This document shows positions 1-43,638 of a DNA stretch of 43,638 bases, one piece after another. The stretch covers positions 1 through 43,638 of IMG/VR virus record IMGVR_UViG_3300009034_001625; one strand, written 5' to 3'. How positions within the stretch are numbered: position 1 is the stretch's first letter; each line of letters opens with the position of its first letter. The notes beneath the pieces were generated by a model. That model saw only the letters and a list, made by a program, of their open reading frames with translations. It was not told the DNA's origin and searched no databases. This stretch comes from a virus. The position numbers and the translations under genes are program-made.

Positions 1-2
1 GC

Positions 3-494
3 GATAAAATCGGAGAGGCAGAATTGCATCTGTTCGATGATCGCCATGCGGCATGGTCTACACTGGCCAATCGACCAATAGAACCTGGAGGCGTAGACGT
101 CGCCGTAGAGCGAACACTAGTTGTGCCCACAACGACAGTAGATGAATACTGCAAAGAACAAGGTATCAATTGTGTGGGGCTACTCAAAGTGGACGCCGAA
201 GGTACAGAGTTGCCGATATTGTATGGAGCACGAGGACTGATGGAAAAGAGCCAAGTCTTGTGCTGTGTTTTTGAGTATGGACGAACGTGGTGGGATATGG
301 GATACACGCCTGACGAGATGGAAAAGTATTTGATAGAACAAAAGTTTGAGATCATGAACATTTTGCACGATCAGCCAGTATTTCCAGGTCGTGAGGGGCC
401 CAAACAATCAAAGTATGCTATCATGGTTGCGGCACACGAGAGTGTGGCCGATAGAGTAAAAGGTATCATTCAAGCCGTGGCGAGGTGGGGCTGA
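3..494 (+). CDS. FkbM-family methyltransferase, C-terminal part (5' end outside window)
   Basis: The frame is open from the first bases, so the start lies left of the window; about 163 residues are visible. The stretch GLLKVDAEGTELPILYGA is the conserved (V/I)D-x-EG-x-E-x-x-x-L-x-G-A signature of FkbM-type SAM-dependent methyltransferases, and a W/Y-rich segment follows as usual in that family. Such enzymes usually O-methylate sugars or polyketides. Here it heads a row of glycosyltransferases, so methylation of a glycan on the virion or host surface is the natural inference. The stop TGA overlaps the next ATG by one base, indicating one operon. Confidence 0.8.
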   Translation, partial: DKIGEAELHLFDDRHAAWSTLANRPIEPGGVDVAVERTLVVPTTTVDEYCKEQGINCVGLLKVDAEGTELPILYGARGLMEKSQVLCCVFEYGRTWWDMGYTPDEMEKYLIEQKFEIMNILHDQPVFPGREGPKQSKYAIMVAAHESVADRVKGIIQAVARWG

Positions 495-1204
495 TGCAAA
501 TTGTGGTGATGACTAGCGATCAATGTGCAGCTAATGTATTCCTTATTTTTGCCAAGGCGTTCCACCACCATTGGCCTGATTGTCCTTGGCCGATCGTAGC
601 CGTAGGCGAAACGGTCTCAGCGACTGATTTTCCAACGACGTTGCAGGGCATAAGTCCTCCAGAGTTGACAGTTGTGGATAGATTGGGTCGATATCTTGGC
701 ACATACGGTGGCGAGACGATCATGGTGTTGTTAGACGATCAAATATTTTATGCTCACCCAATAAATACCCCAGTTCTGAAGCGCGCACATCAGGTTTTGC
801 TCGACGATAAAAGCATTGGTGCGACGTTGCTCAGCAGCAACCGCGAACCAGATAAATTTTATGATGGTTTTCTGGGTGAGTTTGTCGGCGTGAGTAGACT
901 GTCAATTTTTGACGTGGGTTTATGGCGCACGCCAGCCCTACGCCGATGGATAGAAAAACGGACGTGGCCTCGTGTACTGGGCACGTATCATTCACCGTTA
1001 GTCTATGTCGATTTAATAACGAGCGGGATGGTATCTGGGGCAGGCATCGTCGGCCTGGAGGCACATCATTCCGTAGTGTTAGAATTGATGGACGAACTAG
1101 TCCATTTGTTTGGCATCAAAGAGATAGCAGATCTGAAAATCCAGGATTCGCCCGATGTTAGGCGGACACTGGCCGATTTAATAGAAAGGTATGGGACAAC
1201 GTGA
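494..1204 (+). CDS. putative glycosyltransferase-like protein
   Basis: A 236-residue protein starting at the ATG that shares one base with the upstream stop; a GTG at 485 is in frame but less likely. The N-terminus (QIVVMTSDQ, then a W-P-D-C-P-W-P segment) and the hydrophobic strand ending in LLDDQIF (residues 79-85) resemble the GT-A fold, where an acidic pair after a hydrophobic strand binds the nucleotide-sugar metal. No family was recognised with certainty. It lies between a methyltransferase and another glycosyltransferase, which supports the role. The stop overlaps the next GTG start by four bases (GTGA). Confidence 0.65.
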   Translation: MQIVVMTSDQCAANVFLIFAKAFHHHWPDCPWPIVAVGETVSATDFPTTLQGISPPELTVVDRLGRYLGTYGGETIMVLLDDQIFYAHPINTPVLKRAHQVLLDDKSIGATLLSSNREPDKFYDGFLGEFVGVSRLSIFDVGLWRTPALRRWIEKRTWPRVLGTYHSPLVYVDLITSGMVSGAGIVGLEAHHSVVLELMDELVHLFGIKEIADLKIQDSPDVRRTLADLIERYGTT

Positions 1205-1812
1205 GTGAATGGATTCAACTGTTGGCCCCTAAATGGGTGGGCCGGAAACGACACGAGAAAGGCGAGTGGATTAAGGTGGGTAATCAAATAGCCGAGAAAT
1301 GGATAGCTGAGGGTGCAGCGCGTTATGGTAGACTGGCACAGGTTCAATCAACCCCTGCCCAACTGAGGACATCGAGAATGATGGGTATGCCATCTGTGCC
1401 TCTGTTCGGGACCAAAACACGAAAACTTGTCGAACGAGCTAAATCGGCGTCAATACATGCAGGACTCAAAGTGGCGTTTGGGATGATAGTGTTCAATGGA
1501 GACCACATCCTATCGGGCATACTAGAATCAGTATATCCCTGGGCGTCACAGATATGCATCGCCGAGGGGCCGACCAAATTTCATGCTGACCGGTTGAAAG
1601 TTTCAACCTCGACCGATAAGACAGTGGAAATCATCCGGAACTTTCCCGACCCAGAAGAGAAAATTTCGTTGGTACAGGGTGCGTGGCCTAATAAACTGGC
1701 GATGTGCAATGCATGGATTAAATCAGTGAGGCCGGATACAGATTACGTGTGGCAGATCGATATGACGAAATGTACAAACAAGAAAATATCCAGCAGGTGT
1801 TGTCATTGTTAG
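1201..1812 (+). CDS. glycosyltransferase, N-terminal half (frameshifted)
   Basis: This frame encodes a 40-residue N-terminal mini-domain (residues 4-45, with G-E-W-x-x-V and an A-x-x-W-I-x-x-G-A ending), a linker, then a GT-A type domain from about residue 88 up to DYVWQID (residues 181-187). After that the frame turns into unrelated, Cys-rich sequence and stops. The frame starting at 1749 continues the domain with DEMYKQEN, so a one-base loss near 1761 splits a glycosyltransferase whose D-x-D-E metal site falls exactly at the break. The mini-domain recurs in the proteins at 5774 and 9450. GTG start, overlapping the upstream stop. Confidence 0.75.
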   Translation: MSEWIQLLAPKWVGRKRHEKGEWIKVGNQIAEKWIAEGAARYGRLAQVQSTPAQLRTSRMMGMPSVPLFGTKTRKLVERAKSASIHAGLKVAFGMIVFNGDHILSGILESVYPWASQICIAEGPTKFHADRLKVSTSTDKTVEIIRNFPDPEEKISLVQGAWPNKLAMCNAWIKSVRPDTDYVWQIDMTKCTNKKISSRCCHC

Positions 1813-2360
1813 GACCGGAGGGTTATGACTCAGTGGCATTTCGATTCCGTTCGTTCTATGGCGGTTTCGAACGGCACATGATAGGTTGGGAAGAGGCACA
1901 GGAAACACACAGAATTCAGCGATTTTATCCAGGTGCGGTATGGGCTAGCCATCGGCCCCCAACTATCAATGCGCCTGACGGTAAACCGTGGCGGACTAAG
2001 AATCACCTTACCCATTGGGAAATAGACGCGGCGGTGGGAATCAGAATATTCCACTATTCGTTCGTATTCCCCAGTCAAGTAAAGATGAAGTATTTGTATT
2101 ACAATGACTTGACTAAAGGCAACATGATTAGCGATGGATATAAGTCCATCTATCTTCCCTGGACACGTGGTGACGACCAGAAAAAGGCTGAGATCGAGCG
2201 AAAGTTTAAAGGCGTCCATCACCTGACGCGCGGCCCAGGCGGGCAGTGTGTGTGTCACACAGTAAAATATTATGGTAAACATCCACAATGGATTGAACAA
2301 CACCGTCAAGAACTGGAAGTACGGATAAAGGATGAACTCAGGGCAGCAAATGGTAACTAA
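1749..2360 (+). CDS. glycosyltransferase, C-terminal half (frameshifted)
   Basis: Continuation of the 1201 gene in the -1 frame; the first plausible residues are YDEMYKQENIQQVLSLL, the usual helix after the D-x-D of GT-A enzymes. Following segments (SVAFRFRSFYGGFERHM, then an H-Y-S-F strand) are typical of transferases that act on glycoproteins or polysaccharides, although the acceptor cannot be told. No ribosome binding site precedes the GTG at 1749, so separate translation is doubtful. The 3' end overlaps the next gene by about 29 bases. Confidence 0.7.
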   Translation: MADRYDEMYKQENIQQVLSLLGPEGYDSVAFRFRSFYGGFERHMIGWEEAQETHRIQRFYPGAVWASHRPPTINAPDGKPWRTKNHLTHWEIDAAVGIRIFHYSFVFPSQVKMKYLYYNDLTKGNMISDGYKSIYLPWTRGDDQKKAEIERKFKGVHHLTRGPGGQCVCHTVKYYGKHPQWIEQHRQELEVRIKDELRAANGN

Positions 2361-3000
2361 TGGTTATCGAAACGCCAGGCTCGGGCAGCGTATGGCAAAC
2401 GCTGTAATCCGGGAGATAACGAGCATCAAACAAGCCGGCGTCCAGCGAACACATCAAATAGTGCTAGAAGCAATCAAAATGATACTAAATTGCGATCATC
2501 TGAGCTTGCTGGACGTAGGCTGTGGAGTAGGGTTGTACCGTGAGGTACTGAGACAATACGACTCGTTCGTTGATTACGAAGGCGCAGACTTTAATGAGAC
2601 TATGATCGCTCGTGCACAAGGGCTATTTCCTGAGACAAAGTTTCATCTCGCCGATGCCCGTCTTTTGCCTTTTGACGATGACAGTTATGACGTGGTTTTG
2701 GCTGGCGCGATTTTAGAACATATCAAGGAATGGCGGCGGGCGTTGGACGAAATCTGCCGAGTGGCAGAGAAACATTTAATCTTGCATCGGACGCTATTAA
2801 TAGCGCCCGACGAACCAACGAGAACGGAAAGGCAGATAGCGTTCGGTGAGGCAATATGGCGTGTATACATCGACAAGCGAGAATTAATTCATTGCCTGGC
2901 GCGCCGCAATTTCGTTGTCAGCGATGAGTGGTTCGTTGCCAAAGACGGGAACAAAGGCGCACAATGGACATTTCTATGTAGGAGAACCAATGCAACATAA
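2332..3000 (+). CDS. class I SAM-dependent methyltransferase
   Basis: A 222-residue protein (216 if the ATG at 2350 is used). Motif I, LLDVGCGVG, lies near residue 60. A following acidic region (YEGADFNE), ADARLLPFDDDSYDVV and the LEHI post-motif complete a Methyltransf_11-like Rossmann domain. The substrate is not readable; position among glycosyltransferases suggests a sugar or lipid-linked intermediate. It overlaps the genes on both sides, so it is translationally coupled. Confidence 0.85.
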   Translation: MNSGQQMVTNGYRNARLGQRMANAVIREITSIKQAGVQRTHQIVLEAIKMILNCDHLSLLDVGCGVGLYREVLRQYDSFVDYEGADFNETMIARAQGLFPETKFHLADARLLPFDDDSYDVVLAGAILEHIKEWRRALDEICRVAEKHLILHRTLLIAPDEPTRTERQIAFGEAIWRVYIDKRELIHCLARRNFVVSDEWFVAKDGNKGAQWTFLCRRTNAT

Positions 3001-3883
3001 TATCGCCATGATAAGTGATTACGGATATCTCACACGGACCTTGTTACTCTATGAGTCTATTTGTCGTCACGAACCAACAGCCCACGTACACTTGTTAGCA
3101 TTAGACGATAAAACCTTTCATGTTGGCCAATCAATAGGGCAGAGCAATCTGACGGTTACTCCACTCAGTAAAGTGGAAACGGCTGAATTGACGGCCGCGC
3201 GTCAGGGCCGGAATTGGGTCGAATGGGTGTGGCTATTTCAACCGGCGTTTCCCTTACATCTGATGAAAAAGTATGATATCGGCCATATTTTCTGGATGGA
3301 TGGCGATATGTGGTTGTTTGACAGCCTCAAAGAGATGTTCGACGAGATAGGCAGTGCTGACGTGGCAGTCTCGCCGCACAGGTTCCCGCCACTCCGCGCA
3401 GGTAGCGTCAACACGGTAAGCATCTACAATGGCGGAGCGACATATTTTCGCAACACTGAACGGGGGCGTGCGTGCTGCCAGAAGTGGTTAGCTGATTGTA
3501 TCGAGTGGGACTATTGGTGGAGTCAGCCTAAACCAGGGCCGAAACGAGGGCAGAAAGGCGGCACACAAGGATATTTAGATTCCTGGCCAGAAGAATGGGG
3601 CGCGCACGTGGTGCAACATCTAGGATGCAACTTGGCACCGTGGAATCAGGATCATCCCAATTATCACTATGAATTCAACAATGGAAAAATTACGGTAAAT
3701 GGTCAGCCACTCCTTTTCTATCATTTTCAGGATTTCAAACCTGAACGAGATATGTTAGCTGGACCAGGGATCGTTCCCTTCGTGGTGGAGTATATTTATA
3801 GACCTTACGTCGTAGCCTATACGTTGAAACAAAAATTATGGCGACCGACAGAGAAGGCCAAGGATGTTAAACGGAAAGCGTGA
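2990..3883 (+). CDS. glycosyltransferase with D-G-D motif
   Basis: Start chosen at the ATG of MQHNIAMISDYG because GGAG lies just upstream (2981); a longer in-frame start at 2915 would be buried in the previous gene. The 297-residue protein has N-terminal strands for nucleotide binding, the metal-binding FWMDGDMW (DGD at residues 104-106) and a later YNGGATYFRN segment with an acceptor-side W-rich loop. This layout is close to GT8-like or phage sugar transferases. It is followed by 130 bases without a gene, so the first operon block may end here. Confidence 0.8.
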   Translation: MQHNIAMISDYGYLTRTLLLYESICRHEPTAHVHLLALDDKTFHVGQSIGQSNLTVTPLSKVETAELTAARQGRNWVEWVWLFQPAFPLHLMKKYDIGHIFWMDGDMWLFDSLKEMFDEIGSADVAVSPHRFPPLRAGSVNTVSIYNGGATYFRNTERGRACCQKWLADCIEWDYWWSQPKPGPKRGQKGGTQGYLDSWPEEWGAHVVQHLGCNLAPWNQDHPNYHYEFNNGKITVNGQPLLFYHFQDFKPERDMLAGPGIVPFVVEYIYRPYVVAYTLKQKLWRPTEKAKDVKRKA

Positions 3884-3924
3884 ATTGCGACTGATTTAGA
3901 GAGGGAATCAGATTTTTGATCTTC

Positions 3925-3955
3925 AGGGATACGGCCCGTATTGAGTCGTGTCCCT
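3925..3955 (+). terminator. hairpin between glycan genes
   Basis: Nine base pairs (3925-3933 with 3947-3955, one G-U) enclose a 13-base loop in the gap between two genes. No U-tract follows, so intrinsic termination is weak at best; it may be an RNA-processing or pausing hairpin. A second, 7-bp inverted repeat (ATGACAT / ATGTCAT, 3964-3970 and 3987-3993) lies directly downstream. Confidence 0.3.
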
Positions 3956-4015
3956 TCAAATTCATGACATCAGATGAGGCAAAGTTATGTCATCAATTAC
4001 TGAGTAAGGAAAATA

Positions 4016-5044
4016 ATGACAATGAATGATTGGCGAGATAAATCTGTCTTAGTAACCGGTGGTTGTTCGTTTATCGGATCGCATCTGGTGGATGCGCTAG
4101 TAGATCGGGGCGCGCGGGTGCGCATCGTAGATAATCTATCCAGTGGCCGGCTGGAAAATATCTCGCGTCATCTGACGGGAGAGACAGTCGAGTTTATCCA
4201 GGCTGACCTACGCGAGCCAGGGATAGCATGGGATGCAGCGCATGGAATTGAGTTGGTATTTCATCTCGCAGCGATTCATGGCGGGCGGGGATATGTAGAT
4301 TTGCATCAGGCGGGGCCGGCTATGAACTTGCTTATAGGCGGTTTAGTTTTTCGGGAAGCCTGCTTAGCGGGGATAGATAAGATAGTTTTCGCTTCGTCGG
4401 GATGTGTCTATCCGAATTTTTTACAGAGTAATCCCAATGAAGAAATTTATCTTACTGAGGATTTAGTAAAACCACCTTATGATGCCGACAATATGTATGG
4501 TTGGGCGAAATTGATGAACGAGCTAACACTAAGAGCTTATTGTAAAGAATATGGGATAAAAGGTGCATCGTGTCGGTTGTTCACAGTCTATGGTCAGCGC
4601 GGAGTAGAGAACCATGCAGTAACCGCGTTCATCGCCCGCGCCTTCGTCAAACAAGACCCATTCGAAGTGTGGGGCGATGGTACACAGGTGCGCAATTGGA
4701 CACACGTATCTGATATCGTGCGCGGAATGATCCTGGCAGCAGAGAGAATAGACGACGGATCGGCAGTAAATCTGGGCACGACAGAACGGATCACAGTGCG
4801 CGCCGCAGTGGAAGAGGTATTGCGGTACACTGGGCATAAGGCAGAGTTAAAATTCTTGCCTAATATGCCGGTGGGTCCGGTCAATCGGGTGGCCGACAAC
4901 CGACTGGCAGAAGATCTGCTGGGTTGGGAACCCAGAGTACAGTTTGTTGATGGACTTCACGACATGATCGACTGGTACTTTACCACAAAGGATCGCGAAC
5001 AGGTCAAAATGGTGCTGAAGAGTGGAAGACTGACAGAGAGATAA
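4016..5044 (+). CDS. NAD-dependent nucleotide-sugar epimerase/dehydratase
   Basis: A 342-residue extended short-chain dehydrogenase. The dinucleotide-binding VLVTGGCSFIGSH lies at residues 11-23, the catalytic serine region FASSGCVY at 124-131 and the Y-x-x-x-K pair at Y160 and K164. A C-terminal RNWTHVSDIVRG matches UDP-glucose 4-epimerase, GDP-mannose epimerase and related enzymes. It probably makes or interconverts the activated sugar used by the neighbouring transferases. Start supported by AAGGA seven bases upstream. The stop TAA shares one base with the next ATG. Confidence 0.9.
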   Translation: MTMNDWRDKSVLVTGGCSFIGSHLVDALVDRGARVRIVDNLSSGRLENISRHLTGETVEFIQADLREPGIAWDAAHGIELVFHLAAIHGGRGYVDLHQAGPAMNLLIGGLVFREACLAGIDKIVFASSGCVYPNFLQSNPNEEIYLTEDLVKPPYDADNMYGWAKLMNELTLRAYCKEYGIKGASCRLFTVYGQRGVENHAVTAFIARAFVKQDPFEVWGDGTQVRNWTHVSDIVRGMILAAERIDDGSAVNLGTTERITVRAAVEEVLRYTGHKAELKFLPNMPVGPVNRVADNRLAEDLLGWEPRVQFVDGLHDMIDWYFTTKDREQVKMVLKSGRLTER

Positions 5045-5796
5045 TGAAGCTGGTTCTCATCTGCACACCAACGTGGAATAAGGCTCACTTTCTACGAAAT
5101 ACGTTATATAGCCTCCAGGTGACGGCTGATAAAGAATTATACCGGCACGTCGTGGTCATCAATGGTGGCAACGATGATACCAAACGAGTATGCCGTGATT
5201 ATGGTCTAGAGTGGATTCATAACCTGGATAATGTCGGCATAGCACAATCGTTGAATCAGTGCCTGGCATTACTCATGCCAGGGCAACGGTTCATGAAATT
5301 GGACGACGATCTGACATTTTTTGACACAGGTTGGCTTGAGGCAATGTTACAAATACTGGACAATAACGAGGGTATTGGTGGCGTGGCCGTGCCGAGACTG
5401 GGACGTGAGGCCGATCAGTTGTGCAAGTCAATTGATGCAAAGTCAGAGCCATGGGTTGTAGATTCAGGAGAACTATGGTGGACGAATTGCGCATTATATC
5501 GCTGGAAGGCAATACAGGCATTGGGAAGCTTTTGGCAGCCAGGACTGTACGGCTACGAGGACATACTGACCGGAGTGCGACTGCGAAAGTTGGGCTGGCG
5601 AACGGTGTACCTGGCATCATACCGTGTGCGGCATGAAGGAAGCTGGAAAGGAAAGCGCGAGACTAGGGAATATAGGGAATGGAAAGCAACGACGCGAACG
5701 AGAAACATCCAGCCGATCATAGCACAATTCAAGAGTGGGGCGCGTAAGGCATATATACCACTGGAGACAACGAATGTGGGTACGGTTCAAAGATAA
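5044..5796 (+). CDS. GT2-family glycosyltransferase
   Basis: A 250-residue protein with the GT2 start VLICTPTWNKAHFL, the N-V-G-I-A-Q-S-L-N helix, the metal site MKLDDDL (DDD at residues 87-89) and the acceptor-side YGYEDILTGVRLRKLGW. These are the expected motifs, in order, of an inverting GT-A enzyme. It transfers a sugar from a nucleotide donor; the acceptor is unknown. It overlaps the epimerase by one base and the next gene by 23 bases. Confidence 0.88.
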   Translation: MKLVLICTPTWNKAHFLRNTLYSLQVTADKELYRHVVVINGGNDDTKRVCRDYGLEWIHNLDNVGIAQSLNQCLALLMPGQRFMKLDDDLTFFDTGWLEAMLQILDNNEGIGGVAVPRLGREADQLCKSIDAKSEPWVVDSGELWWTNCALYRWKAIQALGSFWQPGLYGYEDILTGVRLRKLGWRTVYLASYRVRHEGSWKGKRETREYREWKATTRTRNIQPIIAQFKSGARKAYIPLETTNVGTVQR

Positions 5797-6334
5797 AAAG
5801 ATGATAGACGGCAGAACTTATTATGCTGGAGATTGGGCGGACGTTGAGAACGCATTGGCCCGACAGTGGATCGTCTCAGGACTGGTGGTGGTGGCTAATC
5901 TAGAGAAGGCAATGCCAATTGGTGGAGAAGCGGGGATAGTAGTAATAGGGAATATAGATAAAGCAAAACAGTTACGAAAATTCTATCCCAAACTAAAGAT
6001 TACGACCAGCGAATGGTTGGCATTGTCCTATGAGCGAACTTTGATATGGAGACCAAACTTTCACTTCAAAACCGAATTATTGGCAACAGGATTTGATTTA
6101 CTGGAAAGGTGGTCTGTGGCGGCACCTCTCGCCACCGGTGATGACCCTACAGTTATAACCTACGATACAAACCTAATGTTCATTGACCGCAAACCAGACA
6201 CATTGAGACTAATTGAGGAAACATTATCGAAAATGGAAAATGAAATGGATGAACGAACAGCGTTCAATAAAACATTGCGAGAAATTGGAATCACGGCACT
6301 GGGGCTGCCTGAGGTCTGGATTCGCGGCCCGTGA
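5774..6334 (+). CDS. hypothetical protein with shared N-terminal mini-domain
   Basis: Start at the ATG of MWVRFKDKKMIDG because GGAG lies 8 bases upstream; a longer frame from 5735 is inside the previous gene. Residues 1-40 (Y-x-A-G-D-W-x-x-V, then A-x-x-W-I-x-x-G-L) match the mini-domain of the 1201 glycosyltransferase and the 9450 protein. The remaining 145 residues are not recognised. As the last gene before the connector module, it may link glycan enzymes to the virion. It ends 12 bases before the next ATG. Confidence 0.75.
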   Translation: MWVRFKDKKMIDGRTYYAGDWADVENALARQWIVSGLVVVANLEKAMPIGGEAGIVVIGNIDKAKQLRKFYPKLKITTSEWLALSYERTLIWRPNFHFKTELLATGFDLLERWSVAAPLATGDDPTVITYDTNLMFIDRKPDTLRLIEETLSKMENEMDERTAFNKTLREIGITALGLPEVWIRGP

Positions 6335-6346
6335 AAGGAGAGTAAC

Positions 6347-7795
6347 ATGACCGATCTGGTGTTGACACAAGGTGAAGGCGTGCCGGCTTCAATGCGGACA
6401 AGATATAAGGATATGGAAGACGGAACACACGCGATCGTGATTTTTGACGGCAGCGTTGAACTCGCAGGTGGCACTGAAAGTGTGGTCGTCATCTCTGTGC
6501 CGACCGACCCGTTCGGGACTAACGCCGACGATATGGTCGATGCTGGAGACGCTGGCAGTATCCAGGCCAAATTGCGCCGGCTGACTGCTGATTTAGGAAT
6601 CGCTACGGTCACACTCGGCGATGTCAAGACCATACTGGAAGTCCTCGGAGACGTGACCGAGGATAACGAGATACGAGTGGACATTATCGCGCCTCTACCT
6701 GCCGGAGATAACACCTTGGGTGAGATCGGCATAACCGATCTAGACAGTGGGCATGATTTGTATATCGGTCGCGATGGCTCGGCCCAAGTCGGCTTGAAGG
6801 AAACCATATTGGACAAGTGTGAGTCCCTCGCAGGCTGGACGGGCTCAACTGACGTAACCAATTTGACACTCAGCACAGATCATAGAGGTTGTGGTGAATA
6901 TAGCATCCAATTCGATAAATCTGGCACCACGCAGGCGTTCGCGCTGTTGCAAAAGGTGCCAGACGACCTGTCTGTTGATGCGAGAGGTCATTTGACACAC
7001 AGTTACATAAACTATTACTTGTATTTGTCGAAGCTGACCGGTATAACAACAGTGTATTTCGCGCTGGGCACGGATCCGAATAATTATTGGTATTGGCAGA
7101 CACCGGTGGATGAGTTGCAGGTTGGTTGGAATCATCTACACCATCCACTCAGTGGCATAGATGGGGTAGAGGGAGACGGGTGTAATCTTTCCAATGTTGA
7201 ATGGATCGCACTCTACGTTGGGTTTTGGGGACCGAACACTACATTGAGTAACATTCGATTGGACGACGTGCGACTGATCCGGACGATGGGTGTCAACGTA
7301 AGTGACCCTCACGCCAAGGGATACGCGACTGTGGTCAGGGTATCCGACGACGTGCGGCGAATACCAGTCGTACCAGTTATCTCGGCTGGGACTGCCTATG
7401 CCAGCGGCGATGCTCTTGGGGGAAAGCTAATGTTCGGCGACGCCGTCCGGCAAGACATAAAAACAGGCAGGATAACCAAAGTTGTCGTGATAGATAATGC
7501 CAAGCAATTAGCACCTCTTGATTTAGTGTTGTTTGATCGAACGTTCACATCGGCGGCGGATAATGCGCCATTCGATCCAACTGACGCCGACATGCAAAAC
7601 TGCATAGGGCATCTGAGTGTGGCGGCTGCCGATTATGCCAGTTTCGTGAATAATAGTATAGCAACTGTGGATAACATCAGTTTTGGATACACACTGGACG
7701 GAACGACACTCTACGGCCAGATGGTAGTTAGAGGAACGCCAACTTATGTGGCGACGGATGACCTGACGATCATCCTCACAGTAGAACGAGATTAG
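6347..7795 (+). CDS. phage virion protein with inserted carbohydrate-binding-like domain
   Basis: A 482-residue protein with a strong AAGGAG site 8 bases upstream. The C-terminal 135 residues (from AGTAYASGDALGGKLMF on, with DNAPFDPTDADM and GTTLYGQMVVRGTP) are typical of phage structural proteins found beside capsid and connector genes. Residues about 150-315 look like an inserted beta-sandwich of carbohydrate-binding type, starting ESLAGWTGS and ending RLDDVRLI. The N-terminus resembles other phage head-decoration proteins. It is probably exposed on the virion, where the sandwich could bind host glycans. Confidence 0.75.
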   Translation: MTDLVLTQGEGVPASMRTRYKDMEDGTHAIVIFDGSVELAGGTESVVVISVPTDPFGTNADDMVDAGDAGSIQAKLRRLTADLGIATVTLGDVKTILEVLGDVTEDNEIRVDIIAPLPAGDNTLGEIGITDLDSGHDLYIGRDGSAQVGLKETILDKCESLAGWTGSTDVTNLTLSTDHRGCGEYSIQFDKSGTTQAFALLQKVPDDLSVDARGHLTHSYINYYLYLSKLTGITTVYFALGTDPNNYWYWQTPVDELQVGWNHLHHPLSGIDGVEGDGCNLSNVEWIALYVGFWGPNTTLSNIRLDDVRLIRTMGVNVSDPHAKGYATVVRVSDDVRRIPVVPVISAGTAYASGDALGGKLMFGDAVRQDIKTGRITKVVVIDNAKQLAPLDLVLFDRTFTSAADNAPFDPTDADMQNCIGHLSVAAADYASFVNNSIATVDNISFGYTLDGTTLYGQMVVRGTPTYVATDDLTIILTVERD

Positions 7796-7799
7796 CCCA

Positions 7800-8411
7800 A
7801 TGGCGTATGCAACCTTAGCTCAAGTCAAAGCAGCGATGCAAAAAACGAACACAGATGGTGATGTAGTAATAACACGGATACTCGACGCTGCAACGCGGTC
7901 AATTGACCGATTCTGCAATCGGCTTGATGATGGATTTATAGCGGATTTGACGGCAAGCGCAAGATACTACAGCGGCGATGGACGGTCGTTTTTACTGATT
8001 GACGAGTGCGTAGCGATCACGGAAGTAGCCGTGAAGGACTCAGCAAGTGACACAGATTACACCGCCTGGACCACACCGACTACAATGATGGCCGGTGACG
8101 GGGACTGGTTGCCTTTCAGTGGCGATCCTAAAGCGCCGAACTTTAACGATCTGCCTTACGATTCGCTGATGATAGACCCCAACGGGGACTATGCCACTTT
8201 CACGAGTGGTTTATACGCTGGCCGGCGGGGATTCAGGCCAACGCAAAGCTACGGGCGCAGTGTGCCGACGGTGAGGACCACCGCAAGATGGGGATTTAGC
8301 ATAGCCGTACCAGACGACATCCAGGAAGCGTGCATCATGCAGAGTATAATCTGGTACAAAAGGCAACAAGGTGCCATGGCGAGCCATTGGCAAGTCCAGA
8401 GTTGGGGGTGA
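7800..8411 (+). CDS. head-tail connector (gp6-like) protein
   Basis: A 203-residue protein beginning MAYATLAQVKAAM with the helical ILDAATRSIDRFCNR that is usual for gp6-like adaptor proteins, followed by beta-rich sequence and a C-terminal PDDIQEACIMQSIIWYKRQ helix. These proteins join the portal ring to the tail. The frame stops after QSWG. A -1 shift at the five-G run 8404-8408 would extend it by 29 residues ending LDPAVELILRMGRY, the usual C-terminal helix of this family, so the stop is probably an indel artefact. Confidence 0.82.
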   Translation: MAYATLAQVKAAMQKTNTDGDVVITRILDAATRSIDRFCNRLDDGFIADLTASARYYSGDGRSFLLIDECVAITEVAVKDSASDTDYTAWTTPTTMMAGDGDWLPFSGDPKAPNFNDLPYDSLMIDPNGDYATFTSGLYAGRRGFRPTQSYGRSVPTVRTTARWGFSIAVPDDIQEACIMQSIIWYKRQQGAMASHWQVQSWG

Positions 8412-8497
8412 TTGAGTTATATAGAACACTTGACCCGGCGGTAGAGTTGATTTTACGAATGGGACGATATATCAAGCCGGCGACGGGACGGAGATAA
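8408..8497 (+). pseudogene. detached C-terminus of the connector protein
   Basis: This 29-codon frame reads VIELYRTLDPAVELILRMGR and so on, and ends at TAA one base before the next ATG. The LDPAVELIL segment is the kind of tail that ends gp6-like connectors. It is out of frame by one base relative to 7800-8411, with the shift in GGGGG at 8404-8408. Best read as part of the same protein. Confidence 0.55.
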
Positions 8498-8971
8498 ATG
8501 GCTGATGTAGAGGGACTAAAAGAAGTACAAATCAAGATGGAACAAGTCGCCAGGGACATACAGGGAAATATCTTCCGTGGGGGCATGGCAAAGGCGACTT
8601 TGCTGGTACAACGCGATGCTAAGAGAAATGCGCCGGTGGACCGCGGGCCGCTGCGGGCCTCAATCACGCCAGAGATAATATCAGGACCAACTGTGGTACA
8701 GGGGATCGTGGGAAGCAATTTGAAATATGCGCCGTATCAGGAATTAGGCACGAGACCATTTTGGCCACCCTGGCGTCCGATATATGAGTGGGCATTGCGG
8801 AAAGTGAGAGGAAACAGACAAGCAGCCGGGGCACTAGCGCACCGGGCACGAATCAGCATTGCCACACGAGGAATTCAAGCAAAGCGGTTCCTGCAGCGGG
8901 CATTAGAAGACAATGCAGAAAAGGTTTATCAAATTTTGGGCGATGTGGTAGGAAAGATCGTAGAGAAATAA
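8498..8971 (+). CDS. HK97 gp10-like head-tail joining / minor tail protein
   Basis: A 157-residue protein with the family's features: N-terminal helix (VEGLKEVQIKMEQV), AKATLLVQRDAKRNAPVDRGPLRASI, a VGSNLKYAPYQELGTRPF strand-turn and a C-terminal RFLQRALEDNAEKV helix. HK97-gp10-like proteins complete the connector or tail end. The start directly follows the preceding stop (TAAATG). Length is typical of the family. Confidence 0.85.
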   Translation: MADVEGLKEVQIKMEQVARDIQGNIFRGGMAKATLLVQRDAKRNAPVDRGPLRASITPEIISGPTVVQGIVGSNLKYAPYQELGTRPFWPPWRPIYEWALRKVRGNRQAAGALAHRARISIATRGIQAKRFLQRALEDNAEKVYQILGDVVGKIVEK

Positions 8972-8972
8972 C

Positions 8973-9437
8973 ATGGCAATCGTAACAGTCGGTACAATCT
9001 GTGATGCAGTAGCAGCCACGCTCTCGACGACGACAGGGCTAGAGCGAACGCAAAGCTACGATCAACTGACAGAGGGAATGAACACGCTGCCGACGCTACA
9101 GGTTTATCCTGAGCGATGGGAAGTTGACACGGCGACTGAGACGGACCGGACGACGTTCATAGACATAACGACGGGTATACCGGGAGTGCGACAGACAGAA
9201 TTGGTGTTGCATCTCGATCTATATGTCAGGCAACGATCACAGTTGGAAGAAGATTGGGGCGAGGCAGTAGACCTGGCAAGTAGATTGGGCGACAAGTTGG
9301 ATGAGGAAGGACCCTGCCCACATCTAGGAAATGCAGCAATCCGGTCATTTCATTGGGTGGCACAGAGGGTAGTGTTCGCATACGCCCAGACAGAGTACAC
9401 GGGGTTTCGGTTCACGTTAACCCTGCGAATATTCTAA
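8973..9437 (+). CDS. tail terminator / completion-like protein
   Basis: A 154-residue protein located exactly where siphoviruses encode the tail terminator, between the gp10-like gene and the tail tube. Sequence is consistent: N-terminal helix (ICDAVAATLSTT), LPTLQVYPERWEV, a long strand pair (TELVLHLDLYVRQ), helix DWGEAVDLASRLGDKL and a final TGFRFTLTLRIF strand. Identity rests on order and fold-like pattern rather than on a strict motif. Confidence 0.7.
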   Translation: MAIVTVGTICDAVAATLSTTTGLERTQSYDQLTEGMNTLPTLQVYPERWEVDTATETDRTTFIDITTGIPGVRQTELVLHLDLYVRQRSQLEEDWGEAVDLASRLGDKLDEEGPCPHLGNAAIRSFHWVAQRVVFAYAQTEYTGFRFTLTLRIF

Positions 9438-9449
9438 GGAGGTTGAAGA

Positions 9450-9791
9450 ATGATTTACAGAGTACTGAAGGCCCTAGACACAGGCCATGAACCAGGCGAC
9501 GTCGTTCCAGGCGATCTCTTCTATTCAGATCAGATCAGGCAAATTCTAATGAATAAGAAAGCTATCGCGCCTGTCAGTGCGCCACCGATGGAGGAACTCC
9601 CTGGCTGGAGCTTGCGGGCTGAACGATTTGGCAGGGTAAACATAGACACTATCAAATTCCTTGAAATGGATGATCAGTCATTAGCCGAAGCGATTGGAAG
9701 CAAACCTCGCGTGGTCGCTAAATGGCGCGAGGAGTTAAAGGGTTGGCTTGGGATCGATAGTCAAGTTAAACCGTGTAATGGATGCAGATAA
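9450..9791 (+). CDS. small tail-module protein with mini-domain and HhH-like C-terminus
   Basis: A 113-residue protein preceded by AAGGAGG. Residues 1-43 (G-D-V-V-P-x-D-L-F-x-S-D-x-I, ending in K-A-I-A-P-V) resemble the mini-domain of the 1201 and 5774 proteins. The C-terminal half (IKFLEMDDQSLAEAIGSK followed by VAKWREELKGWLG) looks like a helix-hairpin-helix or small helical binding unit. Function is unknown; position suggests a virion or assembly role. Confidence 0.7.
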   Translation: MIYRVLKALDTGHEPGDVVPGDLFYSDQIRQILMNKKAIAPVSAPPMEELPGWSLRAERFGRVNIDTIKFLEMDDQSLAEAIGSKPRVVAKWREELKGWLGIDSQVKPCNGCR

Positions 9792-9803
9792 GGAGGGCAG
9801 AAA

Positions 9804-10268
9804 ATGCCACAAACAACGGGCAGCGTACCATTAGCATGTGGACTGCTGGAGGTATCTAGCGGTGCTTGCACGTCATGGACGGACATCGGCGGATCGAGTA
9901 GCGTTCTGGGCCCACCATCTCAGACGCGGATGAGCGGTGAGGCGTACACGTTCGACGGTGACATCGCGATCATCCAGGGCGGAAAGAAAGAACCGCTCGA
10001 ATTGGTATTCAGCATCGTCTATACTGAGACGGCTGGTGAGGCGTTTGAATACGTGCGGGCACTGTTTGATGCCGTAGGGTGTGGGGCACACATGTGCGTC
10101 CGGTGGTCACCGGACGGTGGCGATGTAGGCGACTTTCGATTCAGCACGAATCTGGGCATATTAACGAGTTTCACCTACCCGCCGATGGATGCAGGCGCGG
10201 GCGGGCCGATCATGGCCGGATTCACGCTGAAAGTGGCCGAGATCGTGATAACGACTATCACATCATAG
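9804..10268 (+). CDS. major tail (tube) protein, putative
   Basis: A 154-residue beta-rich protein with a strong AAGGAGG site, encoded just before the two-frame tail assembly chaperone and the tape measure, the standard place for the tail tube protein. Strands such as RMSGEAYTFDGDIAI and LELVFSIVYTE, with a C-terminal AGFTLKVAEIVI, fit the tube fold. No diagnostic motif was seen, so the call depends mostly on gene order. Confidence 0.72.
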   Translation: MPQTTGSVPLACGLLEVSSGACTSWTDIGGSSSVLGPPSQTRMSGEAYTFDGDIAIIQGGKKEPLELVFSIVYTETAGEAFEYVRALFDAVGCGAHMCVRWSPDGGDVGDFRFSTNLGILTSFTYPPMDAGAGGPIMAGFTLKVAEIVITTITS

Positions 10269-10282
10269 TAAAGGAAAAAAGT

Positions 10283-10669
10283 ATGCCAGAACGCAAAGCC
10301 GGGCGGCGAGTGCCGACGCCGGACACTCAAGGGCCAAACTCGTGGATTCTGTTGCGATCAATGACGGTGGGCGAAGTGATCGGATTGCAAAAGGAACGTG
10401 AGCAAACGCTGGCCAAAGAAAAGTGGTGGCAGCGGTTGTTCAATCGGTTCAAGAGACGAGAGACTAGATCGCAATCTGAAATCTATCAGGCGTTCACTCG
10501 CCGTGTGATAGGATATGTCGCCGATTGGAATTGGGTAGATGACACTGGGCAATCGTTGCCCAATCCGCGAGAGCATCCTGAAGTCGTGGAACTGCTGACG
10601 GATACTGAGCTAAACGAATTACTTGGTATCATCTATGGCGGCGGCGAAACCGACGACGTAAAAAACTGA
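10283..10669 (+). CDS. tail assembly chaperone, short (unshifted) form
   Basis: A 128-residue charged, largely helical protein starting at the ATG with AAGGA upstream. It is the G-type product of the chaperone pair that lies between tail tube and tape measure in siphoviruses. It ends D-D-V-K-N-stop, and the last two sense codons AAA AAC belong to the slippery heptamer A-AAA-AAC. Chaperones of this kind coat the tape measure protein and recruit tube subunits. Confidence 0.85.
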   Translation: MPERKAGRRVPTPDTQGPNSWILLRSMTVGEVIGLQKEREQTLAKEKWWQRLFNRFKRRETRSQSEIYQAFTRRVIGYVADWNWVDDTGQSLPNPREHPEVVELLTDTELNELLGIIYGGGETDDVKN

Positions 10670-10857
10670 GAGAGCGGCTGGCCGTTTACCTGCATGTGGG
10701 AACCGGTCAGCCGCCGTGGGAATACGTGGTATTGAGGTTATGTCGGGACATATACCACTGCCGGCCATCAGAGTTATATGAAGAAAACTGGGCAGAGGTG
10801 CTGACTCATTTGGCGTGTCTGGATATTGAGGCGCAAGCGCGACAATTTCCAAGGTAG
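10283..10857 (+). CDS. tail assembly chaperone, -1 frameshift fusion (GT-type)
   Basis: A -1 slip on AAAAAAC (10660-10666) bypasses the TGA at 10667 and adds 63 residues beginning LRERLAVYLHVGTGQPPWEY and ending QARQFPR before TAG at 10855-10857. The fusion is 191 residues. The extension has no start codon or ribosome site of its own and fills the whole gap up to the tape measure ATG at 10861, exactly as in lambda G/GT and its many relatives. This is the one frame change in the window that looks programmed. Confidence 0.88.
10660..10714 (+). promoter_or_regulatory. programmed -1 ribosomal frameshift signal
   Basis: The slippery heptamer A-AAA-AAC is in phase with the 0 frame at 10660-10666. 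A 7-base spacer follows, then a GC-rich stem: 10674-10684 pairs with 10704-10714 (11 bp, one G-U), with a 19-base loop that could also make a pseudoknot. Heptamer, spacing and stem are all of the classic type. The 0-frame stop lies directly after the heptamer. Confidence 0.9.
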
Positions 10858-10860
10858 AAT

Positions 10861-13509
10861 ATGGCTAAACGGTATTTAGTCGAAGTCGTGATCGGTGCTA
10901 AGGACAAATTATCGTCCGTGCTGGAAAGCGCGCGCAAAGGCGCGCTAGAACGCTTTGGGCACAAGATAACCGACTTGGTTCAACAATTGCCACAGATGGC
11001 AGTTGAAATGGTCAAACTCGGCGCTGCTGTGGAACGGCAACAAGGCGCGCTTGATAGTCTGGCTGCGTCGGTTGGAACGTCAGGCTCGGCGATAGTCAGT
11101 GCGATTCAAAACGCGAGTAGTTTCACCATAGATCGCATGACGGCGATGGGTGCGGCGAGTAAGGCAATGATGCTGGACGTTGCGAAATCGCCGGAAGAGT
11201 TTGAGCGGCTGACAAAGGTCGCAGTGCGACTGGGTCAGGCGATGGGCCTGAACGCAGCGCGGTCAATAGATGACTTTGTGACAGCCGCCGGTCGCCAGAG
11301 CGTCATGATCGCTGACAACCTAGGTCTGACAGTCAAAGCCGGAGAAGCCTACGATACATATGCGCTAAAACTAGGCAAGACAGCCGAGGCATTGACCGCA
11401 GCAGAGAAAAAACAGGCGTTCCTGACCGCTATGTTGGATGCAGGCGAAATCAAGACGGCAGCTATGGGTAAGGCGACGGATAGCCTGGCGATGGATATTG
11501 AGAGGCTGGAGGCGAAATTCAAGGACGCCAAAGTTGCCTTGGGACTGTGGATGGCAGAGATAGCCATAGCCATCGTTCGCATGAACGAACTAGTTCCACT
11601 GACCGAAGAACTCCACGAGCAAATAATTGGAACCAGCGATTCATACGCCGAATATCGGAGGCAGATGGCGGAAACCAATGTACATCTTGAGAAAATGAAC
11701 CGTGGCACTGAGACCTTTAGTGATTTGTTGCCTGGGACTATAGAGAAAATTGAAGAGGAATCTGAAGCTCTAACCGAATTAGAGTTCGTGACACGTAAGC
11801 AAAACGAGATAACCCAGGATACGATCCGGGTGATGGAGGAAATGCGAGCCGGGACCTGGAGACAAATGCAGGCACTGGAGGATGCAAAGACGGCGACGTA
11901 TGAACTAACGGTGCCGCTGGAAGAGCTGCTGCAAATATCGCCGACCCTGGCTCAGGCCATGGATATGGTGGGCGAGGCTGCGGAACATGAGCGTGGTGAG
12001 ATGACACAGTTAGCGAGGGAGACGGAAGCAGCGGCACTGGCACAGGTAAATCTGGCAGAGAAGATGACCGACGTAACGGCCACGGAAGTTGCCAAAATTG
12101 CCATAGGCGAACTGCGCGAGGCGAGGGACGCAGACAGAATATCGACTGACGAGTATGTGGCAGCGGTGACGCGAATACAACTAGCCTATGGACTCGCGAC
12201 CGAGGAGGGCATCAGATTAGCCGGCAGCTTGAGCAGAATAACTGAGGAATTCGCCGAAGGGACATTAGGTGAATACGCGTTTGATGCATCGTTACAAGCG
12301 ATCATGGCCGACCTGCCACCGACGACCGCTGAGTTAGACGAAATGGCGAGGGCGGAGGACGAAGCGGCGAGGGAAGCCAATCGATTAGCAGAAGAAGCCT
12401 ATAACGCAGCGGCGGCCACAGGTGATGAATTCGCAGCTATGGTGGGTGATGCCACGGCAGAGACCGACATATTCGCATTGGCACTGTTTGAATCGGCCGA
12501 TGCAGCAGGAGCAGATGCTGAAATGCTAGCAAGCCTAGCAGGGACATTAGGTATCTACACTGATACTGAGATAGAAGCAGCATTGGCGACAATGGCCCTC
12601 CAAAATGCCATCGCAGCGTTGGGCGACGCGATAGTTGCTGGCGAGATGACGATGGAAGAAGCAATAGCCGGCATGAGAGAATTGATAGACACAATGCCCC
12701 AGGGCGCGGCTGCCTTTGAGCATACCGCTGGGGCAGTGCATCACGGCTCACAGGTAGATAGAGAAGCAGCCAAGGCCAAACGTGAGATGGAAAAAGCAAT
12801 GCGTGACGCGGCCAGGGCAGCCGAGGCTGAGGCCAGAGAATTGGAGCGGCTGGCAGCGTTGACGGGTGACTACCTCGTCAAGGCATTAGGAGATGCAGAA
12901 GAAGGCACAGACAAATGGAGTCTGGCATTATTTGAGGCGGCGGACGCGATAGGCATGGAAGCTGAACAGCTTGCGTTATTGGCCGGCGCCTTAGACCTGT
13001 ACACAGAAGAACAGGTGGAGGCAGCCTTAGCAGCAGCAGCCCTCGAGGTCAGAATAGACGAACTGGCAACTCTAATGGCCGAGGGAATGGGCATAGATGA
13101 AGCGATAGAGAAATTCAATGAATTTCGTGAGACGCTGGGTTTGTTTGAAGCAGAAGCAGCATTGGACATAGCTGGAATCACGGCGGAGATCGCCGCCCTA
13201 ACCACCCAGTACAATACCCTGTTGGCTGGCGGAGCTGCCCCCGGTACACTGGCTGCGTTGATGGCACAAATTGCAGCATTACAAGCAATGATTACACCGG
13301 CGCAGTTCGGATTCAGCGGTATGGTAGGGCCAGGATTCGGAGGGGCGCGAATGTTTCTGGCAGGTGAGAGAGGGCCAGAATTTGTGCAGATAATGCCAAC
13401 TGGAGGTGGGCGGGCGACGCACAACAATTTCAACATGACCGTGAACACGCGGGCAACGACCGCGAGCGTGAGAAGGGACTTTGAGACGATGCGGGCGTTG
13501 GTAGGATGA
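10861..13509 (+). CDS. tail tape measure protein
   Basis: An 882-residue, Ala/Glu-rich, helical protein, the longest in the window, placed right after the chaperone gene. Its N-terminus (AKDKLSSVLESARKG, MTAMGAASKAM) and C-terminal FLAGERGPEFVQIMPTGGGR are typical of siphovirus tape measures. Residues about 520-612 and 668-759 are two diverged copies of one ~92-residue unit (TGD..., LALFE-(S/A)-ADA, YT-(D/E)-x-E-(I/V)-EAALA). Tail length should be about 130 nm at the usual 1.5 angstrom per residue (estimate). Confidence 0.92.
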   Translation: MAKRYLVEVVIGAKDKLSSVLESARKGALERFGHKITDLVQQLPQMAVEMVKLGAAVERQQGALDSLAASVGTSGSAIVSAIQNASSFTIDRMTAMGAASKAMMLDVAKSPEEFERLTKVAVRLGQAMGLNAARSIDDFVTAAGRQSVMIADNLGLTVKAGEAYDTYALKLGKTAEALTAAEKKQAFLTAMLDAGEIKTAAMGKATDSLAMDIERLEAKFKDAKVALGLWMAEIAIAIVRMNELVPLTEELHEQIIGTSDSYAEYRRQMAETNVHLEKMNRGTETFSDLLPGTIEKIEEESEALTELEFVTRKQNEITQDTIRVMEEMRAGTWRQMQALEDAKTATYELTVPLEELLQISPTLAQAMDMVGEAAEHERGEMTQLARETEAAALAQVNLAEKMTDVTATEVAKIAIGELREARDADRISTDEYVAAVTRIQLAYGLATEEGIRLAGSLSRITEEFAEGTLGEYAFDASLQAIMADLPPTTAELDEMARAEDEAAREANRLAEEAYNAAAATGDEFAAMVGDATAETDIFALALFESADAAGADAEMLASLAGTLGIYTDTEIEAALATMALQNAIAALGDAIVAGEMTMEEAIAGMRELIDTMPQGAAAFEHTAGAVHHGSQVDREAAKAKREMEKAMRDAARAAEAEARELERLAALTGDYLVKALGDAEEGTDKWSLALFEAADAIGMEAEQLALLAGALDLYTEEQVEAALAAAALEVRIDELATLMAEGMGIDEAIEKFNEFRETLGLFEAEAALDIAGITAEIAALTTQYNTLLAGGAAPGTLAALMAQIAALQAMITPAQFGFSGMVGPGFGGARMFLAGERGPEFVQIMPTGGGRATHNNFNMTVNTRATTASVRRDFETMRALVG
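12418..13137 (+). repeat. internal duplication in tape measure gene
   Basis: Two related segments, 12418-12696 and 12862-13137, encode about 92 residues each with shared TGD, TD-x-(F/W)-x-LALFE, ADA and YT-x-x-E-(I/V)-EAALA positions. The 55 codons between them are charged and Ala-rich. Copy number of such units can set tail length. Confidence 0.6.
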
Positions 13510-13542
13510 CAAATTTCCTCAATTTCCTTTCTTCCTCTGTTA

Positions 13543-13551
13543 TGCTATAAT
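13543..13551 (+). promoter_or_regulatory. extended -10 promoter
   Basis: TGC-TATAAT is a perfect extended -10 element in the 71-base gap after the tape measure gene; -10 hexamer at 13546-13551. The -35 region 17 bases upstream is poor, which extended -10 promoters tolerate. A good AAGGAG lies at 13565-13570, ahead of the ATG at 13581. It would give the signal-peptide gene at 13581 its own transcript inside the late operon. Confidence 0.6.
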
Positions 13552-13580
13552 AGATAAAATACTGAAAGGAGATAAAGGAA

Positions 13581-14297
13581 ATGAAAACACGAAAAGTTTT
13601 GATGATCGTCGTTTTGCTGCTGACGGTGACAGGGTTGGCAGCAGGACAAAGCACGGACAGTATAAGCGAATGGCGAACCTATCTCCCGTTCGTAGCGAGG
13701 GAAAGAAGTATGAGTGATTGGAAAATCATAGTCCCAGAAGGGGCACAAAACTACGTAGAGAATCCGAGTGGTGAGACCACAGGTAACTTTACCCAGTTGC
13801 CCGGAACTGTGGTAGCGAAGTCAACTACGTACAGTTTCTTCGGTCTGTATTCATATCGAGTGCAATGCAATGCGAATAACGAGGGCATTTCTCTCACATT
13901 GTCGGCATTGCCCAACGATATTGCCTATGTGACCATGCGCGTTCGTGGCACATTGCCCGCAGCCTGGGACTGGAGTTTGGACAATGCTACGTATCGGACG
14001 CCGACGCTAATTGAGAGCATTGACGCTGATTGGGATCTGTACGGCGTGGCGTTTCCAGCGATAGAGGCGGTTGGCTCCGTAGCATTGTATATCCGGCAGA
14101 ACGGCGCGGGGAGTGGTGACTTTTATGTCGATGCTATCCAGGTCGAGTCAGGAAACGCATACTGGACGACGTATGTTGATGGCGATCAGGATGGCTGCGA
14201 ATGGTTAGGCGCAGAACATGCTAGCGCAAGCCAACGTTCGGCACAGAGTAGGGCCGGTGGACGGGTGCGGGATTTGCAGGATGATTATGGTTTTTAA
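13581..14297 (+). CDS. secretion-signal leader fused to N-terminal part of distal tail protein
   Basis: Residues 1-22 form a signal peptide (MKTRK, then a V/L-rich core ending AAG), followed by TYLPFVARER, the aromatic-L-P-x-V motif of secreted Chloroflexota proteins. From the internal ATG at 13710 the sequence becomes a normal phage tail protein (MSDWKIIVPEGAQNYVENPSG), a carbohydrate-binding-like sandwich and the ending GCEWLGAEHASASQRSAQSRAGGRV. AAAGA before 13710 could serve that internal start. The frame stops at TAA 14295-14297 but resumes in the same frame at 14307. Confidence 0.72.
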   Translation: MKTRKVLMIVVLLLTVTGLAAGQSTDSISEWRTYLPFVARERSMSDWKIIVPEGAQNYVENPSGETTGNFTQLPGTVVAKSTTYSFFGLYSYRVQCNANNEGISLTLSALPNDIAYVTMRVRGTLPAAWDWSLDNATYRTPTLIESIDADWDLYGVAFPAIEAVGSVALYIRQNGAGSGDFYVDAIQVESGNAYWTTYVDGDQDGCEWLGAEHASASQRSAQSRAGGRVRDLQDDYGF

Positions 14298-14306
14298 ATT
14301 GGCTAC

Positions 14307-16133
14307 ATGATTGATACTGGCTTGCCACCGATCAATCTGGCGGTTGACTCCTATGCACTTTTGCCTGGCGGCGAACTAAACGCTATCAAAGTACAAAGCC
14401 GCACCTTCACTCTGACCGGCATCCTGCAAGGATCGAGTGTGGCGAACTTACACGCCAATCGTCAAGCACTTTTAGACGTACTCAAGCCCGGCGCGGTACC
14501 AGGCGATCAGCCAGTGCGCTTCCGTTATACCGGCGCGGCGGTACAAAAGCAAATAGCGGCGCATTACGAAGGCGGGCTAGAGACCTCCATTGACGCACGG
14601 CTAATGTGCTGGGAAAGATTGGCGATTCGGTTCTTGGCGGACGATCCGTTCTGGTATGAGATCGGCGAATCGGCAATAGAACTTGACGTTCAAGATGCCA
14701 TAGCCAATACAGATTATCTCCTAGGCCGCAGAAATGGCGCATGGTCTAATCTAGGAGCAGTCGGCGGTGGCACTGTCTATGCACTAGCCTGGGGGCCGGA
14801 TAAGAACCTATATATTGGCGGAAGTTTTACAGCGGTTGGTGCCTGGGGAAGCAGAATTGTTGGCTGGAATCCTCGAACCGGAGCATGGTTTACGTTGAAC
14901 AGCGGGGCGACGGGCGGCACTGTATACGCATTGGCTTTCTTGCCTGATGGCACGCTGGTAGCTGGCGGTTCATTTGCTGCGATGGATAATGGCGCAGGGG
15001 CAGTGCCGAACACAGATGGCATCGCAGCCTGGGACGGCACGAACTGGAGTGCGATGGGTACCGGTACTGATGGCGGCGGTACGGTTCATGCGCTGGCCGT
15101 CGAACCGACAGGCGATCTCCTGGCTGGCGGCGATTTTCCAACGATGTCTGGCGTGGCTAACACGATACGCGTCGCCCGGTGGAATGGAGCAGTCTGGGCA
15201 CCATTGGCAACCGGAGTAGACAATACTGTACGGACTATCGCTGTCCGCAATTTTGATGGGATGATCTATATCGGCGGTGACTTTAATGTGACGGCCAGTT
15301 ATATCGCGTACTGGGACACCGTAGGTCTGGCATGGACTACATTGGGCAGCAGCGGCGCGAACAATACAGTGATGGCGCTGGAAGTTGATCAGGCAACCGG
15401 CGATCTCTATGTCGGCGGTGGTTTCACCACATTAGACGGCGTGGCGAATCTCAGAATTGCTAGATGGAACGAAACAGCCTACGAACAACTTGGCGCAAAT
15501 GGATTAGAAGCAAATGTGCGGGCACTGAAGATGGCACCTGATGGTTTGCTGTACATCGGCGGCGAATTCCGAGACGCAGGTGATATGGTAGCGTGCGACT
15601 CGTGGGTCAAGTGGAATAGTAGTAGTTGGGCACCGTTAGATGTATACCGGGCTGCGTGGCCATTGATTTGTTATGCCATCGAGATTTGCGAACAGGATCC
15701 GGTAGTCTCCCAAAATTATGATGTATACCTGGGCTTTGATGTGGGTGGCGTGGTCACGACCGAACATGCTGGAGATGTAACGGCAACGAACGACGGCACA
15801 CAGAGCGCATTTCCACGCCTCGTAGTCGAACGAGATGGCGTGGCTGGCGCCAGACTGATTTCGTTGCGAAATGAACGGGCAGGTACAGAATTGCTGTTTG
15901 ATTACGCACTCAAGGACGGCGAAAAGCTAACCGTCGATCTGACACCAAGCGCAAAGTCTATTGAGTCTAATTTCTACGGCGCATTTATGAGCATGATTCT
16001 GCCTGACTCAGACTTTGGTCAGTTTGCACTTCTGCCAGGAACTAACGTGATCAGTTGTTTTGCACTACAGACGGCCGGTACATCCACGACAGGATTTCTG
16101 ATCTGGAAAGATACCTTTTGGTCAAGTGACTAA
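14307..16133 (+). CDS. distal tail protein, main part, with six-bladed propeller insertion
   Basis: This continues the 13581 frame after one TAA. Residues 1-130 match a distal tail (Dit) domain: LPPINLAVDSYALLPGG, SRTFTLTGILQGSS, HANRQALLDVLKPG, and AIRFLADDPFWYE. Residues about 143-440 contain six repeats of ~45-50 residues with V-x-A-L-x-x-x-x-(D/T)-G-x-L-x-x-GG-x-F and x-x-W-(N/D) positions, a beta-propeller. A C-terminal domain (RLVVERDGVAGARLISLRNE, KLTVDLTPSAKS) is again tail-like. No ribosome site precedes the ATG, so it is probably one polypeptide with the 13581 gene. Confidence 0.8.
   Translation: MIDTGLPPINLAVDSYALLPGGELNAIKVQSRTFTLTGILQGSSVANLHANRQALLDVLKPGAVPGDQPVRFRYTGAAVQKQIAAHYEGGLETSIDARLMCWERLAIRFLADDPFWYEIGESAIELDVQDAIANTDYLLGRRNGAWSNLGAVGGGTVYALAWGPDKNLYIGGSFTAVGAWGSRIVGWNPRTGAWFTLNSGATGGTVYALAFLPDGTLVAGGSFAAMDNGAGAVPNTDGIAAWDGTNWSAMGTGTDGGGTVHALAVEPTGDLLAGGDFPTMSGVANTIRVARWNGAVWAPLATGVDNTVRTIAVRNFDGMIYIGGDFNVTASYIAYWDTVGLAWTTLGSSGANNTVMALEVDQATGDLYVGGGFTTLDGVANLRIARWNETAYEQLGANGLEANVRALKMAPDGLLYIGGEFRDAGDMVACDSWVKWNSSSWAPLDVYRAAWPLICYAIEICEQDPVVSQNYDVYLGFDVGGVVTTEHAGDVTATNDGTQSAFPRLVVERDGVAGARLISLRNERAGTELLFDYALKDGEKLTVDLTPSAKSIESNFYGAFMSMILPDSDFGQFALLPGTNVISCFALQTAGTSTTGFLIWKDTFWSSD
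14736..15630 (+). repeat. six tandem beta-propeller blades in the tail protein
   Basis: Six imperfect coding repeats of about 140-155 bases. Each encodes a W-x-x-(L/M) start, a V-x-A-L-A core, (D/T)-G-x-L-x-x-GG-(S/D/G/E)-F and a final A-x-W-(D/N). The arrangement suggests a closed six- or seven-bladed propeller sitting on the distal tail ring. Confidence 0.7.
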
Positions 16134-17257
16134 TGGCAGGAACTTACGAACTTTGGCTAACAACCGATGCAGGAGCAAGAATCGCATTGTTGGACAATGC
16201 ATTATGGTTCACGGCGACGCGGGTAGTAAATGACGCAGGATGGTTTCAGCTAGGGCTGCCTGAGTCATTTGATATGACGCTAATCAAACCAGATCGAATG
16301 GTACAGATCTGGCGTGCATCAAAAGGTGGCCGCCTAAGTCTATGGCGGTCCTATTTTGTCCGTAAATGGCATTGGGAGACTTTGGGCAGCACAGAACTGC
16401 TGACACTATCCGGGCCCGACGCGAACGATCTGCTGCGTCGGCGGATTGTGGCGAACTATGCAAGTTTGGCACAGTCACGAAAAGTGACTATGGCCGCCGA
16501 TGATATGATGAAGGAGATCGTTGACGAGCAGATGGTCAACGACGCCTCCAACCCAGCATCGACTTATGGCTCGCGCGATTACGCGAACCTGACGGTGCAA
16601 GCAGATCTGACACTCGGGCCACTTCTCACAAAGTCATTCTCGTGGCAGAAAGTCAACACGTTGTTAAAAAGCATCTCTGAGGCAGCGAGAGAGGCAGGAA
16701 CAGAGATATTCTTTGATATCGCAGTATCATCAGTCGGTTCAGACAGTATCAATTTCGAGTTTCGGACGTATACGGGACAACCAGGGCGGGATAGGACTGA
16801 GCTAGGCATAGTATTCGATCAAGCACGGGGGAATTTAGAAAATCCGTCCTTAGAATATGACTATAGCGAAGAAGTTAATTATGTTTACGCCGCAGGGCAG
16901 GGTCAACAAGATCAGCGAGAGACGACGCAGGTCTACGATACGGCGCGCATCGGAACGAGCATCTGGAATCGTTGTGAGGGATTCGCCGATGCGCGCCAGC
17001 AGGGTGAATTAGGTTTAACAAATGGTGTACGCGAAGAAGGGCGGGCGAGACTGGAAGAAGGCCGGCCACAACGTAGATTTGGCGGACAGCCGGTGGACAC
17101 AGAAGGAACACGGTTCGGGCGCGATTGGGATCATGGGGACAAAGTACGAGCACGCTATCGAGGAGAGGAATTTGACTGTATCATCCGGACGACGAACATC
17201 CACGTAGACGAAATGGGGCATGAAACAATCACGGCCCGATTGGAGTACAGGGAATGA
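16133..17257 (+). CDS. ReqiPepy6 Gp37-like tail hub protein
   Basis: A 374-residue protein resembling the siphovirus ReqiPepy6 Gp37-like family: N-terminal TYELWLTTDAGARIALLDN, VVNDAGWFQLGLP, LLTLSGPDANDLLRRRIV, a middle helix, EFRTYTGQPGRDR and the C-terminal RTTNIHVDEMGHETITARLEY. It forms the hub below the Dit ring and anchors the fibre. The ATG shares one base with the upstream stop (TAATG) and the end overlaps the fibre gene by four bases. Confidence 0.83.
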   Translation: MAGTYELWLTTDAGARIALLDNALWFTATRVVNDAGWFQLGLPESFDMTLIKPDRMVQIWRASKGGRLSLWRSYFVRKWHWETLGSTELLTLSGPDANDLLRRRIVANYASLAQSRKVTMAADDMMKEIVDEQMVNDASNPASTYGSRDYANLTVQADLTLGPLLTKSFSWQKVNTLLKSISEAAREAGTEIFFDIAVSSVGSDSINFEFRTYTGQPGRDRTELGIVFDQARGNLENPSLEYDYSEEVNYVYAAGQGQQDQRETTQVYDTARIGTSIWNRCEGFADARQQGELGLTNGVREEGRARLEEGRPQRRFGGQPVDTEGTRFGRDWDHGDKVRARYRGEEFDCIIRTTNIHVDEMGHETITARLEYRE

Positions 17258-17817
17258 GCGATGTCGAAACAGGATTGATCCTAGAAGTTGAAAAACTAAA
17301 AACGTTCGTCGAGATCATGCGCACGCAGGAATTCACCATCCTACAAATGGCCGCCGGCGCGCCGGTGCATATAGCGGGCGAGGGTACATTATATTGGGAC
17401 ATAACACTAGATAATCTGTGGATCAACAACTGCGGTGCTGGCGGTGCAGGTTCGTGGACATTGATCGGTGGCGGTGCCCCTCCAGTGTTTCACAACATTC
17501 TGTCGGCGACACATACCGATACCATAGCTGCCGTGGTCGTGCGGGGTGACGTGATAACGGGTCAGGCCGGACCTGCCTGGGCGAGGGTGGCCCATCCTGG
17601 AGTCGCAGGACAATATCTCAGAGCTAACGCGGCTGACCCTGGCTGGTCGGCTATACAACTGGCTGATCTGCCTGCACATAATTTGCTAAGCGCAACTCAT
17701 GGTGATACTGTGGTACAGGCGCCATCTGTGGGTAGCCTCGTCTATGGCGACAATACTCCAAACTGGAATGAACTTGTCCATCCTGGAGCGGCCGGAATGC
17801 TTTCACAACGACCTTAA
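17254..17817 (+). CDS. tail fibre, N-terminal part (frameshifted)
   Basis: A 187-residue frame that attaches the fibre: helix VEKLKTFVEIMRTQEFTI, then LYWDITLDNLWIN and two copies of a short HNILSATH-T-D-T / HNLLSATHGDT unit. It ends abruptly at GMLSQRP. The next frame resumes at once with TTTLTQVVWDQTPAWTGLHTF, a common continuation in such fibres, so one base is missing at the TTT of 17801-17803. ATGA overlap with the hub gene. Confidence 0.78.
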   Translation: MSDVETGLILEVEKLKTFVEIMRTQEFTILQMAAGAPVHIAGEGTLYWDITLDNLWINNCGAGGAGSWTLIGGGAPPVFHNILSATHTDTIAAVVVRGDVITGQAGPAWARVAHPGVAGQYLRANAADPGWSAIQLADLPAHNLLSATHGDTVVQAPSVGSLVYGDNTPNWNELVHPGAAGMLSQRP

Positions 17818-17825
17818 CTCAGGTA

Positions 17826-20072
17826 GTGTGGGATCAAACACCTGCCTGGACGGGATTGCACACGTTCGGCGCAGGCTGGGACCTGACCGGTGGCACAGGC
17901 GATCTCAATGGACTGGATTTGATAATAGACGCTGACGGCGATACGTATTTGCACGCAGCGGGTGACGATCATGTTGAGTTTGTCTTGGCGACAGCATCTG
18001 GGCAATTGGACATCAACATCAACGGTGCCGATGATTTTACCTTTACAGCCAACGACTTTGGTGTGTTGGCTGGTAGCCACATTACTATGGCAGACGACAC
18101 GTGGATTGGCCTGGGTGCAGGTGCGGGCAGAATAGCCTTTGATTCCACGCCGGCACCAGATACGCTATTTGTCTACGATGCGAACCTAGATGTGCAACAT
18201 CACGGCGCGATTGGCGCAGCAGCAGCGATTGCAGCGAACGAGGTATTGGAGGTAGGTGAGGTTTTCACAGATACGGCAGGTGACGTCTACGGCATCTATA
18301 CCTTGCTGGAGGCCGAACCTGGCTCTTACTTTACGTCTAACTTCCACGCAATCTTTGGTCATGCGCGGATGGATACCGCCCAAGGCGGACTGGGGATTCT
18401 AGTCGGTGTAGAAGGTTTTGCCAGTGTAGATAATGCCATAAACGGCTCGCCAGACAGCATCATAGGTGGTTATTTTTATACCGATGCAGAGGACGGCGGG
18501 CCAGTCTCGGGTATCGGTGTTTGGATTTACACGCCAGCGGTTGACAATGGTTCGTTGGGTGGTGGTTATGGTATTCGCATCGACGAAGGTACGGTCGGCG
18601 CAGGTTTCATCACTACGCTTTATGGAATTTACATTGATTCAATAACCGCCGGCAATACTAACTGGTCTATCTATACCAACGCTGGCGACATACATTTTGG
18701 CGACGACGTGGAACTGGATGACGGCGTAGGCGATAGTCCACAACTCAGGTTCATAGGTGGTAGCAACAACGATACAGTCTATGTGTTCTTAGACGATAAC
18801 GCCGTGGCCAACGACAGCGACTTGGTGATAAGATTGTGTGCTGCCGATACCGGCTCGCAAATGCAGATTCAAGACAGTGGCAGTAACGTCGTGGCTTATG
18901 TAGACGCCGACGGTAACGCCGATTTTGACGGACATGGCGCCGTTGGCGGGGCAGCAGGCGTTTTGGCTGACACGATACTAAACGTCCGAGAGGTTACAGT
19001 CGTCAACGCCGGCACATTTTACGGCACTATTTCGGCTGTTGAAGCAGAGCCTACCGATACTTTCACTACCACGTATTACGGCGTCTGGGGACAGGCCAGG
19101 CTTGACACAGCAGAGACGCAAACCTCAGGAGCATTGATCGGTGTGGCGGGCGTGGCCAACGTAGGCAATACTATCGCTGCCTCTCCAAGTGCATTACGCG
19201 GAGGTCTTTTTTACGCCGACGCAGAGGATTCTACTCTATGCACAACTGCCGAAGGCATTCTCGCTTATACGCCTTACGTAGACGCGGGCGCTCTCACGAC
19301 AGGATATGGTGTTCGTATTCTTGAAGGCACCATCGGTGGCGGCTCGGCGGCTAACTTGTACGGACTTTACGTTGGCACGATAGACGCGGCCACGACGCTG
19401 AATTATTCTATCTTTACCAATGGTGGCGAGGTTTATCACAGGAATAGCGTGGCTGACGGCGGGGCGATAGTATACCTTTATCGCGATCAAGGTACAGTAA
19501 ATCAGCCAGCGTTCTATCTGCTTCTGGATAATGCAAGTGATGACGAGGCGGCGGTGTACATAAGACACGACGGCACGGGCGACCTGATGCAATTGTACGA
19601 CGGCGCCGTCCAGGTGGTAGACATAGACAACACCGGTCATGTTTTATTGAACTCTAGCACCGGCACAACGGGCAACACATTATACGTCTATCGTAACCTG
19701 GCGTCTGGTTCAACGAACGCGGCAGTCGTGTACTTCTACAATGACAATGCTGGAGACGATCAGCGAGTGCTGCAGATCGTCCAGGACGCCGTAGCAATTG
19801 CACTCGACGTGAACACGAACAGCACAGAGGAAGCAGCGTATTTTAATCGAGATGTGGACGCCTCTCTGCGGCCGGTGGTGACGATAGTCCAAGATCACAC
19901 AAGCGGAGCACAACCCTGTTTACTCTTACAACAAGACGACATAAGTGAAGGCTTTATTGAATTCGGTGGGAGCGATAGAGGAGTGATAACGGAAAGTACC
20001 GACTCATTGGCCAGCGTCAGAGTTGAACTCAACGGCACGATTTATCGGCTGGCCCTTTACGTAGACGCGTGA
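17826..20072 (+). CDS. tail fibre, C-terminal receptor-binding part (frameshifted)
   Basis: A 748-residue beta-rich, Gly/Asp-rich frame that follows 17254-17817. Two homologous ~165-residue units run from about 18200 and 18930 (HGA(I/V)G start, then G(Y/L)FY-(T/A)-DAED and YG-(I/V)-R-I-x-EGT-(V/I)-G near the end). Shorter repeats near 19470, 19680 and 19840 follow (Y-x-Y/N-R-D, ...I-V-Q-D). The pattern fits a trimeric fibre shaft with terminal domains. The first GTG has no ribosome site, which supports fusion with the preceding frame. Confidence 0.8.
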   Translation: MWDQTPAWTGLHTFGAGWDLTGGTGDLNGLDLIIDADGDTYLHAAGDDHVEFVLATASGQLDININGADDFTFTANDFGVLAGSHITMADDTWIGLGAGAGRIAFDSTPAPDTLFVYDANLDVQHHGAIGAAAAIAANEVLEVGEVFTDTAGDVYGIYTLLEAEPGSYFTSNFHAIFGHARMDTAQGGLGILVGVEGFASVDNAINGSPDSIIGGYFYTDAEDGGPVSGIGVWIYTPAVDNGSLGGGYGIRIDEGTVGAGFITTLYGIYIDSITAGNTNWSIYTNAGDIHFGDDVELDDGVGDSPQLRFIGGSNNDTVYVFLDDNAVANDSDLVIRLCAADTGSQMQIQDSGSNVVAYVDADGNADFDGHGAVGGAAGVLADTILNVREVTVVNAGTFYGTISAVEAEPTDTFTTTYYGVWGQARLDTAETQTSGALIGVAGVANVGNTIAASPSALRGGLFYADAEDSTLCTTAEGILAYTPYVDAGALTTGYGVRILEGTIGGGSAANLYGLYVGTIDAATTLNYSIFTNGGEVYHRNSVADGGAIVYLYRDQGTVNQPAFYLLLDNASDDEAAVYIRHDGTGDLMQLYDGAVQVVDIDNTGHVLLNSSTGTTGNTLYVYRNLASGSTNAAVVYFYNDNAGDDQRVLQIVQDAVAIALDVNTNSTEEAAYFNRDVDASLRPVVTIVQDHTSGAQPCLLLQQDDISEGFIEFGGSDRGVITESTDSLASVRVELNGTIYRLALYVDA

Positions 20073-20083
20073 GAAAGAACGAT

Positions 20084-20308
20084 ATGAAGGACTTGGAGAT
20101 ACCAGATACAATTAAGGTACAAATATTACAAAATAAACTTCAGGTATGGCATAACACCTACGTCTCGGCGGAGATTGACGCCAAGATCGCACAGGCGTTA
20201 GGTGATAATAAAATGCTGAATCAAGCGAAGGACAACATGAAACGTGCACTACAAGCAGCAAACGTAGTATCGGATATGCTGGAGCAATTAGACCAATGTC
20301 CAGACTGA
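20084..20308 (+). CDS. small helical protein of tail/lysis module
   Basis: A 74-residue protein from the ATG with AGAAAG upstream; a GTG at 20069 would add five residues. It is polar and helical throughout (IDAKIAQALGDNKMLNQAKDNMKRALQAANVV) with no recognisable domain. Overlap with both neighbours marks it as part of the operon. Confidence 0.65.
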   Translation: MKDLEIPDTIKVQILQNKLQVWHNTYVSAEIDAKIAQALGDNKMLNQAKDNMKRALQAANVVSDMLEQLDQCPD

Positions 20309-21552
20309 TATTCTGTATCGCGTTGTTGCTCGCGGCATGTACCCCGACACCTATTCCGCCTCCAGTGCCAATTCCACCAGTGACTTATTATGTAGACGCC
20401 ATCAACGGTGATGATAGCAATGCCGGACTTAGTGAGACTCAGGCATGGCAAACGCTTGCCAAGGTGTCGGCGGAATTTCTCGCTGGGACGTTCGGGCCAG
20501 GTGACTCAATTCTGTTCAAGCGCGATGAGACTTGGATTCTGAACGAGACCGGCGATCAATTACGCATCAGAGGTTCATCAGGTGCGGAAGGCGAGCATAT
20601 TTATCTAGGTGTTTATGGCATAGGGGCAGACCCCATCATTGACGCTAATGGCAATAGTTTTCAATGTATCCGTCATGAATCGTGGGATGCAATAGCCGAT
20701 TATATCACCGTAGAAAATATCGAGGTGACTGGATCGCACAACACACCGGCTATACGTATCGCCAACGTGCATCACTGGACATTACATGGTTTGTATGTAC
20801 ACGACGTAACCAGGGACCCGGCTAACCACACCGCTGGAATTCGCATCAAGAACGATTGCGAATGGATTTGGATAGACTGGTGTATGATAGACGAGATAGA
20901 AGGTGAAGGTATCTATATTGGCACGTCCAACATCGGCGATAGTACAAGTCAAGTGATAGTGAGTAATTGTAGTATCACAAATTGTGATTACGAAGGCATT
21001 GACATAAAGGCAGTGACTTCGAACGTCACGGTGCGCGACTGCACTGTAGAGAATACAGGCAGAACCACCGGCGATCCGACTCAAATATCAGTGGGTGGAC
21101 GGTACAATACTATATATCAATGTCAGGTGCTCGGCGCGACGGGAAAACAGGCCATCTATCTCGGCCGGTATACTGAACTACCAGCCAGCGGTGGGAGTTA
21201 TTGTCGGGTTGAACGATGTCTTATCAAGGGTGCGACAGGAATACATGGTGGGATTTTTATCAATGGTGTAGATAATGAGATTATCGACAATACAATCACA
21301 GACTGTTCTTATGCGATCTATGGCGCATCTGACCCTGGCGGCGGGCACGTGATTGAAAACAACACCTTTTACAACTATGACAACGAGGCAATCCACATAT
21401 ACTTGGCTTCCAGGTACATGTTTGACTACAACGAATATCGCGACGGTGCAGCGGGTGTGTGGTTTGAGAACGGAGCAATCAGAAATTTTGACTACGTGCA
21501 AGAGGTATTAGGTCAAGAACAACATGGACTTGTGCTAGAACGGAAGGACTAG
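20296..21552 (+). CDS. lipoprotein with right-handed beta-helix (pectate-lyase-like)
   Basis: A 418-residue protein. It begins MSRLIFCIALLLAAC, a lipoprotein signal with L-A-A-C lipobox (Cys15), then a Pro-rich linker. From residue 30 on, YYVDAINGDDSNAG and AWQTL introduce a parallel beta-helix with repeated I-x-x-N-x-I-x-x-x-x-x-(G/A)-I turns (EGIYIGTSN, YEGIDIK, HGGIFINGVDNEIIDN). Such folds occur in polysaccharide lyases and phage depolymerases. A lipid anchor is unexpected for a virion part; it could act at the host surface. No catalytic site could be fixed. Confidence 0.78.
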   Translation: MSRLIFCIALLLAACTPTPIPPPVPIPPVTYYVDAINGDDSNAGLSETQAWQTLAKVSAEFLAGTFGPGDSILFKRDETWILNETGDQLRIRGSSGAEGEHIYLGVYGIGADPIIDANGNSFQCIRHESWDAIADYITVENIEVTGSHNTPAIRIANVHHWTLHGLYVHDVTRDPANHTAGIRIKNDCEWIWIDWCMIDEIEGEGIYIGTSNIGDSTSQVIVSNCSITNCDYEGIDIKAVTSNVTVRDCTVENTGRTTGDPTQISVGGRYNTIYQCQVLGATGKQAIYLGRYTELPASGGSYCRVERCLIKGATGIHGGIFINGVDNEIIDNTITDCSYAIYGASDPGGGHVIENNTFYNYDNEAIHIYLASRYMFDYNEYRDGAAGVWFENGAIRNFDYVQEVLGQEQHGLVLERKD

Positions 21553-21557
21553 ATTAG

Positions 21558-21875
21558 ATGGAAGTGAACGCGGTAACACTGAAATCCATTACCGATATCG
21601 GCGCACTGGTTCTACTGTTCTTGGTGTTGGTTGGTGGATGGAAAATACTCAAGCCGGCCATTGATGGCTGGCTGGAGCAGTATCAGCAATTATTGAATGT
21701 GGTCTTTGAATTGACGACGGCACTGGCGCTGATCAATACCAATCTAGAACAAACTATCAAAGCACAAGAGGAAATGACAAATAGACTGAACAACCATGAG
21801 GAAAAGGCAGTAAGCCGACACAAAGAAGTCATGCGCGGGTTAAAAGGGAAGTTAGGTTATGATATTGCTGATTGA
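21558..21875 (+). CDS. membrane-anchored coiled-coil protein, putative holin accessory
   Basis: A 105-residue protein with one transmembrane segment (residues 12-30, GALVLLFLVLVGG), then an amphipathic coiled coil and a basic C-terminus. This layout resembles XhlA/BhlA-type proteins used with holins. It overlaps the next membrane gene by 17 bases and lies at the end of the late operon, where lysis genes usually sit. No endolysin was recognised in the window. Confidence 0.6.
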   Translation: MEVNAVTLKSITDIGALVLLFLVLVGGWKILKPAIDGWLEQYQQLLNVVFELTTALALINTNLEQTIKAQEEMTNRLNNHEEKAVSRHKEVMRGLKGKLGYDIAD

Positions 21876-22122
21876 ATTGACATTGGCTTTTGCCACTGGC
21901 CTGCTGGGGCACGAATTGAGACCGGTGTTGAAGAGAGACTTTGAAGCAGGCTGGTTCGCTATCGCTTGTTATGTGACTGGCGTGATGATAGCGTTGCCGT
22001 TCGTGCTGCTGCTGTTCAGAGATTCCCGTCGTGGTTCGACGGACGTGATCGTGTCCTATTTGTTGGCTTTTTTAGGTGTAGGCGGAGGGGTAGTTGTAGG
22101 GCATTATTTGAAGCCGGATTAG
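21859..22122 (+). CDS. putative holin-like membrane protein
   Basis: An 87-residue protein with two to three hydrophobic segments (residues 1-17, 32-53 and 65-82) separated by short charged loops, as in small holins. No named family was recognised. It is the last rightward gene and is followed by the hairpin terminator. Confidence 0.6.
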   Translation: MILLIELTLAFATGLLGHELRPVLKRDFEAGWFAIACYVTGVMIALPFVLLLFRDSRRGSTDVIVSYLLAFLGVGGGVVVGHYLKPD

Positions 22123-22148
22123 ATGGGTGAGAGGACTCAGTAAAAAGA

Positions 22149-22179
22149 AAAACCGCCCGCGATGGATTGAGGCGGTTTT
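22149..22179. terminator. bidirectional intrinsic terminator between convergent operons
   Basis: AAAACCGCC (22149-22157) pairs with GGCGGTTTT (22171-22179) around a 13-base loop. An A-rich run precedes it and a T-run ends it, so RNA from either direction would carry a stem plus U-tract. It sits in the only gap between the rightward late genes and the leftward early genes. Confidence 0.85.
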
Positions 22180-22224
22180 CGCTTTGGCAAATTGATTATA
22201 ACGAATATGACCGGTATCAGGGCT

Positions 22225-22482
22225 TTATAGTATGGGCAGGTCTTCTCCTTCTGCTCTGGCCCACCCGTGTGGGACGTGGGCCAGAGCTCTCAGAGCGTCA
22301 ATGTGTTCAGCGGTTAACTCCGAGATATAGAACGGGATGCCCTTTTCTAGAGCAACGTTTTTGTAAACGATGCCCCCCCCTGTTCCGGCTACGGTGAAAT
22401 AGGCTCTGTTCAACCAATGGCCGGGATTCGTATTTCCCTGGCCGATCCCTTCCCTGTCTCCTAAACTATCGTATCGCGTCAT
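22225..22482 (-). CDS. hypothetical protein
   Basis: An 85-residue soluble protein preceded by AAGGAAG; last gene of the leftward operon. It contains an internal Thr-Gly-Gly-Gly from an eight-C run (22373-22380), a likely indel site. Segment PFYISELTAEHIDALRAL is helical. Not recognised. Confidence 0.65.
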   Translation of the reverse strand: MTRYDSLGDREGIGQGNTNPGHWLNRAYFTVAGTGGGIVYKNVALEKGIPFYISELTAEHIDALRALAHVPHGWARAEGEDLPIL

Positions 22483-22513
22483 TGTCTTCTTCTTCCTTTC
22501 GTTGTATAGTTAG

Positions 22514-22867
22514 TTAGTCCCAATATACCTCAAGGCCAGCGGCCTCAAGGACTTCCTTTGCCTCTGCCCATTTCCCACCGTTGCGTTCGTCGGCAAGCAG
22601 CTTCGCCCGCCGGTAGGCATCAAACTGCTCTTGCGTCAGATTTTGAGCACTGCCACCAATGCTGATGGCGTACTGGACGAGGCGGACGGCTCCGCCTGTC
22701 TCGGTGAAGCCGCGCAAGCCCTTACCATGCTTGGCTTGCGGAACCTCACCAACTTCGGCTATCTCGGCCAGCGCGCGCCGCAGGAATTCCTCACGGCTGA
22801 GTGAGCCTTTGATGGCATCGATCTGTGCTAAGACTTCTTCAGGGATGTTGCGAATTGTGATGTTCAT
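22514..22867 (-). CDS. ribbon-helix-helix (Arc/CopG-like) protein
   Basis: A 117-residue protein. Its N-terminus MNITIRNIPEEVLAQIDAIK followed by SLSREEFLRRALAEI is the beta-strand-helix-helix of Arc/CopG/MetJ DNA-binding proteins (also the antitoxin FitA type). The C-terminal 75 residues are helical and unassigned. No toxin-like gene is adjacent, so a transcriptional regulator is more likely. Overlaps the upstream gene by 4 bases. Confidence 0.75.
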   Translation of the reverse strand: MNITIRNIPEEVLAQIDAIKGSLSREEFLRRALAEIAEVGEVPQAKHGKGLRGFTETGGAVRLVQYAISIGGSAQNLTQEQFDAYRRAKLLADERNGGKWAEAKEVLEAAGLEVYWD

Positions 22868-23091
22868 TCTATTATCACCTCCGATTGTTTCCGTTTCACC
22901 TTCGCCTTGCCTGCGTCGGTGGTGAAGACGCCATATTCTTGAACATAGTTGGATGCCGGTCCAGTTCGCCTGACCTCCACCTGGCTCTCTCTAAGGCCCA
23001 TCTCTCTGGCCCATCGTGCGCAGGCTAGGGCATTATTTACTGCTCCATGACCATCGCAAGTGTAAACCAGATGTTTCTTTTTCTCTGTCAT
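22864..23091 (-). CDS. hypothetical small protein
   Basis: A 75-residue basic protein (KKKHLVYTCDGHGAVNNALACARW). Its stop overlaps the ATG of the ribbon-helix-helix gene and its own start overlaps the upstream stop by one base, so it is tightly coupled. No known domain seen. Confidence 0.65.
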   Translation of the reverse strand: MTEKKKHLVYTCDGHGAVNNALACARWAREMGLRESQVEVRRTGPASNYVQEYGVFTTDAGKAKVKRKQSEVIIE

Positions 23092-23357
23092 TACACATGC
23101 CTCCCTATGACTAGTCCTGCAAAGTCGTCGCCGTCAACTGCCTGGTCCACAAGCAACTGGGCGTACTTTATCCCAGCCGCGCCAGACAGTTCCAACTCAT
23201 CAGCGATTCTGAGCATGGCGCCGGCCACACAGTTTGCAGCCTCTTCCCTAGTCAGCAAACCTTCGCGAACGTGGTTGGCGGCCCTGTCAACCGCGTCTTG
23301 CTTTGCTGCTTCTGCTTGCTTGAGTTTTGCTGCGTGCTGCTTCATTTTGCTGTTCAT
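23091..23357 (-). CDS. hypothetical helical protein
   Basis: An 88-residue Ala-rich helical protein (KLKQAEAAKQDAVDRAANHV). AAAGGAG lies upstream, inside the small 23354 gene, whose stop overlaps this start. Role unknown. Confidence 0.7.
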   Translation of the reverse strand: MNSKMKQHAAKLKQAEAAKQDAVDRAANHVREGLLTREEAANCVAGAMLRIADELELSGAAGIKYAQLLVDQAVDGDDFAGLVIGRHV

Positions 23358-23452
23358 CGCTTCTCCTTTAGGTATTGCTCAATATCTTTTTCGGTAACTT
23401 TCTTGCCGATTAAGTCACAAATTCGTTTAATTTCCTTCACCGTGAGTGCCAT
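23354..23452 (-). CDS. 32-residue basic micro-protein
   Basis: ATG at 23452 follows AAAGGAGAAATC, a strong ribosome site. The product MALTVKEIKRICDLIGKKVT and so on to KEKR is a charged helix pair. The TGA overlaps the next ATG (ATGA), as with true genes in this operon. Confidence 0.65.
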   Translation of the reverse strand: MALTVKEIKRICDLIGKKVTEKDIEQYLKEKR

Positions 23453-23462
23453 GATTTCTCCT

Positions 23463-23678
23463 TTATGCTGCTGCTAAAATCTCACCCAATCGGTCGGGCA
23501 GGATGCCTTTTTCAAAAGCCTGTTTCGCTAGTGGCAGAATCGCTTCTCTGTTTGTGATTTCCTCTCCTAGAAGCGATTCGGCCTTGGCGAAGACTTGTCG
23601 TGCGTAGGCCCTAAAACTAGCTTCTGCTTCTGACTCTGCTATATTTTCCAGTCTGTCTGCAACTTGCTTGAGTGCCAT
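23463..23678 (-). CDS. hypothetical helical protein
   Basis: 71 residues from the ATG preceded by GAGAGG; a longer in-frame start at 23759 would lie inside the upstream gene. Sequence is helical and acidic (ADRLENIAESEAEASFRAYA). Not recognised. Confidence 0.68.
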   Translation of the reverse strand: MALKQVADRLENIAESEAEASFRAYARQVFAKAESLLGEEITNREAILPLAKQAFEKGILPDRLGEILAAA

Positions 23679-23688
23679 CTTGTCCTCT

Positions 23689-23994
23689 CTAAATTGATGT
23701 TGGCCCACCAGTCGCCGTCTCCCGCAACGAGCGGGCGCGAGCCAGTCTTTGTTGTGCATCAGAACTTTGTTCTTCCTTCGCGGCTAGCCGAGCAAAAAGT
23801 TGAGCTTCCTTGTCACGACTCGGTTGGAGCTTTCTCAACTCTTTCATCGCTTCCACGTGACTCTGGCCTTCCTTGCGAGCCACCACGTAGTCAATATATG
23901 CATTCATTTCGCGCTTGCTGTCAAAATTGGCTGCCAGTGCAAATGCTGGAGATTCTGGATTTTCCTGGTAAAGTTTTTCAAATTTGTCGTTCAT
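23689..23994 (-). CDS. hypothetical helical protein, first gene after a strong promoter
   Basis: 101 residues, GGAGAGAG directly upstream. Highly charged helices (MKELRKLQPSRDKEAQLFAR). It is the first gene downstream of the consensus promoter at 24038-24066, so it is probably expressed early and strongly. Function unknown. Confidence 0.72.
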   Translation of the reverse strand: MNDKFEKLYQENPESPAFALAANFDSKREMNAYIDYVVARKEGQSHVEAMKELRKLQPSRDKEAQLFARLAAKEEQSSDAQQRLARARSLRETATGGPTSI

Positions 23995-24005
23995 TTCTCT
24001 CTCCT

Positions 24006-24027
24006 TGTGCTATCATCTGTGCTATCA
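24006..24027 (-). promoter_or_regulatory. tandem operator-like direct repeats
   Basis: TGTGCTATCA occurs at 24006-24015 and 24018-24027 with a 12-base period; a third TGCTATC lies at 24051-24057, in the spacer of the promoter. The two copies fall in the initially transcribed region. Same-face direct repeats of this kind usually bind a regulator. Confidence 0.45.
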
Positions 24028-24037
24028 AACTAACACC

Positions 24038-24066
24038 ATGATACCACATTTGCTATCGCCTGTCAA
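24038..24066 (-). promoter_or_regulatory. sigma-70 type promoter for leftward operon
   Basis: On the minus strand TTGACA (24066-24061), 17-base spacer, TATCAT (24043-24038). The -35 overlaps an inverted repeat CGCCTGT / ACAGGCG (24057-24063 and 24071-24077), a possible operator; ACAGGCG recurs at 24136-24142. It drives the genes from 23994 leftward. Confidence 0.78.
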
Positions 24067-24156
24067 GCAAACAGGCGAAAATTGTCAAAATTACATGGTA
24101 TTATTGTCAATATAAACAGGGTAAATGTTACGTCAACAGGCGAGGGTTTTTACTTT

Positions 24157-24309
24157 TTACTGAGTTTTCGGTTCGCCATCGCTGTGGCTATAATACCAAT
24201 ATTTACCACATTTGTCACAGCGTAGCGCGTGGGTGTTGCCGTCGGCATTTACCATAATGCCTTTAGGGCAGTACGGGCAGGCGTCGCCTTGCTTAAGTGA
24301 GGTTGACAT
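24157..24309 (-). CDS. 50-residue zinc-ribbon protein
   Basis: ATG at 24309 follows AAGGA. The product has CPYC and CDKC pairs about 20 residues apart (C-x2-C ... C-x2-C) and ends YYSHSDGEPKTQ. This is a minimal zinc ribbon of the kind repeated in this early region; nucleic-acid or protein binding is likely. Confidence 0.7.
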   Translation of the reverse strand: MSTSLKQGDACPYCPKGIMVNADGNTHALRCDKCGKYWYYSHSDGEPKTQ

Positions 24310-24319
24310 TTATATTTCC

Positions 24320-24733
24320 TTAGAATTCCCTTTTCAAGATCGCTGACCTAAAATCCTTGTTATCCAGTCGCTTAAATAGGTAAGGTGATAGTTCAGCGTA
24401 GTTTTTGTTTACCCACAGGGCAAACTTTTTTCTTGGCTCTTTTGGCGCGTCAGCGAAGGCCAGTTCAACCTTATCGGTGATGTTGGTGATTCTTGCCTCT
24501 ATTTCGTCACGCCACGTGTAAATCTGCTCCAAGAATTCATCTGGTATACTTGCTATCACTTCATCAAATGAATTCAGAGCAATTGCCTCAAGTACTCGTT
24601 TAAAGCTAGCGTTTGTGACAAGTCTATGTATTTCTGTATACCTGTCCCTTTGATCTTGAACCGTTGTCCGTCTGCAAAGTATAATACCCATCCTTCTTTG
24701 GATGCGTCTAAGTTCTGAGCCAGCGACAAGCAA
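24320..24733 (-). CDS. T4 Rnl1-like RNA ligase, C-terminal domain (frameshifted)
   Basis: The informative part runs from about 24660 to 24320 and reads DRYTEIHRLVTNASFKRVLE and onward to a helical C-terminal domain with IPDEFLEQIYTW. In T4 Rnl1-like ligases motif V (here FKIKG in the 24574 frame) is followed by Y-x-x-(L/I)-H-R-(L/I)-V-T. Inserting one base at the GGG (plus-strand CCC 24646-24648) joins the two frames into one protein of about 345 residues. The residues encoded upstream of that in this frame are an artefact of the shift. Confidence 0.72.
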   Translation of the reverse strand: MLVAGSELRRIQRRMGIILCRRTTVQDQRDRYTEIHRLVTNASFKRVLEAIALNSFDEVIASIPDEFLEQIYTWRDEIEARITNITDKVELAFADAPKEPRKKFALWVNKNYAELSPYLFKRLDNKDFRSAILKREF

Positions 24734-25356
24734 TCATTAGTGTTCAGTTGATAGATTTTGGGAAGGAGAAAGTCATGTCTCACAGCGACTTCTTCAAGTT
24801 CGCCATACGGCAGATATGCGCCAGATTCAATGTGTCTGACTGCAAGCAAGATCAGTTCTTGCATATCGCCATAATCAACTACAATTCTATTATCAGGGTA
24901 GACAATTTCCCACAATGGGGTATAACCAATCGGAAAGTCGCCAAGGTTATGCCAAGACAACTGTTTAGTCGCCCACAATGCCTGCTCGCTCGTGAAACTT
25001 CCACGAGTAGCGACTTTCCAGGTGCCGTTGTGAAAGAAGCCGATACCCAAGCTGCCGTCTAGCTTCTCTGTCACTTCTCGTAATTGGGCATCAGTCGTTC
25101 TATCCCTTTCGCCCCAATTAAAGAACTTATCAAAGGGACGCGCAACCACGCTCCCGTTCTCAGAATTGAGAATCAGGCCACGACTGACACGCTCAAACCA
25201 GTTCCACCGATTCTCAAATTGGGCATGTTGGCTGTAATTGAACAATACAAGCCCGTCGTGATATACGGTACGCACGTCACCGTATTGTTTCCAGTTGGTA
25301 AACTTTTGCCTTACTAGTTTTGACAATTGTGATATGTTTTCAATCATTTCTGCCAT
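24574..25356 (-). CDS. T4 Rnl1-like RNA ligase, catalytic domain (frameshifted)
   Basis: A nucleotidyltransferase domain: motif I TEKLDGSLG with the adenylated Lys98, RGLILNSENG before it, motif IIIa LWEIVYPDNRIVVDYG, motif IV KEGWVLYF and motif V RFKIKG. The order is that of T4 RNA ligase 1 (which repairs host tRNA anticodon breaks). No polynucleotide kinase is seen nearby. After FKIKG the frame diverges; see the 24320 entry. Confidence 0.82.
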   Translation of the reverse strand: MAEMIENISQLSKLVRQKFTNWKQYGDVRTVYHDGLVLFNYSQHAQFENRWNWFERVSRGLILNSENGSVVARPFDKFFNWGERDRTTDAQLREVTEKLDGSLGIGFFHNGTWKVATRGSFTSEQALWATKQLSWHNLGDFPIGYTPLWEIVYPDNRIVVDYGDMQELILLAVRHIESGAYLPYGELEEVAVRHDFLLPKIYQLNTNDCLSLAQNLDASKEGWVLYFADGQRFKIKGTGIQKYIDLSQTLALNEYLRQLL

Positions 25357-25377
25357 GACTGTACCCCTATTCTCATA

Positions 25378-25578
25378 TTATATCCCTGCATCAGTATAAC
25401 ATCGCATCTCAACACCGGCCTGATACTCGTCTGGATAGTTCTCTTTAAGCCATGCCTCGGCCTCGTCATCGTCTGTAAAATACAATGTCCTGGTCAGACG
25501 ACGGCCGTCCTGGTAGAACCTATAGGCGTGATGGAATGGCCCTATGACTGTGCCACGAACGTATTCTATCACTGCCAT
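25378..25578 (-). CDS. hypothetical small protein
   Basis: 66 residues from the ATG at 25578 (MAVIEYVRG), which overlaps the upstream zinc-ribbon stop; an ATG at 25590 is also in frame. Strand-rich start, then an acidic DDDEAEAWLKENYPDEY helix. Not recognised. Confidence 0.65.
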   Translation of the reverse strand: MAVIEYVRGTVIGPFHHAYRFYQDGRRLTRTLYFTDDDEAEAWLKENYPDEYQAGVEMRCYTDAGI

Positions 25579-25679
25579 ATCTTTCCACAATTACTGCATT
25601 TCCAACCCCAGACTTTGAGGCCGTTGACTTCAACTTTGGTCTGTACAATTCTCGTGCTTTTACATTCTGGACATCTCAT
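25569..25679 (-). CDS. 36-residue zinc-ribbon protein
   Basis: ATG at 25679 follows GAAGGA. The product is MRCPECKSTRIVQTK... with CPEC and CSNC pairs 22 residues apart and a W-rich C-terminus. Both ends overlap neighbouring genes, as for coupled translation. Possible transcription-associated zinc ribbon. Confidence 0.68.
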   Translation of the reverse strand: MRCPECKSTRIVQTKVEVNGLKVWGWKCSNCGKIWQ

Positions 25680-25939
25680 CCTTCACAAACCTCTCCAAAT
25701 TGCAATTCCTCTGGTGCAACAGCCGTCACTTTGCCGCTGGCCAGGCGAACGGCCATCGTATTGAAAAAATTGAACGGCACGAAACCAAGTATCTGGACGT
25801 GCTCTCCGGTGAATAAAGTAGCCTGTCGGCCAGCGTCACAATGAGTAGTATCGACTCTGATTCGTAAACCTGATAGTCCTTTGAAATCGGTCAGATTTAT
25901 GTCAGATTTTTGCTCTAATGGTACAACTTTCCTACGCAT
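25676..25939 (-). CDS. hypothetical beta-rich protein
   Basis: 87 residues with GGAGAG upstream. Alternating hydrophobic strands (ATLFTGEHVQILGFVPFNFF, MAVRLASGKVTAV) suggest a small beta-barrel. No family seen. Confidence 0.68.
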   Translation of the reverse strand: MRRKVVPLEQKSDINLTDFKGLSGLRIRVDTTHCDAGRQATLFTGEHVQILGFVPFNFFNTMAVRLASGKVTAVAPEELQFGEVCEG

Positions 25940-25951
25940 GGTTTTCTCTCC

Positions 25952-26224
25952 TTATTCTATTGAATCACATTCTACTTCTTCGACATAACACCAAGGACAC
26001 GGTTCATCAAAATTTTCTAATTCGCACCCACAATGTTCACAGAGATGCATCAAGCCTTCTCCTATATCAGCCTGAGCCCAAAAGCCTGGATTCTTCTTTT
26101 CCCATTCTTGGGCCATATCGAGTTGTCCCATGGCGTACATCCAGCAAGGCGCGGTTGCGCAGTATCCCTGCCCGACTTCCATGTCGTCTATCATAAATTG
26201 TCCGCAAACCTTGCAGCGGCTCAT
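25952..26224 (-). CDS. two-ribbon zinc-binding protein
   Basis: 90 residues with an N-terminal MSRCKVCGQFMIDD and later CEHCGCELENFDEPCPWC, giving at least three Cys pairs. The first 14 residues are almost identical to the 23-residue micro-gene at 26648-26719, so one is a partial copy of the other. Its stop lies near the next gene's AGGAG. Confidence 0.7.
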   Translation of the reverse strand: MSRCKVCGQFMIDDMEVGQGYCATAPCWMYAMGQLDMAQEWEKKNPGFWAQADIGEGLMHLCEHCGCELENFDEPCPWCYVEEVECDSIE

Positions 26225-26593
26225 TTAATCCTTCTCCTTTTTGATAAAGTCTTCCAATATATCCTTCGATACACAACCTAATTCAGTCACCCAGCCATCT
26301 GGTGTAATCATATAAACACAACTTTTGCCGAAATCATGTAGAATGGCTATTCTGACAGGATGACATGGTGCATTATCCTCATCAAAGAGTTCCATTAGGG
26401 TGATGAATTCCCCACTTGGTCCCATGCTGCCAATCTTCCCTGCGATAATTGGGAGATGACAGTCATCGTTGAGCCAAGTCGGAATTTGTACACCTGTGAG
26501 GTATTTATCCTTGAGAAGCAATACCGATTTGAGTTTCTCTAGACACTTTTTGCAGTGGATATACTCTGTTATAAAAGAACTCCGTTCGCTCAT
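26225..26593 (-). CDS. hypothetical protein with N-terminal Cys pair
   Basis: 122 residues, acidic, with CKKC near residue 14 and single cysteines later. Segments LPIIAGKIGSMGPSGEF and ILHDFGKSCVYMITPDGWV are strand-like. No match recognised. Confidence 0.68.
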   Translation of the reverse strand: MSERSSFITEYIHCKKCLEKLKSVLLLKDKYLTGVQIPTWLNDDCHLPIIAGKIGSMGPSGEFITLMELFDEDNAPCHPVRIAILHDFGKSCVYMITPDGWVTELGCVSKDILEDFIKKEKD

Positions 26594-26647
26594 TATGCCT
26601 TTCCTACCTTTCTTTTTCTGCGGCTGATAATTTTATATCTGCCAACG

Positions 26648-26719
26648 TTACAGCGGGCCCGTAGCTTTCTTCTCATAGTCGTCGATCATGATCTGCCCGC
26701 AGATTTTACAGCGGCTCAT
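26648..26719 (-). CDS. 23-residue truncated zinc-ribbon paralogue
   Basis: MSRCKICGQIMIDDYEKKATGPL then stop. It matches the N-terminus of the 25952 protein at 12 of the first 14 residues. It is either a remnant of duplication or a very small gene; the stop of the upstream gene overlaps its start. Confidence 0.5.
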   Translation of the reverse strand: MSRCKICGQIMIDDYEKKATGPL

Positions 26720-27149
26720 AGTCCCTCCTATACATTTTTCCATTTACTGAGTTCTCAGTAATGACCTCTATTTTTATACCTTTGCCGACCGCATTCCATT
26801 CTTTTGCCGTTTCGTGCCCGACTTCTATAAGCACATTATTTGCCTTCATCCATTCTATCGTCTCAGTATCGCCGGCGCAATCCGCTACTAGGAATTGCTC
26901 CCACTTGCCGCCTTCCGGCCTGACGAACCATACCTTGCCGATAGCATCGCAACTCAAAACGGCGATATAACCACTCACACCATCGGGCAGGTCGGCGGGC
27001 AACTGGCCCCAGCCCTGACGGTTCGCGACGACGTGCTCCATGACATTAGGCGCGTACTGGGAGGCGATGCCGAACTGGATTGGCACGATACCGGATTGTA
27101 TTACTGCAATAGCGACGATAGCAATTTTAGCTATGTTAATCAACTCCAT
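26706..27149 (-). CDS. membrane-anchored or secreted DPBB-like protein
   Basis: 147 residues. An N-terminal hydrophobic segment (IAKIAIVAIAVIQSGIVPI) is followed by QYAPNVMEHVVANRQGWGQ, GYIAVLSCDAIGKVWFV, FLVADCAGDTETIEWM and IEVGHETAKEW. The V-A-D-C-A and V-D/E-x-x-x-A-x-x-W pattern resembles double-psi beta-barrel proteins acting at cell walls. The fold call is tentative; export is better supported. Confidence 0.6.
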   Translation of the reverse strand: MELINIAKIAIVAIAVIQSGIVPIQFGIASQYAPNVMEHVVANRQGWGQLPADLPDGVSGYIAVLSCDAIGKVWFVRPEGGKWEQFLVADCAGDTETIEWMKANNVLIEVGHETAKEWNAVGKGIKIEVITENSVNGKMYRRDYEPL

Positions 27150-27183
27150 TTCCAGTATAGGAATAATCTCAGTTTTTCACGTA

Positions 27184-27492
27184 CTAGCACACCAACCTCC
27201 ATTCTAGTTCAGTTCCTTCCTCGATCCGCCTTACAAACCCGTCCCTATTCAGACTATTGAGCAAATAAAACGTCTCGCCTGCCCTCCAGCCAAATCGCTC
27301 GGCGATTATCCGAGACGGCGCACCGCCGTTTTCGGCCAGGAAAGCCAAAATGCGACATTTGTCCTCTCGTCGGCCATTGCTGCCCAGTGCCAGCCGATAC
27401 GGACAGCGTGGGTCGTGTTCGTTACAACCGTGCGGCACGGGACAGCTAAAACAGAGACGTTCGAGATCGGTTAGTTCAGTGTTTATGTCCAT
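27184..27492 (-). CDS. winged-helix protein with N-terminal four-Cys cluster
   Basis: 102 residues. The N-terminus has C-x2-C-x5-C-x6-C (CFSCPVPHGCNEHDPRC), able to bind zinc or an iron-sulphur cluster. The rest (RILAFLAENGGAPSRIIAER, then LLNSLNRDGFVRR and a final strand) is a winged helix-turn-helix. A DNA-binding regulator is likely; it may control early or late phage genes. Confidence 0.72.
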   Translation of the reverse strand: MDINTELTDLERLCFSCPVPHGCNEHDPRCPYRLALGSNGRREDKCRILAFLAENGGAPSRIIAERFGWRAGETFYLLNSLNRDGFVRRIEEGTELEWRLVC

Positions 27493-27499
27493 ATCGTAT

Positions 27500-27694
27500 T
27501 TAGACGATCCTCGTGTCGCCCTTGGTCACACGATATGTCACCCATCCATCGGTGATGGTCACATGTGCCTTTGGCCCAAAAGTTAACGTTCGGGCTACTC
27601 GGGCGGCCCTCGCGGTCAGTTTGTCGAATTTTTCTAATTTGATGTGCTTCGTCTGGCGTCGTCTTTTGTTAGTCACTTTTACTATGATTGCCAC
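27500..27694 (-). CDS. small basic protein
   Basis: 64 residues, GTG start with AAGGAG 8 bases upstream. Strongly basic start (VTNKRRRQTKHIKLEKFDK) and a strand-rich end. A nucleic-acid-binding role is possible but not shown. Confidence 0.62.
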   Translation of the reverse strand: MAIIVKVTNKRRRQTKHIKLEKFDKLTARAARVARTLTFGPKAHVTITDGWVTYRVTKGDTRIV

Positions 27695-27697
27695 CCA

Positions 27698-27850
27698 TTA
27701 TGCTCCTTCATACCTGCTATTGTAAGCTATCCTGGCCTTACCGGTGATGACTTGCACAGTTTCCTTCAAAGTGAACTGTCGTCTGGCAAACCAGTACAGA
27801 GCCTCGCAGATTTCTATGATTCTCAAGAATCCAACTAATATCTTTTTCAT
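27698..27850 (-). CDS. 50-residue basic helical protein
   Basis: ATG at 27850; product MKKILVGFLRIIEICEALYW followed by a basic second half. The first helix is amphipathic or weakly membrane-active. The TAA lies just before the next GTG start. Ribosome site is modest (GAGAAAG). Confidence 0.55.
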   Translation of the reverse strand: MKKILVGFLRIIEICEALYWFARRQFTLKETVQVITGKARIAYNSRYEGA

Positions 27851-27862
27851 TTCGTCGCTTTC

Positions 27863-29320
27863 TCAATTCACAAAATATAATTCCGACTTGCTCCTCGTCA
27901 GTGCAACATACTCAATATTACGTTCCTGCTGCCGTTCCCAGGTCGCTCTCGCCTTCGGGTGCGGCATCAGGTCGGGCCGCAGGACAAACACACGATCCGC
28001 CTCGCCGCCCTTCGCCTTATGCACGCTGGAGAACGTCACGCCCTCGGCGTCATCGCTGAAAACTTGACTGACTTTGCGCTCCAGTTGGGCGACAGTGCTG
28101 CAACCGTCTGACAAGGCGACAATGGTTTCAACCCTATCTCGCAGCGATTGTGCTCTCATGCTCTTGCCCAGCCGGTTGAGCTTGCGGACTTCTTTCTTAC
28201 TATATTCCATCAGGGCGTCAAGCGTATCGGCCAGGCTGTAGACACGTCGTTTCTTTTGCACTTTCTTGACCAGGTCCATCAAGCCCTTGCCGATGTCTCT
28301 GCCGAGGATGACGGCCTTGACGCCACGTCGGATAAGATTAAAGGCTGGCTCAATTAACGGTGCGTTGCATCGGCAGAGCACCAAGTCATTGACCTGCACT
28401 ATATTCAGGAATTCATAGCTGGAGATGTCCTTGATTGTGCCTTCTTGTGCCCAGTCAGCCGCCTCAATGTGCGGCACGAGCCGCTGGGCTAGTGCAACAT
28501 GAGACGTTGGGCAACGGTAGGATATACTGAGTGGTAACACTGTGGCGTCTAGCGCCGCAATGATATTCGGCATCGCGTCCACGTCGGCACCACGAAAGCC
28601 GTAAATTGACTGGAATTCATCACCCACGGCGATTATCCTGCCGTCATCTTTGATAGACCTTAGTGCCATTGCAATCTGTGCCTTGTTTAAGTCTTGGCAC
28701 TCATCAACGAATAAAAAGTCAAATTTTTCACAAGGCGCGATGCCTGTCGCCGAGAAGAATATCATGTCGTCGTAGTCTATGACTTCAGTCTGTTCAATGG
28801 ACTTTTCGTAGACTAGTTTGACTAAGTGGTGGATCGTATCAGTATTGCCGTTAGTCTCAATATTCCACCGGTCGGCGATCCACTCCAAGTTCTCTGGCAT
28901 CGGCTTTCGCAGGGTCGCCTTGCATAAGCTAACCAGATGTGAGATTGACTGGCCGTTCGTCTGCAAGGTGTCATAAACCTGATAGTCTCCTCCCGCAATT
29001 TCTGCGGCGGTATCGGCGATGATATGCCACAGTTTGCGTGGTTCAACCTCAACTTTGCCGAGCGCGCTGCGGATGTTGCCATATCCCAGGCTGTGCAAAG
29101 TTGAAACATGCACATGCTCTGGCGCACGCTTCGCGAGCTCTTTGGCAATGTGGCGATTGAAAGCCACGAATGCTACCTTGTCGTCTGGCGAAGTGAACTT
29201 GAGTCCTTCAACGAGAGCAGTGGTTTTTCCAGACCCAGCAACGGCTTTGATGACACCATGTCCTGTGCCAGACTTGATGAATTCAAAGATAGCCTTTTGG
29301 TATTTTGAGGGCGTGAACAC
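27863..29320 (-). CDS. UvrD/Rep-type superfamily 1A DNA helicase
   Basis: 485 residues with all core motifs: Q-motif TPSKYQKAIFEF, Walker A AVAGSGKTT (residues 26-34), AFNRHIAKEL (Ia), FVDECQDLN (II), GDEFQSIYGFRGA (III), SISYRCP (IV), TFSSVHKAKGGEADRVFVL (V) and EYVALTRSKSELY (VI). It would unwind DNA 3' to 5' in phage replication or repair. The GTG start has no ribosome site and begins right at the Q-motif. An N-terminal domain in another frame (29173-29712) was probably joined to it. Confidence 0.88.
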   Translation of the reverse strand: MFTPSKYQKAIFEFIKSGTGHGVIKAVAGSGKTTALVEGLKFTSPDDKVAFVAFNRHIAKELAKRAPEHVHVSTLHSLGYGNIRSALGKVEVEPRKLWHIIADTAAEIAGGDYQVYDTLQTNGQSISHLVSLCKATLRKPMPENLEWIADRWNIETNGNTDTIHHLVKLVYEKSIEQTEVIDYDDMIFFSATGIAPCEKFDFLFVDECQDLNKAQIAMALRSIKDDGRIIAVGDEFQSIYGFRGADVDAMPNIIAALDATVLPLSISYRCPTSHVALAQRLVPHIEAADWAQEGTIKDISSYEFLNIVQVNDLVLCRCNAPLIEPAFNLIRRGVKAVILGRDIGKGLMDLVKKVQKKRRVYSLADTLDALMEYSKKEVRKLNRLGKSMRAQSLRDRVETIVALSDGCSTVAQLERKVSQVFSDDAEGVTFSSVHKAKGGEADRVFVLRPDLMPHPKARATWERQQERNIEYVALTRSKSELYFVN

Positions 29321-29712
29321 TTTCGAGCTGCCGGCGCAACTTGAGTCTTGCTACCATTCTTGCCATCTTCCAGCGCCAGTCGCCACAATTTCCTCAACTT
29401 GCCGGTCATCCTGTCCTGCCAGCCTGGCTTGCGTGTCGTCCAGGCATCCAGCTTGCCCAAGGCGAACCACTTATCAACCTTGCGATAGTGATACTCCACC
29501 CACAGCCTGATGCTGTCCTTGCCAGTGCTGGCGGACTTGTCATTGCGCCTGACTGAACTGCGGATCATGATCCGCTTGTTCGTCTCAGGTATTGGGATGC
29601 GATAGGCATGCTCGCCTTGCACAAGACCAGTATATTTCCATAATGGCTCGCCGGTCTCTTTGTGGGTGGGTAGTGCTTGTTCAAACTGTTCTCTCGTAAA
29701 AGTTTCTATCAT
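29173..29712 (-). CDS. N-terminal accessory domain of the helicase (frameshifted)
   Basis: Start at the ATG of MIETFTREQFEQALPT; a longer in-frame start lies inside the upstream gene. About 120 meaningful residues run to RMTGKLRKLWRLALEDGKNG; beyond that the frame is antisense-like and overlaps the helicase. Similar domains (TREQFE...RSSV...AGKDSIR...PGWQDRM) precede UvrD helicases or topoisomerase-type zinc domains in phages. A one-base insertion between 29321 and 29353 would fuse it to the helicase. Confidence 0.65.
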   Translation of the reverse strand: MIETFTREQFEQALPTHKETGEPLWKYTGLVQGEHAYRIPIPETNKRIMIRSSVRRNDKSASTGKDSIRLWVEYHYRKVDKWFALGKLDAWTTRKPGWQDRMTGKLRKLWRLALEDGKNGSKTQVAPAARKCSRPQNTKRLSLNSSSLAQDMVSSKPLLGLEKPLLSLKDSSSLRQTTR

Positions 29713-29893
29713 GGCTTCTCCTCTGGTCGGCGGCCCCGATCCGTCGGCGGGCGAGGTCTGCCAGCTCTGGCACAATCTCAAAGAAAGGCAGATGGGGATG
29801 ACTCAATATTTTGCAGACAATAGCGATTGCGCTATCGTTGTGGATAATCAAATTTATAAGCCTTTGCTGAGCTTTTGAGTTTTTTGAGTTCAT
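29681..29893 (-). CDS. hypothetical small helical protein
   Basis: 70 residues with GAAGGA upstream of the ATG. N-terminal SKNSKAQQRLINLIIHNDSA and an arginine-rich end. The last 11 codons overlap the 29712 start region. Function unknown. Confidence 0.58.
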   Translation of the reverse strand: MNSKNSKAQQRLINLIIHNDSAIAIVCKILSHPHLPFFEIVPELADLARRRIGAADQRRSHDRNFYERTV

Positions 29894-29902
29894 TGTAGTC
29901 CT

Positions 29903-30094
29903 TCAATCGATCTTTGTTGAGCCAGAAATATACTTGTCCTTCAGCCGTCGCTGTTCAGCCGACTTCTCGGCATTACTAGCGTCTGGATTCTGTAAGTACC
30001 ACAAACTCCACTCTCGCCAGGCGTCTGGATGCTGGCTGATACACCATGGCCTCTCGTGCGATTCGTGTTTTGGCGTGTATTTCATTACTGCCAT
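29903..30094 (-). CDS. hypothetical small protein
   Basis: 63 residues, rich in W, H and charged positions (HERPWCISQHPDAWREWSLW). Start at 30094 or the ATG four codons on. Lies between the 29681 gene and the micro-membrane genes. Not recognised. Confidence 0.6.
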   Translation of the reverse strand: MAVMKYTPKHESHERPWCISQHPDAWREWSLWYLQNPDASNAEKSAEQRRLKDKYISGSTKID

Positions 30095-30155
30095 TTGAAT
30101 TGAAACCCTTTCTAACAGTCTGCCAGCCAGTTCCGAAGGCAGTGAGGTTATAACA

Positions 30156-30227
30156 TCACCTCAACCAGTCCGCGATCTTTATTCCCAGAGAAATGCTCAG
30201 TATGATCACTAATATCAAGGACAGCAT
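30156..30227 (-). CDS. 23-residue membrane micro-protein
   Basis: MLSLILVIILSISLGIKIAD and three more residues; nearly all of it is one transmembrane helix. GGGAG lies 10 bases upstream. It follows a second, similar peptide (30233) by five bases and shares the G-I-x-x-(G)-x-K-I-(A/V) pattern, so the two may be duplicates. Role unknown; possibly a membrane toxin, exclusion or small regulator peptide. Confidence 0.6.
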   Translation of the reverse strand: MLSLILVIILSISLGIKIADWLR

Positions 30228-30232
30228 TGCTT

Positions 30233-30325
30233 TTATCTCCCTTCTAGTTGGGCTACGATTTTTAACCCCAGAAAGATACCCAGAACAAGTACTGCTGTTA
30301 TTGTGGCTAATCCGGCGATTTGCAT
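30233..30325 (-). CDS. 30-residue membrane micro-protein
   Basis: MQIAGLATITAVLVLGIFLG followed by LKIVAQLEGR: a single transmembrane helix with a polar tail. A perfect AAGGAG lies 7 bases upstream, and a consensus promoter at 30366-30394 is directly ahead, so it is the first gene of that transcript. Confidence 0.68.
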   Translation of the reverse strand: MQIAGLATITAVLVLGIFLGLKIVAQLEGR

Positions 30326-30352
30326 TGTCTAACTCCTTTCTTGTTCTTGACT

Positions 30353-30377
30353 ATGGTGTATATAGATTATACACCAT
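30353..30377. promoter_or_regulatory. palindromic operator over promoter
   Basis: ATGGTGTATA (30353-30362) and TATACACCAT (30368-30377) form a perfect 10-bp inverted repeat with a 5-base centre. It covers the -10 box and start point of the leftward promoter, the classic place for a repressor site. Confidence 0.65.
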
Positions 30378-30394
30378 TTTCACAGTTTTGTCAA
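30366..30394 (-). promoter_or_regulatory. consensus sigma-70 promoter
   Basis: Minus strand TTGACA (30394-30389), 17-base spacer, TATAAT (30371-30366): a full consensus match. Over 30 bases it differs at only two positions from the promoter at 43603-43631. It drives the micro-membrane genes and probably the genes further left. Confidence 0.9.
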
Positions 30395-30421
30395 GGGTGA
30401 GTTTTGGAATTCAGATACTCT

Positions 30422-30697
30422 CTAGTCCAGAATACAGTCGTTAAAAATCAATGTAATATAGCCGCCTTCGTCCTCGCCGGCGAAAGGCGATCCGCTCAAA
30501 CGCAGTAATCTACATAGTTTATATCCTTCGACTCTAAAGTGACACCCTGCCAAATCTGAGAGTAACTTTACTAAGAGAAAACTGTCTATTACGCCAGAAA
30601 TTTTATAGTGTCCACTATCCAGTATCTCCGGTGGCCAATGGACCCGACAAACGTATTTTCCATTGTAGGTGGTCAAGTCTTTTAATTCAATTGTCAT
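30422..30697 (-). CDS. hypothetical protein
   Basis: 91 residues from the ATG with GGAG 7 bases upstream; an upstream in-frame start lies inside the previous gene. Strands YNGKYVCRVHWPPEI and GGYITLIFNDCILD suggest a compact alpha/beta fold. Not recognised. Ends just beyond the promoter at 30366-30394. Confidence 0.65.
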   Translation of the reverse strand: MTIELKDLTTYNGKYVCRVHWPPEILDSGHYKISGVIDSFLLVKLLSDLAGCHFRVEGYKLCRLLRLSGSPFAGEDEGGYITLIFNDCILD

Positions 30698-31244
30698 TGA
30701 CGATCTCCAATAACGGATACTTTCCACACGGCCTAAACACCTCTGGACACCTCTTGCCACGCCACTCACAACTCGCCTGACAAAACTGGCCGACGATCTT
30801 GAGAAAGGGGTCGTCACTACTCATCAATTCGGTCTTGATCGCCAGAACAACTTCTCTGGTCTCCGGTGTAGCGCACTCGCACAACCGCACTTCCATCATA
30901 CTGAGTAATGCTTCAAGGTTGAGCCTGTCGCGCGCATTGATGAGCGCGTCTTGAGGTGTTTTGCGCCTGTCGTATCCCACCGGACTGATGCTATCAGGTC
31001 TCTGCGAACGGATGAACCAGTTGTGTCCTATATGGTGACGCACGAGTTGCACGTGGACATAATAAGGCAGTCCTATCACGTCTATTTGCAACCTTACTGA
31101 TCGGATTATACTGTGACGGCTGGTGAGAGCTTTTATCAGGAACGTCTCAGTTAAAGGAAATGGAGCTATTCCTTGTGTAAAAGCAGCGTCGCTGGAGATG
31201 TTGTCCCAGTCGTCTAAAAGTTGGATGTGGATTTTAGGTGACAT
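30687..31244 (-). CDS. ThyX-related phage protein, putative
   Basis: 185 residues from the ATG with AAGGAG 8 bases upstream. The core YVHVQLVRHHIGHNWFIRSQ, then RPD, P-Q-D-A-L-I-N-A-R, a helix with L-C-E-C-A-x-P-E-T-R and the C-terminal C-x-W-R-G-K-R-C-P-E-V-F-x-P-C-G recall phage proteins related to flavin-dependent thymidylate synthase. The full ThyX R-H-R-x7-S motif is not intact, so activity is uncertain. It may act in nucleotide metabolism or only share the fold. Confidence 0.5.
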   Translation of the reverse strand: MSPKIHIQLLDDWDNISSDAAFTQGIAPFPLTETFLIKALTSRHSIIRSVRLQIDVIGLPYYVHVQLVRHHIGHNWFIRSQRPDSISPVGYDRRKTPQDALINARDRLNLEALLSMMEVRLCECATPETREVVLAIKTELMSSDDPFLKIVGQFCQASCEWRGKRCPEVFRPCGKYPLLEIVNDN

Positions 31245-31303
31245 TATGCTCCTTGGTTTCGCTGTTTGCAAGGGTGGATTTTGGGCTAGTTATTTGATTT
31301 GTC

Positions 31304-32077
31304 TTATTCTTGTTCAGTTTCTCGCTCACACCACAAGCTAACTCCTCCCTTATCAAACCATTTTACATCCACTACTGTGGTATACTTTTCTTCATATAGA
31401 CTTTTAAGGTACAAAGCAAATTTGTCAAAAGCAACAACCTCTGTGAAAATCTGTCTATCCCTGGCCCGTCTTGAGAGCCAGGCTTTTAACTGAGGTTGCC
31501 AGTTCCCTATATCGGAATTGCTGTACAATAACATTTCCTTGAATGGTATGTGGCAAATTGCTCTTTTGTCGTCGCCAGATTCTTCTACTCGATAGTTTCT
31601 TACTATTGCCTTTAATCTTTCAGTTTTGATTATGATTCCAACCTCGCCCCTGAATTCTTGACCGTCAAGCCAAATTATCCACCAGTCTGATTCTGTAGTA
31701 GCGAGACCCGATGGTTTTCCGCTACAACTTATTTCGATAGCCAACCTTCCAGTTTTACTAACTTCGTAATCTCGTTTAAATTCATATTTCCCTTTTGGAA
31801 AACTTTCGGCCTCTTGGCCATTTAGCAAATCTAAGTCCCATTCTTTGCCTGTGTCTTTGTGCCCAAAGAGTTCGGCTGTTTTGATTTCTGGCCTTGGTCG
31901 GGAATCATAGGCATACTTTAATATTTCTTCTTTAGCTAAAAGGTTTCGTTCTGTGCCAGGCTCTTTGTCAAGAGAATCAAAAATATACTTGAGCAAGACT
32001 AATTTAGCTTTTGAGGAGAGGTCATTAGTCAGTTTCTTGATAGAGCGAATAGCGACGATTTCAGGAACTTTACTCAA
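31304..32077 (-). CDS. predicted PD-(D/E)XK endonuclease
   Basis: 257 residues. Residues 80-131 carry a nuclease core: WDLDLLNG (candidate Asp), KYEFKRDYE (E-F-K at 99-101), GRLAIEI (second acidic residue on the next strand) and SGLATTESDWWIIW, the usual S-G-I/L-x-x-T-x-A/S-D turn. The start overlaps the end of the ParB/methyltransferase gene by eight bases. Together they look like a restriction-modification pair. The assignment rests on motif spacing, not on a named family. Confidence 0.58.
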   Translation of the reverse strand: MSKVPEIVAIRSIKKLTNDLSSKAKLVLLKYIFDSLDKEPGTERNLLAKEEILKYAYDSRPRPEIKTAELFGHKDTGKEWDLDLLNGQEAESFPKGKYEFKRDYEVSKTGRLAIEISCSGKPSGLATTESDWWIIWLDGQEFRGEVGIIIKTERLKAIVRNYRVEESGDDKRAICHIPFKEMLLYSNSDIGNWQPQLKAWLSRRARDRQIFTEVVAFDKFALYLKSLYEEKYTTVVDVKWFDKGGVSLWCERETEQE

Positions 32078-32633
32078 TTGATACTCTTTTCATGGTGATA
32101 GCGCAAGCCTTAGATTGTAAATCAAAACCAATCCAACTTCTATTAGCTTCTATGGCTGCCTCAGCGGTCGTGCCGCTGCCGATAAAAGGGTCACAAACTA
32201 TACCGTCCGGCGAACACGACGTTACAATTATTCGCTTAATGAGGTCAAGTGGCAGTTGGTTAGGCCAAGATGTTTTACTTTCGGAAACGTTCTTGACTAA
32301 GTTGTATTCCCACCAATCGTATGGGGTTGTTCCCTCTTTGCCCAGATGCGCAACCCTCTTATCATTGGGATTTTTGTAAGGTTGTAAGTCCGCTTCGCCT
32401 TCAAAGAAAGCAGGCTTGTTGCCTCGTATGTAATAAAGAATAGTTCTATGCGAACGTCGCCAATTATCATTGGTTTGCCCGGTGTTTGACGGGTAGACCC
32501 ATGAAAGCCAACGCTGGAAAGTGAAAAGTCCGTCGAGTTGCTGTTTCCACTGTGCTGCTACCTCTGGGTAGTGCATCAGGTAAAACGCACCACCAGGTTT
32601 TAGAACGCGGTATGCTCCCCAGAACCAATGCAC
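32070..32633 (-). CDS. DNA methyltransferase, C-terminal part (frameshifted)
   Basis: Continues the 32467-33435 gene. In this frame the sequence runs FKDKKEESEYLSWCVHWFWG, LKPGGAFYLMHYPE, S-N-T-G, and ends with the SAM-binding DPFIGSGTTAEAAIEANR (motif I) and GFD. Motif IV (DPPYN) lies in the other frame, so the enzyme is beta-class (target recognition between IV and I). An A-run at 32686-32688 has one base too many. Confidence 0.82.
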   Translation of the reverse strand: MHWFWGAYRVLKPGGAFYLMHYPEVAAQWKQQLDGLFTFQRWLSWVYPSNTGQTNDNWRRSHRTILYYIRGNKPAFFEGEADLQPYKNPNDKRVAHLGKEGTTPYDWWEYNLVKNVSESKTSWPNQLPLDLIKRIIVTSCSPDGIVCDPFIGSGTTAEAAIEANRSWIGFDLQSKACAITMKRVSIE

Positions 32634-33435
32634 GCACCAAGAAAGATATTCGCTTTCTTCTTTTTTGTCCTTGAATCCCTCGCCGTTTCTTGCTTAGATT
32701 GTATGGTGGGTCAGCGAACACCAAATCAATGCTTGCCTCTGGCAGACCCATGAATCCTTCGAGGCAATCGACTTGATGAACTTTATTTAGTTCATAGACG
32801 CCAAGCGTGGGAATAGGTGGTGTCTTTGACTCGTCACTGGAAATTTCTTGATTTTCTTCCTCGTCGATTTTTTGTTTTTCTTCTTCGTCACTGTCGGCTT
32901 CTGCTTCTTCGGCTTTCTCAGTTTCTTGGATTTCTTTTTTGGGTCGTTCTATGGTGCGAGGATATTCTCTGCCATCCTTTCCGATAAAGATTTTAACGAT
33001 TCTAATTTGAAGACGTTCCTCAAGTTTTCTTCTGATTCTTTTGACTGTATCCTGATGAACTCCTAAATCTACAGAAATCCAGTTATTAGTCCTTTCAAAA
33101 TGCAGTTTCAGGAATTTTTCTATAACGCCTTGTCTCTCCTTGCGTGTGAGAGGCAGGCCATGTTTCAAATTGGCAAGCAAAGCGTACTCCTCGGCTTGCT
33201 CCAGAGTACCAAACCTGGCTTCAACTTCTATCTCCTCCAACTTCAGAATCTCGGCAGCACGATAGCGATGCCAGCCATCTACTAACAAGTAATTACTTTT
33301 GTCTGGTATCTTAAAGACTACGATTGGTGGTAGTTGGTCAAAGCAATCTGCATAACCTTTCGCAATTTCAACATCGGTTTTAGTTCTTGGGCTTAGTTTA
33401 CTATCTCTTTCAATCTGCTTCAATCTCAGCTTCAT
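32467..33435 (-). CDS. ParB-domain / N6-adenine (or N4-cytosine) DNA methyltransferase, N-terminal part
   Basis: Residues 1-95 are a ParB/Srx-like domain (L-P-P-I-V-V-F, YLLVDGWHRYRAAEIL), then a helix-turn-helix region to about 155, an acidic linker and the methyltransferase start: VDCLEGFMGLP, LVFADPPYNLS (motif IV). After SKK the frame drifts; removing one A restores GEGFKDKKEESEY. Such ParB-fused enzymes are common orphan phage methyltransferases, but here a nuclease gene follows at once. Start ATG with AGGAG upstream. Confidence 0.85.
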   Translation of the reverse strand: MKLRLKQIERDSKLSPRTKTDVEIAKGYADCFDQLPPIVVFKIPDKSNYLLVDGWHRYRAAEILKLEEIEVEARFGTLEQAEEYALLANLKHGLPLTRKERQGVIEKFLKLHFERTNNWISVDLGVHQDTVKRIRRKLEERLQIRIVKIFIGKDGREYPRTIERPKKEIQETEKAEEAEADSDEEEKQKIDEEENQEISSDESKTPPIPTLGVYELNKVHQVDCLEGFMGLPEASIDLVFADPPYNLSKKRRGIQGQKRRKRISFLVRALVLGSIPRSKTWWCVLPDALPRGSSTVETATRRTFHFPALAFMGLPVKHRANQ

Positions 33436-33469
33436 TACAATCTCCTAGTCTGTGTTGTGCTTCTCTTAG

Positions 33470-33548
33470 TTAATAGTTAATTAATTAATCACTAGATATA
33501 TAGTCTTTGGCTCCTATATAATCAGGTTTCTAATTAATTAACTATTAA
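33470..33548. repeat. 18-bp AT-rich inverted repeat
   Basis: TTAATAGTTAATTAATTA (33470-33487) is repeated inverted at 33531-33548, with a 43-base AT-rich centre. It fills the gap between the ParB/methyltransferase start and the 33538 gene, whose stop codon lies in the second arm. It could be a terminator without U-tract, a recombination or replication site, or a target of the ParB domain (speculative). Confidence 0.6.
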
Positions 33549-34113
33549 TTAACTTCCAGTAGCCGCGTCTCGCGTTGCCGGAATATCCTTTCCGGCTGGC
33601 TATATTTTTCATCAAATTCCAGTCGTCTTCACTGGTCACAATGCCTTTGACTTCTGCTGCCTGTCTGATACTGTCCACTTCAACTTCCATGCCGCCGGCC
33701 AGTGTATAGCCGATCCAGTCCTCCATAACCTTGCTTTTTGCTCTGGGTGTGGGTAGCTGAAGCTGATAATTCTCAAGAAAGCTTTCGTGGTCTATCTCGT
33801 TTTCTTCACAGAACTGTTTGAATTCTTCTAGGGTGCTTTGTTCGTAGATGTACTCAAGTTGTCCCTTTTCAATGACTCTGGCTTGCTTCTCCAGCCATTT
33901 TCTAGATATTGCAAAAGCTCGTTTATCTATCTTGCCCTCTAATTCTTTGGAGTTGGCAAGTAAATTCAAACCCTCCCTGAAGATGCGGTTTATTGCTTTT
34001 GTCCTGGAGTCTCCTAGTGCCGCCCAAACTTTGATGAATTTTTCATCAGTTGCAAGTACTTCTTCTGGGCCGCCTTTGATGTAAGCAGGATAGACACGCA
34101 GCATCTCGGCCAT
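33538..34113 (-). CDS. hypothetical helical protein behind structured leader
   Basis: 191 residues, AGGAG upstream. All-helical, charged (LGDSRTKAINRIFREGLNLL, QSTLEEFKQFCEENEIDHES) with a C-terminal possible winged helix (VTSEDDWNLMKNIASRKGYS). Not recognised. Its mRNA would begin near 34330 and carry a 215-base structured leader, so expression is probably regulated at RNA level. Confidence 0.7.
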   Translation of the reverse strand: MAEMLRVYPAYIKGGPEEVLATDEKFIKVWAALGDSRTKAINRIFREGLNLLANSKELEGKIDKRAFAISRKWLEKQARVIEKGQLEYIYEQSTLEEFKQFCEENEIDHESFLENYQLQLPTPRAKSKVMEDWIGYTLAGGMEVEVDSIRQAAEVKGIVTSEDDWNLMKNIASRKGYSGNARRGYWKLINS

Positions 34114-34134
34114 ACTAGTCTCCTAAAACGCAAA

Positions 34135-34218
34135 ACGTCTCTTGGTGACGGCCCCTCCGGTTGGCAAGAAGGGGGCTGGCGAACCCTTGACGAGAAAAGG
34201 GGTCTCACCAAGAGACGT
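34135..34218 (-). ncRNA. structured leader with terminator-like 14-bp stem
   Basis: ACGTCTCTTGGTGA (34135-34148) is perfectly complementary to 34205-34218, enclosing 56 bases with further internal pairing (AAGGG / CCCTT). On the minus strand the stem is followed by T-rich TTTTGCGTTTT. Upstream in the same leader, 34255-34274 is complementary to two loop segments (34159-34167 and 34187-34200). That allows competing structures, as in attenuators. Function unknown. Confidence 0.6.
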
Positions 34219-34336
34219 CTTTTAATAAAGTGAGTATTGTGCTGTGTTATCAATTTGCCAACCTTTCTCGTCAATCTTATTTATTAAGCAACGGGTGCGC
34301 CATTCCCGCCGCCACGGGCCTGGGCCCGCCGAGGTT

Positions 34337-34365
34337 ATTCTATCACGAATCGCCTATCCTGTCAA
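34337..34365 (-). promoter_or_regulatory. sigma-70 promoter for structured leader
   Basis: Minus strand TTGACA (34365-34360), 17-base spacer, TAGAAT (34342-34337). The -35 lies within the last codons of the 34343 gene and the -10 right after its stop. A GC-rich hairpin (CGGGCC / GGCCCG) follows near the start point. Confidence 0.78.
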
Positions 34366-34627
34366 CCTGGCCGTCATACCCTGAGCTCGCCTGGTCTCTC
34401 ACGACAATCGGCAGATATATGCTTAATCTCACCGGTGGCATCAATGTTCTCACAGGCACAACCGTCACCGGAACCGTAGGCATCGCCGTAGGCCAAACTC
34501 TCGTCTCGCCTGTGGGCCAAGTTTTCGTCGGCCAAGGTGTGGGTTCGTTTGCTAACACATTGCTAAGACCTAAGATACACGTTACAAACGTAATTAACAA
34601 CAGCAACCTAAATTTCTTACACAGCAT
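34343..34627 (-). CDS. small secreted protein with YLPIV motif
   Basis: 94 residues. Signal peptide (KKFRLLLLITFVTCILGLSN-V-L-A), then a Pro/Thr/Trp-rich linker with repeated P-T-x-W-P-T, ending SIYLPIVVRDQ and a short tail. The motif matches that of the 13581 and 36970 proteins. RBS AGAGGA upstream. A surface or periplasm-facing role is likely; no enzyme domain is present. Confidence 0.72.
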   Translation of the reverse strand: MLCKKFRLLLLITFVTCILGLSNVLANEPTPWPTKTWPTGETRVWPTAMPTVPVTVVPVRTLMPPVRLSIYLPIVVRDQASSGYDGQVDRIGDS

Positions 34628-34646
34628 TTTTATCCTCTACTTAAAT

Positions 34647-34856
34647 TCAATCTAGTGCAGCCGCTTCGCCGAATTCCTTGACGAATTTCTCTACCATCTT
34701 GGTTAGCTCTGCATACGATACATCCTTGCTGTTGCGCGAAACAGGAAAGTGAAAGTCCCAATCACAAAATGACGCCAGGATCGCGTTTAGGCTGCCCTTT
34801 GCGCGCTCCCATTCCATGTAGCGTGTTGCTAAAATTATCTGTCTGTTCGTCGTCAT
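34647..34856 (-). CDS. hypothetical small protein
   Basis: 69 residues from the ATG with AAGGA upstream; a longer in-frame start would enter the previous gene. Contains FCDWDFHFPVSRNSKDVSYA and a C-terminal helix. Not recognised. Confidence 0.62.
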   Translation of the reverse strand: MTTNRQIILATRYMEWERAKGSLNAILASFCDWDFHFPVSRNSKDVSYAELTKMVEKFVKEFGEAAALD

Positions 34857-34870
34857 CGTTATTCCTTTGT

Positions 34871-35029
34871 CTAGTCGTCTTCGGACGGTATCGGCCATTC
34901 GTGTCCTGCTAAGCTCGCCACTTCAACTCCGCATTCTGGGCAAACATGCTTAAACACCTTGCCGGTGGTCGAGCTTTCAACAGGATTCATCTTCGTGCCA
35001 CATTTCGGACAAATCTCGTCTTTAGACAT
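34871..35029 (-). CDS. 52-residue zinc-ribbon protein
   Basis: ATG at 35029 with AAAGG upstream. CPKC and CPEC pairs 23 residues apart, ending in an acidic PIPSEDD. One of the many minimal zinc ribbons of this region; perhaps an RNA polymerase or nucleic-acid-binding peptide. Confidence 0.68.
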   Translation of the reverse strand: MSKDEICPKCGTKMNPVESSTTGKVFKHVCPECGVEVASLAGHEWPIPSEDD

Positions 35030-35047
35030 TTTTGCGACCTTTCCAAG

Positions 35048-35131
35048 TCATTTTGGCTTTTTCCCGTAGCCGCCCTTCGGCGTCGTCTGTTTGATTGGTT
35101 TTGACCCACCCTTCGGTTTTCTTTTCGTCAC
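35048..35131 (-). CDS. 27-residue Lys/Gly-rich basic peptide
   Basis: GTG at 35131 follows AAAGGAG. The product, MTKRKPKGGSKPIKQTTPKG and seven more residues, has about ten lysines or arginines. It probably binds nucleic acid nonspecifically. Confidence 0.5.
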   Translation of the reverse strand: MTKRKPKGGSKPIKQTTPKGGYGKKPK

Positions 35132-35147
35132 GTTGCCTTCTCCTTTC

Positions 35148-35363
35148 TCAATGATGCGCCGAGTGCGCATGCCGTTTTGATCTCACGACATGACGGCGCG
35201 AATGTTTTGGCCTGGTGCGCTTGAATTTGCTAGAATGTCGCCGTTGCTTCGCTCGCTTGCGCCGAGCTATAGCCGTCCTGACTGCAAATTTGATTGCTGG
35301 CTTGTCAATACTTCGCCCGTGTCGTCCGGTCGCGCCCGGAAACTCACTATATGCCATGCTCAT
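35148..35363 (-). CDS. strongly basic, protamine-like protein
   Basis: 71 residues with AAGGAGG upstream. From residue 25 on, about half of the residues are R, K or H (RRKRAKQRRHSSKFKRTRPK), ending HAHSAHH. It lies four bases from the next gene (ATGA overlap). A DNA-condensing or RNA-binding role is inferred. Confidence 0.62.
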   Translation of the reverse strand: MSMAYSEFPGATGRHGRSIDKPAIKFAVRTAIARRKRAKQRRHSSKFKRTRPKHSRRHVVRSKRHAHSAHH

Positions 35364-35542
35364 CTGGACCTCCTTCGCTTGAATAGGCTATCAAGGTTGG
35401 GCAAGATGTGTTCCTCCCGTTTGAGTGCTCCACATTTCGTACATATGTACTGCCGCTTTTGTATGGCACTAGAGGCGGATACCTTTCGTATTACAGTATC
35501 AGTCTCAGCCTTGCAATTTCTACAGTACATGATTTTCCTCAT
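35360..35542 (-). CDS. 60-residue zinc-ribbon protein
   Basis: CRNC and CTKC pairs separated by about 24 residues, then a basic tail (FKRRRSR). ATG at 35542 or 35530. The stop overlaps the next ATG. Confidence 0.68.
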   Translation of the reverse strand: MRKIMYCRNCKAETDTVIRKVSASSAIQKRQYICTKCGALKREEHILPNLDSLFKRRRSR

Positions 35543-35714
35543 GACTTAAAGCCGCCAGGCGGTCTGCAAGTTGGTAAAAATAGTGTTCGTACAGCACAAT
35601 CGTTGCTTCGGATATCGTACCCTTTTCATTGCTTTCTAATCTGTCAGCCAATGCATTGAAACTCAGTTGGCGCAGTCTGTCACTGGCCTCCAGGACGACG
35701 TTACTATTACTCAT
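35520..35714 (-). CDS. hypothetical helical protein
   Basis: 64 residues; helices ASDRLRQLSFNALADRLES and YEHYFYQLADRLAALS. Overlaps both neighbours. Not recognised. Confidence 0.62.
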   Translation of the reverse strand: MSNSNVVLEASDRLRQLSFNALADRLESNEKGTISEATIVLYEHYFYQLADRLAALSHEENHVL

Positions 35715-36070
35715 GGCTTACCTTTTCCTCCCTGTGCCATACACGTTTCATTGTACTCCTCCGTAATATGACGTGATAGGTATGCTGCCTTCAACTCATC
35801 AGGATAGTTAGCATTAAACTCTTCTAATGAATATTCATCGCAATCTGTTTCAATAATTAAAATACGCCTAGCGCCGTAACAGTACGATTGCCATTCCTCG
35901 ATCTCTGGATAATCTTCTCTCATTGCTCTATCAAGTTCTTCATCGCAACCCATTTTTATTGCACGATTGCAATCGCAGGCACCGTTACCTTCCGCCCACC
36001 AAAATGGCGAAAAACTTGAATCAAACATTCTTTTATTTCCTGTTTGTGTATCAAGTAATGTGACTTTCAT
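35711..36070 (-). CDS. hypothetical acidic protein with Cys cluster
   Basis: 119 residues from the ATG with AAAGG upstream; a TTG at 36082 is less likely. Contains GACDCNRAIKMGCDEE and further cysteines, plus a Y/W-rich centre. Start follows the broken DCGG-type repeat at about 36090. Confidence 0.68.
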   Translation of the reverse strand: MKVTLLDTQTGNKRMFDSSFSPFWWAEGNGACDCNRAIKMGCDEELDRAMREDYPEIEEWQSYCYGARRILIIETDCDEYSLEEFNANYPDELKAAYLSRHITEEYNETCMAQGGKGKP

Positions 36071-36463
36071 TTTGCCTTTCAAGGTTTCGTGTGTCCATTA
36101 GGCAGTTAATCCTCCTCCACGCCACCGCAGCCCATTTTGCTTTCCCAGACTACCGTCAAGCTGGCTATCCCACCCTTGCTTTACTCCAGCCCCGTGAGTA
36201 TCCCGTCACGAGTAGTCCAGGAGTTTCTTGTTTAAGAAACAGGGCTGAGGAGTAGAAGACCACAGCCAAGTACACATATTGTCAATAGCAGAAGTATTAG
36301 AAATGTTTTCATTGAGCTTGCGCCTTCTAGTAATTATGTCAGAACTGCGGGCCGGCTACCCCACCCTGCCGGCTCCCTTTCGCTACTCGTGAGATTATTC
36401 GCCAGGTCGGCAGTTCCTGGCGCGCCCACACCCTGGCGTCTGCCAACGCCACCGCAGTCTGTC
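36071..36463. other. 390-base gene-poor stretch
   Basis: Holds one micro-lipoprotein gene (36232-36312) and a coding-like tract at 36089-36130 that matches a tract at 38419-38461. It also has a 7-bp hairpin GTTTCTT / AAGAAAC near 36223-36240, and repeated AGCCGGC near 36350. No other gene or RNA was recognised. Confidence 0.5.
36232..36312 (-). CDS. 26-residue micro-lipoprotein or membrane peptide
   Basis: ATG at 36312 with AGAAGG upstream. The product MKTFLILLLLTICVLGCGLL and six more residues is one hydrophobic helix with a lipobox-like V-L-G-C. It may be a lipid-anchored entry-exclusion peptide; function unproven. Confidence 0.52.
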   Translation of the reverse strand: MKTFLILLLLTICVLGCGLLLLSPVS

Positions 36464-36673
36464 TCACTTTTTCTTGCTGCCAGTATCCTGCCGTGTTCCC
36501 AACACTTGCTCCACGGCTGACAAGGCTGTCAAAAAACCCTTCCTGAAGATGGCAACGCCAGGATGGTCAGGGAAATTATCCGCCAAGTCTTTGTTGGCTT
36601 TATCAATACCATTGAGCACACTTTGTATGTCTTCCCGTGAGTGAACTTCGGATCGAACCTTGGTCCGTTTCAT
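36464..36673 (-). CDS. hypothetical helical protein
   Basis: 69 residues, GGAGAAAG upstream. Charged helices (SREDIQSVLNGIDKANKDLA) and a C-terminal KKK. Its last codons overlap a third DCGG-like coding tract. Not recognised. Confidence 0.66.
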   Translation of the reverse strand: MKRTKVRSEVHSREDIQSVLNGIDKANKDLADNFPDHPGVAIFRKGFLTALSAVEQVLGTRQDTGSKKK

Positions 36674-36697
36674 GGCTGTCTTTCTCCTTTTCTAGTA

Positions 36698-36958
36698 TTA
36701 TTTGAATGGGCAACTCTTGATGTACACGTCGGCAGAATCAACGCCCCATTCTGTCACGGTCCCCGAGTGGCCCGAACACCCGTGCATCCGCAAGTCGGAG
36801 GGAGTGACCCACTCGTATCTATCGCAATAGAACCACGACTTGCGAATTTTGATGTGGTAGCACTTCTCTTGTGGGTCACCACATCCAAGTAGTAGGAATG
36901 CTAAAATTAAGATCAATAGCAAGATGAACCATGGAGAACGTAGAGTTTGCTTGGTCAT
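36698..36958 (-). CDS. small lipoprotein
   Basis: 86 residues, AAAGGAG upstream. Signal WFILLLILILAFLLLGC with lipobox L-L-G-C, then a 60-residue Cys-containing domain (CYHIKIRKSWFYCDRYEWV). Encoded directly downstream of the secreted phosphatase (12-base gap) and likely co-expressed. Could act in superinfection exclusion. Confidence 0.72.
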   Translation of the reverse strand: MTKQTLRSPWFILLLILILAFLLLGCGDPQEKCYHIKIRKSWFYCDRYEWVTPSDLRMHGCSGHSGTVTEWGVDSADVYIKSCPFK

Positions 36959-36969
36959 ATCATCTCCTT

Positions 36970-38274
36970 TCAGTTTATGGAGCCGCGGGCGGGCGGCGTC
37001 GGGGCAAGATCACCACAGCGGTCAATCTCGTAGCTGTCAAAGATATTGTCATCAGTATCTACTGCGTCCAGACGCAGCCGGCAGTCATCAATTTTTATCT
37101 CTAAGAAGTGATTGAGGTCGTCATTGAAAAAGAGTGTAAACCAATCACCGAAGGCTGAGAGCAGAGGACCTCCGCCTCCGCCCGTAACATAATAAACTAC
37201 ACCTCCGTCCTGGAGGGTGGTGCAGGTGTTGTTGAGGATAGGACAGGTTCGCTCATAATGGTGATCGTGTCCATTGAAAACGACATCCACACTATAAGTT
37301 TCGAAGATTGGCACCAGGTGGGTCTGTATCTCACTCGTGCTGCCACTATGGCTGCCGGAACTGTAGGCTGGATGATGGAAGAGGACAAACTTCCAGGGCT
37401 GTGTGCTGGCTTGCAGATCGTTCACCAGCCAGTTGTACTGAGTGCTGCCGGTGCCATAGTCCTGGTTTGTGTCTAATGCCACAAAATGAGCGTTCCCCCA
37501 GTCGAAGGAATAGTACTCCTCTTTGTGGCCAAAAGGCGCATTACCCGGCAGGTAGTAGACGTCAGTGTAGCCCTGGTATCCACAGCTACCGCCACCCAAT
37601 TCATGGTTCCCCACGCTGGGATAGAAGGCGGTATCGCCCATGATTTGCTGGTAAAGCTGAAAATAAGCCCAGGTATATTGATCCCATGAACTGTCGCTAC
37701 CAGAGCAATTGCCGCCCTTGTCTACGATGTCGCCGGTATGAAGAGCCAGGTCAAAACTGTGTTGTTCTATCTCGGCCGCCATGTTCTGGGCACCTGGGCT
37801 TGGTGGCAAGCTGACATCATAAGGCCGGCTATCACCCAGGACGACAAAGGCGAGCTGTGTTGCTGTGGAATCAGATGCAGTGGTAAAGGCGATCTCCGGC
37901 CAAGGCGTTACATCGTTATCATCAATGTGTACCCTGTAATAATAAGTGGTCTCTGCCATCAGACCACTGATAGTGGCCGAGTGCCAATGCTTGCCATCGT
38001 AGGTGTTGCCAGTGGCGATGGCTACATTACTATAGCTTCGGTCGAGGCCGTAGTGTATTTTACCAGTCCCTATGTTTTCTGTGGCCCAAGAGATAACCAC
38101 CGAAGTAGTGGTAGTTTCGCCGATGTACGGATGGACTAGCAGGCTAGATGAAATTGAATCTTGCTGTACTAAAGGCAAGAACGTTGAATATTCGAATTCG
38201 GATTCCTGAGCATAGATCAGAGTCACACATATCAGGACCCCAACTAATGATACAAACAGCAATATGTATTTCAT
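36970..38274 (-). CDS. secreted purple-acid-phosphatase-like metallophosphoesterase
   Basis: 434 residues. Signal peptide 1-22, FLPLVQQ (32-38), an N-terminal fibronectin-like domain (about 43-133) as in purple acid phosphatases, then the binuclear metal motifs: GDSR (147-150), GDIVD (181-185), GNHE (222-225), FHHPAY (299-304) and GHDHHYER (335-342). It hydrolyses phosphate esters outside the cell and could release phosphate during infection or modify host surface polymers. Such a cellular-type gene among phage early genes points to acquisition from a host. Confidence 0.88.
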   Translation of the reverse strand: MKYILLFVSLVGVLICVTLIYAQESEFEYSTFLPLVQQDSISSSLLVHPYIGETTTTSVVISWATENIGTGKIHYGLDRSYSNVAIATGNTYDGKHWHSATISGLMAETTYYYRVHIDDNDVTPWPEIAFTTASDSTATQLAFVVLGDSRPYDVSLPPSPGAQNMAAEIEQHSFDLALHTGDIVDKGGNCSGSDSSWDQYTWAYFQLYQQIMGDTAFYPSVGNHELGGGSCGYQGYTDVYYLPGNAPFGHKEEYYSFDWGNAHFVALDTNQDYGTGSTQYNWLVNDLQASTQPWKFVLFHHPAYSSGSHSGSTSEIQTHLVPIFETYSVDVVFNGHDHHYERTCPILNNTCTTLQDGGVVYYVTGGGGGPLLSAFGDWFTLFFNDDLNHFLEIKIDDCRLRLDAVDTDDNIFDSYEIDRCGDLAPTPPARGSIN

Positions 38275-38339
38275 TACTACTTCTTTCTATCAATCAAGAC
38301 TGCGGGCAGGTCTCTCACCTGCTCCCACGTTGGCCCTTC

Positions 38340-38363
38340 GTGGCGTCATGGCCATGACGCCAC
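38340..38363. promoter_or_regulatory. 24-bp perfect palindrome upstream of phosphatase
   Basis: GTGGCGTCATGG followed directly by its reverse complement, with no loop. Such uninterrupted dyads bind dimeric proteins rather than form RNA hairpins. It lies 66 bases upstream of the phosphatase start, a good operator position. Confidence 0.55.
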
Positions 38364-38405
38364 CATGGGGTTTGACGGATAGCGCGAGGCATATCCGTAG
38401 TGGGT

Positions 38406-38480
38406 CTACCAGTCCAGCGTGTCCATTAAGCGGTTAATCCACTCCGCGCCGCCGCAGTCCTGTTTATCCTTGTTCTTCAA
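38406..38480 (-). CDS. 24-residue peptide with DCGGAEWINRLMDTL motif
   Basis: TTG start with AGAGG upstream, overlapping the end of the 38464 gene. The tract is closely similar to 36089-36130, with differences mostly at third codon positions, which suggests selection on the peptide. The 36.1-kb copy carries one extra base. Start codon and function are uncertain. Confidence 0.4.
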   Translation of the reverse strand: MKNKDKQDCGGAEWINRLMDTLDW

Positions 38481-38808
38481 CGCGCCCTCTTGCCCATCTG
38501 ACCCACCGTTTGCGCTCCATCGGCTCCTCTTCTATGTCAAATGAACAGAGCCAACAGAAAAGTATACCATCGATTTCTCTCGTCATTATGGGCCAATCCT
38601 CTTTGCATCGAGGACAAAAGCCTAAGTCAATTACCTCTGTCTCTGTCACAATATCCTCCATATTGTCGTAGTCCTGCTTATGTGGTCGGTGTACCGGTCG
38701 CCGCCAGCCCCACCTGCCGTACCACCCGTTACCGATCATCCAGTGGCTCAGGAATTGTGTCCATCCCGGACGACGCCACGTCAATTCGTGGCCTGGCTTG
38801 AACCACAC
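38464..38808 (-). CDS. zinc-ribbon protein
   Basis: 114 residues, GTG start overlapping the upstream stop. W/R-rich N-terminus (GNGWYGRWGWRRPVHRPH), then CPRC and CWLC pairs 19 residues apart and a basic W-rich end. Encoded right after the HNH endonuclease. Function unknown. Confidence 0.66.
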   Translation of the reverse strand: MWFKPGHELTWRRPGWTQFLSHWMIGNGWYGRWGWRRPVHRPHKQDYDNMEDIVTETEVIDLGFCPRCKEDWPIMTREIDGILFCWLCSFDIEEEPMERKRWVRWARGRVEEQG

Positions 38809-39272
38809 TATATTTTTCTCAAAACCATTCCTGCCTCTTCTGGCGTTCTTGGTCCTTTTTTTCTATTACAGAGAGCACAAGCTGGTACAATATTATCGGC
38901 AGTATACCCGCCGCCTTGTGTAACGGGTATCACGTGTTCTTGTTGTAATGAGCTTACTGTTCCACAATAAGCGCATCTATAGTTATATTGTCGGAGAATC
39001 TTTTGCCACTCTATATCCGTCAGGGTTGCTGGCAGGGCTGCTTTCCGCGCACGGCGGCGTTCGGCCCTGGCCCGATCTGCAGCCTTATATCTTTCTGGAT
39101 CCCGATCTTTATACCTATAATATTTTTCCCTACGCCGAACTAGAGAAAGTGGGTGTGCAGCATCATAGGTTTTTTGGTAAGTCCTTCTTTCCTCCCGATG
39201 TGTTTCTCTGTATATCCGCCAAGTCGTAGGATAAGTGTAATGTTTCCTGCATTTCTTGCAAGCATACTGCAA
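38808..39272 (-). CDS. HNH endonuclease, main part (frameshifted)
   Basis: Residues about 90-154 form the HNH site: YRCAYCGTVSSLQQEHVIPV with the E-H pair, then D-N-I-V-P-A-C-x-x-C-N-R-K-K-G. The N-terminal third is basic and contains CKKC, which pairs with the CTKC encoded in the 39140 frame. Upstream of LQYACKKC the frame reads RRDG, a usual continuation, so the gene should be joined to the ATG at 39346. Confidence 0.85.
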   Translation of the reverse strand: MQYACKKCRKHYTYPTTWRIYRETHREERRTYQKTYDAAHPLSLVRRREKYYRYKDRDPERYKAADRARAERRRARKAALPATLTDIEWQKILRQYNYRCAYCGTVSSLQQEHVIPVTQGGGYTADNIVPACALCNRKKGPRTPEEAGMVLRKI

Positions 39273-39346
39273 TCCATCTCTGCGATTTTATCTTTATGAA
39301 ATTCACTTTCGTCCAGAACTCTTTTACATTTTGTGCACTGCTTCAT
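39140..39346 (-). CDS. HNH endonuclease, N-terminal start (frameshifted)
   Basis: Only the first ~20 residues are meaningful: MKQCTKCKRVLDESEFHKDK, a common N-terminus of phage HNH proteins. One A missing from the AAAA run (plus TTTT 39286-39289) switches the frame from RRDGLQYACKKC into unrelated sequence. Read with 38808-39272 as one protein of about 179 residues. Confidence 0.68.
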   Translation of the reverse strand: MKQCTKCKRVLDESEFHKDKIAEMDCSMLARNAGNITLILRLGGYTEKHIGRKEGLTKKPMMLHTHFL

Positions 39347-39375
39347 GACAAAACGCCCCTATCATGGCTGCTAAG

Positions 39376-39490
39376 GTGTCAGACTAAGCAGGGCGATCCT
39401 TTCTCGACCGCACATGATAAGGGCGCTTCGTCCACAATATTCATTGTGATCCTATAAAAACAAACCGCCCCTTTGTGCTTAGTCTGACAC
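39376..39490 (-). ncRNA. candidate structured RNA closed by 15-bp stem
   Basis: GTGTCAGACTAAGCA (39376-39390) pairs perfectly with 39476-39490. The helix can continue with GGGCG (39391-39395) and CGCCC (39466-39470) across a 5-base bulge. Inside are hairpins CACAAT / ATTGTG (39433-39448) and GCGATC / GACCGC (39393-39411). A promoter at 39495-39522 would start transcription almost exactly at the outer stem. No known RNA family was recognised. It may be a free RNA or the leader of the HNH gene. Confidence 0.6.
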
Positions 39491-39494
39491 TCCA

Positions 39495-39522
39495 ATTATA
39501 GCGGTTTTCGCAGCTTTGTCAA
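39495..39522 (-). promoter_or_regulatory. sigma-70 promoter of the candidate RNA
   Basis: Minus strand TTGACA (39522-39517), 16-base spacer, perfect TATAAT (39500-39495). The predicted start falls at 39487-39489, inside the first bases of the 15-bp stem. Confidence 0.82.
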
Positions 39523-39548
39523 TTCAGCACCTTGACACACATCGGCTG

Positions 39549-39758
39549 TTAAGTTATTTTGCGCCAATGTGTAACTCCGTCTTTGGTCGTGAACCACTTG
39601 GCAAAGAGAGGTTGCACTTTCCAGCGCCAGCCTGTGAATATTGCCAGTGCTGGCACTGTAGAACCGGTGACCAGCACCAAAAATAGGCCGGTAGGCTTCG
39701 GTAATTTTTCTTTTACGGAAATCCACTTCGTTTCTTCAGGCATGTTGATTTTTCTCAT
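39549..39758 (-). CDS. DUF551-type protein
   Basis: 69 residues from the ATG that overlaps the upstream stop (ATGA); a longer in-frame start lies inside the previous gene. W-I-S-V-K-E-K-L-P at the start, a central VLVTGSTVPALAIFTG strand pair and the final VTHWRKI are the hallmarks of DUF551, common in phages. Function unknown. Confidence 0.78.
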   Translation of the reverse strand: MRKINMPEETKWISVKEKLPKPTGLFLVLVTGSTVPALAIFTGWRWKVQPLFAKWFTTKDGVTHWRKIT

Positions 39759-39958
39759 TCCGTGAGTTGTGGCCTGGCTTGAGAATCTGACTTGCCAGTA
39801 AACCATCCATCATAGGAAATCCACTTACCACGAAACCACCAGCCGCGCTCGGTTGCATAGTCCCCGTGGCCCAGATATGTTCTCAGTTCATCTCGAATGG
39901 CTATTTTGTCCAATAACCAAAGATGGAATCGCTGCCACCTATTCATAACCATGTCCAT
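39755..39958 (-). CDS. hypothetical small protein
   Basis: 67 residues with alternative ATGs at 39958, 39952 and 39946. W-rich (NRWQRFHLWLLD, RGWWFRGKWISYDGWF). Overlaps both neighbours by a few bases. Not recognised. Confidence 0.6.
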   Translation of the reverse strand: MDMVMNRWQRFHLWLLDKIAIRDELRTYLGHGDYATERGWWFRGKWISYDGWFTGKSDSQARPQLTE

Positions 39959-40071
39959 CTCTCATCCCACCAGGCAGGATGACTGAAAAGTGCATATGCC
40001 TGGGTGGTAACGATTGGTTTTCGTCTAAGTCTCTGCAATAGACGTTTGATAGCTTTAATTACGTTAGCCAT
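39943..40071 (-). CDS. 42-residue basic peptide
   Basis: MANVIKAIKRLLQRLRRKPI followed by a W-rich end (AWWDERWTWL). The start overlaps the end of the 40064 gene and the stop lies inside the next gene. Amphipathic basic helix; no clear ribosome site, so moderate confidence. Confidence 0.52.
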   Translation of the reverse strand: MANVIKAIKRLLQRLRRKPIVTTQAYALFSHPAWWDERWTWL

Positions 40072-40219
40072 CGTTTTGTGCAGTCCGATAGGTTAACAAA
40101 ACCTTATCGCAATGAGGGCACTTGAATTCAATTCGGTAGTCGCCGTCTTCGGTCTTCGTGGACGACCGAACAGCGCTCACTACCTTTTCGCACTGCCTAC
40201 AAACACAAAAGTGTTTCAT
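40064..40219 (-). CDS. 51-residue zinc-ribbon protein
   Basis: Start at the ATG with GGAG upstream; a longer frame enters the previous gene. CRQC (with a further Cys) and CPHC pairs about 31 residues apart. Typical small ribbon of this cluster. Confidence 0.65.
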   Translation of the reverse strand: MKHFCVCRQCEKVVSAVRSSTKTEDGDYRIEFKCPHCDKVLLTYRTAQNDG

Positions 40220-40221
40220 TT

Positions 40222-40341
40222 CTACTCCGCCGCCATCTCGTGGCCACAGTCGAGACATACGTATTTCGCCGTGCGTTTACCTGCGCTTACGACGGTTCGC
40301 TTGTTGATGTTCGTTGACTTGCACTTCGTGCACTTTACCAT
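40222..40341 (-). CDS. 39-residue zinc-ribbon protein
   Basis: MVKCTKCKSTNINKRTVVSA then CLDC; C-x2-C ... C-x2-C with a basic centre. Overlaps the upstream stop. GGAG lies 11 bases upstream. Confidence 0.63.
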   Translation of the reverse strand: MVKCTKCKSTNINKRTVVSAGKRTAKYVCLDCGHEMAAE

Positions 40342-40601
40342 CTCTCGTCTTTCTCCGATTCTGTCACAAGGCGTTTGTAGACAACCCAGAAAGACGAGAG
40401 ATTGACTTCTGTCGTCCAAACGGAAATCCGCCCTGGCACGACACGATCACGAGCATCGGTTGCCGTGTCTTTGATCCGGACAGATGCGCCCGTTTCCCTG
40501 ATCGCCTGCTCAAGTAAAGGACGTTTTGCAGAAGGATAATTGCCGACACAGTGGTCTTTCGTGAGTAGGTATTCGTTCTTCTTAGCTTTTTCCTTATCCA
40601 T
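40335..40601 (-). CDS. hypothetical protein
   Basis: 88 residues, with AAAGG upstream. Basic N-terminus, helix PLLEQAIRETGASVRI, strand SVWTTEVNLSSFWVVYKRL. Not recognised. A strong hairpin (40638-40671) lies in its leader. Confidence 0.64.
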   Translation of the reverse strand: MDKEKAKKNEYLLTKDHCVGNYPSAKRPLLEQAIRETGASVRIKDTATDARDRVVPGRISVWTTEVNLSSFWVVYKRLVTESEKDERW

Positions 40602-40637
40602 CTTCTACTTATCACCTTTCCATTTTTACTGAGCTTA

Positions 40638-40671
40638 GGGCGAGGCCGGCGACCCCTCACCGACCCCGCCC
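40638..40671. other. 15-bp GC-rich hairpin with four-base loop
   Basis: 40638-40652 pairs with 40657-40671 (15 pairs including four G-U on the minus-strand RNA) around a GGGG loop. No U-tract follows on either side. It lies between two leftward genes and could protect an mRNA end or mark a processing site. Confidence 0.5.
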
Positions 40672-40701
40672 ACACAAAGGAGGAGAAAAGATGAATTCTG
40701 T

Positions 40702-40959
40702 CTACCATTGTCCTGTCGCCATCCGCTCAGAGATGGCCTGTCGGACATCAAACAACACATGCTCTGCCAGTTCTACTTCAGTCTTTCCTTCTAGTACCTC
40801 CAGCAGATACACTACCCATTCTGCCTGCTTTTCAGAGGATAGCTTACTGATACTCGTCGCTGCGATGTTCAAGTCATGCATCACGGCAGCTTCCGCGGTG
40901 CTTGCCTGTTGCATCATGTTTGATCGACACTGCGCTTTATGGTTCTTGATATATCTCAC
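40702..40959 (-). CDS. hypothetical helical protein
   Basis: 85 residues, GTG start. Helical second half (SKLSSEKQAEWVVYLLEVLE). Preceded by a 15-codon open frame starting inside the 40986 inverted repeat. Not recognised. Confidence 0.62.
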   Translation of the reverse strand: MRYIKNHKAQCRSNMMQQASTAEAAVMHDLNIAATSISKLSSEKQAEWVVYLLEVLEGKTEVELAEHVLFDVRQAISERMATGQW

Positions 40960-40985
40960 TTGTTGCCTCCATTGAATTCAATATG

Positions 40986-41054
40986 CTGGCAGGCGGGTTT
41001 CATTGAGCTGACTTCCTGACAGGGATGCTGGTTGGATTTGTACCCGCCTGCCAG
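40986..41054. repeat. 13-bp perfect inverted repeat between genes
   Basis: CTGGCAGGCGGGT (40986-40998) and ACCCGCCTGCCAG (41042-41054) enclose 43 bases. It is the third long intergenic stem in the leftward region. A stable RNA stem or a protein site is possible; no U-tract. Confidence 0.55.
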
Positions 41055-41082
41055 TTACGAGCGGCGCAGGGCTTGATGCCTG

Positions 41083-41472
41083 CTACTGCTTGTTAATAGA
41101 TTCTTCAATAGCCGCTCTCTCAACTCGGAAGTCCTCAAGGAGTGCCCTCTCTTCTTCCTGGTATGTTAGTTTCTTAAGAGCCTCTTCATATCGCTTGCGC
41201 TCTTGCTCCCTGCCAGACTTGGTGTAAAAACCCATCATGCGCCGGCGATGCTCTTCTTCTAGTCGTTCGCGCTTAGAGTCGGCATCTTCACCCTTACCGT
41301 ACCTGGCCTTCAGAGTGGCCAGTCTAGCTTGCTGTTCCTCACTGAGCCGAGCCATGACATCGTTAAAGCGGTAGTTAGCTTTCCTTTTTCTAAACTCTTT
41401 CAGGGCCCTAACGACAGTATGCACTACCTCGCTACCGAAGTGGATTAGAAGCTCCCAGAGCTCAGGCACCAC
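41083..41472 (-). CDS. coiled-coil protein
   Basis: 129 residues, GTG start with AAGGAGG upstream. After a short amphipathic N-terminus (ELWELLIHFGSEVVHTVVRA) it is a long charged coiled coil (KRERLEEEHRRRMMGF, YEEALKKLTYQEEERALL). Possibly membrane-peripheral or a scaffold; no named family. Confidence 0.68.
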   Translation of the reverse strand: MVPELWELLIHFGSEVVHTVVRALKEFRKRKANYRFNDVMARLSEEQQARLATLKARYGKGEDADSKRERLEEEHRRRMMGFYTKSGREQERKRYEEALKKLTYQEEERALLEDFRVERAAIEESINKQ

Positions 41473-41484
41473 GCCTCCTTGTTA

Positions 41485-41706
41485 TTATTCGCACCATACT
41501 AAATCTATTGTGATGATTTGTCCTGGCTCTACTATCACGAATCCCTCATGTGATCCTCTTGTGAAGGCATGTGTCATGGAGATATCTGTAGTGTTCTCCA
41601 GGACGATCCTCTCGCTGACACCACAATGAGTCGTTGCCAATGCAGGGGAAGTCATCAGGACAATTATGATCAACAGTAATGCCACGATCCCGATTATATT
41701 TTTCAT
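41485..41706 (-). CDS. small secreted protein
   Basis: 73 residues, AAGGAG upstream. Clear signal peptide (MKNIIGIVALLLIIIVLMTS-P-A-L-A), then a ~48-residue domain with two cysteines (THCGVSERIV ... LVWCE) that may form a disulphide. Likely acts in or beyond the cell envelope. Confidence 0.72.
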   Translation of the reverse strand: MKNIIGIVALLLIIIVLMTSPALATTHCGVSERIVLENTTDISMTHAFTRGSHEGFVIVEPGQIITIDLVWCE

Positions 41707-41729
41707 ATCATCTCCTTATATAAATGCAT

Positions 41730-42560
41730 CTATTTGAATAACTTATTACGACCGCGTGTGCGCTGCACCGGTATCGCGCTGTCGTGGTCGTCAAATAACT
41801 CACTCATGGCTCTGTCCGCCGTATATCTCCGCCAGCAGCCCGCTTTCGGGTCCAGCCAGAAGACTATGGCTAAACTCCTGGACTGCGGATACTTCGGGTA
41901 CTTCTCATCGGGATACGTCTGGTATAGTCTGACAAAACCACTGTCATTGGAAAGAAACGCATCCTCTGCCAACCACAGCGATTCACCGCTATACCACTGC
42001 TGCTTATCGCTGGCTTTCTCAATTGCCAACTTGACTAACTCATTCTTGCTCAAGCCGGCAGCCGCCAGTTCTAGCTCAGATTTATTGCCCTGACCGATAA
42101 GCAGCGACCCCGCCATCCTTTCATAGGTAGAGATAGCGGTCGCTAGGTCAGGCTTGGTCTCGCGCATGACACCCCAGGCCGACATGCCCGACTGGGCAGA
42201 CTTGACGGAGAATGTCTCGCCACCTACTCTGGCTAATCGTTCGGCGTCGGCTTGGTCGTTGCACCAGGACAACTCCTTGCCCTGGACTTCGGCGGCCACC
42301 AGACAGGCTGCCCGGACGTGGTAGCAGACAGCGTGACTATTACCGTGGCAGGCGTCGCCGCTATCATCATCCTGTCGGAAGCAATAGGCACTAAGATGCT
42401 TGTTGCGGCTGAATGAGACTTCGTAGTGTCGCTTTTCGTGACCAGGCACATAAAAGCGCGTCGGCCGGCCTGCGTCGTCGTTTTTGATAGGTCGGCCTGC
42501 ACCGTCCATTTTCAGTACGTGGACAAATTCTTTGACATTCCTTGCACTCTTAATGTTCAT
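41730..42560 (-). CDS. SWIM-like zinc-finger protein
   Basis: 276 residues from the ATG with CGGAG upstream; a longer in-frame start lies inside the small upstream gene. Residues 60-82 contain a Cys/His pattern C-x10-C-H-G-N-x4-C-Y-H-V-R-A-A, like SWIM zinc fingers. The rest, with LLIGQGNKSELELAAAG and SLAIVFWLDPKAGCWRRY, is not recognised. Confidence 0.7.
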   Translation of the reverse strand: MNIKSARNVKEFVHVLKMDGAGRPIKNDDAGRPTRFYVPGHEKRHYEVSFSRNKHLSAYCFRQDDDSGDACHGNSHAVCYHVRAACLVAAEVQGKELSWCNDQADAERLARVGGETFSVKSAQSGMSAWGVMRETKPDLATAISTYERMAGSLLIGQGNKSELELAAAGLSKNELVKLAIEKASDKQQWYSGESLWLAEDAFLSNDSGFVRLYQTYPDEKYPKYPQSRSLAIVFWLDPKAGCWRRYTADRAMSELFDDHDSAIPVQRTRGRNKLFK

Positions 42561-42723
42561 TTTTCTTCTCCGTTTTGTCCAATAATGCATCCAGCGAAAC
42601 CGATACAATAATATCATCCTTGACAACCTGCAACGAAAAGCCACCGTCCACCACAGTTTGCCAACTATGAATTTTAAGTCTGGTGGTTTCAACTACATTG
42701 TGTTCAGGCTCCTGGGTGTTCAT
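42550..42723 (-). CDS. 57-residue hypothetical protein
   Basis: ATG at 42723 with GAGG upstream; product MNTQEPEHNVVETTRLKIHS and onward to DKTEKKNEH. Strand-rich centre (FSLQVVKDDIIVSVSL). The stop overlaps the next start by 11 bases. Confidence 0.65.
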   Translation of the reverse strand: MNTQEPEHNVVETTRLKIHSWQTVVDGGFSLQVVKDDIIVSVSLDALLDKTEKKNEH

Positions 42724-42734
42724 AACTACCTCAC

Positions 42735-42884
42735 TTAGTCGTACTCAAACCACTCATCAATATGAGTAATTTCGTCCCCATGCCCACAATCCCATTCGTT
42801 GTCACTTGGTCTGGGATTCTTTTCTACCTTGACGATCTCTCCGTCTACTACATCGGGATCTGGAAGTGCTTTGGGTGGTTTCAT
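42735..42884 (-). CDS. 49-residue acidic protein
   Basis: ATG at 42884 with AAGGAGAG upstream. Product MKPPKALPDPDVVDGEIVKV and an acidic end (DEWFEYD). A single CGH in the middle. Not recognised. Confidence 0.62.
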   Translation of the reverse strand: MKPPKALPDPDVVDGEIVKVEKNPRPSDNEWDCGHGDEITHIDEWFEYD

Positions 42885-42886
42885 CT

Positions 42887-43092
42887 TAGTTGTCTCTCCT
42901 TGGTAACCAACACTCCCATCCAGCCTCGTCCATATCCCGGTCGGTGTCCCACTGCGTATCTCGGCGAGCGGCTGGGAGCAGCCAGTTTCGGTCTATGTAT
43001 GTTTGGCTCAGTCCGGCTCCCGTGCACGACTCTGCCAGTGCGTTTTTACAACCTTCGCCCGTTCGCCGCCTCTCCGATTCGCACGGAGCGGT
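42887..43092 (-). pseudogene. coding-like tract without start codon
   Basis: An open minus-strand frame of 68 codons that ends ...MDEAGWECWLPRRDN just before the 42884 gene. It has no ATG, GTG or TTG near its beginning; a TAA lies at 43093-43095. Another frame (GTG near 43080, MRIGEAANG) could supply the start after a shift. An opposing plus-strand frame also covers it, so the coding strand is not certain. Confidence 0.35.
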
Positions 43093-43189
43093 TTACGTGG
43101 CTAGCCGGTGAACGAGGCCAGACGGGAATGTTGATTATGGAATTGTTAAAATCTGTCTAAAGTAAATTATTGCGCTAGCCTTCCTGTGT

Positions 43190-43549
43190 CTAGGCACTCA
43201 CCATCTCTGCCGGTGCATTGTACTCCAGCACTGCCTGCATCAATTCTGTCGGTGTTCGACCCCTGGCCGTAAACTTGCGCGACCCCACACCATCTTTGTA
43301 AATCTGCGCGACATAATGTTCCGTCGTTGCCCTGATGAGGCCCAGAGAAAGCTTTGCTATCTTCATTCTCGTCAGAAGAGCTATTTCCTCGTCCGATGCG
43401 GGCTTCGTCCAGAAATTGCGTCCGCTTGCTGCATATTTTGCTTCCCGATTGAGCTTTTTTTTCGCCTCGCCAGCCGAGGCATATAATGTCCGATTTTTCT
43501 CTTTCGCATGAACACCTCGTATTAACCAAGTCGGCTTTTTCTTTCCCAT
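43190..43549 (-). CDS. hypothetical protein, first gene after right-end promoter
   Basis: 119 residues from the ATG with AAAGGGG upstream; an ATG at 43567 has no such site. Basic N-terminus (MGKKKPTWLIRGVHAKEK), then a mixed alpha/beta region with VAQIYKDGVGSRKFTARGRT. Not recognised. It is directly downstream of the 43603 promoter. Confidence 0.68.
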   Translation of the reverse strand: MGKKKPTWLIRGVHAKEKNRTLYASAGEAKKKLNREAKYAASGRNFWTKPASDEEIALLTRMKIAKLSLGLIRATTEHYVAQIYKDGVGSRKFTARGRTPTELMQAVLEYNAPAEMVSA

Positions 43550-43602
43550 CAGACTAACCCCTTTCATTTACTATGTTATCTTAAGTCCTCAACCTCACCT
43601 AA

Positions 43603-43631
43603 ATTATACACCATTTTCCCCGTTTTGTCAA
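43603..43631 (-). promoter_or_regulatory. consensus sigma-70 promoter, twin of the 30366 promoter
   Basis: Minus strand TTGACA (43631-43626), 17-base spacer, TATAAT (43608-43603). It is 28/30 identical to the 30366-30394 promoter, including TATACACCATTTTC, but keeps only one arm of the palindrome. A shared regulator may read both. Confidence 0.88.
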
Positions 43632-43638
43632 GCAAAAC

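Follow-up and report, generated by a model that had tools for sequence, protein, structure and literature searches.

Evidence for a programmed -1 frameshift in the tail assembly chaperone gene of an uncultured phage family

RESULTS

Organization of the chaperone gene and its junction

The DNA analyzed here, referred to as the window, is the whole 43,638-nucleotide stretch of the IMG/VR virus record IMGVR_UViG_3300009034_001625. In its tail gene region, an open reading frame (ORF) with the features expected of a tail assembly chaperone is followed by an extension in the -1 frame and then by the gene for the tape measure protein. The features, all on the + strand, are as follows.

9804..10268, +: putative major tail protein, assigned by position and by conservation in relatives
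10270..10275, +: AAAGGA, a Shine-Dalgarno-like sequence for the short chaperone, 7 nt upstream of its ATG
10283..10669, +: predicted short tail assembly chaperone (G-like), 0 frame, 128 aa, ORF starting from the ATG at 10283
10660..10666, +: A_AAA_AAC slippery heptamer, in phase
10667..10669, +: TGA, the 0-frame stop adjoining the heptamer
10667..10673, +: spacer, 7 nt
10674..10684, +: 5' arm of the predicted stimulatory stem, GCGGCUGGCCG, from folding and covariation
10685..10703, +: loop, 19 nt, with no pseudoknot partner found in a loop-pairing test
10704..10714, +: 3' arm of the predicted stimulatory stem, CGGUCAGCCGC, from folding and covariation
10666..10857, +: -1-frame extension (T-like domain), 63 aa plus TAG, predicted from homologues and from phrog_9001 matches in relatives
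10861..13509, +: tail length tape measure protein, 882 aa (phrog_3779, E value of 2.2e-9)

The putative major tail protein gene sits between the gene for a tail-terminator-like protein and the chaperone gene, and its product had no family match in PHROG and Pfam profile searches. Both direct reading and a script showed that the 0 frame ends with GAC GAC GTA AAA AAC TGA, with a run of six A's. The -1 frame is closed by the TAG at 10855-10857, 3 nt upstream of the tape measure ATG at 10861. Joined to the 128-aa part, the extension would give a fusion of 191 aa, with ...TDDVKN-LRERLA... as the predicted residues around the junction. The original prediction had described an in-phase A-AAA-AAC, a 0-frame stop, a 7-nt spacer, and an 11-bp stem, together with a -1 frame open for 63 codons up to 3 nt before the tape measure ATG and a 191-residue fusion. 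All of these coordinates were confirmed when the sequence was reread.

Relatives of the chaperone in viral contigs

Neither half of the window's chaperone matched a PHROG or Pfam family, and tblastn searches among annotated phages gave no match for the chaperone, the tape measure protein, or two distant members of the family. We therefore sought relatives in viral contigs. A search of Rfam gave no match. On the apparent link to Chloroflexota named in the original prediction, two scans of genome collections for a host found no relative, and published work on tailed phages of Chloroflexota offered nothing pertinent to this gene. A near-identical contig of 71 kb came out of the first scan of viral contigs, together with a single diverged homologue (L002), which retained the heptamer, the stop, the 7-nt spacer, and the stem, with one compensatory change from G-C to U-A. 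For a wider set, viral contigs were scanned with the neighboring tail-terminator-like protein as the query, and an alignment of the fused chaperone, also used as a query, gave 34 loci. Since the search pattern was a peptide motif within the G part, the heptamer was not selected for. Removal of duplicates left 26 distinct loci, the window among them, in which a G part is accompanied by a -1-frame T part. The 25 further relatives had identities down to about 25%.

This collection bears on whether the window has a single continuous gene whose A-run was misread in sequencing or assembly, indels in homopolymers being a common artifact. The same junction with a 0-frame stop was present in 26 distinct contigs, and the near-identical 71-kb contig, perhaps not sampled independently, had an identical A-run of the same length. 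The probability of such an error is negligible.

Conservation of the frame, the slip site, and the stop

The T part was in the -1 frame in all 26 distinct loci. A slippery heptamer was found in phase in each of them: A_AAA_AAC in 21, as in the window, A_AAA_AAA in 4, and C_CCA_AAC in 1 (L048). As a control, the remaining long ORFs at these loci were scanned, and A_AAA_AAC was found in phase only twice in 60,548 codons (3.3e-5 per codon), which corresponds to a chance expectation of about 0.001 per 30-codon region. A stop codon adjoined the heptamer in 20 of the 26 loci, as TGA (11 loci), TAA (5 loci), or TAG (4 loci). Because all three stop codons are used at one site, it is the place of the stop that is kept while the codon varies. 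The adjoining stop may itself stimulate slippage. Downstream, the next ORF began between -26 and +15 nt from the end of the T part and was long wherever the contig allowed.

In one further locus, L032, the T part lay in the +1 frame rather than the -1 frame. There, nine A's are found at L032:6351-6363 (CAAAAAAAAACG TAA). Slippage by +1 or -2, slippage during transcription, or a base missing from the assembly could account for this state.

A Shine-Dalgarno stimulator upstream of the heptamer was considered and rejected. A GGAGG sequence was found 4 nt upstream of the heptamer in L017, L021, L023, L025, and L026, all from one subclade, where it also codes for a conserved Glu-Glu, and it was absent from the window.

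In addition, a distant tailed-phage contig shared a YHCRPSELYG motif in the -1 frame of a chaperone, with a CAAAAAC-type junction (L012:2878-3562, minus strand).

RNA structure downstream of the heptamer

When the window was folded, a 94-nt segment had a minimum free energy of -35.3 kcal/mol (z score of -2.0), and the best-stem score of its 11-bp stem was equaled by 0.5% of the shuffled sequences. Covariation was analyzed in an alignment of the eight loci whose frameshift region aligned well, corresponding to five distinct sequences. The stem was paired in 88.6% of the cells of this alignment, and four stem pairs were altered on both sides, accounting for 11 cells with a compensatory change. 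The covariation score was equaled by none of 500 shuffles, controls that do not remove the effect of shared ancestry. When the pairing partners were slid by 1 to 3 columns, the values became far lower.

Across the whole set, the stem following the heptamer was better than 95% of dinucleotide shuffles in 17 of 26 loci, and where the stem was clear, the spacer mostly measured 6 to 9 nt. By the same shuffle test, roughly one locus in three had a weak stem or none, L035, L036, L037, and L043 being examples. Some distant loci form stems from unrelated sequence, with 13 bp in L042 and L050 and 12 bp in L034.

A loop pseudoknot had been proposed as a point to check by RNA folding. The best pairing between the loop and the 3' sequence in the window was no better than that of shuffled sequences (P = 0.85), and none of 14 loci gave a value below 0.2. 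A longer-range or weak pseudoknot is possible. The frameshift signal is best described as a simple stem-loop, not a demonstrable pseudoknot.

The slip site and the stem together allow transcriptional slippage to be weighed, in which RNA polymerase would gain or lose an A on the A-run and thereby open the second frame. Transcriptional realignment on such A-runs is known from other genes, and runs of 8 or 9 A's are found in L043, L044, L046, and L032. However, the window has just six A's, and C_CCA_AAC in L048 is not a homopolymer. In-phase A_AAA_AAC, conserved in 21 of the 26 loci, is the pattern for tandem slippage, and in the alignable loci it is followed by the covarying stem. We consider transcriptional slippage very unlikely as the source of the second frame.

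Start codons within the -1 frame

According to the original prediction, the -1 frame has no start of its own. This was true for ATG and for any start preceded by a Shine-Dalgarno sequence, but GTG is found at 10696 and 10726 and TTG at 10732. The GTG at 10696 opens an ORF of 53 aa in the -1 frame; no Shine-Dalgarno-like sequence was found near it, and starting there would remove the initial 10 codons from the conserved domain.

These codons raise the possibility that two genes are present, the T part being translated alone from an internal GTG through reinitiation or translational coupling and without frameshifting. A precedent exists in Microbacterium cluster EA phages, for which a pair of chaperone ORFs has been reported with no frameshift apparent (PMC7302621). 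On the other hand, early starts in the -1 frame lacked a Shine-Dalgarno-like sequence in 23 of the 26 loci, and in 9 of the 26 the first part of that frame lacked any start codon. Moreover, the T domain is conserved in the 26 loci from the heptamer onward, with its conserved part starting right at the heptamer, and independent translation leaves the conservation of the heptamer and the stem unexplained. Finally, T is joined in frame to G in a relative described below (L015). Separate translation of the T part is therefore extremely improbable.

Protein evidence

With profile searches, the -1-frame domain matched the tail assembly chaperone family phrog_9001 in 9 of the 26 loci (best E value of 1.4e-9), the T domain of the window itself being below the threshold. 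The G part matched another tail assembly chaperone family, phrog_344, weakly and in 2 of 25 cases (0.007). Substitutions in the T part fell mostly at third positions of the -1 frame; between L017 and L026, for instance, the counts by codon position were 6/3/25.

An AlphaFold model of the T domain was all-helical, with a pLDDT of 91, and that of the G part had a pLDDT of 85. The best PDB match of the G model was the HK97 tail assembly chaperone 2ob9, a weak similarity at the edge of detection (Foldseek E value of 1.6; Z score of 3.7), and the Foldseek and VIA lists gave the G fold no clear place in any solved family.

A relative with two separate chaperone genes

The contigs L015 and L016 come from the same phage or from very near ones, and their tail-terminator-like protein is 72 to 73% identical to that of the window. 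Their chaperone region, shown here for L015, is organized in another way.

L015:6430-6948: fused G+T long chaperone gene with a GTG start (same in L016, L030, and L033)
L015:6950-7255: G-only short paralogue (same in L016, L030, and L033)
L015, starting at 7259: tape measure gene, downstream of the short paralogue

No in-phase slippery heptamer was found in either chaperone gene of L015. The ATG of the short gene is preceded by AGGAGG, a strong Shine-Dalgarno sequence, and the long gene has a weak start, a GTG without a clear Shine-Dalgarno sequence; the short form would therefore be favored. Since both forms are still present as separate genes, both products are apparently needed.

In a tree of the terminator protein, L015/L016 fell within a clade of frameshifting phages (support of 100/99), beside the window (88/85). 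A topology with the short and long genes of L015 constrained as sisters was not rejected in an AU test (P = 0.24), and a grouping of both L015 chaperones with the window's clade was close to rejection (P = 0.06). The L015 pair may thus have been acquired through recombination and not by a local duplication. On the chaperone tree, either duplication in place or the import of a ready-made pair may account for the change. Within this clade of uncultured siphophages, the L015/L016 lineage has probably given up the frameshift and makes the same two forms from separate genes, keeping their unequal dose. If so, this is a natural swap of recoding for a gene pair that preserves an unequal dose.

DISCUSSION

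In the lambda model, the short form of the chaperone binds the tape measure protein, and a rare long form brings in the major tail protein through its T part (PMC5009743). A short-to-long ratio of 30:1 matters in lambda, and frameshifted tail chaperones are widely conserved among tailed phages (PMC5009743; for the lambda G/GT work, Levin 1993 and Xu 2004, 2013, and 2014, reviewed there).

We conclude with high confidence from the comparative sequence evidence that the tail assembly chaperone of the window is of the lambda G/GT type and is made in two forms through a programmed -1 frameshift. The original prediction of such a frameshift is borne out by the T part lying in the -1 frame in 26 of 26 loci, the exact heptamer in 21 of them, and a stem that covaries. 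Its emphasis on the completeness of the signal as something special did not hold, as a complete signal is the normal state across the 26-locus family. Most ribosomes would halt at the TGA at 10667 and yield the 128-aa short chaperone, while a minority, on pausing at the stem (10674-10714), would slip by -1 on A_AAA_AAC and yield the 191-aa fusion. By analogy with lambda, the shared G part would coat the tape measure protein, the T extension would recruit the major tail subunit, and the ratio of short to long forms would govern orderly polymerization of the tail.

As with lambda G/GT, the coding region for a short chaperone and its -1-frameshifted long form immediately precedes the tape measure gene; in contrast to lambda, the window's chaperone has no detectable sequence similarity to annotated phages. 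The lambda slip site is of the G_GGA_AAG type, whereas the window has A_AAA_AAC with a stop directly adjoining and a covarying stem. The frame transition is of the same kind as that in the HK97-like frameshift cluster of GeneTack, for two members of which a frameshifting of 6 to 7% was measured (PMC3711429).

The two-gene solution of L015/L016 is not of a new kind, since T4-like phages have already been reported to have a short chaperone gene apart from a fused long one (Vladimirov, Gautam, and Davidson 2022, as cited in PMC10274946). The two cases are alike in having a short gene and a fused gene and no frameshift. Unlike in T4-like phages, L015/L016 lies within a frameshifting clade by the terminator tree, so that both states stand side by side, and the window itself would frameshift.

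The mechanism has long been known from lambda; what is new is a large uncultured phage family without annotated relatives in the phage records searched. The genes of this family can now be correctly annotated, with RNA covariation as evidence. With frameshift and separate-gene solutions in one family, it can also be asked why a set ratio of the two products matters.

Two other regions of the window were noted. Positions 1-6331 contain a series of genes for methyltransferases, glycosyltransferases, and nucleotide-sugar epimerases, immediately before the head-tail and tail genes. On the minus strand, 24574-25356 encodes a protein of the RNA ligase and tail-fibre-attachment type (phrog_562, 1e-55), whose nearest relatives are ligases of Arthrobacter and Streptomyces phages, with 36 to 45% identity.
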